Origin: an uncultured Chloracidobacterium sp.
GTDB lineage: Bacteria > Acidobacteriota > Blastocatellia > Chloracidobacteriales > Chloracidobacteriaceae
DNA length: 51,721 nt
Assembly (NCBI GenBank): GCA_937966115.1
Contig: CALCKX010000114.1
Span: forward strand, 1 to 51,721
Reading direction: 5' to 3'
Shown: positions 1-51,721 of the stretch, piece by piece
How the letters are laid out: every line of letters starts with the position of its first letter
Numbering within the stretch: position 1 is the first letter of the stretch
Program-made: the position numbers and the translations under genes
Notes under the pieces: generated by a model
What the model was told of the DNA's origin: nothing
Databases searched by the model: none
The model's input: the letters and a program-made list of their open reading frames with translations, nothing else

Positions 1-1772
1 GTCAGCGTCGCGGGCAAGCTCTGCGGCCCGAACGATACCGTGAGATTCCACGTGCCGGTGAAGTCGAAGGCGACGGTCGCCCCATCGCCGCTGGTCGCCG
101 CCGCCCCCGCCGGCGCGCCTGCGCCGCGCTTGAAGATGATCTCCGGCTCGGCGCGCCCGTCCGCGACAAAGCTCCCGCGCAACTCGTCGCTGTGGTATTT
201 GCCGATGAAGGTCGCCGCTTTGGCTGCGCCATCGCGCGGCAGGTCGGCGACGAAGCGGATGGTCGAGAGCGAGGCGTCTTCGTCGAGGCCCGCCCGCAGC
301 TCGCGCAGCGCGATGTCTTTGTCGCTAATCCGAGCCTTGCCTTTAAGCTCGCCGTTTTCGCGGGTGAAGGTCAACTTGAGGTCCTTGGCTTCCCAGTCGC
401 CGTTCAACTCGCCCGGCGTCACGTTGGAGCCGCGCAGGTTGACCATCGCGCCGTCAATAAAGACAAACGCCACCTTGCGCTTGGCGTCCCAGAGGTCGCC
501 CCGAACCGCGACGAGGTTGGCGACCTTGCCGACTTCGAGCGCGCCGAGCCGGTCGGCTAGCCCGAAAATTTCAGCCGGGCGAAGCGTCAAAGCCCGAATG
601 GCTTCATCGCTGGGCAGCCCCTGCTCCACGGCTTTCTTGACATTTGAAATGGCTTCGGCTGGCGCGAGGCCGCCGGTCTGAAAGGCGAAAGGGATGCCGG
701 CCCGGTGCAGGAGCGCGGCGGTCTTGGGCGCCGCCACGCGCGCCCGCAGCAGCGACAGCGGTTCCGGGTCGGCTTCCGGCGCAAAGGCCGTGCTGCGCTT
801 TGGGAAGTTGAGCGACAGAAGGGCGGTCGCCTTGGCCGCCTTGAGTCGGTCGGCGACTTTTTCAGCCTCGCGCGCGCCGGCGATGATAGGGCGCAGGTTG
901 AATTCCTGGGCGAAGTCGAGCGCGCGAATGATTTCGCGCTCGCTGTCCGCGTGAAAGACCACCGGCAGGTCACGGTTGAGCGCCGGAAGCAGCGCCTCGA
1001 GCGAAGGATCGTCGGTCGGGCGCTTCATGCCGCGCGGATTAGCCCGGTAGGCCGTCCAGTGCGCCTGGTACTGCTGCGCGTCGAGAAACGCCTGCCGCGC
1101 CATTGAGAAAACGCCCATCAGCGAGTTGGGATAGCCGCTGCCGGAAGCCACGCGGAACGTAATGTGAAGCGCCGCTGGCGTGTGGATCGCCATTTCGCGA
1201 GGATTGTCGCCCGCTAGAGCGATGACGGCCGAGCGCCCCATCACGATGCCGTCGCGGGGAATCGTCAGCGCCGTCGTAAAGCCGGCCTGCCGCGCCGGCT
1301 CAAGCCCCTCGCCGTTTGGGCGAATGAGCTCGGCGGCAAGCAGTTCCGGCTGGAAGCCGGTCGGACGCGTCGAGTTGGCCAGCCCGCCCGCGGGCGCGGC
1401 GGGCGGCGGCGCGCCCGGCGTCGCGCGGGCGATGCCGGTTGGCGGCCCGGCCGGCGCGGCGGCGGGCGGGAAGCCGACGTTGCTCGCGCTGTCCATCAGT
1501 CCCGGATAGACGGTAAGGCCCGCGCCGTCCAGTTGGCGGGCGTCGGCCGGCGGCTTGACATCGGCGCCGACGGCAACGATGAGCCCATTGCGGATAACGA
1601 TGGTTCCGCGCTCGACGGGAGGGCCAGACACCGGAACCAAGCGGGCATTGACAATGGCGTAAGCGCGCGGGCGCGCCACGTCGCCTGGTCGCTCAGATTG
1701 GGCGAGCGCCAGCCTTTGCAGCGCGCCGCCAAGCAGCAAGCAGAGCAAGACGGAAACTGTGGATTTGAGCAT
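1..1772 (-). CDS. Exported amidohydrolase-family protein lacking metal ligands (3' end cut by window)
   Basis: The reading frame is open from the ATG at 1772 to the left edge (about 590 codons) and has no stop inside the window. It starts with a Sec signal peptide (hydrophobic LLCLLLGGAL, likely cleavage after LALA). An amidohydrolase-type composite beta-sandwich segment follows (IVNARLVPVSG, then VYPGLMD), a long barrel region, and the typical family ending around LTLRPAEIFGLADRLG and LEVGKVANLVAVRG. The last ~130 visible residues look like an extra beta-rich domain. In active members PGLMD leads into an HxH metal motif, but here residues 95-97 are Ser-Ala-Ser. The later TIM-barrel His and Asp positions also look replaced (PIIAGARE, AFQTGG). 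Relatives include imidazolonepropionase-like exported amidohydrolases. I infer a non-hydrolytic or altered role. No strong Shine-Dalgarno is visible. Confidence 0.82.
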   Translation of the reverse strand, partial: MLKSTVSVLLCLLLGGALQRLALAQSERPGDVARPRAYAIVNARLVPVSGPPVERGTIVIRNGLIVAVGADVKPPADARQLDGAGLTVYPGLMDSASNVGFPPAAAPAGPPTGIARATPGAPPPAAPAGGLANSTRPTGFQPELLAAELIRPNGEGLEPARQAGFTTALTIPRDGIVMGRSAVIALAGDNPREMAIHTPAALHITFRVASGSGYPNSLMGVFSMARQAFLDAQQYQAHWTAYRANPRGMKRPTDDPSLEALLPALNRDLPVVFHADSEREIIRALDFAQEFNLRPIIAGAREAEKVADRLKAAKATALLSLNFPKRSTAFAPEADPEPLSLLRARVAAPKTAALLHRAGIPFAFQTGGLAPAEAISNVKKAVEQGLPSDEAIRALTLRPAEIFGLADRLGALEVGKVANLVAVRGDLWDAKRKVAFVFIDGAMVNLRGSNVTPGELNGDWEAKDLKLTFTRENGELKGKARISDKDIALRELRAGLDEDASLSTIRFVADLPRDGAAKAATFIGKYHSDELRGSFVADGRAEPEIIFKRGAGAPAGAAATSGDGATVAFDFTGTWNLTVSFGPQSLPATL

Positions 1773-2504
1773 CGAGCCGAAGTAACGCGGGAGGGAGACG
1801 ATCCTCTGGAAGAGTCGGGGCGACTAGCTTTCGTCAGATGACGAATCCGCCGGAGCTACCGAGTATGGCGCAAGCTTTGGCGTCTGGCTAGGCGAAAAAC
1901 ATTTCTTTACATCCGCTCTTCGCATCCGCGCTGGCGCCCCCAGTCCTTTCCGAGCGTTGGCCCGCTTGTCCGGCGCAGCTTCGCTCGAGCGGCTTTTGCG
2001 GGCGGGCATCGGTTGCCGCTTTTGACCCGCGCCGCGCAGAAGTCGGCGCGAAAAGCCGCGCAAGAAACGCTCGCCGCCGCTTCGCGCGCCTCAGGCGTTG
2101 CGGAGACCGCGGCCCGGGCATTGCAGCGCTTTGGCCGCCAGCGCGCGGGGCGCGTCAGGCGGACAGGCAGTTCCGCATCAGGTCTCCCCGCAAGCTCTCG
2201 GGCAGGGGCGGCTGGCCAGCAAGTTGTCGCCGGGGCGGAGCAGGCGACCGACGGGGCAGCTTCCAGCCTGGGCGGCGCGCAAGCCGCCTGAAAGCGGTCG
2301 CTGGCGCGCCTTGCGGGCGGCCCGCGCCGCCGCGACCCAAGCAGGCGCGGCAGCGGTGACGGGGCAGCGGTGACGGCCCAAAGCCGCGCTGGCAAGCCTT
2401 ACGAGGGCTGCCGCTCGACCGGGGCATCTAGAGATTGGAGTTCCCAGGGCTTGCGCGGGCGCGGCGTCAGTTGATCGCGGTCCGGGGACGCCTGGCGGCG
2501 GCAA
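1773..2504. other. Gene-poor GC-rich stretch
   Basis: About 730 bases between two minus-strand genes hold no convincing gene. Open frames occur on both strands (the longest on the minus strand at 1907-2395), but they are Arg/Ala/Pro-rich, lack a ribosome-binding site and show no family motif, as expected of chance frames in GC-rich DNA. The part next to 1772 should carry the promoter of the amidohydrolase gene. A short tandem repeat lies at 2349-2376. A structured RNA or a decayed gene cannot be excluded by eye. Confidence 0.5.
2349..2376. repeat. 14-bp tandem duplication
   Basis: GGCAGCGGTGACGG occurs twice back to back (2349-2362 and 2363-2376). It lies in the gene-poor stretch and is probably a replication slippage product. 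No function is apparent. Confidence 0.7.
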
Positions 2505-2792
2505 CTAGGACTTCGTCGTGAGCACGATGCGCTTCGGCTCTTCGCTCGCGGCGCTCTTGGCGCTCGGCGCCGGGCTGTCGGTGGCGGCCGGCGTGCCTGA
2601 TAAGCCGGCCATGATGCCTCGCATGGCGGAGACGGGGAGCGCCGTCAACTCGCCAATGGCGTCAATGCCCTTGAAGGGCAAGCCGGGGATGAACTTGATC
2701 ACCGAGAGCGTCGTTTCAACGCCGACCTGGTGTAAGTGGAAGATTTTTTCCGACAGAGGAAGATTCGAGAAATTGCCTTCAATCGAGCTCAT
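2505..2792 (-). CDS. Small protein of unknown function (95 aa)
   Basis: The start is set at the ATG at 2792 because GGAGAAG lies six bases upstream. The longer open frame to 3023 adds Arg-rich sequence with no ribosome-binding site. The protein begins MSSIEGNFSNLPLSEKIFH, continues with an amphipathic, mildly hydrophobic middle (SVIKFIPGLPFKGIDAIGEL and a Met/Ala/Gly-rich segment) and ends in an Ala/Ser/Pro/Lys-rich tail. I see no signal peptide and recognise no family. The well-placed Shine-Dalgarno and non-random composition argue that it is real. It is separated by about 150 bases from the upstream minus-strand small membrane gene. Confidence 0.6.
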   Translation of the reverse strand: MSSIEGNFSNLPLSEKIFHLHQVGVETTLSVIKFIPGLPFKGIDAIGELTALPVSAMRGIMAGLSGTPAATDSPAPSAKSAASEEPKRIVLTTKS

Positions 2793-2944
2793 GTGAGACT
2801 TCTCCGTAAACGCAAGGGAGGGTGGGTTGGGGGCGCCAAGCATACACGATGACGGCGTTGCCGTGAACCGGGTTTCTCGCGGCGCGGCGGACAGTCGGCG
2901 CGTCGCTGGCCGCCTTGGGCGGAACAGGCCGCGAGCGGGTCGAG

Positions 2945-3139
2945 CTAGGGAAGGTAGCCGCCGCGCCGTCCGCCAAGCCGTCTTTCCTTTTCTTGCTTTC
3001 CGACGAGCCAAAACAGCGGCCAAGCCAGCCCGGCGAGCGTAGCCGCCGCCGGCGTCGCCCGCATTTTGAGCGCCTGTATCAAGGTGTAAATGCCGACGCC
3101 AAGATAAAGCAGCGCCAAGAAGCTGATGAGCCAGTACAT
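2945..3139 (-). CDS. Small single-pass membrane protein (64 aa)
   Basis: The ATG at 3139 follows GGGAGGA with seven to eight bases spacing, better than the upstream in-frame start at 3214. The N-terminus MYWLISFLALLYLGVGIYT is a membrane segment. A second moderately hydrophobic stretch (ATLAGLAWPLFWLVG) may be another, and the C-terminus is Lys/Arg/Gly-rich (KQEKERRLGGRRGG), predicting a cytoplasmic tail by the positive-inside rule. The family is not recognised. The size and shape resemble small stress or envelope membrane proteins, but no role can be assigned from context. Confidence 0.6.
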   Translation of the reverse strand: MYWLISFLALLYLGVGIYTLIQALKMRATPAAATLAGLAWPLFWLVGKQEKERRLGGRRGGYLP

Positions 3140-3292
3140 GCGCGTGTCCTCCCGAGAAAAGTGCGTCAGGCTGTTCCTGCCGTTCGCTTTGCAGGAATGC
3201 GCTGAGTCTAGCATGGCTGGCCTGTGCGTCAGGCTACGTCCGCAGGCGCTTCCCGCTTCCGGCTTTCAACGGGATGCGCGGGAGAGCCGGCG

Positions 3293-6200
3293 TCAGGGCT
3301 GCGCCGTCTCAGCCGGCGCGTCCTCGGGCGCCGCCGCGGATGGCTTCGCTGGGCCGCGCCCGCCCGGGCGCAGCGCCGCGAGCCGCCTCCAAAATGGCGT
3401 GTCAGCGAGGTCGTCAAAGATGGCATAGGCCACCGGCGTGACCAGCAGCGTCAAAAGCAGCGACAACGTCTGACCGCCGATCACCACGATGGCAATTGAG
3501 CGGCGCTCTTCCGCGCCGGGGCCCGTCCCGAGCGCCAGCGGCAGCATGCCGGCCACCAGCGCCAGCGTTGTCATCAGAATCGGTCGCAGACGATTTCGGT
3601 TCGCCTGGAGGATGGCCTCTGTCCGCGCCATCCCCTGCGCCCGCAGGGCGTTCATCTGGTCTATTTGCAGGATGGCGTTTTTCTTCACGACGCCAAAGAG
3701 CACCAGGATGCCCAGCGCCGAATAGAGATTGAGCGTGTCGTTGGTCGCCCACAGCGAGAAGAGCGCGAACGGGATGGAAAGCGGCAGGCTCAGGAGAATC
3801 GTCACCGGGTGGATGAGGCTCTCGAACTGCGCGGCGAGCACCATGTACATAAACGCCGCCGACAGCAGGAAAGCGAAGATAAACTCGGTGAAGGCGCGCT
3901 CCAGCTCGCGCCCGCGCCCGGAAATCGCGTACGTATAAGCCGCTGGGAGGCTCATTTCCGCCACGGCTTGCTTGAGGGCTTCCAGCCGGTCGGCCAGCGC
4001 GTAGCCCGGCCCGACGCCGCCGCGCAGCGAAGCTTGTCGCTGACGGTCGAGGCGGTCAATGCGCGAGGGGCTGTTTTCCTCGGCAATCGTCACGAGGTTG
4101 CTCAATGGAACGAGCCCGCCTTTGGCGGACGGCACGTAGAGCCGTAAGACGGCTTCCTTGTCGTTGCGCTCGCCGTTCGCCAGGCGGATTTGCACGTCGT
4201 AGTCCTCGTTCGCCGCGGCGTCCCGGTAGCGCGAAACGCGGTCGTCGCCGCCCACCATCAGGCGCAAGCTGGCGGCGATGTCGGAGGTGTCAACGCCGAG
4301 ATCGGCGGCGCGCTGGCGGTCAATGGCGACGCGCAACTCCGGCTTGTCGAGCTTCAGGGTGGTGTCGGTATCCACGATGCCGCCGAGGCGGGCCGCTTTT
4401 TCCCGAAGCTGATCGGCGTAGCGGGCCAGCGCTTCGAGGTCGGGGCCGCGCAGCGCGAAGTCAATGTCGAAGTTTCCGCCGCCGATATTGAAGGAAGCGG
4501 CATTGCGCAGCCCGACGCGAAAGGGCGCGTACTTCCGCATCTTGCCGCGCAGCGTCTGCATTAGCTCGCGCTGCGTGAAGTTGCCTTTGAAAGCGTCCAG
4601 CGGGCGTCCCTGCCAGGCGGCGCGCCATAGCCGGGTCAGCGAAAGCGTCCGCTCGGCGTGAGGCGTCATGCGAACATACAAGCCGCCTTGGTTGACGCCG
4701 CCCAAAAACGATCCGCCGGCCGTCGCCAGCACCAGCTCGACGCCCGGCGTCGCCAAAACCTCCTGCTCGATGGCGCGCATGGTCTCGTCCATCGCGGCCA
4801 GGCTGGCGCCCTCGGGTCCGGTGACGCTTATCTCAAACTCGGCTTCATCCACATTTGAGGGCGTGTATTCCTGCCGGACGGCTTGGTACAGCGGCGCGCT
4901 CGACGCGATGACGAGCAGCGCCAGCGCCGACACCATCATGCGGTGACGCATTGACCAGCCCAGCAACCGGGCGTACGCCCGGTCAATCGCGCCGTAAAAG
5001 CCACCCCGCGAGGCGGCGCGGGACAAGCCGTGAGCGTCGCCCGCGAGCATGCGCGCGCTCATCATCGGCGTCAGCGTGAAGGACACCAGCAGCGACACCA
5101 GGACCGCCGCCGCCGCCGTAATGCCGAACTGATACAAAAAGCGCCCCGAGATCGAGGACATAAACGACACTGGGAGAAAGATGACGACCAGCGAAAGCGT
5201 GGTCGCCAGCACGGCCAGCCCGATGTCGGCCGTCGCTTCCTTGGCCGCCTGCATTGGCGGCAGCCCCTTTTCCTCGATGAAGCGGAAGATGTTTTCAAGC
5301 ACCACGATGGCGTCGTCAATGACGACGCCGACCATCAGCACCAGCGCGAGCATCGTCACGCCGTTGAGGGTGAAGCCCAGCGCCCACATCAAGCCAAAGG
5401 TCGAAATGACCGAGGCCGGAATGGCTACCCCGGCGATGATGGTTGAGCGCCACGACCGCATGAAAGCTAGCACGACCAAGCAGGCAAGGAGGCTGCCTAG
5501 CGCAAGGTGAACCTGAATCTCATGCAGCGCCGCGGCGATGTAGCGCGACTGGTCGCGGATGATCTCCAGGCGGACATCGCCCGGAAGCTGACCTTTGACT
5601 CGCTCGATCTCCTGCTTGACATTGTTGATGACCTCGACCGTGTTGGCCCCGGATTGACGGCGAATCTCGAGCGTGACCGTCGGCGCGCCGTTCAAGCGCG
5701 CCAGCGAGCGTTGCTCTTTCGCGCCATCCTCGACAGAGCCGATGTCGCGGATGCGGATCGGCGCGCCGCCGAGCGTGGCAATGGTCAAGTCCTCGAAGTC
5801 GCGCGGAGCGGGGTAGCGCCCCAGCGTCCGCAGCGTCATCTCGCGCTTTCCGGCGTCAACGTTGCCGCCGGGAATGTCGGCGTTCTGGCGGCGAATCGCC
5901 TCTCGAACCTGCGTGACGGGAATGCGGTAGGCGGCCAGGCGCTCGGCTTCGACCCAGACGTTGATGGCCCGGCTCAGCCCGCCGATGACGCGCGCCTCGC
6001 CGACGCCGCCGGCGCGCTCCAGCCGAGCTTTCACGATTTTGTCGGCAAGTTCCGTCAGCTCCCGAAGCGGGCGATCGGCGGAAAGCGCCAGCGAAAGGAC
6101 TGGCGCGCTGTCGTTGTCGAACTTTTGCACCACTGGCGGAAGCGCGTCTTCGGGCAGGTCGCGCAGCGCCGTGTTGACGCGGTCGCGGATGTCCTGCGTC

Positions 6201-6514
6201 GCCGTCTCGATGTCGCGCTCGAGCTTGAAGGTCACGAGAACGATCGAGACGCCGGGGCTAGAAATGGAGCGCAACTGATCAATGCCGTCCACCGTGTTGA
6301 CGACTTCCTCGATCTTTTGAGAAATCTCCGTCTCGATTTCCTCGGGCGAGGCGCCGGGCAGGACGGTGCGGATATTGACCGTCGGCAAATCCACCGATGG
6401 GAACCGATCCGCGCGCAGCTTGAAGTAGCTCGACGCGCCGATGACGACGAGCGCCAGGATAATCATGGCGGCGAAGACGGGGCGGCGAATACAAACTTCG
6501 GCAAGTTGCTGCAT
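3293..6514 (-). CDS. RND efflux transporter permease (AcrB/HAE1 type)
   Basis: A proton-driven inner-membrane pump subunit that exports drugs or other hydrophobic compounds through a tripartite envelope complex. At 1073 residues it has the usual AcrB length. The first membrane helix follows MQQLAEVCIRRPVFA. Periplasmic porter segments repeat in two halves, with the second helical block near the C-terminus. The transmembrane Asp pair of the proton relay is present (D400-D401 in VIDDAIVVLENI), as is the matching Lys in the second half (K944/K945 in GVVKKNAIL). The last ~35 residues are Pro/Ala-rich. The adaptor gene lies upstream on the same strand with a ~110-base gap, so the two are probably co-transcribed. 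No outer-membrane channel gene is next to them. The substrate is unknown. Confidence 0.95.
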   Translation of the reverse strand: MQQLAEVCIRRPVFAAMIILALVVIGASSYFKLRADRFPSVDLPTVNIRTVLPGASPEEIETEISQKIEEVVNTVDGIDQLRSISSPGVSIVLVTFKLERDIETATQDIRDRVNTALRDLPEDALPPVVQKFDNDSAPVLSLALSADRPLRELTELADKIVKARLERAGGVGEARVIGGLSRAINVWVEAERLAAYRIPVTQVREAIRRQNADIPGGNVDAGKREMTLRTLGRYPAPRDFEDLTIATLGGAPIRIRDIGSVEDGAKEQRSLARLNGAPTVTLEIRRQSGANTVEVINNVKQEIERVKGQLPGDVRLEIIRDQSRYIAAALHEIQVHLALGSLLACLVVLAFMRSWRSTIIAGVAIPASVISTFGLMWALGFTLNGVTMLALVLMVGVVIDDAIVVLENIFRFIEEKGLPPMQAAKEATADIGLAVLATTLSLVVIFLPVSFMSSISGRFLYQFGITAAAAVLVSLLVSFTLTPMMSARMLAGDAHGLSRAASRGGFYGAIDRAYARLLGWSMRHRMMVSALALLVIASSAPLYQAVRQEYTPSNVDEAEFEISVTGPEGASLAAMDETMRAIEQEVLATPGVELVLATAGGSFLGGVNQGGLYVRMTPHAERTLSLTRLWRAAWQGRPLDAFKGNFTQRELMQTLRGKMRKYAPFRVGLRNAASFNIGGGNFDIDFALRGPDLEALARYADQLREKAARLGGIVDTDTTLKLDKPELRVAIDRQRAADLGVDTSDIAASLRLMVGGDDRVSRYRDAAANEDYDVQIRLANGERNDKEAVLRLYVPSAKGGLVPLSNLVTIAEENSPSRIDRLDRQRQASLRGGVGPGYALADRLEALKQAVAEMSLPAAYTYAISGRGRELERAFTEFIFAFLLSAAFMYMVLAAQFESLIHPVTILLSLPLSIPFALFSLWATNDTLNLYSALGILVLFGVVKKNAILQIDQMNALRAQGMARTEAILQANRNRLRPILMTTLALVAGMLPLALGTGPGAEERRSIAIVVIGGQTLSLLLTLLVTPVAYAIFDDLADTPFWRRLAALRPGGRGPAKPSAAAPEDAPAETAQP

Positions 6515-6627
6515 ATCGTCGAAGCGTTACTCTATTGACGCGGCGGGCGCTGTCGCGCGGATCGCCGCCGGCCCCGACCGTGAAAGCGCCTTGCAGGCGG
6601 CAGGGGCTGTTGGCAGCGGGCGGCCGC

Positions 6628-7836
6628 TCACTCCTCGATGACCACCGGCTGGCCGGTTTGCAGATTGCCCGGATCGAGAATGACCCGCTCGCCGATGTCG
6701 ACGCCTTTCAAGACTTCGGTCCATTCATCGGTTTTGCGTCCCAGCGTCACGGGGCGCTCCACGGCTTTGCCTTCCCGCACGCTCAACACTTTGTCAATTC
6801 CGGCGAAGGTCGCGATGGCGCGCGTCGGCACGACGAGGATTTCCTCCGTCGCGCTGGTTACGATTTCCGCCCTGGCAAACGATCCCGGCTTGAGCGAGCC
6901 GTCGTTGCTGACCTCGGCTTCGATGACGAGAATTCGATTCTGCTCGATGAGCGATGGGCTGAGCCGCTTGATTTGCCCGTCGTAGGCGCGCTTGCCGCCT
7001 TCAACCATGACGCGCGCTTTTTGATTCGCGCGAATCTGATAGGCTTCGCGCTCTGGAATCTCAAGCCGCAGGCGAAGGGGATTGAGCTTGAGGATGGTGG
7101 CCACCGGCGAGCCAGGCGACAGGAATTCGCCGACATTGCCGATTCTTTCCTGAACCACGCCGCTGAAGGGAGCGATTACTTCGGTATCGGCCAGTTGCTG
7201 CCGGGCGATGGCCAGCTCGGAGCGCCGCTGCGCCAGCAGTCCAATTCGGTTGTTGATTTCCTCGAGCGCATCCTGGTAGCGGCTCAGCGCAACCTTGTAC
7301 GCCGCGTCCGTCAGGTCGAATTGCGAGCGGGAGATGATGCCTTGGTCGAGCAGGGCTTGGTTGCGGGCGCGGTCGAGCTGGGCCTGTTCCAGCACCGCTC
7401 TGGCTTGTCGCACCGCGGCGGTTTGTTCCGGGTTGACCTGGTCGTCGCTGCCTGCGGCCGAGAGCCCGAGTCGCGCGCGCGCCTGCGACAAGGCGGCTTC
7501 CGCCTGCTGCACGCGAAGGCGGTAGTCGTCAGGCTCGATTTGGGCGACCGTTTGCCCGGCTTTGACCGCCGTCCCCAAGTCGACGGCGATGGATTGCAGC
7601 CGACCAGGGACTTTTACGCGCAGCGTGGCCTGCTCGAAAGCCGCCAGCGTTCCAGGGGCCGTGACGACGCGCTCGAATTGGCGCTTGGAAACTTGGGCTG
7701 TCCTAACGCGCCGCGGCTCGGCGGCCGGGACGGAGGCGCTTTTCGCCGCTCTCGCCAGATCGCCTGTGCAGGCGCATCCGCAGAGCGCGCTCAAAAGCGC
7801 CAGCCCGGCGATGCCGTGACGCGCAGCTCTCAGCAT
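6628..7836 (-). CDS. RND efflux periplasmic adaptor (membrane fusion protein), probable lipoprotein
   Basis: The periplasmic partner of the RND permease downstream. The order is: hydrophobic N-terminus with an LCGC lipobox-like end, a biotinyl/lipoyl-type half (LRVKVPGRLQSIAVDLGTAV), an alpha-helical hairpin with heptad-like Ala/Gln/Arg content (AEALSQARARLGL and following), the returning lipoyl half (VIAPFSGVVQERIGNVGE), then beta-barrel and membrane-proximal domains. I place the start at 7836 (MLRAARHG) because it gives a normal basic signal peptide. An in-frame ATG at 7869 would add eleven residues, including acidic ones, that are unusual before a signal sequence. Neither start has a clear Shine-Dalgarno. 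Length is typical of the AcrA/MexA family. Confidence 0.92.
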   Translation of the reverse strand: MLRAARHGIAGLALLSALCGCACTGDLARAAKSASVPAAEPRRVRTAQVSKRQFERVVTAPGTLAAFEQATLRVKVPGRLQSIAVDLGTAVKAGQTVAQIEPDDYRLRVQQAEAALSQARARLGLSAAGSDDQVNPEQTAAVRQARAVLEQAQLDRARNQALLDQGIISRSQFDLTDAAYKVALSRYQDALEEINNRIGLLAQRRSELAIARQQLADTEVIAPFSGVVQERIGNVGEFLSPGSPVATILKLNPLRLRLEIPEREAYQIRANQKARVMVEGGKRAYDGQIKRLSPSLIEQNRILVIEAEVSNDGSLKPGSFARAEIVTSATEEILVVPTRAIATFAGIDKVLSVREGKAVERPVTLGRKTDEWTEVLKGVDIGERVILDPGNLQTGQPVVIEE

Positions 7837-8019
7837 CTTCAACGGCGGAAGATCGTCTTGGGGCGGCATGCGTGTTGGCTATCTCAGGCAAGCGTAGAAG
7901 CCGGGAGCGCTTCAAGTTGGCAAGCGCCACGTTAGCAATGGACGCCGTCGGAAGCCATGTGCGCTTCAGAACAAAGCGGCGTTCGGCGTCAAAAGGCGTC
8001 GCCGGGCAGTCGCGAGGCA

Positions 8020-8092
8020 TTGACCGCGCCTGCCCGCATCCCCTATTCATAAGCTGTCAACTTGTAGCCAGCCGAGCTTCGGTCGCGGCTGG
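8020..8092 (+). promoter_or_regulatory. Possible sigma-70-type promoter and leader hairpin upstream of 8139
   Basis: TTGACC (8020-8025), an 18-base spacer and TATTCA (8044-8049) resemble -35/-10 boxes. Downstream, CCAGCCG (8068-8074) pairs with CGGCTGG (8086-8092) around a TTCG-containing loop, giving a hairpin in the predicted leader of the small Cys-rich gene. The rest of the ~300-base gap between 7837 and 8138 shows nothing else I can name. Confidence 0.35.
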
Positions 8093-8138
8093 TCACCGGG
8101 ACTCGCCCCGCACTTTCCCGTCCCCTCTCGCGTCGCTT

Positions 8139-8396
8139 ATGTCTCATCACTGTCGTTATGGCTTTCCCCCTGAGAAGTGCTTCGACATGGGGTGCGAGCG
8201 CTTCTATGCCCAGGTACAAGCGCGATTTGAGACCGTTTCTGACCTGCTCCTCGCCCTGCCGGCGATGGAGATGACTCTGCAAAAGCAACTGAGCCAGGAG
8301 CTAGAGGGCTGCTTGCAAACGCTCCGCGATTTTCACATCGTGTTTCCCGAGTGTAGCGCGGCGGATTGTTTGGCGGATGTCGCTGCTGCGCCTTGA
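8139..8396 (+). CDS. Small Cys-rich helical protein (85 aa), unknown function
   Basis: The open frame continues upstream to 7872, but the ATG at 8139 begins the stretch that looks protein-like. It has an N-terminal His/Cys cluster (H3, H4, C5, C14, C19), a long predicted helix (about residues 24-65, Gln/Leu/Glu-rich), and C58, C72 and C77. The clustered His/Cys residues could bind a metal or a cofactor, which is an inference. There is no good Shine-Dalgarno, so the start is uncertain. The flavodoxin-like gene begins about 30 bases downstream on the same strand, so the two may be co-transcribed. No family recognised. Confidence 0.5.
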   Translation: MSHHCRYGFPPEKCFDMGCERFYAQVQARFETVSDLLLALPAMEMTLQKQLSQELEGCLQTLRDFHIVFPECSAADCLADVAAAP

Positions 8397-8426
8397 AGGC
8401 CGCGCTTGGAGATGGATCATAAACAG

Positions 8427-8981
8427 ATGACAACAGTTGCAATTGTGTACCACAGCGGCTACGGGCGCACCGCGGCGCAGGCGGAAGCGGTGCTCAGAGG
8501 GCTGCAAAGCGCGCCGGATGTTGCCGCGCAACTGATTCGCGTCGAGGACATCGAAGCCCACTGGGAAGCTTTGGATGCGGCCGACGCGATCGTGTTTGGC
8601 TCGCCGACCTATATGGGCAGCGTTTCCGGGCCGTTCAAGTCTTTCATGGACGCTTCGTCCCGCCGCTGGCTTCAGCAGGCCTGGCGGGACAAAATCGCCG
8701 CCGGCTTCACCAACTCTGGCAGTCTGAGCGGCGACAAGCTCAATACGCTTATTCAGTTGGCCATATTCGCCGCTCAGCACGGCATGGTCTGGGTCGGGCA
8801 GGCGGAGCTGCCCGCCGGTCGCGCCGACGATGCCATCAACCGGATTGGCAGCATGCTGGGCGCGGCCGCGCAATCCGACCACGGCAGCCCCGCCCCGTCG
8901 GAGGGCGATCTGGCCACAGCCGAGCGGTTCGGCGCGCGCGTGGCGCGCGCGGCGCAGCGTTGGAAGCGTGGCGCCCCCTGA
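8427..8981 (+). CDS. Flavodoxin-like FMN-binding protein (WrbA/NAD(P)H:quinone oxidoreductase type)
   Basis: Predicted FMN-binding redox protein of about 184 residues. It opens with a flavodoxin phosphate-binding loop after the first strand (VAIVYHSGYGRTAAQAEAV). The second FMN loop is GSPTYMGSVSGPFKSFMD, as in WrbA-like proteins, followed by KIAAGFTNSGSLSGDK. Family members transfer electrons from NAD(P)H to quinones or other acceptors in the cytoplasm. Three in-frame starts lie close together (TTG 8406, ATG 8412, ATG 8427). I chose 8427 because it places the first beta strand immediately after the start. AAGG upstream of the TTG would support the longest form. The last ~30 residues are a variable helical tail. 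Confidence 0.85.
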   Translation: MTTVAIVYHSGYGRTAAQAEAVLRGLQSAPDVAAQLIRVEDIEAHWEALDAADAIVFGSPTYMGSVSGPFKSFMDASSRRWLQQAWRDKIAAGFTNSGSLSGDKLNTLIQLAIFAAQHGMVWVGQAELPAGRADDAINRIGSMLGAAAQSDHGSPAPSEGDLATAERFGARVARAAQRWKRGAP

Positions 8982-9094
8982 GCGAGCGGCCTGAGCGAAA
9001 CGACGCGCAGGCGGTTCCGACTCATTTCGAAGCCGATAAGGCTTGGCCCGAAAGTCGCCGCAAGGGTACCGGTCGCGGCAAGGAGAAATCGCTG

Positions 9095-9826
9095 ATGACT
9101 GAATCGAGACGCAGCTTCCTCAAGGCGACGGCGCTCACGACCGCCGGCGCGGCCCTGAGCGTCGCTTTCGACGCGGCGGCTTCCGCAGCGGACGACAAGC
9201 TGGCCGCCGCCAGTCGGCTGACGGACGCGGAAGGGCAATACGCGCTTCCGCCTCTCCCTTATGAGTACAAAGCCCTTGAGCCAGTCATTGACGAGGCGAC
9301 GGTTCGCCTGCATCACGACGTTCACCACAAAGCCTACGTGGACGGCGCCAACGCCGCGCTGAAGCGACTGGCCGCCGCCCGCGCCGATGGTGACTTCGCC
9401 CTTGTCAAGCACTGGTCGCGCGAGCTGTCTTTCCACGGCTCGGGCCACGTTTTGCATACCCTTTACTGGACGAGCCTGACGCCGACCCCCGGCGGCGAGC
9501 CGAAAGGCGAGCTGCGCGAGGCCATCGCCGCCGACTTTGGCGACTTGGCGAGGCTCAAGGCGCATTTGATCAAGGCCACCGTCGCCGTCGAGGCGTCGGG
9601 CTGGGGCGTCCTGGCTTACAACGCCCTGGATCGGCGTCTGACGGTTTTACAGGCGGAAAAGCACCAGGACTTGACGGTGTGGGGCGCGATACCGCTGCTG
9701 GTCATCGATGTTTGGGAACACGCTTACTATCTGAAGTATCAGAGCAAGCGCGCCGATTACGTCGTGGCCGTGTGGGACATTCTCGACTGGACGGCGGCCG
9801 GGCGGCGCTTCGAGGCCGCCCGGTGA
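9095..9826 (+). CDS. Tat-exported Fe/Mn superoxide dismutase
   Basis: Converts superoxide to hydrogen peroxide and oxygen. A Tat signal (SRRSFLK, twin Arg at residues 5-6, then an Ala-rich hydrophobic stretch) predicts periplasmic location. The SOD N-terminal hairpin follows (LPPLPYEYKALEPVID). Metal ligands are visible as H73 (HHDVHHKAYV), H121 (GHVLHTLYW) and D205/H209 (DVWEHAYYLKY). The KHQ segment before the last ligand pair resembles the DHQ of mycobacterial Fe/Mn enzymes, so metal preference cannot be called. The ATG at 9095 has AGGAGA eight bases upstream; the longer frame to 8960 overlaps the flavodoxin-like gene and is not used. Full-length, 243 residues. Confidence 0.93.
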   Translation: MTESRRSFLKATALTTAGAALSVAFDAAASAADDKLAAASRLTDAEGQYALPPLPYEYKALEPVIDEATVRLHHDVHHKAYVDGANAALKRLAAARADGDFALVKHWSRELSFHGSGHVLHTLYWTSLTPTPGGEPKGELREAIAADFGDLARLKAHLIKATVAVEASGWGVLAYNALDRRLTVLQAEKHQDLTVWGAIPLLVIDVWEHAYYLKYQSKRADYVVAVWDILDWTAAGRRFEAAR

Positions 9827-9842
9827 GATGCCTGGGCCGCGG

Positions 9843-10871
9843 CTAGCGACGGCGACTGTCTATTTTTTCGAGCGCCCCGCCAAAGGCGAACTGGCGAACG
9901 GTCTCGCTCTGAAGGAAGCGATGCGGGAAGCCAAGCTCGATTTCGCTGGCTTCCGTGAGCCGCGCCATTTGCTCGTCGCTGAGCTGAAAGTCCAGGCAGG
10001 CGAGGTTGTCCTTGAGCTGCGGAAGCGTCCGCGCGCCGAGGATTGGAATGATGGGCTGCGGTCGCTGGCGCAGCCAGTTGATGGCCACCTGCGCCGGCGA
10101 GCGCCCGATGTCTTCGGCAATTGTCATGACGAGTTGCGCCAACTCGCGGTCGCGGTCCTTGGTGGTCTTGAGGCGCCCCGGCAGCGGCTCGCCTTCCTTG
10201 ATCGTGTTGTATTTGCCCGTCAGCACGCCGCCCCCGAGCGGGCTCCAGGCCGTGACGCCGATGTCGAAGTGGGCGGCCATTGGCAGCAAGTCGCGCTCCG
10301 GCGTCCGCTCGCGCAGCGAGTATTCAATCTGCAACCCGACAAACGGCGTCCAGCCGCGCAGCGTCGCCAGCGTGTTGGCCGAGGCCACGATCCAGGCTGG
10401 CGTGTCGGAAATCCCCGCGTAGATGATCTTGCCCTGGCGAACGAGGTCGTCGAACCCGCGCATGACCTCTTCGATGGGTGTCGTGAAGTCCCAGACGTGG
10501 AGCCAGAGCAGATCAAGGTAGTCGGTCTGGAGACGGCGCAGGCTGGCCTCGACGGCCTGCGCGAGATTCTTGCGGTGGTTGCCCGAGGCGTTGACCTCGC
10601 CCTGGCCGCTGGTGTCGAGCGCGTACTTGGTGGCGATCACCCACCGGTCGCGCTCGCCCTGAATGAACTCGCCGATGAAGGCTTCGCTTTCGCCCTTGGT
10701 GTAGAAGTTGGCCGTGTCAATGAAATTGCCGCCGGCCTCGGCGTAGGCGTCAAACATGGCGCGGCTCTCCGCTTTGGAAGCGCCGGTGCCCCAGGCTTCG
10801 CCAAATGTCATCGCGCCCAGGCAAAGCTCGGAAACTCGCAGCCCGCTCGCCCCAAGCAGTTTGTATCGCAT
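9843..10871 (-). CDS. Aldo/keto reductase
   Basis: NAD(P)H-dependent reductase of carbonyl compounds with a TIM-barrel fold, 342 residues, cytoplasmic. It begins MRYKLLGASGLRVSELCLG, the hallmark start of the bacterial AKR group. The catalytic tetrad can be read in order: Asp and Tyr in FIDTANFYTKG, Lys in VIATKYAL and His in LLWLHVWD. The cofactor region near SPLGGGVLTGKYN and the C-terminal PIIPILGARTLPQLKDNL segment are typical. It converges with the SOD gene, with only 16 bases between the stops. The physiological substrate cannot be inferred. Confidence 0.93.
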   Translation of the reverse strand: MRYKLLGASGLRVSELCLGAMTFGEAWGTGASKAESRAMFDAYAEAGGNFIDTANFYTKGESEAFIGEFIQGERDRWVIATKYALDTSGQGEVNASGNHRKNLAQAVEASLRRLQTDYLDLLWLHVWDFTTPIEEVMRGFDDLVRQGKIIYAGISDTPAWIVASANTLATLRGWTPFVGLQIEYSLRERTPERDLLPMAAHFDIGVTAWSPLGGGVLTGKYNTIKEGEPLPGRLKTTKDRDRELAQLVMTIAEDIGRSPAQVAINWLRQRPQPIIPILGARTLPQLKDNLACLDFQLSDEQMARLTEASEIELGFPHRFLQSETVRQFAFGGALEKIDSRRR

Positions 10872-11114
10872 AATGCAGTGTTCCTCGATGTGCAGTGTCC
10901 CTCGGCGGAAGGCGCTTGCGCGCTCCTCCCCGCGCGCATCCGAATGCGGCGCTTCGGCTTCATAAACGAAACCCGCGCGTTATGAAATGAGCTTTCGCCA
11001 AAAAACGCCAACCGACAAACGGTTGTTACGTTGTAGATTCATGGGAGAAACTGGTCCGCCAGGCGCTTGGCGATGCCGCCATCGCGGCGGATGTCCGCTC
11101 GAGGAGACGCGCTT

Positions 11115-12071
11115 ATGCCTGCTGATTATGCCGTTCGCAAAGTTTTGGTCGCTACCGATGGATCGCCGGCGAGTTTCGCGGCGGTCTCCGACTTGGTTTA
11201 TGCCGGATTGCCGCCGGAAGGCGAGGCGATTGTGCTCTCGGTCGCCGACCGCGTGCCGCTATTCCCGCCGCGGACGCCCGAGGAAATACTGTACCTGGAA
11301 GACGCCCGGCTGGCTGTGCCGCGTCATTGGGCGCGCAGCGCCGCCGATATTCTCCGCCGCCGCTTCCCGCGCTGGACTGTCCGCGAGGAAACCCGGGCGG
11401 GCGCGCCGGCCCGCGAGATTCTCGGGTTTGCCAGTGAGTGGTCGCCGGATTTGATCACGCTCGGCTCGCATGGGCGCTCGACGCTCGGGCGCCTGTTTTT
11501 CGGGAGCGTCTCGCGCAAGGTCATGCTGGAGTCCCAGGCAGCCGTGCGGATTGGGCGGCGGCTGGAGCGGCCCGACGACGCGCCCCTGCGCATCCTGGTC
11601 GGCGTGGACGAAACTCCAGCTTCCGAAGTCGTCGTGGCCGCGCTGGCCGCCCGCCATTTCCCATCTGACACGCAAGTCAAGCTGGTGACGGCCACCGGCG
11701 TCTTCGAGTATTTCAGCAGCGACATTCTCGGCAGCAGCGTCGCCGTCGTGCCGTCCGACACAATTGACGAGCTGCGCCGCAGCGCGGCCGAATCCGCCGC
11801 CGCCGTGCAGGAAAAACTCCTCGCGGCGCATCCGAATTTGAAAGTCGAGCTGTCGCGCGAGGTCATTGAAGGCGATCCCAAGGGCGTCCTGCTGGATATT
11901 GCCGAGAAGTGGCCCGCCGACGCGATTTTGCTTGGCACGCGCGATCTTTCCGGCCCGGAGCGCTTCTTCATCGGGAGCGTTTCTTCGGCGATCGTGGCTC
12001 ATGCGCCCTGCACGGTCGAGATTGTCCGCCGCCGGGCGGATGCGGCGGAAGCCGAGTCGGCGGCCGCCTGA
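11115..12071 (+). CDS. Tandem-domain universal stress protein (UspA family)
   Basis: Two UspA domains in one chain of 318 residues. The first starts at VRKVLVATDGSPASF and carries the nucleotide-binding pattern GSHGRSTLGRLFFGSVS. The second starts at LRILVGVDETPASE and ends with GTRDLSGPERFFIGSVSS. The first domain keeps the G-x2-G-x9-G(S/T) ATP-binding arrangement; the second has a changed loop. Family members are cytoplasmic stress-survival proteins, often ATP-binding. The ATG at 11115 has GAGGAG eight bases upstream, which decides it over the ATG at 11067. It is transcribed divergently from the aldo/keto reductase. Confidence 0.92.
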   Translation: MPADYAVRKVLVATDGSPASFAAVSDLVYAGLPPEGEAIVLSVADRVPLFPPRTPEEILYLEDARLAVPRHWARSAADILRRRFPRWTVREETRAGAPAREILGFASEWSPDLITLGSHGRSTLGRLFFGSVSRKVMLESQAAVRIGRRLERPDDAPLRILVGVDETPASEVVVAALAARHFPSDTQVKLVTATGVFEYFSSDILGSSVAVVPSDTIDELRRSAAESAAAVQEKLLAAHPNLKVELSREVIEGDPKGVLLDIAEKWPADAILLGTRDLSGPERFFIGSVSSAIVAHAPCTVEIVRRRADAAEAESAAA

Positions 12072-12260
12072 ATCGCGCCGCCCACCTTGGGACATCTCGG
12101 GAGGATGGCGACTGGCTCGTCAAATGCAAGTCTCCGCTGCGTCGGGGGTTGTCAGCGCGTGCGGGTTTCGCGCATCATTGGGCAGCCCCCGCGCCTAGGC
12201 GCGCTCGCCCGCGGGAGTTTTCGCGGCGCGCGCCGGGCTGGAAGGAAGGAGAGTGCGAGC

Positions 12261-12806
12261 TTGATCGTTGCGCAACGGAAAGTCCTCCTGCTCAATGCCT
12301 CGTATGAACCGCTAGGCTTGGTCTCGCTGCCGCGCGCGCTGCGCATGGTATGGCAGCGCGCCGCCGAAGTCCTGGAAAAAGACGGCGACCGAGTGTTGCG
12401 CACCGTGCGCTTTACGTTCGCCTGCCCGTCCGTCGTGCGGTTACACGAGTACGTCAACGTCCGCAAGCGGCGGCGCTCGTCAGGCGGATTACGGACGAAA
12501 GTGCTGATCCGTGATCGGTATCGCTGCCAATACTGCAGCAAGCGCGGAACGGCAGCCGACTTGACGCTCGACCACATTGTGCCCCGCTCGCGCGGCGGAC
12601 AATCGGTGGCCGAAAACCTCTGCGCCTGCTGCCACGAGTGCAACCAGCGCAAAGGCGACCGCACGCCGGACGAAGCCCGCATGCCCTTGCTGTCGAATCC
12701 GGCGGCGCTGTGGCATGACCTCGACCTGACGGCGCTGCATCACGCGGCGGCGTCCCGCCCGGAATGGCGGAAGTATCTTTACCTTGATGATGCGGCCGCA
12801 GCCTGA
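12261..12806 (+). CDS. HNH endonuclease family protein
   Basis: The start is a TTG at 12261 with GGAAGGAGAG just upstream. No ATG fits, and the protein then begins with the conserved N-terminal element of this HNH subfamily (KVLLLNASYEPLGLVSLPRA). A basic linker (RKRRRSS) is followed by the HNH domain: a zinc-binding CQYC pair, LTLDHIVPRSRGG with the catalytic His, then CACCHECNQRKGDRTPDEA with the second Cys pair and Asn. At 181 residues it is complete. This group is widespread on bacterial chromosomes as a lone gene of unclear role, so it is not evidence of a mobile element. A strong terminator follows immediately. Confidence 0.92.
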   Translation: MIVAQRKVLLLNASYEPLGLVSLPRALRMVWQRAAEVLEKDGDRVLRTVRFTFACPSVVRLHEYVNVRKRRRSSGGLRTKVLIRDRYRCQYCSKRGTAADLTLDHIVPRSRGGQSVAENLCACCHECNQRKGDRTPDEARMPLLSNPAALWHDLDLTALHHAAASRPEWRKYLYLDDAAAA

Positions 12807-12848
12807 CAGCGCGCATTGAATGCATCCAATGCGCGCTGTTTCGCTTTT
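12806..12848 (+). terminator. Rho-independent terminator after the HNH gene
   Basis: A perfect 13-bp stem (ACAGCGCGCATTG at 12806-12818 pairing with CAATGCGCGCTGT at 12827-12839) with an 8-base loop, followed by TTCGCTTTT. The stem begins in the stop codon of the HNH gene. Confidence 0.85.
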
Positions 12849-12869
12849 GCCCATCCAGTGACGATAACC

Positions 12870-13871
12870 ATGGCCTTTCCGCGCCTTTCCCGCCTTTCGC
12901 GGCGGGGCGGACTGCTCATCCTCGCGCTTGCCCTGTGGGCCGGCGGATTGACGCTGCGCGGCGCGGCGCAGTCCGCCCCGCCGGCGCCGACCGCCGCCGA
13001 GCGACCGGCGCGGCGCTCGGCGGAAATGGCGCGTCGCTTGCAGCGCCGGCTGGCGTCTTTCAAGGGCAAGGTTTTCTGCTTTGCCAAAAATCTTGACACT
13101 GGCGAGACCTTTGGCTTGGCGCCGGACACGAAAGTGCGGACGGCGAGCACCATCAAAGTGCCCATCATGGTTGAGGTCTTCGCGCAGGTGGCCGAGGGCA
13201 AGCTGACCTGGGATGAAAAGCTCGCCACTGTCCGTCGCCACGAATATGAAGATGGCGGCGTGCTGTTCGAGCTGACGCCGGGAACGCTGATTACCGTTCG
13301 CGACGCCATGCGGCTGATGATTGTCGTCAGCGACAACATCGCCACCAACATTTTGCTTGACCGCATCACGACCGACGCCGTCAATGCGCGCCTGGCGCGG
13401 ATGGGGTTCGATTCCATTCGCGCCCTGCGCAAGATTGCCGGCGGCGGCGAAAGCTCGTTTCGAGAAAGCAACCTCGAGGAAAACAAAAAGTACGGCATCG
13501 GCGTCGCCACCTCGCGCGAGATGGTCAAGCTGTTGGAAGCCCTCGAGCGCGGCGCCGTGGTGAGTCCTGAAGCGTCGCGGGAAATGTTGGCCGTGATGAA
13601 GCGCCAACAGTATCGAGACGGCATCGGGCGGCGCTTGCGCGGGGTCGAAGTCGCCAACAAGCCGGGCGCGCTTGACCATTTGCGCAGCGACATCGGCATC
13701 GTCTATACGAAGCGGGGGCGCATCGCCATGGCGATTACCGTCGAGGACATTCCCGTCGTGGATTACTGTAGCGAAGCCGAGGGGCACCTCCTCATCGCCG
13801 ACATTGTTGACCTGCTGTTGGACGGTCTCGCCGCGCCGACTCGTCCCGCGGCGCAGCGCGCCAGTCGCTGA
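12870..13871 (+). CDS. Exported class A beta-lactamase-like serine hydrolase
   Basis: Periplasmic serine hydrolase of the penicillin-recognising fold, 333 residues. An N-terminal membrane/signal segment (LLILALALWAGGLTL) precedes an Arg-rich linker. The catalytic SxxK is S93-TI-K96, SDN is S154-D155-N156, and the third box is KPGA at 264-267 in place of the usual KTG. An acidic ESSFRES segment sits where an omega loop would be. Many environmental members of this family are not proven antibiotic resistance enzymes, and the KPG variant leaves the substrate open. I chose the ATG at 12870 because it gives a proper signal peptide; the open frame reaches back to 12816, inside the terminator hairpin. 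Confidence 0.85.
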   Translation: MAFPRLSRLSRRGGLLILALALWAGGLTLRGAAQSAPPAPTAAERPARRSAEMARRLQRRLASFKGKVFCFAKNLDTGETFGLAPDTKVRTASTIKVPIMVEVFAQVAEGKLTWDEKLATVRRHEYEDGGVLFELTPGTLITVRDAMRLMIVVSDNIATNILLDRITTDAVNARLARMGFDSIRALRKIAGGGESSFRESNLEENKKYGIGVATSREMVKLLEALERGAVVSPEASREMLAVMKRQQYRDGIGRRLRGVEVANKPGALDHLRSDIGIVYTKRGRIAMAITVEDIPVVDYCSEAEGHLLIADIVDLLLDGLAAPTRPAAQRASR

Positions 13872-13918
13872 TCGTCCGCCTCCGCTCGACATTACTTTCA
13901 GGAGTTTTTTCACTGACA

Positions 13919-14470
13919 ATGAATCTGGACTTCACTGTACGGAATTTCACGCTCACGCCTGCCATCCGAAAGTTCGCTCGCGAGCAAATCAAGAAAATCG
14001 CCAAGCTCCTCGAAGACCGCGACCACATCCGCTTGCACCTCACCATGGCCATTGAAAAGCGCCGCAACCTGGCGGAACTCGTGCTCGCCATGGGCGAACA
14101 CGTGCTGACTGGCAAGGCCGCGACTGACGACATGTATCAATCCATCATGCAGGCGGCCGAAAAGCTGTCGCGCCAGGTTGGCAAACTCAAGGAAAAGACC
14201 GAGACGAAGCGCAAGACGCGCGTCAGCGTCAAGGAGGCGACGGCGGCCGCCGAAGCGGCGCGCGCCGATACGGAAGCTGCGCCGGATTCCGCCAAGAAGC
14301 CGCGCATCATTGCCACCCGGCGCTATGCCATCAAGCCCATGACGCCGGATGACGCCATGGCCGGCATGTCGCCCAAGGACCAATTCGTGGTTTTTCGTAA
14401 CGTGGAAAGCGACCGTATCGGCGTGCTGTACCGCCGTCCCGACGGCAACTTCGGGCTGATTGAGCCATAG
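13919..14470 (+). CDS. hpf: Ribosome hibernation promoting factor, long form
   Basis: Binds the 30S subunit and promotes inactive ribosome dimers in stationary phase. The N-terminal S30AE domain is clear (MNLDFTVRNFTLTPAIRKFA, then a basic EKRRN region and the DDMYQSI helix). A Lys/Glu/Ala-rich linker (about residues 95-125) joins a C-terminal dimerisation domain (RRYAIKPMTPDDAMAGM, VFRNVESDRIGVLYRR, DGNFGLIEP). At 183 residues it is the long form that makes 100S ribosomes without RMF. AGGAG lies 14 bases before the ATG, a rather long spacing. Hairpin DNA follows the stop. Confidence 0.93.
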   Translation: MNLDFTVRNFTLTPAIRKFAREQIKKIAKLLEDRDHIRLHLTMAIEKRRNLAELVLAMGEHVLTGKAATDDMYQSIMQAAEKLSRQVGKLKEKTETKRKTRVSVKEATAAAEAARADTEAAPDSAKKPRIIATRRYAIKPMTPDDAMAGMSPKDQFVVFRNVESDRIGVLYRRPDGNFGLIEP

Positions 14471-14491
14471 CTTCGACCGCGGGAAGCGACC

Positions 14492-14521
14492 GTCCCGGCG
14501 CGGATGCCGCCGCGTCGGGAC
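14492..14521. terminator. Possible bidirectional terminator hairpin between convergent genes
   Basis: GTCCCGGCGCGG (14492-14503) pairs with CCGCGTCGGGAC (14510-14521), 12 bp with one G-U pair and a 6-base loop, between the convergent HPF gene and the gene ending at 14597. A clear T-run is missing, so its termination function is uncertain. Confidence 0.45.
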
Positions 14522-14596
14522 AGCCCCTGTTTCAACGACTCGTTTGAGGTCGCCGCGGATGGCGCCGCTCCCAGGCGGGCCAAGGGCGATGCGCGG

Positions 14597-16114
14597 CTAC
14601 TGGCGGCGCGGCGCGCCTTGACGCAACGCATCGCGCAGGTAAAGCTCGCACGCCGGTTGCTGCCGGAAGTTGGTTCCAAGCAGTTGTCGCAGTCGCTGGA
14701 TGGCTTCGTAGCGCGAAAGGCCGGTGCTGGCCTCGTATCGCTGCCAGAAGTCCTCCCACCAGTCGGTCGGCTGGACTTTGACCCCATCATACTCGGTGAC
14801 GCGACCAGTCTCGCCGCCCGTCACGAGGCTGCCGGCGTATTCGCTCTGGGCATAAACGCGCTCAATCTGCGCCTTGATGGCGGCAATATCGGCTTCCGTG
14901 GCGATGCCGTTCGAGGTGGCCTTGTAGAACTGCACGGTGACGCGCACCGGGAAGCGCTCGTCCCGCTCGATGGCGAGGTTGTCAATCTCGACGAACGGGC
15001 CTTCCAGCTCGCCATGGCCGATGACGGCGTTTTCGATGTCGCTCGCTCGCGCGCGCATCGCGGGCGCGCTCTCGTAGGCTTTTGCGCTCGCTATCGGCGT
15101 CCCGGGGCGCGGGCGCGCCTTTTGCTTGAGCGGCACTTGAATGAGCAACGCCAGGTTGAGACCCGACGCCTCGCCCGGCGCGCTGGGCGCTGGGGAAGTC
15201 TTGTCGCCGCCCTTGGCGACGAAGTCGCTTTCCCTCTCGCCGGTCAAGCTGGCCCGTTGCCCGTTGGCGTTGAAAAACAGGCGCTGTCCCCAGGCCGCGC
15301 CGGTCTCGAAGGCGTCGCGCGCGTTGTCAATGACGGTGACGCTCGTTCCTTCCCGCGTGGCGAGAATAGTCAACACCGCTGGGTCGCCTTGCGCGGACTG
15401 ATAGTTGAACAGCGCCGGATTGAACGTCGCCTTGCCGCTTTTCGGAATCGGCAGGAAACATGCCTGCGCGCTGACGAGAACTTTCGTGTCCCGCGGCGCG
15501 AGCAGGCTGTGCCGCTCGCCGCGCCAAGAAGCCGGATTCGTGAGATACGAGCGCGGATGCGCCAGAAAGTCGTAAAGCGAAACCCGCCGCAGCGGCTGCC
15601 CGTGGTGATTGCCGACCAACAGGGTGAAGTCGCGCGGATCAAGGTCGCAACTGAGGTCTCTGAAGTTGGGATAGCGAATGACCGGCATGCAGGCGACTTG
15701 GAGCTGGCTGGTCGCCGGGTCTCGAAAGCCAACCTGAATCGTCATGTCGCTGATGTTCGGGCCGACGGCGGAGCCTTTGTAGCGCCCGGCGTCTTCCCAG
15801 GCGAGGTTGAGGATGTCGAGCCCGTATTTGGCGGCCAGCGCCTTGGCGGTCGGGTTGCTGGCCATGCCGACGGTTTCAGCGATGGCGCGCCGGTATTCGG
15901 CGGCTTCCTTGGGCGATAGCTTGCGTTCGGGATCGGGCGCCGGCGCTTCCATGGAGGCGGCGCTGCCAGGCTCGGCGGTCACGGCGACCGGCGGGGCGGT
16001 TAAGGCGGAAGATGTTGAAGCGGAAGATGAGGAAGTTGCGCGCTGGACGAAGCCGGCGGTTAGGGCGGCGCCAAGAGCGAGCGCGGTCAGGTAAAGCGAT
16101 AAACGGCGTGTCAT
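14597..16114 (-). CDS. Exported protein of unknown function (505 aa)
   Basis: The ATG at 16114 follows GGAGG by ten bases and starts a signal peptide (MTRRLSLYLTALALGAALTA). A Ser/Ala/Pro-rich linker follows (about residues 27-65), then a largely beta-predicted globular region with isolated motifs (NPASWRGERHSLLAPRDT, VSAQACFLPIPKSGKATFNP, LIQVPLKQK, FVEIDNLAIERDERFPVRVT, DWWEDFWQRYE). The open frame reaches to 16189, but that extension lacks a ribosome-binding site. I do not recognise the family. Five Cys and many aromatic residues fit an extracytoplasmic protein. It converges with HPF and is divergent from the EamA exporter gene. Confidence 0.8.
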   Translation of the reverse strand: MTRRLSLYLTALALGAALTAGFVQRATSSSSASTSSALTAPPVAVTAEPGSAASMEAPAPDPERKLSPKEAAEYRRAIAETVGMASNPTAKALAAKYGLDILNLAWEDAGRYKGSAVGPNISDMTIQVGFRDPATSQLQVACMPVIRYPNFRDLSCDLDPRDFTLLVGNHHGQPLRRVSLYDFLAHPRSYLTNPASWRGERHSLLAPRDTKVLVSAQACFLPIPKSGKATFNPALFNYQSAQGDPAVLTILATREGTSVTVIDNARDAFETGAAWGQRLFFNANGQRASLTGERESDFVAKGGDKTSPAPSAPGEASGLNLALLIQVPLKQKARPRPGTPIASAKAYESAPAMRARASDIENAVIGHGELEGPFVEIDNLAIERDERFPVRVTVQFYKATSNGIATEADIAAIKAQIERVYAQSEYAGSLVTGGETGRVTEYDGVKVQPTDWWEDFWQRYEASTGLSRYEAIQRLRQLLGTNFRQQPACELYLRDALRQGAPRRQ

Positions 16115-16321
16115 GGGAAGCGGGCCTCCATAAGGGCTTTGCAATGGTCGCGCTTGTAGACGTATCGCCCGGCGAAAGGTTCCCGGCAAAATGAAGCGCG
16201 CGAAGAATTCCGCGCCCGCCGCGCCGTTTTCGGCGCTTGCGGACCGCCCGGGGCGCGCCGCTTGGGCGGCTTGACCCAGGCGGCTTGACGCGCGCGGCTG
16301 ACTGAAAGACCATCGGCCCTG

Positions 16322-17236
16322 ATGCGACAGGGGCGATTCATCGGCGCGACGTGCATCATCGCGGCGGCGGCGCTGTGGAGCTTGGGCGGCGTCGGGATCA
16401 AGTCGGCGGCAACCGACGCCTTTGCCATTGCGGGCTTTCGGAGCTTGTTCGCGCTATGCCCGCTTGTCGCGGCTCTGCTTTGGCGGCGCCGGCGGGCGGG
16501 GCTTGCGGCGAGCGCGACCCTGCGGCGACGGTATGTCTGGTGGGGCGCGGCCAGCTACGCGCTCACCATGCTTTCCTTCACGTGGGCCAATAAGCTGACG
16601 ACGGCCGCCAACGCGATTTTGCTGCAATACACGGCGCCAATCTTCGTGGCCCTGCTGGCGCGGCCGCTGCTCAATGAGCCGATTACCCGTCGCGATCGCT
16701 GGACCATCGGCGGCTGTCTCTTCGGCATGACGTGGTTCTTTCTTGGCAAGCTGGATGCGTCAGGCTTGGCGGGCAATCTCCTGGCCATCGTCGCCGGCGT
16801 TGGCTTTGCCGGGATAGCGGTGTGCCTGCGCGCCGACGCCCGCGCGCAGCCGCCGACGGACGGATCGCCTCCGTCAAGCCTGGCTCTGATCGCGCTTGGA
16901 AACGCGCTCGCCGCCGCGCTGTGCGCGCCCGCGATGGCGGCGGCGCTGCCGTTGCCGCTGCCGACCCTCGGTCTGCTGGCTGGCTTGGGCGTTTTCCAGA
17001 TCGGGGTGGCGTATGTCTTGTTCGCCATGGGCGTCAATCGCCTTTCGGCGCTGGAAAGCGCGCTTTTGGCAATGCTGGAACCGCTTTTGAACCCGATCTG
17101 GGTGGCGCTGGCGACGGGCGAGCGTCCGTCGCCGACCGCCTTTCTCGGCGGCGCGATCGTGATCGGCGTTTTGGTCTGGCGGCAGCTTGGCCAACCAGTC
17201 GCCGCCGAGGCGGGCCTGCGTCAGCGGCAAGGCTAA
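16322..17236 (+). CDS. DMT-superfamily exporter (EamA family)
   Basis: Inner-membrane metabolite exporter of 304 residues with about ten membrane helices in two EamA repeats. The first repeat begins GRFIGATCIIAAAALWSLGG and has the typical ANKLTTAANAILLQYTAPIF helix. The second begins around LLAIVAGVGFAGIAV and ends with RLSALESALLAMLEPLLNPI. A basic C-terminal tail follows. The ATG at 16322 has no Shine-Dalgarno. TTGACG (16285-16290) and a GACCAT box (16308-16313) lie so close upstream that the transcript may have almost no leader, but this is tentative. The transported compound is unknown. Confidence 0.9.
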   Translation: MRQGRFIGATCIIAAAALWSLGGVGIKSAATDAFAIAGFRSLFALCPLVAALLWRRRRAGLAASATLRRRYVWWGAASYALTMLSFTWANKLTTAANAILLQYTAPIFVALLARPLLNEPITRRDRWTIGGCLFGMTWFFLGKLDASGLAGNLLAIVAGVGFAGIAVCLRADARAQPPTDGSPPSSLALIALGNALAAALCAPAMAAALPLPLPTLGLLAGLGVFQIGVAYVLFAMGVNRLSALESALLAMLEPLLNPIWVALATGERPSPTAFLGGAIVIGVLVWRQLGQPVAAEAGLRQRQG

Positions 17237-17238
17237 AA

Positions 17239-17286
17239 GCGCTATATGTTGTTGATATGGCGTCTGCAAAGCGCTATTGATAGCGC
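17239..17286 (+). promoter_or_regulatory. Two NrdR-box-like sites (with possible promoter) upstream of the ribonucleotide reductase
   Basis: Box 1 is GCGCTATATGTTGTTG (17239-17254). Box 2 is the perfect 16-bp palindrome GCGCTATTGATAGCGC (17271-17286). Their starts are 32 bases apart, about three helical turns, which is the arrangement known for paired NrdR boxes (consensus close to ACACTATATATAGTGT). TTGATA (17252-17257), a 17-base spacer and TATTGA (17275-17280) could be the promoter, so the second box would cover the -10 region. NrdR represses ribonucleotide reductase genes in many bacteria. Assignment rests on pattern and position only. Confidence 0.6.
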
Positions 17287-17319
17287 ACAAGGTAAAAACA
17301 GTCATACGGGAAAGAAGCC

Positions 17320-19719
17320 ATGCAAACCGCTGCCATACTGGAAAAAATCGCGCCGCCCGCTGAGCGGCGCGTCATCGTCAAGCGTGACGGGCGCGCCGTC
17401 GCCTGGGATCCCGAGCGCATCGCGCGCGCTATCGCGCTCGCTTTCTACGCCGTCCGGCACAACAGCGCGCCCAACCCCTTCAGCGACGACTTAGCGGCCC
17501 GCTACGGCCTCAGCGCCGAGGACTATGCTGAAGTCCTCCGCATCACGGGCATGGTCGTCAACACGGTCGATCTCCGCTTCCGCCGGGGCGAAAGCCCGAC
17601 TGTCGAGCAGGTGCAGGATATCGTCGAGATGATGATCGCCGGAGCGGGCCACTTCGACGTGGCTAAGAGCTATGTCCTCTACCGCGCCAAGAAAGCCGAA
17701 GCCCGCATCCGCAAGCGCCAGGAAAACGGCATCAGCGACTACATCGCCGTCAGCAAGTACGCGCGCTATCGCGAGGACCTCGGCCGGCGCGAGCTTTGGC
17801 CCGAAGCCGCCCGGCGCGTCTTCGACATGCACCGCGCCCGCTTCCGCGACCTCCTCCAACAGCCCGTCCCGGAACTCGGCGCCACCGTCGGCGAGCTTAT
17901 CGACCAGGCCGAGCGCGAAGTCGCCGCCCGCCGCGCCCTCCCCTCCATGCGCTCCCTCCAGTTCGGCGGCAAGCCCATCGAGGTCAACCACGCCCGCATC
18001 TACAACTGCTGCTTCGGACACATCGACCATCCCCGCCGCTTCGCCGAAGCCGCCTGGCTGCTGCTTTCGGGAACGGGCGTCGGCTTTTCCGTCCAAAAGC
18101 ATCACGTGGCCAAGCTCCCGCCGCTCCCCATCCGCAAGAGCGTCGACGACCTGCCCGTCGCTCACTTCACGATCCCCGACAGCATCGAGGGCTGGGCGGA
18201 CGCGGTCGACCAGCTCATCCAGAGCTACTACCGCGGCGTCTATGTCGAGTTCGACTACTCGCGGATACGCCCCAAGGGCAGCCTGCTGCGCACTTCCGGC
18301 GGGCGCGCCCCAGGACACCTCCCGCTCAAGAAGGCGCTGGAGCGGATGCGCGCCGTCCTCGACCGCGCCGCAGGGCGCAAGCTGCGACCAATCGAGGCCT
18401 ACGACATCATCATGCATGCCGCCAGCGCCGTCATCTCCGGCGGCATCCGCCGCAGCGCCACCATCGCGCTCTTCAGCCCTGACGATGACGAAATGATCAA
18501 CGCCAAGACCGGCGACTGGCTCGCGGCTAACCCGCAGCGGCAGTTCTCGAACAATAGCGCCGTCCTCGTCCGCCGCGAGACCGAGCGGGAGCGGTTCCAG
18601 GCGCTCTTCGAGGCCATCCGACAGTTCGGCGAGCCGGGCTTCTACTTCGCCGAAAGCGCCGAGTATGGCGCCAATCCCTGCGTCGAGATTGGGCTGATGC
18701 CGACCATGACGGCGGACGAGCCGACCATCGCCAAGCTCCGGGCGCTGGGCTATGACGCCCCCCTGGCGGTCGGCGACACGCTCTCCGGCTGGCAGCACTG
18801 CAACCTCTCGACCATCAATGGGCGCGAGTGCCGGACGCCGGAGGCGTTTTACGAGCTGTGCCGCGTCGCTGCCGCGATTGGCACGCTCCAAGCCGCCTAT
18901 ACCGACCTGGCGTACCTCGGCCCCATCACCAGGGTCATCAACGAGCGCGAGGCCCTGCTGGGCGTCTCCATCTGCGGCATCCTGGATAGCCCCGCCGTCC
19001 TGCTCGACCCGGCCGTCCTGCGCCAGGGCGCCGAAATCGCCAAGGCGACCAACGCCGCGCTCGCCCGCGTCATCGGCATCAACCCCGCCGCCCGCGTCAC
19101 CTGCGTCAAGCCCGAAGGCACGGCCTCGCTGCTGCTGGGCACGGCCAGCGGCATCCATCCCCACCACGCCAAGCGCTACTTCCGCCGCGTGCAGGCCGCG
19201 CGAACCGAAGCGGTCTATCAGCTCTTCCGCCAGCGCAACCCGCACATGACCGAGCCCTACGCCATGAAGGCCGACACGACCGACGTGATCACCTTCACCG
19301 TCGAGGCCCCCGAGGGAGCGATGACCAAAAAGGACCTCAGCGCGACGAAGTTCCTCGAAATCGTCAGGCTCGTCCAGGAAAACTGGGTCGCCCCCGGCAC
19401 GGCCCACGAAAAATACAATCCGGGCCTCCGGCACAATGTCTCGAACACGGTCGTCGTCCGACCCGACGAGTGGAACGCCGTGGCGGACTACATCTGGGAG
19501 CATCGCGACAGCTTCGCCGGCATCTCGATCCTGCCCGCCAGCGGCGATAAGGACTACCCGCAAGCGCCGCTCGAGGAAGTTGTCACGCCCCAGGACATCG
19601 CCCGCTGGAATGCGCTCGAGTACAACCCGGTTGACTACAGCGCGCTGAGCGAGGCGGCGGACTACACGGACTTCAAGGATGTCATCGCGTGCGCCGGCGG
19701 ACAGTGCGAGCTTGGCTAG
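17320..19719 (+). CDS. nrdJ: Adenosylcobalamin-dependent ribonucleoside-triphosphate reductase (class II)
   Basis: Makes deoxyribonucleotides using coenzyme B12, so no oxygen-dependent iron centre is needed. It has 799 residues and an N-terminal ATP-cone (RRVIVKRDGRAVAWDPERIA). The redox Cys region is YNCCFG (C230/C231). The thiyl-radical Cys is C454 in GANPCVEIG, the second redox Cys is C494 in WQHCNLST, and the C-terminal shuttle pair is CAGGQC. The architecture matches the monomeric Lactobacillus-type enzyme. About 40 residues separate C454 and C494, against 11 in the L. leichmannii enzyme, which means an insertion. The gene uses C-ending codons (CCC, CTC, GCC) much more than its neighbours, perhaps from transfer or strong expression. 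cobO lies just downstream on the other strand. Confidence 0.95.
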   Translation: MQTAAILEKIAPPAERRVIVKRDGRAVAWDPERIARAIALAFYAVRHNSAPNPFSDDLAARYGLSAEDYAEVLRITGMVVNTVDLRFRRGESPTVEQVQDIVEMMIAGAGHFDVAKSYVLYRAKKAEARIRKRQENGISDYIAVSKYARYREDLGRRELWPEAARRVFDMHRARFRDLLQQPVPELGATVGELIDQAEREVAARRALPSMRSLQFGGKPIEVNHARIYNCCFGHIDHPRRFAEAAWLLLSGTGVGFSVQKHHVAKLPPLPIRKSVDDLPVAHFTIPDSIEGWADAVDQLIQSYYRGVYVEFDYSRIRPKGSLLRTSGGRAPGHLPLKKALERMRAVLDRAAGRKLRPIEAYDIIMHAASAVISGGIRRSATIALFSPDDDEMINAKTGDWLAANPQRQFSNNSAVLVRRETERERFQALFEAIRQFGEPGFYFAESAEYGANPCVEIGLMPTMTADEPTIAKLRALGYDAPLAVGDTLSGWQHCNLSTINGRECRTPEAFYELCRVAAAIGTLQAAYTDLAYLGPITRVINEREALLGVSICGILDSPAVLLDPAVLRQGAEIAKATNAALARVIGINPAARVTCVKPEGTASLLLGTASGIHPHHAKRYFRRVQAARTEAVYQLFRQRNPHMTEPYAMKADTTDVITFTVEAPEGAMTKKDLSATKFLEIVRLVQENWVAPGTAHEKYNPGLRHNVSNTVVVRPDEWNAVADYIWEHRDSFAGISILPASGDKDYPQAPLEEVVTPQDIARWNALEYNPVDYSALSEAADYTDFKDVIACAGGQCELG

Positions 19720-19746
19720 CGCGGCAAGAAGCGGCCTGCGGCCGCC

Positions 19747-19770
19747 GGGGACGGCTTCGCGGTCGTCCCC
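19747..19770. terminator. Hairpin between the convergent nrdJ and cobO genes
   Basis: GGGGACG pairs with CGTCCCC around a 10-base loop (19747-19770), in the short gap between the stop codons of the reductase gene and cobO. There is no T-run, so it may act as a transcript-end structure rather than an intrinsic terminator. Confidence 0.35.
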
Positions 19771-19795
19771 AAGCCCGCTCGCTTAGAACGGGCGC

Positions 19796-20377
19796 CTAGA
19801 ACTCGATGCCCGCCTGCGCGACGATGCGCCGCGTCGTGAAGGGGTGCTTCACCTCGCGCATTTCAGTTACCAAGTCGGCGAACTCGATGATCTCCGGCGG
19901 CGCGTCGCGCCCGGTCAGGATGACATGCATGTGCGCCGGACGGCTTTTGATGGCCGCGATGACCTCATCCGTCGTGAGCCAGCCAAAGTTGAAGGCGTAG
20001 GTAATCTCGTCCAGCGCCACGATGTCGTATTCCGGGGATTGAAGCTTGGTCTGGCACAGCTCCCAGGCGCGGCGGGCCGTTTGTCGATCCTGCTCCGGGG
20101 CGTTGGTGTCCCAGGTGAAGCCGTCGCCCAGGGGCAGAATCTCGAAGCCGAGCTTTTGCGCGCTTTGGATTTCGCCATAGATGCCGAAGCGCGGATCCTT
20201 GGTCGTCTTGATGAATTGCAGCATCACGACCTTGAAGCCATGGGCGACCGCTCGCATGAGGGTGCCCAGCGCGGCGGTCGTCTTACCCTTGCCGTGACCA
20301 GTGTTGACGATAACCAGCGGCGCGCGCCTGCGCTTGGCGGCGCGCGCTTCGGGTAGGGGCGGATGGGATTCTGTCAT
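19796..20377 (-). CDS. cobO: Cob(I)yrinic acid a,c-diamide adenosyltransferase (CobA/BtuR type)
   Basis: Transfers the adenosyl group from ATP to the cobalt of corrinoids, the step that makes adenosylcobalamin precursors. The P-loop is VNTGHGKGKTTAALGT (about residues 24-39). The family signature segments follow: VMLQFIKTT, YDIVALDEITYAFNFGWL, HVILTGRDAPPEIIEFADLVTEM and KHPF. Length (193) is normal for the CobO/BtuR family, which is cytoplasmic. Its 5' end overlaps the stop of the thioesterase gene by 4 bases (ATGA), so both are probably translated from one transcript. Its place beside a B12-dependent reductase suggests it helps supply that cofactor. Confidence 0.95.
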   Translation of the reverse strand: MTESHPPLPEARAAKRRRAPLVIVNTGHGKGKTTAALGTLMRAVAHGFKVVMLQFIKTTKDPRFGIYGEIQSAQKLGFEILPLGDGFTWDTNAPEQDRQTARRAWELCQTKLQSPEYDIVALDEITYAFNFGWLTTDEVIAAIKSRPAHMHVILTGRDAPPEIIEFADLVTEMREVKHPFTTRRIVAQAGIEF

Positions 20378-20787
20378 GGCGTTGCGCGTTCCGGGGCGGT
20401 GGATTCTGGAAAGATGGGGATTGGGCGGCCATCATCGCTCATCGCGACATAAATCACGTCGGCTTCCGTCACCCTGACGATGGCGTTTGGCTCGCGCATC
20501 CGCTCGGCATCGACCGTGACGCGCACGGTGACGGAAGTGCGACCGACCTTTTCGACGCGGGCGTAAAAACTGACGGTGTCGCCGACGTACACCGGGGCGA
20601 CAAACGCGACTTCGCGCATAGCGACCGTCACGTAGCGATGCACAGCGAGCCGACGGGCTTCGACCGCGCCCGCCAGGTCAATGTAGCTCAGAATGACGCC
20701 GCCGAAAATCGTGCCCAGCGCATTGGTGTCGCGCGGGAGCAGGGTGGTGCGAATGGCGGGCGTCGCCGCGGGCGGTGGCTCGGACAT
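20374..20787 (-). CDS. Acyl-CoA thioesterase, hotdog fold (YciA-like)
   Basis: Predicted to hydrolyse acyl-CoA to free acid and CoA. It has 137 residues and is a single hotdog domain: TTLLPRDTNALGTIFGGVIL contains the start of the hotdog helix and the active-site region typical of YciA/Acot proteins, followed by VEARRLAVHRYVTVAMREVAF and GDTVSFYARVEKVGRTSVTV strands. The C-terminal tail (DDGRPIPIFPES) is variable. It is the first gene of a two-gene unit with cobO (4-base overlap), although no metabolic link is obvious. Confidence 0.9.
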   Translation of the reverse strand: MSEPPPAATPAIRTTLLPRDTNALGTIFGGVILSYIDLAGAVEARRLAVHRYVTVAMREVAFVAPVYVGDTVSFYARVEKVGRTSVTVRVTVDAERMREPNAIVRVTEADVIYVAMSDDGRPIPIFPESTAPERATP

Positions 20788-20837
20788 GACATTTTGGGTT
20801 CGCGAGAGTCGAGACGCCCGTCACGCTAGTTCATTCG

Positions 20838-20866
20838 TTGAAACCTGGTCAATGCTTGGGTACCAT
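20838..20866 (+). promoter_or_regulatory. Predicted promoter of the HEAT-repeat gene, nearly leaderless
   Basis: TTGAAA (20838-20843), 17-base spacer, TACCAT (20861-20866). A start point about seven bases downstream would fall at ~20873, three bases before the ATG at 20876, which has no Shine-Dalgarno. Confidence 0.5.
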
Positions 20867-20875
20867 GCCGAGCCT

Positions 20876-22183
20876 ATGCGCTGCTTTCACATGCTCCTTG
20901 CCGCTTGGCTGACGGGATGCGCGCTGAGCCTCTGGCTGCCGGCGCTGGGGCAGGATCGTTACCTGGCCGATCTGACAAGCCCCGACCGCCGGACGCGCCG
21001 CCGCGCCGCCGCCGCGCTGGGCGACCGCCGCTTACAGGCAGCGGCGCCGGCATTGGCGACAACGCTCAGGGACGATCTCGACGCCGGCGTGCGCGCTGAA
21101 GCGGCCGTGGCGCTCGGCAAGATTAAGGTCCCGGAAACCATTCCATCCCTCCTGAGCGCGTTGCGCGAGCCGGATGCCGAGGCGCGCCGCGCCGCCTTGC
21201 GCGCGCTGTTGCTGTTTTACATCGAGGAGGACATCGAGTTCGTCTTTGCCCGCCGCCGCGGCCTCGACCGCTTCAATCCCTTTCTGGAGACCGATGAGCC
21301 GACCAGCGTGCCGACTGGAACGGTTGTCTCGCCAGACGTGTTGCAGGCTATCGCCGACGCCCTGCGCGACGACCCGAATCTTGACAATCGGCGCTCGGCT
21401 GCGCGGGCGCTGGGCGTCTTGCGCGGCGACGCGATGAGTTCGGCCCTGGTCGAGGCGCTGGGCGATCCGGCGCTGCGCGAGGAGATTTTCCGCGTGTTTG
21501 CCAAGCTGGGCCGCCCTGAATACGCCATTCACGTCCTGCCGCACCTGGACGACCGCGATAGCCATACCCGCCAGAGAGCGATTGAAACGGTTGGGCGATT
21601 GCGGGCGCGCGAGGCTGTCGCGCCCCTGATGGCCCGCTACCGCGCGGCGCGCCCCGGCGATAGCCAGCAGACGCAGATCCTGGCCGCGCTGGCGCGGATT
21701 GGCGATCCGGCGAGCGAGTCTATTTTTAGCGAAAACCTCAATCATCGGAGCGCTGAGCGCCGCCGCTTCGCGGCCGAGGGCCTCGGTCGCTGCGAGGCGG
21801 TTGCCTATGCGAACGGCATTTTGAACCAGCGCCTCGCGGAAAAGAGCGCGTCCGTCCGACTGGCTCAGGCGTTTGCCCTCTACCGGATGGGGCGCGCCGA
21901 CTTTTTGCTGGAAGTCGTCAATCATCTGGATTCGCTGCGCCACGGCGATCAGGCGGAATCCTATCTCTATTCGCTCGCCCGCAACGCGGATGTGCACCCT
22001 TACTTGCGCCGCGTCGGGACGCGCGGCGCAGAGCGCATGATGCGCGCCCTGGGCCATATCGGGACGCGCGACGACCTGCCGGCTATGCAGCCCCTGCTGC
22101 GCGACGGCAACCCGCGGATTGTGAATGCCGCCAACCGAGCCATGCGGCAAATCGAGCTGCGCGCTGGCGCCGCCCGCGACTGA
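20876..22183 (+). CDS. Exported HEAT-repeat protein
   Basis: 435 residues. The N-terminus MRCFHMLLAAWLTGCALSL is a signal sequence. It could be a lipoprotein (LTGC at residues 12-15) or be cleaved later after ALG. The rest is a run of HEAT/PBS-lyase-type helical repeats of about 30 residues with the pattern D-x-x-x-R-x-x-A-x-x-A-L-G, for example RRTRRRAAAALGDRR, VRAEAAVALGKIKVPE, LDNRRSAARALGVLRGD, HTRQRAIETVGRLRARE and RRRFAAEGLGRCEA. Such solenoids are protein-protein scaffolds, and the partner is unknown. An open frame extends upstream to 20693, but 20876 is favoured by the signal sequence and the promoter position. Confidence 0.85.
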   Translation: MRCFHMLLAAWLTGCALSLWLPALGQDRYLADLTSPDRRTRRRAAAALGDRRLQAAAPALATTLRDDLDAGVRAEAAVALGKIKVPETIPSLLSALREPDAEARRAALRALLLFYIEEDIEFVFARRRGLDRFNPFLETDEPTSVPTGTVVSPDVLQAIADALRDDPNLDNRRSAARALGVLRGDAMSSALVEALGDPALREEIFRVFAKLGRPEYAIHVLPHLDDRDSHTRQRAIETVGRLRAREAVAPLMARYRAARPGDSQQTQILAALARIGDPASESIFSENLNHRSAERRRFAAEGLGRCEAVAYANGILNQRLAEKSASVRLAQAFALYRMGRADFLLEVVNHLDSLRHGDQAESYLYSLARNADVHPYLRRVGTRGAERMMRALGHIGTRDDLPAMQPLLRDGNPRIVNAANRAMRQIELRAGAARD

Positions 22184-22199
22184 GGCGCTCGCTTCGAGG

Positions 22200-22228
22200 T
22201 TGCAGTTCCAGCCAACTTGGGCTATAAG
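22200..22228 (+). promoter_or_regulatory. Predicted promoter of rpmB
   Basis: TTGCAG (22200-22205), 17-base spacer, TATAAG (22223-22228), about 40 bases upstream of the L28 start codon. A good match to a sigma-70-type promoter. Confidence 0.6.
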
Positions 22229-22269
22229 CGACGGCTTTTGAAGCTGCGCCGGAAAAGAGGTGATTCATC

Positions 22270-22506
22270 ATGGCGAAAGTTTGTCAAGTAACTGGAAAGC
22301 GCCCGATGTCGGGCAACAATGTCTCGCATGCGAACAACCGCACGAAGCGTCGGTTTCTGCCCAATCTACAGCGGCAGCGGTTTTGGGTGCCGAGCGAGAA
22401 TCGGTGGGTGCGGCTGCGCCTTTCGGCGCGCGCCATCAAGACCATCAGCCGCTATGGCATCGAGCGCGTGCTGAAGCGGATGCGCGCCGAAGGGAAGAAC
22501 GTCTAG
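22270..22506 (+). CDS. rpmB: Large ribosomal subunit protein bL28
   Basis: Component of the 50S subunit, 78 residues. [20 protein letters not shown] is the diagnostic start, followed by the basic [18 protein letters not shown] region, [18 protein letters not shown], and a Lys/Arg-rich end. The zinc-ribbon Cys pairs of some L28 forms are missing (only C5). AGAGGTGA precedes the ATG at good spacing. It has its own promoter and terminator, so it is a single-gene unit here. Confidence 0.98.
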
Positions 22507-22531
22507 CCGGTCGCTGCCGGGCGAAGACTTC

Positions 22532-22569
22532 AATCGCTGCGCGCCGCGGGCGGCGGGCGCAGCGATTTT
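22532..22569 (+). terminator. Rho-independent terminator after rpmB
   Basis: AATCGCTGCGC (22532-22542) pairs perfectly with GCGCAGCGATT (22557-22567) around a GC-rich loop, and the T-run TTTT (22566-22569) overlaps the stem end, followed by CGTTTTCG. Lies 25 bases after the L28 stop. The rest of the gap to 22763 shows no gene, only a possible weak promoter near 22693-22721 (TTGTGT, 17 bases, TATGTA). Confidence 0.85.
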
Positions 22570-22763
22570 CGTTTTCGCCGCGTCCCCCCTGTTTCGCCCG
22601 CCGCTCCCGACGGCGCGGCGCTTCCAGCGGCGCCGTTTCCTTTCAGACGCCGCGCGGCGTCCTGTCGGACGCTCCGCGGCATTTCGGGTCGGTTGTGTTT
22701 GCGCGCTGGTTGGGCTATGTAGGCCCGAGGCGACTTTTACGACAGCAAGGGGGGATTACCGGC

Positions 22764-23555
22764 ATGGCCTACGAAACCATCGTCGTTGAAACCCGGGAGG
22801 CGATTGCGCGAGTGACGCTCAACCGCCCGGACACGCTCAACGCCATGAACCAGACCATGATTGGCGAGCTAACCGACGCGTTTACAAATCTGGCCAAGCA
22901 ATCGGAAGCGCGCGCCGTGATTTTGACGGGCGCGGGGCGGGCGTTTTCATCCGGCGGGGATATTCGCGGGATGCTGGCCGCGGCTCCGGAAGCGGCGGCC
23001 GAAGCCGTCAAGGTCATGATCGAGCGCGTCAATCGGATGGTCTTGGCGCTTTATGAGCTGCCTCAGCCCGTCCTTGCGGCCATCAACGGTCCGGCCCATG
23101 GGCTGGGCATGAGCCTGACGCTGGCGGCCGACTACCGCATCGCGGCGATGAGCGCCAGCTTCTCGCAGGCGTTTATCAAGATTGGGCTGGTTCCCGATGG
23201 CGGCGGGACGTTCCTGCTACCCCGAATCGTCGGCTGGTCGTGCGCGACGGACCTGATGCTGACCGGGCGCACCGTGCCGGCGGGCGAAGCCAAAATGATT
23301 GGGTTGGTGCATCAAACCGTGGCGGATGCGGAGTTTGCCAACGCCGTCCAGCTTTGCGCCCAACAGTTCGCGACCGCGCCCACGCAGGCCATTGCGCGCG
23401 CCAAGGCGCTGCTGCGCAGCAGTAAAACCGCTGATTTCGCCACCCAGCTCGACCTCGAGCGCGATCACCAGTCGGGCTGCGCCGCAACGGCTGACTTCCG
23501 CGAGGGCGTCACGGCGTTTCTGGAAAAACGCTCTCCAACGTTTACCGGCCGCTGA
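22764..23555 (+). CDS. Enoyl-CoA hydratase/isomerase (crotonase family, PaaG-like active site)
   Basis: CoA-thioester enzyme of 263 residues, cytoplasmic. The crotonase fold is clear: IARVTLNRPDTLNAMNQTM, GAGRAFSSGGDIRGML (oxyanion hole), INGPAHGLGMSLTLAADYRI (second oxyanion segment), then QAFIKIGLVPDGGGTFLLPR. The position of the first catalytic Glu of hydratases is not Glu here, and the second is Asp in LVPDGGG, which is the pattern of PaaG-type isomerases, so isomerisation is at least as likely as hydration. AAGGGGGG lies about nine bases before the ATG. An upstream in-frame extension to 22260 overlaps rpmB and is rejected. Confidence 0.9.
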   Translation: MAYETIVVETREAIARVTLNRPDTLNAMNQTMIGELTDAFTNLAKQSEARAVILTGAGRAFSSGGDIRGMLAAAPEAAAEAVKVMIERVNRMVLALYELPQPVLAAINGPAHGLGMSLTLAADYRIAAMSASFSQAFIKIGLVPDGGGTFLLPRIVGWSCATDLMLTGRTVPAGEAKMIGLVHQTVADAEFANAVQLCAQQFATAPTQAIARAKALLRSSKTADFATQLDLERDHQSGCAATADFREGVTAFLEKRSPTFTGR

Positions 23556-23571
23556 GACGAGCGGGGTCGAG

Positions 23572-24180
23572 ATGGCCATCGCGCCGTTGCAAAATGGCCG
23601 TTCAGCCGTGGCGCTTCACGAGCGCGCTGAGGCGAATTTGCGCTTCATCCGCGAGACGATGGAGCGGGCGACGCTGTTTACCGCCGTGCCCGGCTGGGGG
23701 ATGGTTGCCGTCGGGTTGACGGCCTGCGCCGCCGCCGCGCTCGCGGCCGCCCAGCCGACGCTCTGGCGCTGGCTGCTCGTTTGGGCGAGCGAAGCCGCGC
23801 TGGCGCTTGCCATCGGGTCCGCCGCCATGTGGCGCAAGGCGCGGCGCCAGGATCACTCGCTCGCTTCCGCCGCGGCGCGGCGCTTCTTCTTCGCCTTCGT
23901 GCCGCCGCTGGCGGTCGGCGGCCTGCTCTCCGTCGTGCTGGTCAACCATGGCGCGTATGAGGTGTTGCCCGGCGCGTGGCTGTTACTCTACGGTACGGGC
24001 GTCCTGGCCGGGGGCGCGTTCTCGGTGCGCATCGTGCCGATGCTTGGATTGGCTTTTCTCCTGCTGGGCGGCGTGACGCTATTCCTTCCGCTCGCTTGGG
24101 CGAACTGGGCGATGGCCCTTGGGTTTGGCGCTTTTCACCTTGCCTTTGGATTCGTGATTGCTCGCAGTTATGGCGGTTAA
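23572..24180 (+). CDS. Multi-pass membrane protein of unknown function
   Basis: 202 residues. A hydrophilic N-terminal third (AVALHERAEANLRFIRETMERA, likely cytoplasmic helix) precedes about six membrane segments, for example WGMVAVGLTACAAAALAAAQ, LAVGGLLSVVLVNHGA and LLFGGVTLFLPLAWANWAMA-type runs. The family is not named, but this layout resembles membrane genes that sit directly before a small winged-helix regulator. Here the regulator gene overlaps its 3' end by 11 bases, so the two are translationally coupled and probably work together. It starts 16 bases after the crotonase stop and may belong to the same transcript. Confidence 0.75.
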   Translation: MAIAPLQNGRSAVALHERAEANLRFIRETMERATLFTAVPGWGMVAVGLTACAAAALAAAQPTLWRWLLVWASEAALALAIGSAAMWRKARRQDHSLASAAARRFFFAFVPPLAVGGLLSVVLVNHGAYEVLPGAWLLLYGTGVLAGGAFSVRIVPMLGLAFLLLGGVTLFLPLAWANWAMALGFGAFHLAFGFVIARSYGG

Positions 24181-24556
24181 GCGCAAGCTAAGCAAAGCGG
24201 CGGCGGTTTCCGCGCCGCCCAAGGCGGTTGTCTCGGCCACGAAGATCGCATTGGAAGGCGTGGATAAGCTCATTCACGAGCCGGTGCGACTGGGCGCGCT
24301 ATGCGCGCTGGCCGGCGTCGAGCGGCTGTCGTTTGTCGAGCTCAAGCGGTTGCTTTCCACGACCGATGGCAACCTGAGCGTGCATCTGCGGCGCCTGGAA
24401 GAAGCCGCCTACCTGACCTGCGAAAAAAGCTTCCGCGGACGGCTGCCCCACACGACCTATTGTCTCACCGATGCCGGACGCGCCGCGCTCGAAGCCTATG
24501 TCAACCACATGGAAGCGCTCGTTCGGCATGCCAACCGCGTTTTCAAGGCCCGGTAG
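24170..24556 (+). CDS. Winged-helix transcriptional regulator (HTH_34-like)
   Basis: DNA-binding regulator of 128 residues. The core reads HEPVRLGALCALAGVERLSF, VELKRLLSTTDGNLSVHLRR (recognition helix), LEEAAYLTCEKSFRGRLPHTTYCLTDAGRAALEAYV (wing and last helix), which matches the single-domain winged-helix family usually encoded next to a membrane protein. The N-terminus is Lys/Ala-rich (MAVKRKLSKAAAVSA). The ATG at 24170 lies inside the last codons of the membrane gene. I infer that it regulates its own operon; the effector is unknown. Confidence 0.88.
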   Translation: MAVKRKLSKAAAVSAPPKAVVSATKIALEGVDKLIHEPVRLGALCALAGVERLSFVELKRLLSTTDGNLSVHLRRLEEAAYLTCEKSFRGRLPHTTYCLTDAGRAALEAYVNHMEALVRHANRVFKAR

Positions 24557-24561
24557 GCGGC

Positions 24562-25539
24562 TCACCCGCCCGCGCAGCAATCGCGCAGGCGCGGCGCGGT
24601 GGCTTCAGGGATGGTGTCGTTGATGAACGCTCCGGCGCCGCTTTCGCTTCCCGCCAGATACTTGAGCTTGTCGGCCGTCCGATGCGGCGGCAGGAACTCC
24701 ATGTGAAAGCGGACGTAGGGATAGTCCTCGCCGTCGGTCGGTCGCTGGTGCAGCGCCATGATGTAGGGCAGGGAAAAGCCGAACAGCCGGTCATAGCCCG
24801 TCAGCAGCGTCTTGAGAATCTCCGCCAGTCGCCAGCGCTCGCCCGCGTCAAAGTCCGTGATCGCCGCGACCTGTCGGCGGGGAACGAGCAGCGTTTCGTA
24901 GGGCAAGCGCGCGAAAAACGGAATGAACGCCACGAAGGCCTCGTTTTCACAGACGATGCGCCGTCCGTCGCGCTGCTCTTCGGCGAGCACGTCGCCTAGC
25001 AGGTCGCGCCCCGTCGCGTTCCAATGCCGTTGCGCTTGCGTCAGCTTGCGGGCAATGCGCGGCGGGATGAATGGATAAGCGTAGATTTGCCCATGCGGGT
25101 GATGGAGCGTGACGCCGATGGCCTCGCCCTTGTTCTCGAAAATATAGACGTACGCCACCTCGTCCCGGGCGCCGAGTTCGGCGAAGCGGTCGCGCCAAAC
25201 CAGGATGAGCCGCCGGATGCGCTCAACGCTTTCCTCGGCCAGCGTCGTCGCGTGCCGGTCGGTATAAACCACGACTTCGCAGACGCCCTGCGCCGGGCGG
25301 ACAGGGTAAAGGTCGTTGCCTTCCACCGTCGGCGAGGGCGGCGACGCCTGCAAGCTCGGAAAGCGGTTCTCAAAAACGACGATGTCGAACGCGGGCGTCG
25401 GAATCTCGGTTTCAAACGCGCCGGGCCGCGTCGGACACAACGGGCAGTAATCGGCCGGCGGCAGAAAGGTGCGCTCCTGCCGGCGCGTGGCCGTGATGGT
25501 CCATTCACCCAGCAGCGGATTCCAGCGCAGCTCCGACAT
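24562..25539 (-). CDS. galT: Galactose-1-phosphate uridylyltransferase
   Basis: Leloir-pathway enzyme exchanging UMP between UDP-glucose and galactose-1-phosphate. It has 325 residues. A zinc-binding Cys pair CPLCP follows the start region ELRWNPLLGEWTITATRRQE. The HIT-type active site is HPHGQIY (H147-Y153, with H149 as nucleophile), and later GalT segments are present (RLPYETLLVPRRQ and VRFHMEFLPPHRTADKLKYLAG). The ATG at 25539 follows GGAGGGG, which decides it over an extension to 25620. It is the last gene of a minus-strand set with a symporter and two small proteins, and its 5' end overlaps the preceding small gene by 35 bases. Confidence 0.96.
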   Translation of the reverse strand: MSELRWNPLLGEWTITATRRQERTFLPPADYCPLCPTRPGAFETEIPTPAFDIVVFENRFPSLQASPPSPTVEGNDLYPVRPAQGVCEVVVYTDRHATTLAEESVERIRRLILVWRDRFAELGARDEVAYVYIFENKGEAIGVTLHHPHGQIYAYPFIPPRIARKLTQAQRHWNATGRDLLGDVLAEEQRDGRRIVCENEAFVAFIPFFARLPYETLLVPRRQVAAITDFDAGERWRLAEILKTLLTGYDRLFGFSLPYIMALHQRPTDGEDYPYVRFHMEFLPPHRTADKLKYLAGSESGAGAFINDTIPEATAPRLRDCCAGG

Positions 25540-25696
25540 GGCGCGACCCCTCCGGCGGCGATGCGGGCGGCGGTTCCGCGTCCGCCGGCTCGAAATGGTA
25601 AAACGCGATCCGCCGGCCATCGGGCTTGATGACGACCTGCCGCGTCAGGGTTGGCTCCGGCGGGACGGGCGCGGGGGCGGGCGGCGGCGCGCTCAT
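25505..25696 (-). CDS. Small Pro-rich protein of unknown function (63 aa)
   Basis: Begins MSAPPPAPAPVPPEP, then a short beta-like core (TRQVVIKPDGRRIAFYHFEP) and an Ala/Pro/Glu tail. It starts in a 4-base ATGA overlap with the stop of the small membrane gene, and its 3' end runs 35 bases into galT in another frame, so it looks translationally coupled in the symporter-galT set. The core could be a small strand-rich unit. The family is not recognised, and expression is unproven. Confidence 0.5.
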   Translation of the reverse strand: MSAPPPAPAPVPPEPTLTRQVVIKPDGRRIAFYHFEPADAEPPPASPPEGSRHVGAALESAAG

Positions 25697-25905
25697 GGCT
25701 TTTTGAACCGCGCCGTCGCCAGCAGCCCGCTGCCAAAGAGCGTCATCGCCAGCCCCCACCAGAGGTTGATATTGATGCCGAGCGACTTGTCGTAAAAGCC
25801 GGGCACGCCATTCGTCATCCAGCCATAGCCGCTCAGCGCCAGCCCCATCAGCGCGAACATCGCGCCAATGGGAATCCGTATGTCAAGCCCGATGCCACCG
25901 CTCAT
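25693..25905 (-). CDS. Small two-helix membrane protein (70 aa)
   Basis: The ATG at 25905 has GGAAAGG nine bases upstream; the TTG at 25923 would be the alternative. Two membrane helices: IRIPIGAMFALMGLALSGYGW and LWWGLAMTLFGSGLLATA, with a polar YDKSLGININ loop between them. It follows the symporter gene by 52 bases and overlaps the next small gene by four. Small membrane partners are often found beside sodium/solute symporters, so a role in assembling or gating the symporter is a reasonable inference. Confidence 0.7.
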   Translation of the reverse strand: MSGGIGLDIRIPIGAMFALMGLALSGYGWMTNGVPGFYDKSLGININLWWGLAMTLFGSGLLATARFKKP

Positions 25906-25957
25906 CTGCAAGCGCCTTTCCAAATCAAGAGAGATTCCGCCTCAAAATAAAGCCGCC

Positions 25958-27727
25958 TCAAAAAAAGATGAGATTGAGCAGGAGCGTCGCCGTCAGCACG
26001 GCGACCGCCAGCGTCGCGGGGCGGCGCCAGAAGCTGACCTCTTCCGCCGGCTTCGGCGTCAGGGCGTAGACCAGGCCGACCAGCTCCGCGTCCGGGCGCG
26101 GACGGGTCGCTAAGCTCGCCGCGATGGTGACGCCAAAGCAAACGGTCCAGGCCACGATAGCCGTCCAGAAGGTTTGCGCCAGCTCGCTGCGGTAGCTTGA
26201 CAGCAGAACGCCCAAAAAGCCCCCCTTGACGCCGACAACCGACCCTTCGGGCAAGGAGATGCCATGATGAAGCGCGGCGGCGAGCGTCCCGGCGATCAGC
26301 CCCCAGAACGCCCCGTGGCCCGTTGCGCGCTTCCAGAACATGCCAAGCAAAAAGGTCGCGAACAGCGGCGCGTTGACAAAAGCGAAGACGAGCTGAAGCG
26401 CGTCCATGATGTTGTTGAACGCGGCGGCGACATAGGCCGTCGCCACGGAGAGCGCGATGCCGCCAACCGTAGCGGCGCGCCCCATCCACAGGTAATGCGC
26501 ATCGCTGGCGTCGCGCTTGAAGTAGCTTTGATAGATGTCGTACGTCCAGACCGTGTTGAACGCTGTCACATTCCCGGCCATCCCGGACATAAACGACGCC
26601 AGCAGCGCTGTTAGACCGAGACCCAGCAGGCCCGACGGCATATAGCGCGCCAGCATGGCCGGCGTCGCCAGGTCGTAGTCGATCACGGGGCGACCGTTCG
26701 CGTCGCGCGTGATCTCGCCGGCTTCATTCGTCTTCGGCGGAATGATGCCGATGCTCGCCGCCGCCGCTGCCGACGGCGCGACGGCGGGCGGCGCGACGGT
26801 CAGCGCCAGCATGCCGGGCAGAATGACCAGGAAGGGAAACAGCATTTTGGGAATGGCGGCAATGAGCGGCGCGCGGCGCGCGGCCGTCATGGAGTCAGCC
26901 GCCATCGCCCGCTGAACGACGAGAAAATCCGTGCACCAGTAGCCAAACGACAGCACAAAGCCCAATCCCATGGCGAGCCCGAACCACTCGATGCCCACCG
27001 GATTGCGCGTCGCGTCGCCCATGAACGCCCACGACTGGGTGTACGCCGTCGGCGCGTAGCCTTGCGCGACCGAATGCGTCATCAGGCGCGCCTGAAGCCC
27101 CGCCCAGCCGCCCGCATCTTTCAGGCCAAGCCAAACCAGCGGCAGAAAGCCGAAGACCATCAGGAAAAACTGCAACACCTCGTTGTAAATGGCGCTCGTC
27201 AGCCCGCCGAGAAAAATATAGGCCAGCACGATGCCCGCCGCGACCAGCATGCTCGCGTCCTCGTCCCAGCCAAGCAGCAGCCGGAACAGCTTGCCCATCG
27301 CATACAGCGACACGCCGGACGAAAACACCGTCATGACGGCGAAGGAAATCGCGTTGAGCGCGCGCGTTTTCTCGTCGAAGCGCAGCTTGAGGTACTCCGG
27401 CACGGAGCGCGCCCGCGAGCCGTAGTAAAACGGCATCATGAAGACGCCCGTGAAGACCATCGCCGGAATCGCGCCAATCCAGTAAAAGTGGCTGGTGGCG
27501 ATGCCATACTTCGCCCCCGACGCGCCCATGCCGATGACTTCTTGCGCGCCCAGATTGGCCGAGATAAAGGCCAGCCCGGCCACCCACGCCGGCATGGCGC
27601 GACCCGAGAGGAAGTAATCGGCGCTCGAGCGCATGAAGCGCTTGAGCGCGACGCCAATCCCAATCACGAAGGCGAAATAAATCGCCATCAGGCTGTAATC
27701 AATCCACGCCAGTCGAACGTCAGTCAT
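25958..27727 (-). CDS. Sodium:solute symporter (SSS family), probable sugar transporter
   Basis: 589 residues with about fourteen membrane helices, typical of SGLT-like transporters that take up sugars with sodium. MTDVRLAWIDYSLMAIYFAF begins the first helix. SADYFLSGRAMPAWVAGLAF is the family signature of the first loop and helix 2. ANLGAQEVIGMGASGAKYGI and the FLGGLTSAIYNEVLQFFLMV helix follow. A soluble loop near residues 340-380 (EAGEITRDANGRPVIDY) is longer than usual. The first gene of the set with galT, so galactose or a related sugar is the likely substrate, an inference from context. The ATG at 27727 was chosen over the GC-rich extension to 27772. Confidence 0.92.
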   Translation of the reverse strand: MTDVRLAWIDYSLMAIYFAFVIGIGVALKRFMRSSADYFLSGRAMPAWVAGLAFISANLGAQEVIGMGASGAKYGIATSHFYWIGAIPAMVFTGVFMMPFYYGSRARSVPEYLKLRFDEKTRALNAISFAVMTVFSSGVSLYAMGKLFRLLLGWDEDASMLVAAGIVLAYIFLGGLTSAIYNEVLQFFLMVFGFLPLVWLGLKDAGGWAGLQARLMTHSVAQGYAPTAYTQSWAFMGDATRNPVGIEWFGLAMGLGFVLSFGYWCTDFLVVQRAMAADSMTAARRAPLIAAIPKMLFPFLVILPGMLALTVAPPAVAPSAAAAASIGIIPPKTNEAGEITRDANGRPVIDYDLATPAMLARYMPSGLLGLGLTALLASFMSGMAGNVTAFNTVWTYDIYQSYFKRDASDAHYLWMGRAATVGGIALSVATAYVAAAFNNIMDALQLVFAFVNAPLFATFLLGMFWKRATGHGAFWGLIAGTLAAALHHGISLPEGSVVGVKGGFLGVLLSSYRSELAQTFWTAIVAWTVCFGVTIAASLATRPRPDAELVGLVYALTPKPAEEVSFWRRPATLAVAVLTATLLLNLIFF

Positions 27728-27838
27728 GCCTTCGCATCGCGCGCCGGCGCGCTGGGCGCGTCGGCGGCGCAACCAGAAGTGAGAAGCGAGCTTGCTGAAG
27801 CCTGCACGTTAGCGGATTCAGCCCGGGCGGCCAACGTC

Positions 27839-27862
27839 ATTTTCGTTGTGATTTTCGTTGTG
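27839..27862. repeat. 12-bp tandem direct repeat between divergent sugar genes
   Basis: ATTTTCGTTGTG occurs twice in tandem (27839-27850 and 27851-27862) in the ~210-base gap between the symporter and the KduD-like gene. The AT-rich repeat stands out from the GC-rich background and could be a regulator site for either operon. Confidence 0.6.
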
Positions 27863-27937
27863 ACCGGCGCGGCGAACGCGATAAGCTCGGCGACTGCCGT
27901 GACATTTCCCAGCAACAGGGACCGTTTAGACGTGGTA

Positions 27938-28693
27938 ATGGATTTGTTTCGTCTTGATGGCAAGGTCGCGCTGGTGACGGGCGCGCTGTCTGAAATTGGC
28001 GCGTCCATCGCGCTGGCGCTCGCCGAGGCTGGCGCGGACGTGGCCTGTCATGGCTCGTCCCGCCCGCCGGAGGCGTTGTGCGAGCAAATCCGGGCGTTGG
28101 GCCGCCGCGCCTTGGCGGTGACTGGCGATCTCTACGACCGCGCCTTTCACGGTCACATCCTCGCGACCGCCGCGGCGCATTTCGGGCGCGTTGATATTTT
28201 GGTCAACAACGCGAGCGCGATTCGGCGCGGCGCCGCCGTCGAGCTGAGCGACGAGGATTGGGATTTCATTCTCGGCATTAACCTGACGGCCGTGTTTCGG
28301 CTGTCGCAAATGGCCGCCAAGGACATGCTGGCGCGCGGGAGCGGCAAGATCATCAACATCGCTTCATTGCTGGCCTTTCAGGGCGGCTGGCAAGCGCCGG
28401 CGTTCGCCGCGTCAAAGGGCGGCGTCGCGCAGTTGACGAAGTCGCTGGCCAACGAGTGGGCCGCGCGCGGCGTGAACGTCAACGCCATTTCCCCCGGGTA
28501 CCTAGAGGTGGAAAACACCCGTCCGCTGCGGGATGACCCAGTGCGGCAGCGCCAGATCACGGAGCGCATTCCGGCGAATCGGTGGGGGCAACCGGCGGAT
28601 TTGGCGGGCGCGGCCGTGTTCTTGGCGTCGGCGGCGAGCGATTACGTTCACGGCCACGTCCTGGTGGTGGATGGCGGCTGGATGGGGCGCTAG
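27938..28693 (+). CDS. KduD-like short-chain dehydrogenase with Phe at the catalytic Tyr position
   Basis: Rossmann-fold SDR of 251 residues whose second half closely follows 2-deoxy-D-gluconate 3-dehydrogenase (KduD): KIINIASLLAFQGGWQAPA, ANEWAARGVNVNAISPGYLE, RIPANRWGQPADLAGAAVFL and SDYVHGHVLVVDGGWMGR. The cofactor loop is TGALSEIG rather than TGxxxGxG. Where the family has YxxxK, the sequence reads FAASK (F156 and K160, with the codon TTC). The Ser of the active site is kept. Without Tyr, ordinary SDR catalysis is unlikely unless another residue replaces it. Transcribed divergently from the galactose-type operon, which fits sugar metabolism. The ATG at 27938 is used; the open frame reaches far upstream but overlaps the symporter. 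Confidence 0.85.
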   Translation: MDLFRLDGKVALVTGALSEIGASIALALAEAGADVACHGSSRPPEALCEQIRALGRRALAVTGDLYDRAFHGHILATAAAHFGRVDILVNNASAIRRGAAVELSDEDWDFILGINLTAVFRLSQMAAKDMLARGSGKIINIASLLAFQGGWQAPAFAASKGGVAQLTKSLANEWAARGVNVNAISPGYLEVENTRPLRDDPVRQRQITERIPANRWGQPADLAGAAVFLASAASDYVHGHVLVVDGGWMGR

Positions 28694-28785
28694 CTCGCTT
28701 GCCCGGCGAGCCAGGGAGCGCCGCGAGGCGGGGCGGCGTCGGGGACGGCGCTCTGGCCGCCCCCGAGCGCTTGGGGCGCGGCCGC

Positions 28786-31539
28786 TCAAGCGGCGGTTGG
28801 GGTTTCCTGGGGCAGCGCCCGTTCCTGTCCGAGGCGCTGCCAGCGCTTATAGGCCTCCATGACGATGAACGCGATGGTGGCCAGCGCGCCCAGCGCAAGC
28901 CACTTGTCAAGCGAAAGCGGCTCGACGCGCAAGACGCCCTGCGTCACCGACCAGCTCATCGAGAGGATGTGAATCGCCAGCGCCGTCAGCGCGCCGCCGA
29001 TCAGCGCCGGGTTGCGCCGCCACGAAATCGTGAACGCCGATGCCGTTTCCGACCGGCAGGTCAGCACGTAGAAAAACTGAATGAGCACAAAGAACGCGAG
29101 CAGGATGTTGCGCGCTGCCGTGACTTCGACGCCGACCTGCATCAGGTAAACCCACAGCCCAAAGCAAAGAGCCGCCATGGTCGCGCCGCCCAGCAGCACG
29201 CGCGTAATCATCCGGCGGTCAAAAATGCCTTCCTTCGGGTCGCGCGGCGGCTGGCGCATCGCGCCGGCCTCGCCGGCCTCGAAGGCGAGCGCCACGTCCT
29301 GAATGCCGTTGGTGACCAGGTTGAGCCACAGCCACTGCACCGCCGAAAGCGGCATGGGCAGCGCCAGCGCGACGGTGCCGCCAATGAGGATGAGCGACGC
29401 CGCGCCGGTCGAGAGCAGAAACCAAGTCACCTTGCGGATATTCGCGTAGGCGTAGCGCCCCTCCTCAATGCCGGCCACAATCGAGGCGAAGTTGTCGTCG
29501 GCGATGATGATCTGGGCGGCTTCCTTGGCGACGTCAGTGCCCGAGCCCATCGCCACGCCGATGTTGGCCCGGTTGAGCGCCGGCGCGTCGTTGACGCCAT
29601 CGCCGGTCACGGCCACGACTTCGCCGCGCGCCACGAGCGCGTCCACGATAGCGAGCTTCTGATCCGGGGTGACGCGGGCGAAGACCCGCGCTTGCGGGCG
29701 CTCGCCAAGCCAGGACTGGAGCCGCTCCCGCGGCACGGCGGCCAGCTCGGTTCCAGTGATGGTCTGGGATTTGTCTTGGGCGAGACCCAGCTCGCGCGCG
29801 ATGGCCAGCGCCGTCAGCGGATGATCGCCGGTGATCATCAGGACTTTGACGCCGGCGCCCTGCGCCTGGGCGACCGCCTCCTTGACTTCCGACCGCAGCG
29901 GGTCAATGAAGCCCACCAGCCCGACTAGCGTTAGGTTGGCGAGCTTTTCGAGGTCGGCCGGCGTCTCGCAGGGCGGCGCGGCAACGCCCTGGGCAATGGC
30001 GAGCACGCGGTAGCCCTCGGCGGCCAGGGCGTCCGCCTGCTGCGCGACTCGCTCAAGGTCGAGCGGTCGCTCGCCCTGCGCCGTCAGCATCGTTTGGCAG
30101 AAGCGAGCGACCGCCTCCACCGCGCCTTTGACCGCCGCCTGCGTCTCGTCGCCGACGCGATAGGCGACCGCCGCATAGCGGCGCTCCGATTCAAAGGGGA
30201 TTTCCGCCAGCGGCGGATGGGCGCGCCGCTCCGCTTCGGGCGACAAGCCGAGCTTGTACCCGAGCGCCAGCAAGGCCACGTCCATCGCGTCGCCGCTGTG
30301 CCGCCAGCCGTCGTCCTGGCGCGTCAGCGCCCCTTCGTTGCAGAGAATCGCCGCCCGCCCCAGGCGGAGCAATCCGGCGCGCTGGGCGTCGCCGAGCGGC
30401 TGCCTGCCCGTCGCCGCGACTTCGCCCTCGCCGCTATAGCCCTGCCCGCTGGCTTCAAGCCGCTGCCCGTCCGGGAAAAGGATAACCTGCGCGGTCTGTT
30501 CATTGAGCGTCAGCGTCCCGGTTTTGTCGCTGGCGATGACCGTGCAGCTGCCTAAGCTCTCAACCGCCACTAGCCGCCGCGCAATGACCTTGCGGGTCGC
30601 CATCCGCGCCGTGGCGATGGAAAGCGCCACCGTGAGCGCGATGGGCAGCCCTTCGGGAATGGCCGCCACCGCCAGCCCCACCATGACCATGAACACTTCG
30701 CGGGCGGGCAGCCCCTGAGAGACCGACACGACGCCGAGCAAGCACGAGCAGCCGAGAATGGTCAGCCCGACTTGGTGGGAGAATCGCTCCATGCGCGCTA
30801 GCAGCGGCGGCTTCGCGCTCGCCACCTCGATGAGCGATTGCGCGATGCGCCCGACTTCCGTGCGCATGCCGGTCTCGACGACGACGCCCGTCCCGCGTCC
30901 GGTGACAACCAGCGAGCCGGCGAAAACCATGTTGAGCCGGTCGCTCACGGGCGTCGCCTCGGTCAGCGGCGCCAGGGACTTGGTAATGGGCATGGATTCG
31001 CCCGTGAGCAGCGCTTCATCCACGCCAAGGTTGGAGACCTGGGTCAGACGAATATCCGCCGCGACTTTGTCGCCAGACTCGAGCAAAACGATGTCGCCCG
31101 GCACGAGGTCTTCGGCGGCAACCGACATCGCCTCGCCATTGCGCCGCGCGCGCGAGCGAATTTCCAGCAAGCTCTGGAGCGCGTAAGCGTTTTGCTCGGC
31201 TCGCCATTCCTGATACGTTCCGATCGCCGCGTTGAGAATGACGACGCCGAAGATGAACGCCGCGTCCTTGAAGTCGCCAATCGCCAGCGCGACCGCTCCG
31301 GCGATCAGCAGAATGTAGATGAGCGAGTTGGCGAACTGATGCAGGATGACCAGCCATAGCTTTGGCGGCGGCTTGGCGGGAAGGAGATTGCGCCCGTAAC
31401 GCTGTTGGCGGGCTGCCGCCTCGCCAGAGCTAAGACCATTGCCGCTTGTTTCCAGCCGGGCGTAAATATCTTGCGTCGCGAGCGCATGCCAGGGGGTGGC
31501 TGGTAAAGCGACGTTCGTTACCGAAGCATCACGTTGCAT
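28786..31539 (-). CDS. Cation-transporting P-type ATPase (calcium-type P2 family)
   Basis: 917 residues. An N-terminal cation-ATPase domain (WHALATQDIYARLETS, then YGRNLLPAKP) precedes the A domain (VDEALLTGESMPITKS, the TGES loop). The M4 ion-binding motif is AAIPEGLPIALTV, and the phosphorylation site is D338 in SDKTGTLTLNEQ. The nucleotide-binding domain includes KGAVEAV. The hinge is MITGDHPLTALAIA ... AVTGDGVNDAPALNRANIGVAM. The C-terminal cation-ATPase helices end at KRWQRLGQ. The IPEGLP motif and the long form fit SERCA/PMCA-like pumps exporting Ca2+, although other cations are possible. Nothing beside it is an obvious partner. Confidence 0.95.
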   Translation of the reverse strand: MQRDASVTNVALPATPWHALATQDIYARLETSGNGLSSGEAAARQQRYGRNLLPAKPPPKLWLVILHQFANSLIYILLIAGAVALAIGDFKDAAFIFGVVILNAAIGTYQEWRAEQNAYALQSLLEIRSRARRNGEAMSVAAEDLVPGDIVLLESGDKVAADIRLTQVSNLGVDEALLTGESMPITKSLAPLTEATPVSDRLNMVFAGSLVVTGRGTGVVVETGMRTEVGRIAQSLIEVASAKPPLLARMERFSHQVGLTILGCSCLLGVVSVSQGLPAREVFMVMVGLAVAAIPEGLPIALTVALSIATARMATRKVIARRLVAVESLGSCTVIASDKTGTLTLNEQTAQVILFPDGQRLEASGQGYSGEGEVAATGRQPLGDAQRAGLLRLGRAAILCNEGALTRQDDGWRHSGDAMDVALLALGYKLGLSPEAERRAHPPLAEIPFESERRYAAVAYRVGDETQAAVKGAVEAVARFCQTMLTAQGERPLDLERVAQQADALAAEGYRVLAIAQGVAAPPCETPADLEKLANLTLVGLVGFIDPLRSEVKEAVAQAQGAGVKVLMITGDHPLTALAIARELGLAQDKSQTITGTELAAVPRERLQSWLGERPQARVFARVTPDQKLAIVDALVARGEVVAVTGDGVNDAPALNRANIGVAMGSGTDVAKEAAQIIIADDNFASIVAGIEEGRYAYANIRKVTWFLLSTGAASLILIGGTVALALPMPLSAVQWLWLNLVTNGIQDVALAFEAGEAGAMRQPPRDPKEGIFDRRMITRVLLGGATMAALCFGLWVYLMQVGVEVTAARNILLAFFVLIQFFYVLTCRSETASAFTISWRRNPALIGGALTALAIHILSMSWSVTQGVLRVEPLSLDKWLALGALATIAFIVMEAYKRWQRLGQERALPQETPTAA

Positions 31540-31806
31540 GAACTACTCTCCGTAAAGCTGAGACTGGGTCGTCTTGGTTGCGATTAAGCTCGGGCGAGAC
31601 GGAGGCTCCCTCGCCGGCTGCGCGCCGCGGCTGGGAGCGGACCCGACGCTCCCATGGTAAGCGCAGAAGAGATGCCCGCGCTACCCGATGGGCGCGCCGC
31701 TGGCGGACAGAGCTTCGAGCGCGGAAGCGATCCGCTGATGGAAAAAACAAAACTCGACTACGCTTGCGCCGTCTGCAAACGCTTTTCTCGATGAGACTTT
31801 TTCCTG

Positions 31807-33915
31807 ATGAGTCATCCCGGAAGCCGTGAGACCGTGGCCTACTGGGCCATTTGCCTGCTCATCCTGGCCGCTTTGGTGGATTCCCAACTGATTGGCGCCA
31901 TTGCTCCGAGCATCGCGTCCGGCATTGGCTCTTCCAAAGCGGCGGTGGCCCAGAGCGCGGGCGCTTATTCGCTAGCCAATGCCGCGACGGCCTTTTGGCT
32001 GGTTGGCCCGGGACGCGAGCTGCGTCCGACGCGCGGCCTGCCGCTCGCGGCGCTGCTCGCCCTGGCGGCGGCGGTCCTGGCCGCCCTCGCCACGAACGTT
32101 TGGGTATTTTACGCGGCGCGCGCCATCGCCGGATTTTCGGGCGGCTTGGTCTCGGCGTTGGCGATTGCGGCGCTGGCCAACGCTTCGAGTTACGCGGCGC
32201 GCGGGGTGCAGATGAGCGGCGTGGCGGCGAGCTACTTCCTCGCGCCGGTCATCGGCGTGCCGCTGGGCGCGTTTCTGGTTGGGCAGTTCGGCTGGGCGGC
32301 GGCGTTCTGGTTCGCGGCGCTGTCCGTCGCCGTGGCGGGCGGGCTGGTCATGCTCTTTCCGCTCCCGCAACCGCCGCCCGCGTCGTCGCCGGCGAGCGCC
32401 GGCGCGGGCGGCGGCAGTCTCCGCGATCTGTGGCGGATGGCGACGCGCTCGCGCTCGACGCGCCTGGCGCTGATTGGCGCGGCGTTTGTCTCCGGCGGAC
32501 TCGTCGGCTTTTCGGCATTTCTGGGGACGTGGCTATCCGACGCCTTTCGCGCCGATGAGTTCCGCATCGGGCTGATGTTCGGCGTGACGGGCGTTGGCGC
32601 GGTCATCGGCAGCTTTGGCGGCGGCAAGCTGGCTGACCGCTACGGCAAGCGCCAGGTCGCGGTCGTCGCCAGCGGCTGGATGGCGGCGGGGCTGCTGCTC
32701 GTGCCGACCTTCGCCTGGACGTGGGGGCTTTACCTCGCGGTGGCTTTCGCGGCCCTGTGCGCCGCCGCGCGCGTCGCCCCGCTTCAGGCGCTGACCACCG
32801 AGCTTGTCGCGTCGCCGGAGCGGCCGTCCTTCATCGCTCTGCGCAACGGGTTCTCGCAGTTGGGCATTGTCGCCACGGTTGCCGGCGCCGGCGTCGCCTA
32901 TCAAGCCGGCGGCTTTTTGGCGGTCGCCGCCGTGTGCGCCGGGGTCACGGCGGCGGCCTGGGCTTGTCTGCGCGGCATTGACGATCCGCAAATGGGGCGA
33001 GCTTCGGGCGAAACCGTCAAGCCGCGGCTCTGGGGTCTCGCGCTGCGGCGCGTCATCGCGTGGCTGCTGGTCGTCGGGCTTGGCTTGCCCTATCTCGCCA
33101 GCGTCGCCGTGACCAAGGCCCGCACGCGCCCCGACGAGCGTCGCCGGACCGACACGCCGGCGGCGCTGGGCGCCCAGTATGAAGACGTGACGTTCGAGTC
33201 GTCCGGCATCCCGCTCGCGGGCTGGTACTTGCCGGCCCGGACGCGCCCGGTCACGATTGTCATCACCCATGGGTTGTTTCGCTCGCGCTATGAAACGCTG
33301 GAGCGCGGCGTGGCGCTGTGGAAGCTGGGCTATGGCGTGCTGCTTTATGACCTGCGCCGGCATGGCAAAAATCGGGGCGAGTTTTCAACTGTTGGCTATG
33401 TCGAGCGTCGCGATGTCAAGGCGGCCATCGAGTTTGTCCGCCAGCGCGCGCCCTATGACCGCGTCGTGTTGCTGGGCGTTTCCATGGGGGCGGCGGCAAG
33501 CCTGCTTGCGGCGGCCGAAGCGCCCGAAGTCACCGCTGTGATCAGCGACAGTTGCTTTCGCTCATTTCGGGACGCCGTGGCGAATGATGTTCGCTATCTT
33601 GGGCTGCCCCAGTGGCCGGCGGCGCCCATCCTGACCTACGCGACGGCTTGGCGAATGGGCTTCGCCGTCGGCGACTTCGATCTCGAGCGGGCGGCGGGGC
33701 GGATTGCCGCGCCGATTCTCTTCATCGGCGGCGGGCGCGACCGGCGCATGCCGGTTGAAACCGCGCTGGAACCGCTTTACCGTGCCGCCCAGCATCCAGC
33801 CAAGCGTAAGCTGGTCATCGCGGGGGCCACCCACGGGGAGGCGTATCTTGTCTCGCCGCAGCTTTACATCGAAGCTGTAGACGGCTTTATTCAGCAGGCG
33901 CTCATGCTACCCTAG
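31807..33915 (+). CDS. Fusion of an MFS transporter and an alpha/beta hydrolase
   Basis: One uninterrupted 702-residue frame. Residues about 10-390 are an MFS transporter (about twelve helices; GKLADRYGKRQ is the conserved central loop motif). A further membrane helix follows (about 414-436, ALRRVIAWLLVVGLGLPYLA), then a hydrolase from about 458: GWYLPARTRP, VITHGLFRSRYETLE (oxyanion region), LYDLRRHGKN, nucleophile S559 in GVSMGAAASL, probable Asp in GGGRDRRMP and His in AGATHGEAYLV. With thirteen helices and a cytoplasmic N-terminus the hydrolase would lie in the periplasm, an inference. No frameshift separates the halves. Confidence 0.88.
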   Translation: MSHPGSRETVAYWAICLLILAALVDSQLIGAIAPSIASGIGSSKAAVAQSAGAYSLANAATAFWLVGPGRELRPTRGLPLAALLALAAAVLAALATNVWVFYAARAIAGFSGGLVSALAIAALANASSYAARGVQMSGVAASYFLAPVIGVPLGAFLVGQFGWAAAFWFAALSVAVAGGLVMLFPLPQPPPASSPASAGAGGGSLRDLWRMATRSRSTRLALIGAAFVSGGLVGFSAFLGTWLSDAFRADEFRIGLMFGVTGVGAVIGSFGGGKLADRYGKRQVAVVASGWMAAGLLLVPTFAWTWGLYLAVAFAALCAAARVAPLQALTTELVASPERPSFIALRNGFSQLGIVATVAGAGVAYQAGGFLAVAAVCAGVTAAAWACLRGIDDPQMGRASGETVKPRLWGLALRRVIAWLLVVGLGLPYLASVAVTKARTRPDERRRTDTPAALGAQYEDVTFESSGIPLAGWYLPARTRPVTIVITHGLFRSRYETLERGVALWKLGYGVLLYDLRRHGKNRGEFSTVGYVERRDVKAAIEFVRQRAPYDRVVLLGVSMGAAASLLAAAEAPEVTAVISDSCFRSFRDAVANDVRYLGLPQWPAAPILTYATAWRMGFAVGDFDLERAAGRIAAPILFIGGGRDRRMPVETALEPLYRAAQHPAKRKLVIAGATHGEAYLVSPQLYIEAVDGFIQQALMLP

Positions 33916-33977
33916 GAAAGCGCGCCGCGCGCCCGCGTGACGCCTCCGAACTCCATACACTTCATGAGGAAGAAACC

Positions 33978-34607
33978 ATGATCTCTCTTCGCACTGGAAC
34001 TTTGACCTTGGTTGCGCTGCTCGGCCTCGGCCCGGTCGCGGCGCTCCCCCCCGCGACCCTGGCTTCGCCGATGGTTCAAGAAGGCATGAGCATGGGTAAC
34101 GACGACCCGCGCAAGGCGACGACGATTCAGACCACCTCCGCCAGGCTAGGCAACGTGGCTGATGCCGTGATGGTGCGTTACTTGAATCTGCCGTGGGGGC
34201 CGCAAACCTTCGGCTACATTGAAAACGGCGGCAACCAGTTTTACAGCCTGCGCACCTGGCCGATCGCGCATTTGACGCTCAAGACGCGCGCGAAGTTTTT
34301 CGGTCGCGACTTCGAGCCGGGCGATTACGTCCTGACCCTCGTTCCCAAGGGGCTCGCCCCGCGCATGGGCATGCAGGTGCGCAGCTTCCAGCCGAGCGGC
34401 GACAGCGGCACGTTCCTCGTGCCCGGCAACGTCTTCACGGAAACGCCCAACGGGCCCATCGTGGCCTCGCGTCCCATCGAGTTCAAGCCCGGCGCGCCGC
34501 AAAGCGACGCGATGCGGGTTTCGCTCGTTTCGAAGAAGAACCTGGTTGAAATGACCATCAACTACGGCGACCGCTCTTTTACGGAAAAGCTCACGATGGT
34601 GAAGTAG
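33978..34607 (+). CDS. Exported protein, possibly DUF2911-like
   Basis: 209 residues with a signal peptide (LTLVALLGLGPVAALPPATLA). The mature part is predicted beta-rich: SARLGNVADAVMVRYLNLPWG, PIAHLTLKTRAKFFGRDFEPGDYVLTLVPKG, then VFTETPNGPIVASRPIEFKPG and a final TINYGDRSFTEKLTMV strand. The GDYVLTLVPKG and closing strands resemble DUF2911 proteins, but the match is weak and I would not rely on it. AGGAAG precedes the ATG. It stands first in a run of same-strand exported proteins (33978-40645). Confidence 0.75.
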   Translation: MISLRTGTLTLVALLGLGPVAALPPATLASPMVQEGMSMGNDDPRKATTIQTTSARLGNVADAVMVRYLNLPWGPQTFGYIENGGNQFYSLRTWPIAHLTLKTRAKFFGRDFEPGDYVLTLVPKGLAPRMGMQVRSFQPSGDSGTFLVPGNVFTETPNGPIVASRPIEFKPGAPQSDAMRVSLVSKKNLVEMTINYGDRSFTEKLTMVK

Positions 34608-34619
34608 CGAAGCGACGGA

Positions 34620-34657
34620 AGCCGGCGGCGAGCCGAAGCCCAAGCCCCCCGCCGGCT
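34620..34657 (+). terminator. Possible terminator hairpin
   Basis: AGCCGGCGG (34620-34628) pairs with CCGCCGGCT (34649-34657) across a 20-base loop, just after the stop of the preceding exported protein. There is no T-run, so termination is uncertain. Confidence 0.35.
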
Positions 34658-34718
34658 ACGCTTGTAACCCGCTTCAGAGACGCGCCGGCGTTTGTGAAGC
34701 CCAAAGGGGGAGCCAGAC

Positions 34719-35108
34719 ATGCCTGACGCCAATGAGCCGTTGATTCCGACCGCCGGCAATGCGCCAACCAACGCCTATTCCATGCTCGAGCCGCGCATGA
34801 AGAAAGTCTATGGCGCGTACTACAAAGAGCTGTACTACACGCCGGAGCGGCGCGTTCTCAATCCGAAGATTCAAGAGCTGATTTCCATCGCGGCCTCGCT
34901 GGTGGCCAAGTGCGAGGGCTGTCTTGACGGCCACATGAAGAAAGCCCTCGAGCTTGGCGCGACCAAGGAGGAAATCAGCGAGACGATATGTATCGCCGCG
35001 GCGATCAACGCGGCGGCCATGATTGACTTGTCGGATCGCTGCGCGGAGCGGCTCCAGCTCAATCATTTCCCCTCCGCGCCGGCGGCGGCGACTTCGGGCG
35101 CGTCATGA
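34719..35108 (+). CDS. Carboxymuconolactone decarboxylase-family protein (AhpD-like)
   Basis: All-helical protein of 129 residues. The redox centre typical of AhpD-like members is present: C65-E-G-C68 followed by H72 (LVAKCEGCLDGHMKKALELGA), with the usual preceding Glu in the IQELISIA helix and the ATKEEISETICIAAAINAAA helix after it. The CxxC plus His supports peroxidase or disulfide-type activity over decarboxylation. GGGGGAG lies upstream of the ATG, and no signal peptide is seen, so it is cytoplasmic. Its stop overlaps the start of the esterase gene (ATGA, 35105-35108). Confidence 0.92.
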   Translation: MPDANEPLIPTAGNAPTNAYSMLEPRMKKVYGAYYKELYYTPERRVLNPKIQELISIAASLVAKCEGCLDGHMKKALELGATKEEISETICIAAAINAAAMIDLSDRCAERLQLNHFPSAPAAATSGAS

Positions 35109-36079
35109 AGATGCGCGTCATGAAGATGAAGCGGGCGCTGAAGGTCGCCTCCCTGTGGATGGCCGGCTGGGTTGGTCTGGCGGGCGGCGCCCCGCTGGCC
35201 GCGGCGAGCGGCGGGGGGCTGCCGGATGGCGCGGTGGAATACGGAGCGTTTCACTCGGACAGCCTGGGGCGCGACGTGCCCTACGCCGTGTCGCTGCCGC
35301 CTTCCTATGCCGCGTCGCCGGAGCGCCGTTACCCGCTGGTCATTTTCCTGCATGGAATGTTCAACGACGAGCGCGACTGGGAAGCGCGCGGCGTGCAGGC
35401 GGCGCTCAATGCCGTCCGCGCGAAGGGGCAGGTTGGCGAGTTCATCGTCGCTATTCCGCGCGGCGAAAACAGTTTCTACATCAATGCCAAGCAGGGCGAC
35501 CGCTACGAGGACGCCATTGCGCGGGATTTTCTGCCCTTCATCGAGCGCCGCTACCGAACGCTTGGCTCGCGCGAGGGGCGTCTGATTGCCGGCATCTCGA
35601 TGGGCGGCTACGGGGCGCTCCTGATGGCGTTCAAGCATCCGACGCTCTTTTGCGGCGTGGCGGCCCACTGCGCCGCGATCTTTACGGACCTGCCGCGTCC
35701 GCCACAGTCCCCCGACGACCGCATCGGCGCGTGGCGCTACGGCCTGGCGTCCAAGCTCTATGGCGATCCGCCGGACGCCGAGTTCTTCAACGCCCACAGC
35801 CCGTTGTCAGTCGCGCCGGCGAAAGCCGAAGCCCTGCGGCGGCTGCGCATCTACTTCGATGTTGGCTCGGAAGACCGCTACCGCTTTGACATTGGCAATC
35901 AGCGGCTGCACGAAACGCTTGAAGCGCTCAGGGTGCCGCACGAGTTCACGCTCGCGCCGGGCGGGCACGGCTGGGCGTTTCTCGTGGCGCGCAGCGAGCC
36001 GGCCTTCGCTTTCTACTGGCGGGCCTTGTCGCCGGCTGTTCAGCGCCCGTCGAGCAAGCGACTGGAGGAAAGGTTATGA
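35105..36079 (+). CDS. Exported alpha/beta-hydrolase esterase (esterase D/PF00756 type)
   Basis: 324 residues. The N-terminus MKMRVMKMKRALKVASLWMAG leads into a signal peptide. The fold begins with GRDVPYAVSLPPSYA, the family entry (polypeptide of esterase D, PHB depolymerase and S-formylglutathione hydrolase relatives). FLHGMFNDERDWE is the oxyanion loop. The nucleophile is S165 in AGISMGGYGALL. The Asp is probably in VGSEDRYRFD and the His in GGHGWAF. It should act on a small ester in the periplasm. The ATGA overlaps on both sides with the AhpD-like and ChaN-like genes indicate translational coupling. Confidence 0.9.
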   Translation: MKMRVMKMKRALKVASLWMAGWVGLAGGAPLAAASGGGLPDGAVEYGAFHSDSLGRDVPYAVSLPPSYAASPERRYPLVIFLHGMFNDERDWEARGVQAALNAVRAKGQVGEFIVAIPRGENSFYINAKQGDRYEDAIARDFLPFIERRYRTLGSREGRLIAGISMGGYGALLMAFKHPTLFCGVAAHCAAIFTDLPRPPQSPDDRIGAWRYGLASKLYGDPPDAEFFNAHSPLSVAPAKAEALRRLRIYFDVGSEDRYRFDIGNQRLHETLEALRVPHEFTLAPGGHGWAFLVARSEPAFAFYWRALSPAVQRPSSKRLEERL

Positions 36080-37044
36080 CTGCGCCAGCGCGCCAGGGCC
36101 ACGCCTGGCGAGCGGCCCTGCTGGCCGCGCTCCTGGGCTGGCTGGGAGGTTCAATCGAGCCAATGCATGGACAGACCCCTGGACAAACCGCGAATCCCCC
36201 TTACCGTCTTTACAAGCCGGATGGCCAGCCGGCGACGCTCGATGACGTGGCGAGCGCGCTGGCGCGCGCCGAGGTGGTCTTCATCGGCGAATCCCACGAC
36301 GACCCTGGCGCGCACGCCCTGCAGCTCGACCTCCTGCGCGCCGCCCAGGCGCGCTACGGCGCGGACGCGGCGCGCCGGCGGCAAGTCGCGCTCTCGCTGG
36401 AAATGTTCGAGCGGGACGTCCAGCTTCCGCTGGATGAGTATCTGGCGGGGCTCATTCCTGAAAATCAGTTTCTCGCCTGTAGTCGGCCGTGGAACAACTA
36501 CCAGAGCGACTACCGCCCGCTGGTCGAGTTCGCCAAGGCGCAGCGCATCCCGGTGGTGGCCGCGAACCCGCCGCGCCGCTATGTCAACCTGGTCGGGCGC
36601 GAGGGGCGCGAGGCGCTGAAGAAGCTTTCCGAGCCGGCCCGCGCCTTCCTGCCGCCGCTGCCCTATGGGGCGGCTTCGGCGGCTTATGAGGCCAAGTTTC
36701 AACGCCTGATGTCGGATGCGCATAGGGCGGACAGGGAAGGCGAGCGCCGGATGCCAAGCCTGGCGCGCCTGCTCGATTCGCAGTCGCTGTGGGACGCCGG
36801 CATGGCGCATGCCATCGCTGAAACGCTGGCGAGCGTGCCGGAGGCGCTGGTGATTCACATCAACGGTCGCTTCCATAGCGAGGAAGGCCTGGGCATCCCA
36901 GAGCATCTCGCCGCGTACCGCAAGGGCACCCGCATGCTGATTGTCACCGTCGTGTCCGACGCGGAAAACCCGGAAGTCCTCAATGTGGCTCGTTACGGCA
37001 AGCTCGGCGATTTCGTGGCGCTGAGCGTCAAAGCGACCCCGTGA
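36076..37044 (+). CDS. ChaN-family (PF04187) haem-binding-like protein
   Basis: 322 residues with a signal peptide (AALLAALLGWLGGSI), so exported. The family opening is VVFIGESHDDPGAHALQLDLL, followed by SLEMFERDVQLPLDEYLAG, and VVAANPPRRYVNLVGREG with RPWNNYQSDYRPLVEFAKAQ in between. The last third contains VIHINGRFHSEEGLGI, also conserved. ChaN of Campylobacter is an iron-regulated haem-binding lipoprotein; a lipobox Cys is not evident here, so I call it periplasmic. It overlaps the esterase stop by 4 bases and is 17 bases before the first GGT. Confidence 0.9.
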   Translation: MTAPARQGHAWRAALLAALLGWLGGSIEPMHGQTPGQTANPPYRLYKPDGQPATLDDVASALARAEVVFIGESHDDPGAHALQLDLLRAAQARYGADAARRRQVALSLEMFERDVQLPLDEYLAGLIPENQFLACSRPWNNYQSDYRPLVEFAKAQRIPVVAANPPRRYVNLVGREGREALKKLSEPARAFLPPLPYGAASAAYEAKFQRLMSDAHRADREGERRMPSLARLLDSQSLWDAGMAHAIAETLASVPEALVIHINGRFHSEEGLGIPEHLAAYRKGTRMLIVTVVSDAENPEVLNVARYGKLGDFVALSVKATP

Positions 37045-37061
37045 GGGCATTTTAGAAAGTC

Positions 37062-38831
37062 ATGGTCGCTCGTTTTCAAACGCCTTTTCAAATGCCGCCG
37101 CGTCGGCCGCTGCCTGCCCTGCGGATGCTTCTCGCCGCGTTGTGCGCGGCAGCGCTCCTGACGCCCGCGACGCGCGGGCAGGTGGCGCGGCAACCCGTCC
37201 GCGCGCGCAGGGCCATAGTCGCCTCGTCCAGCGCCTTCGCCTCGCAAGTCGGCGTGGAGATTCTCCGCCGAGGCGGCAACGCCGTGGACGCCGCCGTGGC
37301 GGTCGGGCTGGCGCTGGCCGTGACCTTTCCGGTCGCGGGCAATCTGGGCGGCGGCGGCTTTATGCTCATTCGGATGGCCGACGGGCGGATGGCGGCCATT
37401 GACTACCGGGAAACCGCCCCGGCGGCGGCCCGGCGCGACATGTACCTCGATGCCGACGGCAATCATCGGTTGGAAAAATCCACTCTGGGCTATGCGGCGG
37501 TCGGCGTTCCCGGCACGGTGGCCGGCTTTGACTTAGCCCTGCGCAAGTACGGTCGGCTCAAGTGGGCGCAGGTCGTCGCGCCGGCGCGACGACTGGCGCG
37601 CGAGGGCTTTCCGGTCAGCTATGCGCTGGCGCAGGGCCTGCGGATCGCGCAACGGCTGGCGGGCGATCCCGAAAGTCGCCGAATTTTCCACCGCGACGGC
37701 GATTATTATGCCGAGGGGGAAATCTTTCGCCAGCCGGACTTGGCGGCGACGCTGGAGCGGCTGGAGAAACGCGGCTCGCGCGAGTTTTACGAAGGCGAAA
37801 CCGCGCGGCGCATCGCCGCGGCGATGCGCGCCAACGGCGGTTTCATCACGCTGGATGACTTGAAGCGATACCGGCCAGTCGAGCGCGAGCCGCTGCGCGG
37901 GACGTACCGGGGCTATGACATCGCGACGTTTCCGCCGCCCAGCTCCGGCGGCATCATCTTGCTCAACGTTCTCAATCAGTTGGAAGGCGACGATTTGGCG
38001 GCGCTCGGGCCCGGGTCGTCTGAGGCGAGCCACTTGCTGATCGAGGCTTTGCGGCGAGCCTTTGCCGACCGCGCCGCGCTGATGGGCGACCCGGATTTCA
38101 CGACGATGCCGGTTGAGACCTTGATCTCCAAGGAATATGCCAAGGAGCGGCGGGCGACAATTGACCTGCGCCGCGCCACGCCGAGCGCCACCGTGCGGGC
38201 CGGGATGGAGGCGCCCGCGTCGGAGTCGGAGAAGGTGTCGGAGAAGGCGGAAACGACGCACTACGCCATTGTGGACGCTGACGGCAACCTTGTGACGAAC
38301 ACCTATACGCTCAACGGTCCCTACGGCTCTGGCGTCACCGTCCCCGGCACGGGCGTGTTGCTCAACAACGAAATGGACGACTTTGCGGCCAAGCCTGGCT
38401 CGCTAAACGCTTTTCAGTTGATTCAAGGCGAGGCCAACGCGATTGCGCCAGGGAAGCGGCCGCTATCGTCAATGACCCCGACCATTGTGTTCAAGGACGG
38501 AAAGCCTTGGCTGGCCCTGGGGAGTCCGGGCGGCCCAACCATTATTTCCACGGTCATTCAGACGCTCATCAACGTCATTGACCATAATATGAGTTTGCAG
38601 CAGGCGATTGACGCGCCGCGCCTGCATCACCAGTGGATGCCGGATGTCGTGATGTGGGAGCCCTATGGCCTGTCGCCGGATACGCGCCGCGCCCTCGAAG
38701 CCAAAGGGCATCGGCTGGAGGCCACGCCGCGCTATAACGGCGACGTCGAAGCCGTCCTGATTGACGCGACGGGCGCGCGGCTGGGGGCGTCCGACCCGCG
38801 TAACCCCGATGCCCGGGCGATTGGCTATTGA
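37062..38831 (+). CDS. ggt: Gamma-glutamyltransferase (GGT)
   Basis: Periplasmic enzyme that cleaves gamma-glutamyl bonds, for example in glutathione, and transfers the glutamyl group to water or amino acids. 589 residues. A signal region (MLLAALCAAALLTPATRGQ) precedes GGNAVDAAVAVGLALAVTFP and GNLGGGGFMLI, then LRGTYRGYDIATFPPPSSGG. The self-processing nucleophile is T398 in KAETTHYAIVDADGN, marking the split between heavy and light chains. PLSSMTPTIVFKDGKPWLALGSPGGPTI and LQQAIDAPRLHHQW complete the light chain. It starts 17 bases after the ChaN-like gene. An alternative internal Met would shorten only the N-terminus. Confidence 0.95.
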   Translation: MVARFQTPFQMPPRRPLPALRMLLAALCAAALLTPATRGQVARQPVRARRAIVASSSAFASQVGVEILRRGGNAVDAAVAVGLALAVTFPVAGNLGGGGFMLIRMADGRMAAIDYRETAPAAARRDMYLDADGNHRLEKSTLGYAAVGVPGTVAGFDLALRKYGRLKWAQVVAPARRLAREGFPVSYALAQGLRIAQRLAGDPESRRIFHRDGDYYAEGEIFRQPDLAATLERLEKRGSREFYEGETARRIAAAMRANGGFITLDDLKRYRPVEREPLRGTYRGYDIATFPPPSSGGIILLNVLNQLEGDDLAALGPGSSEASHLLIEALRRAFADRAALMGDPDFTTMPVETLISKEYAKERRATIDLRRATPSATVRAGMEAPASESEKVSEKAETTHYAIVDADGNLVTNTYTLNGPYGSGVTVPGTGVLLNNEMDDFAAKPGSLNAFQLIQGEANAIAPGKRPLSSMTPTIVFKDGKPWLALGSPGGPTIISTVIQTLINVIDHNMSLQQAIDAPRLHHQWMPDVVMWEPYGLSPDTRRALEAKGHRLEATPRYNGDVEAVLIDATGARLGASDPRNPDARAIGY

Positions 38832-38926
38832 GCGTCGCGGCGGGCGAGCTTGCGCTCGTCCCTCCGCTTGGCGGCGTCTTCGGGAGGGTGACGGCGCGGA
38901 TCAGGCGGCGCGGCGGGAGTTGCCGG

Positions 38927-40645
38927 ATGTCGATGAAACGGATGTGGGCTTTGGCTTTGAGCGTTGGGCTGATGGCGGCGAGCGTCGGCGCGACGCGCCC
39001 GGCGGCGTCCGACCGCATTACGGGACGCGCCTTCGCCACGCGCTCGGAAGTCATCGCCCGCAATGGCATGGCTTGCACGAGCCAGCCGCTGGCGACACAG
39101 GTCGCCGTGGACATTCTCAAGCGCGGCGGCACGGCGGTGGATGCCGCCATTGCGGCCAATGCGCTGCTGGGGCTCGTCGAGCCGACCGGCTGCGGGATCG
39201 GCGGCGACTTATTCGCGCTGGTGTGGGACCCGAAAAGTCAGCGTCTCCACGGCCTCAACGCCAGCGGGCGGTCGCCGCGGCGGCTGACGCTGGACGAGTT
39301 CCGGCGGCGTGATCTCAAGCGCATTCCATCATTCGGGCCGTTGCCCGTCACCGTGCCGGGCTGCGTGGATGGCTGGTTTGCGCTCCACGCCCGATTCGGG
39401 TCGCTCCCGATGCCAGAGCTGCTCGCGCCGGCCATCGCCTACGCCCGCGAGGGCTTTCCAGTATCGGAACTCATCGCTTACTACTGGGAGCGAAACGCGG
39501 CGGCGCTGGCGCAATTTCCCAATGTGCGCGAAGTCTATGCGCCGGGTGGCCGAACGCCGCGCAAGGGCGAGCTGTTTCGCAACCCGCGCCTGGCGACGAC
39601 GCTGGAAAAGATCGCCGCCGGCGGGCGCGACGCGTTTTACAAGGGCGAAATTGCCGGCGTCATCGCCGATTTCATCGCCCGGCAGGGCGGCTTTCTCGAC
39701 CGCGACGACCTCGCCGCGCACGCGTCTGAGTGGGTGGAGCCGATTTCAACCAATTACCGGGGGTATGACGTATGGGAGCTTCCGCCGAACGGTCAGGGGC
39801 TGGCGGCGCTCCAGATGCTGAACATTCTGGAGGGGTACGACTTGGCTGCGCTCGGCTTCGGAAGCCGCGAGCACATTCACTATTTCGTCGAGGCCAAGAA
39901 GCTCGCCTTTGAAGACCGCGCGAAATTTTACGCCGACCCGGCGTTCGCCAAGGTTCCAGTGACAGAGCTGCTTTCCAAGGCGTACGCCGCCGAGCGCCGG
40001 AAGCTGATTCATCCGCAGCGGGCCGGAGCGCGGTACGAAGCCGGCGCTCCGGCGCTGGGGGCGGGCGACACGATTTACCTGACGACCGCCGACCGCAACG
40101 GCATGATGGTGTCGCTTATCCAGAGCAACTACCGCGGGATGGGGTCGGGCATGGTTCCGGACGGGCTGGGCTTCATGCTACACGACCGAGGCGAGATGTT
40201 TGCGCTCGAGGATGGGCACGCCAACGCCTATGCGCCGGGGAAGCGTCCGTTTCACACGATCATTCCGGCTTTTGTCACCAAGGATGGCCAGCCGTTTCTG
40301 AGCTTCGGCGTCATGGGCGGGGGCTTTCAGCCCCTCGGCCACGCGCAAATCCTCATCAATATCATTGATTTTGGGATGAATATCCAGGAAGCCGGCGATG
40401 CGCCGCGCATTGACCACCAGGGTTCGTCGGAGCCGACCGGCGAGCGGGCGACTGGCAGCGGAACGGTGACACTGGAAACCGGCTTTGCCTACGAGGTCGT
40501 GCGGGAGCTTGTCCGGGCGGGGCATCGCGTCGGCTTTGGGGTCGGGGACTACGGCGGCTATCAGGCGATTCGGCGGGATGCCGCGCAGGGCGTCTATTAC
40601 GGCGCGTCGGAATCGCGCAAGGATGGGCAAGCGGCAGGCTACTGA
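38927..40645 (+). CDS. Second gamma-glutamyltransferase-family protein (GGT-like)
   Basis: A GGT paralogue of 572 residues starting at the ATG at 38927, which has GGGAG seven bases upstream and a signal peptide (WALALSVGLMAASVG). The TTG start at 38828 would overlap the first GGT and is less likely. Family motifs: LKRGGTAVDAAIAANALLGL, GCGIGGDLFALV, YDVWELPPNGQGLAALQMLN, with the predicted nucleophile T382 in GAGDTIYLTTADRNG, and NIIDFGMNIQEAGDAPRIDH. The nucleophile context is DTIY rather than TTHY. This fits the distant GGT/acylase-like group, so its substrate may differ. It is separated from the first GGT by 95 bases. Confidence 0.9.
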   Translation: MSMKRMWALALSVGLMAASVGATRPAASDRITGRAFATRSEVIARNGMACTSQPLATQVAVDILKRGGTAVDAAIAANALLGLVEPTGCGIGGDLFALVWDPKSQRLHGLNASGRSPRRLTLDEFRRRDLKRIPSFGPLPVTVPGCVDGWFALHARFGSLPMPELLAPAIAYAREGFPVSELIAYYWERNAAALAQFPNVREVYAPGGRTPRKGELFRNPRLATTLEKIAAGGRDAFYKGEIAGVIADFIARQGGFLDRDDLAAHASEWVEPISTNYRGYDVWELPPNGQGLAALQMLNILEGYDLAALGFGSREHIHYFVEAKKLAFEDRAKFYADPAFAKVPVTELLSKAYAAERRKLIHPQRAGARYEAGAPALGAGDTIYLTTADRNGMMVSLIQSNYRGMGSGMVPDGLGFMLHDRGEMFALEDGHANAYAPGKRPFHTIIPAFVTKDGQPFLSFGVMGGGFQPLGHAQILINIIDFGMNIQEAGDAPRIDHQGSSEPTGERATGSGTVTLETGFAYEVVRELVRAGHRVGFGVGDYGGYQAIRRDAAQGVYYGASESRKDGQAAGY

Positions 40646-40764
40646 GATGGCAAAGGAGAGCGTTGCGCAATGGCTCCCTTCGCCATACAATCCGAGCGAG
40701 CGCGCCGCCGGAGTCGCCGACGGTGCGCTCGGTTCATTCTGTCCAGGCTTGGCCGCGGGGCGTT

Positions 40765-41673
40765 ATGTCCTCCACCGAATTGTTATCGCTGCTTCAGCAG
40801 GCCATGGAATCGGCCAAAGCCGGCGACAAGGCGCGGGCGCGGAGTCTTTTGATTGAAGTGACCGAGGCCGATCCGCGCAACGAGGTCGCCTGGATGTGGC
40901 GCGCATCCGTTTCTCTCACGCCAAAAGACGCCGCCTGGTGCTTGACGAAAGCGCTAGACATCAATCCTGGGAATTGGCAGGCGCAGGAATGGCTGGACAA
41001 GATTCGGCAGTTACAACATCAGCCGCCGGCCGTGACCACGCCGTTGAAGCCGCCGCCCGCTGCCAGCGCGCCGGCGGCGGGCCTATCTCCTCCCGCCTTG
41101 CTGTCGTCCGATGCGCCGACGGTTGACAATCTGCCGGTGGCTTCCATATCGCCGGATCGCTCGACATCGCCAGTGTCCCGCGCGACTGCAACGGTGCCGT
41201 CCCTGCCGGCGGTCAGCGCGCCGCCCGCCGTCCAGCCCGCGTCCAGGCCTTTTCCAACTCGAACGAGCGAAGTCGAGAAGCTCGCCCCGACGCCTCCCCC
41301 CGATGCCAAGGTCATTTTGGCCGTGGATGATAGCCTGACGGTGCGCCGGGTGATTACGCAGGCGCTCGAAAGCAGCGGCTACCGCGTCGTGACAGCGGCG
41401 GATGGCTATGAAGCGCTGGCCAAGCTCAAGGAAGTCACGCCGGACTTGGCGCTCATCGATATCGCGCTGCCAGGCGGCATGGATGGCTATCAGCTCTGCA
41501 AGCAGCTTCGGGCGGAGAAGTCGCGCCGCGGCATACCGGTCGTCATGCTATCGAGCCGGGACAGCTTGTTTGATAAAGTGCAAAGCCGCTTGGTCGGCGC
41601 GGCGCAATACATGACCAAGCCCTTTCGGACCGAAGACTTAGTCCTCAACATTCGGCGTCATCTCAAGGAATAA
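40765..41673 (+). CDS. PilG-like response regulator with TPR-type N-terminus
   Basis: 302 residues. The N-terminal ~95 residues form helical TPR-like units (ESAKAGDKARARSLLIEVTEADPRNEVAWMWRA, CLTKALDINPGNWQAQEWL). A long Pro/Ala/Ser linker (about residues 95-175) follows, then a REC domain: VILAVDDSLTVRRVITQALE, phosphoacceptor D232 in LALIDIALPGG, conserved Thr/Ser (VVMLSSRD) and Lys in YMTKPFRTEDL. VDDSLTVRRVI is typical of PilG/PixG-type receivers of chemosensory or twitching-motility systems. The ATG at 40765 was chosen because the upstream extension to 40663 is GC-rich and lacks a signal. The next gene follows after 10 bases. Confidence 0.88.
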   Translation: MSSTELLSLLQQAMESAKAGDKARARSLLIEVTEADPRNEVAWMWRASVSLTPKDAAWCLTKALDINPGNWQAQEWLDKIRQLQHQPPAVTTPLKPPPAASAPAAGLSPPALLSSDAPTVDNLPVASISPDRSTSPVSRATATVPSLPAVSAPPAVQPASRPFPTRTSEVEKLAPTPPPDAKVILAVDDSLTVRRVITQALESSGYRVVTAADGYEALAKLKEVTPDLALIDIALPGGMDGYQLCKQLRAEKSRRGIPVVMLSSRDSLFDKVQSRLVGAAQYMTKPFRTEDLVLNIRRHLKE

Positions 41674-41683
41674 CCCCAGGCCT

Positions 41684-41992
41684 GTGCCCACGCATGGAAC
41701 GCTAGACGACATTGACCTGCTCACCCTATCCCAAATCCTTTGCGTTGCGCGGCGCCCGACGGCGCTGGAGCTGCGCCGTAACGCCTCGCAGGGCTGGCTT
41801 TACTTTGAGAATGGTCGAGTTGTCCATGCGACGCTGGACGCGTTGGCGGGCGAGCCTGCGCTCTTCGCCTTGCTGCGGTGGCGGTCCGGGGAGTTTCGGG
41901 TGATCGCCCATATCTACCCCCCCTGCCAAACCCTAGAGCTATCGTGGCCGGAGCTAGCCAGTCTCCTGCTGCGGCTGCCGCCCGCGCCCTAG
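41684..41992 (+). CDS. PATAN/DUF4388-type protein
   Basis: 102 residues, GTG start at 41684 with AAGGAA upstream. The sequence is one PATAN/DUF4388-like domain: GTLDDIDLLTLSQILCVARRP, GWLYFENGRVVHATLDALAGEPALFALLRWRSGEFR, LELSWPELASLLLRLP. The YFENGRVVHA and ALFALLRWRSGEF elements are the family core. These domains occur in regulators of gliding or type IV pilus motility and often sit beside PilG-like receivers, which is the case here. A regulatory, protein-interaction role is inferred. Confidence 0.85.
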   Translation: MPTHGTLDDIDLLTLSQILCVARRPTALELRRNASQGWLYFENGRVVHATLDALAGEPALFALLRWRSGEFRVIAHIYPPCQTLELSWPELASLLLRLPPAP

Positions 41993-42034
41993 CGACCGCG
42001 GGTTGAAGGGGGCGGGCGGCTTGCGGCGCGCAGG

Positions 42035-42904
42035 TCACTCCGCGCGGGCGTAGCTCCGCGCCTTGAGCAGCTCGTCCAGGACGAGGTCAGACGTGTTGGC
42101 ATCCTCCCCAAGGAGCGTGAATTTCTGTTGCAGAACGCTCTCGAAATGCTGATCCGTTTGGCGTCCGGCGGCCTGCTTGGCCGGGAAGGGATCGGAATAG
42201 AGAATGGTCTGGCGGGCGATTTCGGTGATCGCGCCGTCGGGATTGATCACGCGCTCGCGGATGCCGGTTAGGATGTAATAGGCATCGTCCTTAATCATGA
42301 CGAGGTAAACCTCGACCGAATCAAACTTGCCGATGTAGCGGATGTCGTCGGCTTCGAGGAAGGCGCGCCCGACGCTTTGCTCAGATTTGACCGGCGCGGG
42401 TTCTGGGGCGCTGCGCGATAGGTGCTTGGTGAGTCGCCCGTCCATGACCCGCACTTCGGCGACTTGCATGGTTTCCGGGCGGGGCGCGCTGGTGAAGCCC
42501 GAAGCGAGGGCGTCGAAGTCGTTCTTGGCGTCGGCATAGGCTTGGCGCGCCGCCAAGTAGAGCGAGGAGGTCGGCATGGTGCGGTAGAGCCGCGTGACTT
42601 GCTCGTGGAAGCTTTGCAGGCGCTCGCGGCAGCTGGCGATTTTGCCGCCAAGCGTATCGAACTGTTTTCGGTAGGCTTCGAATCCTTTTCCGCGGCGTCC
42701 CCGATCGCCGGCTTGCACTCCGGCTGCGTAACTCGCCAACTCTCCATGCAGCGCGACGATCTCTCCGCGCAAAGCTTTGATGGCGGCAGTTATTTCGTTG
42801 TCAGCCACGCCGTCTTGCTGGGCGAAGGCGTTTTTTGGGAAGTAACCGACTATTGGCGCCAGCGACAAAAATGACACAACCGTGACTGACTTCATCCACG
42901 ACAT
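42035..42904 (-). CDS. Exported protein of unknown function (289 aa)
   Basis: Starts at the ATG at 42904 (MSWMKSVTVVSFLSLAPIVGYF); the M at 42895 is an alternative. A signal peptide is predicted with cleavage near AFAQQ. A helical, partly coiled-coil half follows (ITAAIKALRGEIVALHGELAS, AYRKQFDTLGGKIASCRERLQSFH), then a beta-rich half (RYIGKFDSVEVYLVMIKDDAYYILTG, TILYSDPFPAKQ). No domain recognised. It converges with the PATAN gene, 42 bases apart. A TTTACA/TAACAT promoter about 110 bases upstream fits this start. Confidence 0.75.
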   Translation of the reverse strand: MSWMKSVTVVSFLSLAPIVGYFPKNAFAQQDGVADNEITAAIKALRGEIVALHGELASYAAGVQAGDRGRRGKGFEAYRKQFDTLGGKIASCRERLQSFHEQVTRLYRTMPTSSLYLAARQAYADAKNDFDALASGFTSAPRPETMQVAEVRVMDGRLTKHLSRSAPEPAPVKSEQSVGRAFLEADDIRYIGKFDSVEVYLVMIKDDAYYILTGIRERVINPDGAITEIARQTILYSDPFPAKQAAGRQTDQHFESVLQQKFTLLGEDANTSDLVLDELLKARSYARAE

Positions 42905-43018
42905 TGCCTGTGTCCCTCGCCAAATTGTGACCAGCTTCTCGCCAGCCAGGTCGCTCGGGGTCGAGGCAGTGCCGGCTCAGGGCAAGGCTGAACACAAATT
43001 TTCCGTAACTTGACCGGA

Positions 43019-43048
43019 ATGTTACGCTGCGCGTTACGCTGATGTAAA
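43019..43048 (-). promoter_or_regulatory. Promoter for the exported-protein gene, with direct repeat in the spacer
   Basis: On the minus strand, TTTACA (43043-43048), an 18-base spacer and TAACAT (43019-43024). On the plus strand, GTTACGCTG occurs at 43021-43029 and again at 43033-43041 within the spacer region, one helical turn plus two bases apart, a possible operator. Confidence 0.45.
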
Positions 43049-43281
43049 GCTTTTATTCGCCTAGCGGACATTTTGAGGCGCGTTTTGCTGGAGCCAAAGC
43101 GAAGCCAAAAAAGCGCAAAAGCGCCTGGCTCAGGGTAAGCTTGGACGCGCGGGGCGCCCCGCCCGCAGAAACCCGTCCGTAAAAAAACAGGCTCTCGCCT
43201 ATCGCCCCGGGCGATCTCTCGCAGCCCAGCCTTGACCCGGGGATGGCGACTTTTCCCGATACGCCGCAGCGCCGGAAGCCA

Positions 43282-43315
43282 ACGGCGCGCCAAGCTGAAC
43301 GGCGCGCCAAGCTGA
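43282..43315. repeat. 17-bp tandem repeat
   Basis: ACGGCGCGCCAAGCTGA occurs twice head to tail (43282-43298, 43299-43315). Each copy includes the palindrome GGCGCGCC. No function visible. Confidence 0.7.
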
Positions 43316-43355
43316 TGGATGAGGTTGTCCATCCGTTCGCCTTGCCTTCCCCGGC

Positions 43356-43481
43356 GTGACGGTCAAGCGCGTCATCGGGATTGAGGCCGAGTCGTCCGCT
43401 GGCTTCGATAAGGAGCTAGCGCGCGCGGCGGAAGAAAGCCGCTACGCGCTGAAGCTCGCGAAGCTGAGTTCAAGTCGGTAA
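43356..43481 (+). pseudogene. Possible remnant of a small gene, dodecin-like N-terminus
   Basis: A GTG-started frame of 41 codons reads TVKRVIGIEAESSAGFDKEL and AARAAEESRYALKLAKLSSSR-like text before TAA. The start resembles the opening of dodecins (V-x-K-x-I-x-I...S...), flavin-binding proteins normally about 70 residues, so this could be a truncated copy. The likeness is weak, no clear Shine-Dalgarno is visible, and chance is a real alternative. Confidence 0.25.
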
Positions 43482-43560
43482 TGCGAGGCGAGCCGCCATA
43501 AGCGGGGTTGGCTTCTGCCAGCCGCAACGCCCAGCCGCGGGGGGCTTGGGCGTCGAAGGA

Positions 43561-43636
<76 letters not shown>

Positions 43637-43657
43637 TTGCCTTGGCGACAGTCGGCA

Positions 43658-43686
43658 ACAGTACGCTTTCCCTGGCGCGCTGTCAA
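43658..43686 (-). promoter_or_regulatory. Promoter of tRNA-Phe
   Basis: On the minus strand, TTGACA (43681-43686), an exact 17-base spacer and TACTGT (43658-43663). The expected start at about 43651 lies 15 bases before the tRNA 5' end at 43636. The -35 is a perfect consensus. It lies between the livM stop and the tRNA, so the tRNA has its own transcription. Confidence 0.75.
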
Positions 43687-43710
43687 TCAGGGCCCTGACA
43701 ACGCGGCGCG

Positions 43711-44877
43711 TCAGCCCGGCGGCGCGCCGCCCAAGCCCTCCGCCGGCGGGCGCTCCGGGCTTTCCTCGCCGCTGACGAAAAGCCGCTCCAGCCAAGCCCA
43801 CTCGCGCCGCCCATACAGTCCCTGGGGTCGCGCGATCATCAGGCCGACCAGCAGGAGCGCATAGAGCGCCATGCGGTAATCCGGCAAATTCGCCAGAAAT
43901 GGCGCCGCCTCCACGACCGCCGGCGGCAGCAGGCGCGTCGCGTCGCGCAACGCCTCCGGCAAGATGGTCAAAACGCTCGCGCCCACAATGGCGCCCGAGA
44001 CGCTCCCCAGACCGCCCAGCACAATCATCGTCACGATTTCAACCGAGCGCAAAAACGTAAACGAGCTGGGATTCAAATAGTTGTCATAGTGCGCGTAAAG
44101 CCCGCCGGCCACGCCGGTCAGCGCTGCGCTCGCCACGAAAGCCGTCGTCTTGGCGCGCGCGGTGTCAATGCCCATTGCCGCCGCCGCGATTTCGTTTTCC
44201 CGCACGGCCGCCAGGCTACGCCCGAAGCTCGAATAAGCCAGGCGTCCCACCGCGAGAACCGTCCCGGTCGCCGCCAGCGCGACCCAGAAGAATATGGTGT
44301 CTTCCAAAAACAAGGCGAAGCGCTGATCTGGGAGTTGTCCCGGCGTGTCTGGCCCCTGCGCGATATTGGTGAATCCCAGCGCGCCGCCGGTCGCCTCGAG
44401 GTTGAGCAGCGCGACGCGGATAATCTCGCCAAATCCCAGCGTCACAATCGCCAGGTAGTCGCCCCGCAGGCGCAGCGTCGGCAGCCCGACCAGCCACCCG
44501 GCGGCGGCGCTGGCCGTCGCGCCAACCGCCAGCGAAGCCAAAAGCCGCGCCGTATGCACCGGCCAGCCCGGCAGGCTGTCTAGCAGCGCGGTAAACGGCG
44601 CCCCGCAGAAGTGCGTCACCGCCCCGGACGCATAGGCCCCAATCGCCATGAAGCCCGCGTGACCAATCGAGAACTGGCCGGCGCAGCCGTTGACCAGCGT
44701 CAGGCTTGCCGCCAGCGCGATGGAAATCCCGACCAGCGTGATGACGCGCAGGTAGTAAGCTGATAATCCATAGCCCAGCAAGCCGTGGACGAAAAAGCGA
44801 TTGAGCAATAGCAGTCCCAGCGTGCCGGCCATGACGCCAAGCCACGCTCGCGCCGGATGCGGCTGCCTGATCCTCAC
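43711..44877 (-). CDS. livM: Branched-chain amino acid ABC transporter permease LivM
   Basis: Inner-membrane permease of an ABC importer for leucine, isoleucine, valine or related substrates, 388 residues. The GTG at 44877 has GAGAGG upstream and is preferred over an open frame to 44958. About nine helices; the family motifs are SLTLVNGCAGQFSIGHAGFMAIGAYA, GDYLAIVTLGFGEIIRV and GRSLAAVRENEIAAAAMGI with TMIVLGGLGSVSGAIVGA. The C-terminal ~30 residues are a Glu/Pro-rich tail. Its partner LivH, the two ATPases and the binding protein are not in this window, so they must be elsewhere or it is a lone permease. Confidence 0.9.
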   Translation of the reverse strand: MRIRQPHPARAWLGVMAGTLGLLLLNRFFVHGLLGYGLSAYYLRVITLVGISIALAASLTLVNGCAGQFSIGHAGFMAIGAYASGAVTHFCGAPFTALLDSLPGWPVHTARLLASLAVGATASAAAGWLVGLPTLRLRGDYLAIVTLGFGEIIRVALLNLEATGGALGFTNIAQGPDTPGQLPDQRFALFLEDTIFFWVALAATGTVLAVGRLAYSSFGRSLAAVRENEIAAAAMGIDTARAKTTAFVASAALTGVAGGLYAHYDNYLNPSSFTFLRSVEIVTMIVLGGLGSVSGAIVGASVLTILPEALRDATRLLPPAVVEAAPFLANLPDYRMALYALLLVGLMIARPQGLYGRREWAWLERLFVSGEESPERPPAEGLGGAPPG

Positions 44878-45091
44878 GGCGACCTCTCGTAACCGACTTG
44901 AATTGTAGGCGCTCGCTTGAGCGCTCGCCCAACCAAGATTTTGCAAAGCGGCGCGCATTCGCGCTATGTTGCGCTACCGGCAAGGCAAGCCTTGAGCATT
45001 TTCAGCGTTCGCCGCCTGAACGCAATACGCGGGCGTATGCGCGAGGCGCGCCAAGTCTGGCATCTCACCCAAGCCAACAGAGGAGTGCAGC

Positions 45092-46549
45092 GTGGCAAAT
45101 CAGCTCTTCGTGGTCAAATCCATTGATGAACTGCAAGCGCAGTCATCGGCTGAGCAAGGGTCGCTCAAGCGAACTCTCGGCCCTGTCAACCTTACAGCGC
45201 TCGGCATCGGAGCCATCATTGGCGCCGGACTGTTTTCGATCACCGGCCTCGCCGCTGGCAACAATGCCGGCCCGGCCGTGACCATTTCCTTTATCATCGC
45301 CGCCGTGGGCTGCCTCTTCGCCGGACTCTGCTACGCTGAGTTCGCCGCGATGATTCCCGTGGCAGGCAGCGCCTATACCTACTCCTATGCGACCATGGGC
45401 GAGCTTGTCGCCTGGACGATTGGCTGGGATCTCGTGCTGGAATACGCCGTCGGCGCGGCGACCGTCTCGATTAGCTGGTCGCGCTATCTGGTGAAGTTTT
45501 TAGAGTATTACAACGTCGCGCTGCCGCCCCAACTGACCATGTCGCCGTTTGACTCCATTACGACCGCCAGCGGAGCGACCGTCGCCGGCGTGATCAATTT
45601 GCCCGCCGTGTTTATCGTCGTCGCGATGTCTCTGATTCTGATGAAAGGCACCCAGGAGTCGGCCCTGGTCAACAATATCATCGTAGCCCTTAAGGTCGGC
45701 GTCGTGCTGGCGTTCATCGGGCTCGGCTGGGCGTTTATCGAGCCGAAAAACTACGAGCCTTATATTCCGCCCAACACGGGCGAGTTCGGCAGCTTCGGGT
45801 GGAGCGGGATTGTGCGCGCCGCCGGCATCATCTTTTTCGCTTACATCGGCTTTGACGCGGTTTCCACGGCCGCGCAGGAGGCGCGCAACCCGCAGCGCGA
45901 CATGCCGATTGGCATTCTCGGGTCGCTGGCGATCTGCACGGTGCTCTATATCCTCTTCGCCCACGTCATGACCGGCTTGGCGCATTATTCCGAGTTTCAG
46001 GGCGTCGAGGGCATCGCGCCGGTCGCCACCGCCATCGCCCATACGCCTTACAAGTGGCTCAACCAAGGCATCATTTTGGCCATCTTGGCGGGCTACGCGT
46101 CGGTGATTCTCGTCATGCTGCTCGGTCAATCGCGCGTTTTCTTCTCGATGTCGCATGACGGCTTGCTACCCAAGGTGTTCTCGGAGGTCCATCCGCGTTT
46201 TCGCACGCCATGGAAGTCCAACGCGCTGTTCGCGATTTTCGTGAGCCTGTTCGCGGCTTTCGTGCCGGCGCGCGTAGTGGGCGAGATGACCAGCATCGGG
46301 ACGCTCTTCGCGTTCATCCTGGTGTGCGCCGGCATCGTCGTGCTGCGCTACACGCAGCCGGAGCGCGAGCGGCCGTTCAAGACGCCGCTGGTGCCGGTCG
46401 TGCCGGTTCTCGGCATTCTGGTGTGCTTCGCCATGATGGCGGCGCTGCCGCTTGACACTTGGTTGCGGCTCGTCATCTGGATGGCCGCCGGGTATGTCAT
46501 CTACTTCACCTATGGCATCCGGTACAGCAATCTGAAGCCGGCGTCCTGA
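45092..46549 (+). CDS. APC-family amino acid permease (cationic amino acid transporter-like)
   Basis: 485 residues, GTG start at 45092 with GAGGAG about seven bases upstream. A polar N-terminus of about 30 residues precedes twelve membrane helices. GIGAIIGAGLFSITG is the conserved helix-1 motif of the APC superfamily. The rest matches YfnA/CAT-type permeases: AGLCYAEFAAMIPVAGSAYTYSYATMGE, GFDAVSTAAQEARNPQRDMPIGI and SHDGLLPKVFSEVHPRFRTPWKSN. Probably takes up amino acids by proton coupling. The substrate is not fixed by sequence. It is divergent from livM. Confidence 0.94.
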   Translation: MANQLFVVKSIDELQAQSSAEQGSLKRTLGPVNLTALGIGAIIGAGLFSITGLAAGNNAGPAVTISFIIAAVGCLFAGLCYAEFAAMIPVAGSAYTYSYATMGELVAWTIGWDLVLEYAVGAATVSISWSRYLVKFLEYYNVALPPQLTMSPFDSITTASGATVAGVINLPAVFIVVAMSLILMKGTQESALVNNIIVALKVGVVLAFIGLGWAFIEPKNYEPYIPPNTGEFGSFGWSGIVRAAGIIFFAYIGFDAVSTAAQEARNPQRDMPIGILGSLAICTVLYILFAHVMTGLAHYSEFQGVEGIAPVATAIAHTPYKWLNQGIILAILAGYASVILVMLLGQSRVFFSMSHDGLLPKVFSEVHPRFRTPWKSNALFAIFVSLFAAFVPARVVGEMTSIGTLFAFILVCAGIVVLRYTQPERERPFKTPLVPVVPVLGILVCFAMMAALPLDTWLRLVIWMAAGYVIYFTYGIRYSNLKPAS

Positions 46550-46560
46550 GCCGCGGCGCG

Positions 46561-46578
46561 AGACGCCGGGCGGCGTCT
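46561..46578 (+). terminator. Likely terminator of the amino acid permease gene
   Basis: AGACGCC (46561-46567) and GGCGTCT (46572-46578) pair around GGGC, 12 bases after the stop. A TTTTT run follows later (46591-46595). Between two convergent genes. The ~140-base gap to 46692 otherwise shows only GC-rich sequence. Confidence 0.45.
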
Positions 46579-46691
46579 TCCGCGCTGGCCTTTTTCGCTC
46601 GGCTTGCGCTCAGCCCGCGGCGGCGAAGCGCCGCCGCGCCGACCAGGGGCGCGCTAGCGCGGCCGGCGCGGGGCTTGCCCTGTGGCGAGCG

Positions 46692-48068
46692 TCAGTGACC
46701 AGCCTGCGGCGCGAGCGGGCTCGACTCATTGATCCAGGTATCCTTGTCATGCATGACCGCCTGCGGCGGGAGCGCCGGAGAGTGGGTTTTCGCCGCCGGA
46801 TGGCGCTTGACGGCCGTGCCGATGGCGAGAAACTCCAGCAGGCCGTTCATATCATTGACGTGGGTCTTGATGCCCGTGACATCGTCCGCGCCGAGCTGCT
46901 CCGCCTCGGACGCGATGAGGCCAATGGCGTGTTCGCGCGCCTCGTAGATCAGCGAGGTGAGCTCATGAATTTCGCCCCGCGCAAACGACTTGATGGCCGA
47001 CATGATGCCGCCCACGAATCCGAGCGAGTAAACGGCCGTCCCCAGAACGAGCCGCAGCGGGACGTAGCCCATATTGGCCAGATTCCACATTTCCTGACAG
47101 GTGAGGTCGCTGGTGACGGGCTGCTGCTTGAAGCTTGCCGGCAGGTCGGGATGGAAGGCCGCCGTGCCCATCACCATCATCTCTTGAACGCCCTGAAACG
47201 GCCTGACGGTCGTCTTGATGCCCAGCACCGCGTTCGCGCCGGTCTGCCTGGCTTCCTGCGCAATGCGGTCAAGCGCAAGGTGGCGCGTGGCATTGAGCGC
47301 GTTGCTGAACTCCCGAATCTCGCCGCGCTTGAGGCTGCGCAAGCCGCCCATCAGGCCGCCGCCCAGCCCAATCGAATAGGCTACGTTGCCGAAGACGAAC
47401 TGGCGCGGCTCATAGCCTGCGTCGAGCAGACAGTAGAGGTCCTGTCCGTCGCCGCTCATCGTGAACTCCAACTGCCCAGCCGCGGGCGTCATCCGGTGGA
47501 TGGTCGAGGCGATTGAGAGAAACTCGATGTTGCCGTGAAAGTGCCGCAGCTCGCTCGTTACGCTGGTGATGCCGACTCCGCCGTAAGCCTGCGCCTCGCG
47601 AACCATGCGCTGGTAAGACTGCAAGCGCCCCTCGTGGATGAGATTCGTCACCTGCGTGACTTCGCCGCCGATCAGCCCCTGCACGCTCGAGCCTAGGCTG
47701 CCCAGCAAGCCGAGCGAGTAAACGCTGTTGCCGACGATGAGGCTGCCCGGCGTAAAGCCCTTCTGGCGCAGGCAAAACATTTCATTTCCGGAAAGCCCGG
47801 TCAGAATGGTGTTCATCTTGCCGCGCCCAAGCGTTTGCGGGAGGCGGGGGAGCTGCCCCGGCGGCGGCCCGGCCGCGCCCCCGCCGGTTGGCGCTGGCGG
47901 GCAGATGTCGCGCAGCTCAGGCGCGTGTAACGCTTGAATCCAGTTGAGCCTGCCCTTGCGAACGTAGGCGTCGGGCGGGACGCGCCCTTCCGCAATCCAC
48001 TGCCGAAGGGTCGCCAGATCGGTCTCGTAAGTTTGCCCGTTGAGGCTGACGCTCCAGTTCTGGCTCAT
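46692..48068 (-). CDS. GYF_2 plus triple YbjQ-like domain protein
   Basis: 458 residues from the ATG at 48068, which has AAGGA about nine bases upstream; an extension to 48269 runs across the repeat and into the neighbour gene and is rejected. Residues about 1-50 are a GYF_2-type domain (WSVSLNGQTYETDLATLRQW, GRLNWIQALHAPEL). Three YbjQ-like repeats follow (about 95-195, 200-305 and 325-430). Each has the SLGLLGSLG/GLGGGLMGG/LGFVGGIMS turn and an EA...GA...GI helix-strand pair. YbjQ is a small homopentameric protein whose function is uncertain; triplication in one chain is unusual. No signal peptide, so cytoplasmic. Confidence 0.82.
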   Translation of the reverse strand: MSQNWSVSLNGQTYETDLATLRQWIAEGRVPPDAYVRKGRLNWIQALHAPELRDICPPAPTGGGAAGPPPGQLPRLPQTLGRGKMNTILTGLSGNEMFCLRQKGFTPGSLIVGNSVYSLGLLGSLGSSVQGLIGGEVTQVTNLIHEGRLQSYQRMVREAQAYGGVGITSVTSELRHFHGNIEFLSIASTIHRMTPAAGQLEFTMSGDGQDLYCLLDAGYEPRQFVFGNVAYSIGLGGGLMGGLRSLKRGEIREFSNALNATRHLALDRIAQEARQTGANAVLGIKTTVRPFQGVQEMMVMGTAAFHPDLPASFKQQPVTSDLTCQEMWNLANMGYVPLRLVLGTAVYSLGFVGGIMSAIKSFARGEIHELTSLIYEAREHAIGLIASEAEQLGADDVTGIKTHVNDMNGLLEFLAIGTAVKRHPAAKTHSPALPPQAVMHDKDTWINESSPLAPQAGH

Positions 48069-48082
48069 GCCTTTTCGTCCTT

Positions 48083-48161
48083 GGCGCGACAGCGCCCTGC
48101 CAATCGGCGCGACAGCGCCCTGCCAATCGGCGCGACAGCGCCCTGCCAATCGGCGCGACAG
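48083..48161. repeat. 23-bp tandem repeat forming hairpins
   Basis: Three full copies of a 23-bp unit (GGCGCGACAGCGCCCTGCCA followed by ATC; 48083-48105, 48106-48128, 48129-48151) plus the first ten bases of a fourth (48152-48161). Every unit contains GGCGC-GACA-GCGCC, a 5-bp stem with a 4-base loop. It fills the gap between the UDP-sugar dehydrogenase stop (48163) and the start of the GYF/YbjQ gene (48068), both on the minus strand. Confidence 0.85.
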
Positions 48162-48162
48162 G

Positions 48163-49476
48163 CTAGGCCTTGACCACCTTGCCGCGCAAGCGCTCGGATG
48201 AAATCGCTGCGCAAGCGTTGCGGGTGTCAATGACCAGCGGCGCGTGCTCGACGACAAAAGCGTAGTCAATCGCGTCGTGCGCCGTGCAAATCACCACGGC
48301 GTCGCTGTGCGCCAAAACTTCCGCGGTCAGCGCAACCGAGGGGGTTCCGGCATAGTCAGGGTATTCGCGCATCGGCGGGGCGATGGGAATGTAGGGGTCG
48401 TGAAAGCGGGCGTTTGCCTGGCGCGCGCGCAGCAACTCCCAAATGGCGAATGTGGGCGACTCGCGCGGGTCGTCCACGTTTTTCTTGTAGGCCAGCCCCA
48501 GCAGCAGGATGTTGGCCCCGCGCAGCGGTTTTCCTTCGTCCGAAAGGGCTTCGAGCAGGCGCGTGACGACATAGCGGGGCATGCTTGCGTTGATGTCGCC
48601 GGCCAGCTCGACGAATTTGGTCTGGACGCCGAATTCGCGCGCCTTCCACGTCAGGTAAAACGGGTCAATCGGGATGCAGTGTCCGCCCAGGCCCGGCCCC
48701 GGCTCGAACTTCATATAACCGAACGGCTTGGTTTTGGCCGCCTCCAGCACTTCCCATACATCGATGCCCATGGCGTCGAAGACAATCTTGAGCTCGTTGA
48801 CCATGGCGATGTTGACGCACCGGAAAATGTTTTCGACTAGCTTGGTCGCCTCGGCGACGCGGGTTGAGGATACTGGCACGAGCGACTGGACGGCCTGGCG
48901 GTAGAAGCTGACGCCCGCCGCCAGGCAGTCGGCGGTCAGTCCGCCGATGACCTTGGGAATGTTGCGCGCGCTGAAATCGGGATTGCCTGGGTCCTCGCGC
49001 TCCGGCGAATAGACGACGTGAAAGTCCAGTCCGGCGCGCAGCCCCGATCCCCGCTCCAGGCGCGGAACAAGCTCCTCTTCCGTCGTGCCGGGATAGGTGG
49101 TGGATTCCAAGCTGATGAGCTGCCCGCGTCGCAGATGGGGCGCGATGGCGTCCGCCGTGCGAATGATGAATGATAGGTCCGGCTCGCGATGCGCCGTCAA
49201 TGGCGTCGGGACGCAGATCAGGATGGCTGTCGCGGCGGCCAAATGCGCCAGATCCGCCGTCGCCAGAAGGCGCCCGGTGGCGGCGGCGGCAGCCATCACG
49301 GAGGCCGGAACGCTTTTGATATAACTGCGTCCGGCGTTGACGTCCGCCACCTTGCGCTCGTCAATGTCAAACCCGATCACCTGGCAGCCGCCGCGAATGA
49401 ACTGCATGGCGAGCGGCAAGCCAACGTAGCCCAGCCCGATGATGCCAACCGTTGGATGATCTGCGCGCAAAGACAT
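48163..49476 (-). CDS. UDP-sugar dehydrogenase (UDP-GlcNAc/UDP-ManNAc 6-dehydrogenase type)
   Basis: NAD-dependent two-step oxidation of a UDP-hexosamine or UDP-glucose to the uronate, used in polysaccharide synthesis. 437 residues. VGIIGLGYVGLPLAMQFI is the N-terminal NAD-binding loop, GFDIDERKVADVNAG follows, and the catalytic Cys is C267 in LGGHCIPIDPFYLTW. FGYMKFEPGPG before it is typical of WbpA/WbpO-like enzymes rather than plain UDP-glucose dehydrogenase, and C-terminal NILLLGLAYKKNVDDPRESP completes the family pattern. The ATG at 49476 avoids an unlikely extension to 49770. Divergent from the sensor kinase. Confidence 0.92.
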   Translation of the reverse strand: MSLRADHPTVGIIGLGYVGLPLAMQFIRGGCQVIGFDIDERKVADVNAGRSYIKSVPASVMAAAAATGRLLATADLAHLAAATAILICVPTPLTAHREPDLSFIIRTADAIAPHLRRGQLISLESTTYPGTTEEELVPRLERGSGLRAGLDFHVVYSPEREDPGNPDFSARNIPKVIGGLTADCLAAGVSFYRQAVQSLVPVSSTRVAEATKLVENIFRCVNIAMVNELKIVFDAMGIDVWEVLEAAKTKPFGYMKFEPGPGLGGHCIPIDPFYLTWKAREFGVQTKFVELAGDINASMPRYVVTRLLEALSDEGKPLRGANILLLGLAYKKNVDDPRESPTFAIWELLRARQANARFHDPYIPIAPPMREYPDYAGTPSVALTAEVLAHSDAVVICTAHDAIDYAFVVEHAPLVIDTRNACAAISSERLRGKVVKA

Positions 49477-49584
49477 AGGCTGCCTTGGGTTTTCGCCACA
49501 GGGGCGGCTTGGCCAGGCGACGGCGCAACCTAAATACTGCGTGCCAGAATCTTCCGTCAAGCCCGGCGCTGGTTCTGACTTGAG

Positions 49585-51144
49585 ATGGCTTTGAAACTCC
49601 ATGTCCGTGTCACCCTGCTCGCTTCGGCCATTGTCATTAGCGCGCTGGGCGCGTTTGTCTGGCTGTCGAGCCGCGAGCTGGGGCGCTTGCTTGGCGAGGA
49701 GCAGCGGACGCGCGTCAAGCTGCATGCCGTGACGCTCGCCGAGCAAATCGCGCGGCTGCCGAATGAGCAAGCGGGGCTGAATCGCCTTGTGAGCCTGGCG
49801 AAAAACGCGCGGCCGGGCGCGGTCGGCATCCGCGTCTGGGAGCGCGTCGGCAAGAGCTATCAGACGCTGGCGACGGTGGCGGATAACGACCTGCCGCCGC
49901 CTGATGTGGAGGCGATCGCCGCCGCGCTCCGAGCGCCGGTCGTGGTCAATCTGCCGGCCAAGCGCTCGCTGGCCGACAGCGGGGAAGCCTACTGGGTGTG
50001 CGTCCCCATCAAGCGGACGGGTCGCCCCGAGGGGGCGGTGGAATACGTCGAGCGCTTTGAGCCTGCCCGCGGCGTCGTGGCGCGGTACCGAACGCTGGCG
50101 CTGTGGCTGGCGCTAGGCTGCGTGATGGCGATTACGCTGGCGACCGGCTGGCTTTTTCGCCAGACGGTCTATCGCCCAATTGAGCGGCTGCTGGCGGCGA
50201 TGCACCGCGTGCAGGATGGCGATTTGTCGGCGACGATTGCCGTCGCCGGAACTGATGAGTTGGGGCGTCTGGCAGCCGGCTACAATCAAATGCTGACGCA
50301 GGTGCGGTCTATGACCGAAGAGCGCGAGCGGCAGCGGCAGCTTCTGGAAGAGCGCGTGGCGGGGGCGACGGCGGAGCTTTCTGAGCGCAATGCGCAGCTC
50401 GAAGCCCTCAACCGCGAGCTGTGGGCGATGACCCGGCGGCTGACCGACATGGAGCGCCTGGCCGCCGCCGGCCAGACCGCCGCGCAGTTGGCGCATGAAG
50501 TCGGGACGCCGCTCAATCTGATTAGCGGCCACGTCCAGCTTTTGAGCGCCGACCTCGACGGGGATGCCAAGGCGCGCCACCGGTTGGAGACCATCGGGGT
50601 GCAGATTGAGCGCATTGAGCGCATTGTGCGCGCGATGCTAGATCGGACACGCCCCGATATCAGCGAACACCAACTGCTCGATGTGAATGCGGTGTTGCAC
50701 CGGACGTTTGAGGTCATCCAACCGGCGCTGGAAGCCCGTCGGGTTCGTCTAGTAACGCAACTGGATGCGGCGCCGCTGCTGATCCGGGGTGTGGCCGACC
50801 AGTTACAGCAGGTGTTTATCAATTTGTTCAACAATGCTCTGGACGCCATGCCGGACGGCGGGCAACTCGCCGTGACGAGCGCCCGCTGGGAAAGCGGGAC
50901 GGGGGTTGAACGATTTGTGGTTGAAGTGCGTGACACCGGACTGGGCATGGCGGAAAACATCCAGGCGCGTATCTTTGAGCCGTTCTTTACGACGAAGCCG
51001 CGCGGCAGTGGGACGGGTTTGGGGCTGGTGGTGGCGCGGCAGATCATTCGTGAGCACGGTGGCGACATCACGGTGACGAGCCGGCCCGGGTGTGGCACGA
51101 CGGTTCGCCTTGAGTTGCCTCCGGCAGCGGAGCCGGTTGCATGA
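49585..51144 (+). CDS. Two-component sensor histidine kinase
   Basis: 519 residues. Two membrane helices (about 8-28 and 170-190) flank a periplasmic sensor of about 140 residues. A HAMP domain follows ([22 protein letters not shown]), then a coiled coil (about 245-290). The phosphoacceptor is H304 in [22 protein letters not shown]-binding boxes: [11 protein letters not shown] (N), RDTGLGM (G1), [19 protein letters not shown] (F/G2). Autophosphorylates and passes phosphate to the regulator that overlaps its stop by 4 bases (ATGA). No ligand-binding motif in the periplasmic part is recognised. Confidence 0.95.
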
Positions 51145-51721
51145 TCCGACATATTCTCGTTGTCGATGACGATGCTGCTTCGTGTGAGTTACTACGTGAG
51201 ATCTTTGCTGCTCGCGGATGGCAGGTGACGACGGCCACGACGCCGGCTGCCGCCCGCGCGCGTTTTGCGGAGCAAGTGTTCGATCTGGTGGTCAGCGACA
51301 TCAACCTCGAAGCTGACGCCACCGGGCTTGATCTCCTCAAGGACTTCCAAGCGCGCTGTCCGGTCATTTTGGTGACGGGGTTTGGCACGCTGGACACCGC
51401 CGTAGCCGCCACGCGCGATGGCGCCTGGGATTTCATCTCCAAGCCGTTCAAAGTCGAGGAGGTCATTGCCGCGGCCCAGTCGGCGCTTGCGCGCGGAACC
51501 GAAACGGCGCTCCCCCTGGTGGCTGCCATGGATACATCGGGGATGGTGGGACGCTCGGCCGCGATGGTGGCTCTGTATAAAGAAATTGCCCGCGTTGCGC
51601 CAACGCGCTCAGCGGTACTCATCAGTGGCGAGTCAGGGGTCGGGAAAGAGCTGGTCGCGCGCGCCATCCACCGGCACAGCCCGCGCGCCGAGCGGCCCTT
51701 CGTGCCGGTCAACTGTGGCGC
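51141..51721 (+). CDS. NtrC-family response regulator (cut by window end)
   Basis: The first 193 residues are visible, and the open frame runs off the right edge. REC domain: [20 protein letters not shown], phosphoacceptor D53 in [10 protein letters not shown], conserved Thr (VILVTGFGT) and Lys in [11 protein letters not shown] short linker leads into an AAA+ domain of sigma-54 activators, with Walker A at GESGVGKE (163-170) and the start of the [20 protein letters not shown] segment. The usual C-terminal DNA-binding helix-turn-helix lies outside. It is the cognate partner of the kinase. Confidence 0.93.

Follow-up and report, generated by a model that had tools for sequence, protein, structure and literature searches.

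The window analyzed here is a stretch of 51,721 nucleotides from an uncultured Chloracidobacterium sp. (GCA_937966115.1, contig CALCKX010000114.1), and its forward strand carries, at positions 31807-33915, a frame in which an MFS transporter is joined to an alpha/beta hydrolase. Natural fusions are a strong clue that two proteins belong to one pathway, and the locus raises the question of whether this frame is a genuine single gene and what a transporter and a hydrolase might accomplish in one chain. The frame encodes 702 residues without any internal stop, and orthologous single frames were recovered from 20 Blastocatellia genomes. Translation, Pfam and AlphaFold2 confirmed the reading of an earlier note, made from the DNA letters, that this single frame combines a twelve-helix transporter with a hydrolase. 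On the fused protein, Pfam identified MFS_1 (E-value 2.9e-39, 135 bits against a cutoff of 33.4), Hydrolase_4 (PF12146; 4.9e-16, 59.2 bits against 27) and Abhydrolase_1 (PF00561; 9.9e-12, 45.5 bits against 25.8), with Peptidase_S15 also matching the hydrolase half above its gathering score. The AlphaFold2 model of the full-length protein, built with the window protein and 14 homologues as input, reached a mean pLDDT of 81.6 and a pTM of 0.80, values that carry no confidence measure for the relative placement of the domains. It comprises twelve MFS helices, of which the last two run together as a single continuous helix, followed by a separate helix at residues 408-436 and the alpha/beta hydrolase, which attained a pLDDT of 91.5 when modelled alone. 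The additional helix proposed in the earlier note at about residues 414-436 is thus present, although its span in the model is longer than had been given.

All parts of the gene lie on the forward strand. The MFS domain (residues ~7-389, positions 31825-32973) was delimited by Pfam MFS_1, the helices of the AlphaFold2 model, invariant columns and the structural match to SotB and MdfA. It is followed by a linker that is basic near its end (residues ~390-407, positions 32974-33027), recognized from the sequence and the fused homologues, and by transmembrane helix 13 (residues ~408-436, positions 33028-33114), supported by the modelled helix, its hydrophobicity, its charged flanks and the N termini of split homologues. 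A conserved juxtamembrane segment with the pattern TKA-TRP-ER-R-DTP (residues ~437-451, positions 33115-33159), defined by columns that are invariant in alignments of fused sequences and partly retained in split homologues, leads into the hydrolase domain (residues ~442-702, positions 33130-33912), which was assigned from Pfam, the match to structure 5g59 and invariant columns. Across the fused homologues the linker region is 20 to 78 amino acids long and in frame every time. The linkers of L030, L032, L038 and L039 (Pyrinomonadaceae and related MAGs) are long, variable and charged, with 65-78 amino acids before helix 13, and some of these long-linker proteins also possess a long TM6-TM7 loop.

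The joining of two genes by a frameshift, the first weakness that the earlier note had named, or by chance is excluded since one frame is kept in 20 genomes and both halves are under purifying selection; an assembly artefact is ruled out on the same grounds. The architecture occurs as one open frame in 20 of the 162 Blastocatellia genomes searched, sixteen of them giving one full-length match and the other four (G092, G095, G096 and G097) a single ORF with a longer linker. Each of the six other genomes of the genus has a full-length fused frame (79-89% identity), as do other families of the class, and identity ranges from 46 to 89% in an alignment of 13 fused sequences. Among the named records with the fused gene are Chloracidobacterium sp. 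CP2_5A and several MAGs labelled Blastocatellia, Pyrinomonadaceae or Acidobacteria. When the window gene was compared with five congeners, dN/dS amounted to 0.11-0.19 for the MFS half, 0.15-0.33 for the linker and helix 13, and 0.06-0.10 for the hydrolase half. The second named weakness, a hydrolase domain not conserved together with the MFS, does not apply either, the homologues of the two halves being fused, adjacent or co-occurring. The hydrolase is unlikely to be translated separately, starting at an internal ATG, as 11 of the 15 fused homologues lack a methionine between residues 391 and 445 (ATG starts only). A viral or plasmid origin was rejected: viral contigs contained no relative, and among plasmids there were low-identity matches to the hydrolase half alone, all of them covering less than 80% of the query. 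A scan for promoters and terminators returned no promoter match and terminator matches below the shuffled mean. One record with a fused gene 63-64% identical to that of the window (L029) is titled Actinomycetota bacterium while its scaffold name reads WN_Acidobacteria, and the title is probably a mislabel.

The transporter half has the 12-TM MFS fold, as evidenced by MFS_1, the twelve helices of the model and the structural match to SotB. The closest solved structures in a profile search were NorA (E-value 1.4e-23), SotB (2e-23) and VMAT1 (1.4e-21), and the best fold matches were SotB (VIA Z 42.8, rmsd 2.5, 368 residues aligned) and MdfA (Z 40.2). SotB, NorA, MdfA and VMAT are proton-coupled exporters of the DHA1 type. 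Asp25 in TM1 and Arg105 in TM4 are invariant in fused and unfused MFS homologues and, judging from their positions, presumably correspond to the conserved TM1 and TM4 charges of these antiporters, the latter being the motif B arginine; a motif-A-like sequence of the C-terminal half, G-G-x-x-x-D-x-x-G-K, occupies residues 272-281. Unlike the window protein, DHA1 drug:H+ antiporters have no hydrolase domain, and none of the curated NCBIfam DHA1 subfamily cutoffs was reached (Bcr/CflA 36.8 against 200.9, Cmx/CmrA 44.2 against 400), scores so far below the cutoffs that we call this half DHA1-like and not a named DHA1 member. On these similarities it is probably a proton-driven, DHA1-like transporter. 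Since SLC37A4, FLVCR and SPNS2 fall within a few Z units of the best matches, the direction of transport is not fixed by the fold alone.

The hydrolase half appears catalytically complete, in agreement with the earlier assignment of Ser559 as its active serine: the G-V-S-M-G elbow places the nucleophile at Ser559, and the triad Ser559/Asp645/His676 is intact, being invariant in 13 and in 15 fused sequences and in the alignment with unfused forms. The oxyanion-strand motif His488-Gly489 is likewise invariant in the fused set. By sequence and by fold, the nearest solved relative is the Pf2001 lipase/esterase of Pyrococcus furiosus (5g59), which is not fused to a transporter (profile E-value 2.3e-38; PDB match of the hydrolase half 5.9e-20; VIA Z 29.2, rmsd 2.7, 244 residues aligned), and the identity of about 25-26% is too low for its specificity to be transferred. 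Feruloyl esterases and monoglyceride lipases are more distant relatives in both sequence and structure. The best reading of this half is a serine alpha/beta hydrolase of the Hydrolase_4/S33 type, predicted to act as an esterase or lipase.

Outside the fused set, the two halves are found as separate genes. In six genomes of one Blastocatellia family (f3), as well as in G230, which belongs to another class, they are adjacent and share the order and strand of the fused form; the pairs overlap by 4 nt in L013 and L016, are a few bp apart in L019 and are separated by 63 bp in G230. In the seventh f3 genome (G044) the MFS and the hydrolase lie on different contigs, with the MFS at a contig edge, and in further acidobacterial classes both genes reside unlinked in the same genome. 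G029, considered as a possible fused gene with one internal TGA, proved to contain two separate ORFs with a gap of a few bp. The 19 fused forms sampled were all placed on one side of a single branch, both in the tree of the MFS half (40 rows; support 100/100) and in that of the hydrolase half (38 rows; 100/98). This is consistent with a single fusion; the event most likely took place once, within the Blastocatellia. The MFS of G047 (L022, 1515-2768) sits at the end of a long branch inside the fused MFS clade and lacks an adjacent hydrolase, which may reflect secondary loss of the hydrolase or long-branch misplacement. In the G303 hydrolase (L099) the middle part translates as X, the stored genome being masked with N there.

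The split homologues also bear on the topology of the fused protein. A 12-helix MFS protein ends in the cytoplasm, and helix 13 would carry the chain across the membrane. Unfused hydrolases have a counterpart of helix 13 at their own N terminus, in most cases with a basic N-side. In the f3 split hydrolases this helix is preceded by a strongly basic run (e.g. RWRRWLKR), and by its sequence features this N terminus is a signal anchor of the classical N-in/C-out kind; the hydrolases of some other classes start with at least two helices, the last of them preceded by a basic stretch. Helix 13 therefore looks like an inherited signal anchor, homologous to that of the unfused hydrolases, and for this reason the hydrolase most likely faces the periplasm, a well-supported reading that sustains the location suggested in the earlier note. 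Every fused form is hydrophobic in this region (19-residue Kyte-Doolittle mean 1.65-2.95), and the 15 residues before it average 4.7 K+R against 0.2 D+E. The 21 residues after it also lean to the basic side (4.7 K+R against 3.3 D+E), so that the positive-inside signal is not clean; this weakens the argument from charge and leaves that from homology unaffected. The basic character of both flanks, together with the invariance of Pro428 within the helix in the alignment of fused sequences, would suit an interfacial or re-entrant helix 13 and a cytoplasmic hydrolase acting on its substrate before export or after import. Such an arrangement is very unlikely given the hydrophobic stretch common to all fused forms, the strongly basic N-side and the homology to an N-terminal signal anchor.

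To what extent the two families belong together was addressed in 396 acidobacterial genomes, searched with one MFS and one hydrolase profile, each spanning fused and unfused forms. The profiles derived from genomes already known to contain both genes, which biases the search toward co-occurrence, and the lines for a specific match (E-value of about 1e-80 or lower for the MFS, lower than 1e-85 for the hydrolase) were set after the score distribution had been seen. On this basis 31 genomes contained the MFS and 24 the hydrolase, with 22 containing both. The MFS thus accompanies 22 of the 24 hydrolases against a background of 31/396 (Fisher P ~1e-26), and 14 of 16 when genomes with the fused gene are removed (P ~6e-18), the significance of both figures being inflated by shared ancestry. 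A fairer count, made at the level of taxonomic families with a denominator of 87 read off the genome numbering, gives 10 of 11 (P ~3e-11). The two exceptions are G351, an 84% complete genome, and G495, in which a partial MFS match lies at a contig end. Because the split genes are nearly always found together, both proteins probably act on one compound. The MFS is without a specific hydrolase in 9 of its 31 genomes, and these, together with G047, indicate that it may have a hydrolase-independent role. Unlinked copies in several classes lie near housekeeping genes (mutS, a TsaD-family gene, lepA), and the neighbours of such copies, which also include a trypsin/PDZ protease and a hemN-like gene, gave no functional clue.

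That genes are unlinked in several classes and that the linker is long and variable would be compatible with mere co-localisation, in which the two activities are unrelated and the fusion came about neutrally when the stop codon separating two neighbours was lost. This explanation appears unlikely when set against the continued co-occurrence of the unfused genes, the retention of the fusion across several families and the fact that the unfused hydrolase already has its own anchor helix, so that no new anchor was needed. The earlier note's suggestion of transport coupled to cleavage of an ester- or amide-linked substrate gains the co-occurrence of the two gene families in its favour, and the coupling itself may reasonably be proposed.

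The explanation to which we lean is an exporter-like pump and a tethered periplasmic esterase or lipase that share a substrate and are coupled at the periplasmic face, the direction of transport being less certain than the rest. A DHA1-like, probably proton-driven MFS would sit in the inner membrane with an esterase/lipase-type serine hydrolase tethered to its periplasmic face, an arrangement that would have originated by merger of neighbouring MFS and hydrolase genes into one frame, with the signal anchor of the hydrolase turning into helix 13. Most likely, the MFS would export an ester-containing or acylated compound, which the hydrolase would cleave on arrival, in the manner of an exporter working with a periplasmic siderophore esterase. 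Both the periplasmic location and the handling of one compound by the two halves are what we infer from the comparisons above. For export followed by hydrolysis, IroE offers a functional analogy: this periplasmic siderophore esterase shares a pathway with the MacAB efflux pump (PMC7403778). This is not evidence of a siderophore system here; IroE/Fes and the efflux components are separate proteins, the PF00756 esterase encoded near the fused gene only weakly matches an enterochelin esterase model, and no siderophore locus came to light.

Among published fusions, the closest precedent that we found is LplT-Aas, an MFS and a partner lipid enzyme that are adjacent in many bacteria and apparently form one ORF in some (PMC11416262). 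It resembles the present system in pairing an MFS with an adjacent or fused enzyme and is a precedent for transport coupled to an enzymatic step. Aas, however, is an acyltransferase at the cytoplasmic membrane surface, whereas the C-terminal domain of the window protein is an alpha/beta hydrolase and not an acyltransferase/acyl-ACP synthetase partner of this type, apparently periplasmic and joined through an extra transmembrane helix. With this precedent, the lipase-like hyperactivation of Pf2001 on hydrophobic supports (PMC2967836) and the presence of monoglyceride lipases among the sequence and structural relatives of the hydrolase, one may envisage lipid remodelling, in which the MFS, like LplT, would flip a lipid or lysolipid and the hydrolase tethered to it would serve as a periplasmic lysolipase or monoacylglycerol lipase. 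We regard this as quite unlikely, seeing that the first matches of the MFS profile are drug and sugar exporters and that the conserved neighbours are not lipid genes.

Fusion of a transporter to an enzyme is a known theme, and no described example of the form that unites an MFS with an alpha/beta hydrolase was found: a narrow open-access literature search yielded no paper on such a protein, in accordance with the earlier remark that no characterized case was known. It is quite possible, if somewhat short of an even chance, that these genes constitute an undescribed system of the Acidobacteriota, in which a DHA1-like pump and a co-occurring anchored periplasmic hydrolase process one compound across the inner membrane, the 13-helix Blastocatellia protein being the fused version and an AhpD-like protein a recurrent partner. 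An unassignable MFS and an unassignable hydrolase, found together in about ten acidobacterial families, thereby become a testable pair with a predicted topology, and the fused protein provides a model, in one chain, of how transport may be coupled to cleavage in the periplasm.

Downstream (3') of the fused gene and on the same strand follow genes for a 209-aa protein, an AhpD/CMD-family protein, a PF00756 esterase, a ChaN-like protein and two gamma-glutamyltranspeptidase-like proteins, several of them with 4-nt overlaps. The first (positions 33978-34607), assigned from the neighbour cluster and synteny, has a hydrophobic N terminus typical of secretion and, in 14 genomes from several families, is encoded next to the fused gene; the window copy had no Pfam or NCBIfam match, and one homologue showed a sub-threshold match to DUF2911 (E-value 0.02). 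The AhpD/CMD-family protein (positions 34719-35108), identified by PF02627, the TIGR00778 AhpD core and synteny, contains a CxxCxxxH motif, and its gene also adjoins the unfused MFS in G135, G331 and G230. The esterase gene (positions 35105-36079), recognized by Pfam and synteny, overlaps the AhpD/CMD gene by 4 nt and encodes a protein with a hydrophobic N terminus, whose weak NCBIfam matches include feruloyl esterase and enterochelin esterase models. These three genes recur beside the fused gene in several Blastocatellia families, and the conserved same-strand neighbourhood suggests an operon, which names no substrate.

This second esterase as a conserved neighbour, its weak match to a feruloyl esterase model, the resemblance of the fused hydrolase to monoglyceride lipases and feruloyl esterases and the ability of MFS proteins to run either way would fit cleavage followed by uptake, the next most likely variant after export followed by cleavage. 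The hydrolase would cut an ester or amide nutrient (a phenolic ester, an acylglycerol or a blocked peptide) and the MFS would take up the product by direct channelling. We consider it rather unlikely, as the closest characterized relatives of the MFS by profile and structure are mostly exporters, and the CMD neighbour has the AhpD CxxC motif, unlike an aromatic-pathway decarboxylase. A fusion of the CMD and PF00756 esterase genes, suspected from their shared cluster, was not borne out, Pfam giving nothing but the esterase in the four longer ORFs tested. The remainder of the cluster, at positions 36076-40645 of the window, consists of a gene for a ChaN/Tiki-family protein and two tandem gamma-glutamyltranspeptidase-like genes, the second assigned by its similarity to the first; their arrangement is operon-like, with 4-nt overlaps, and is conserved in the genus.
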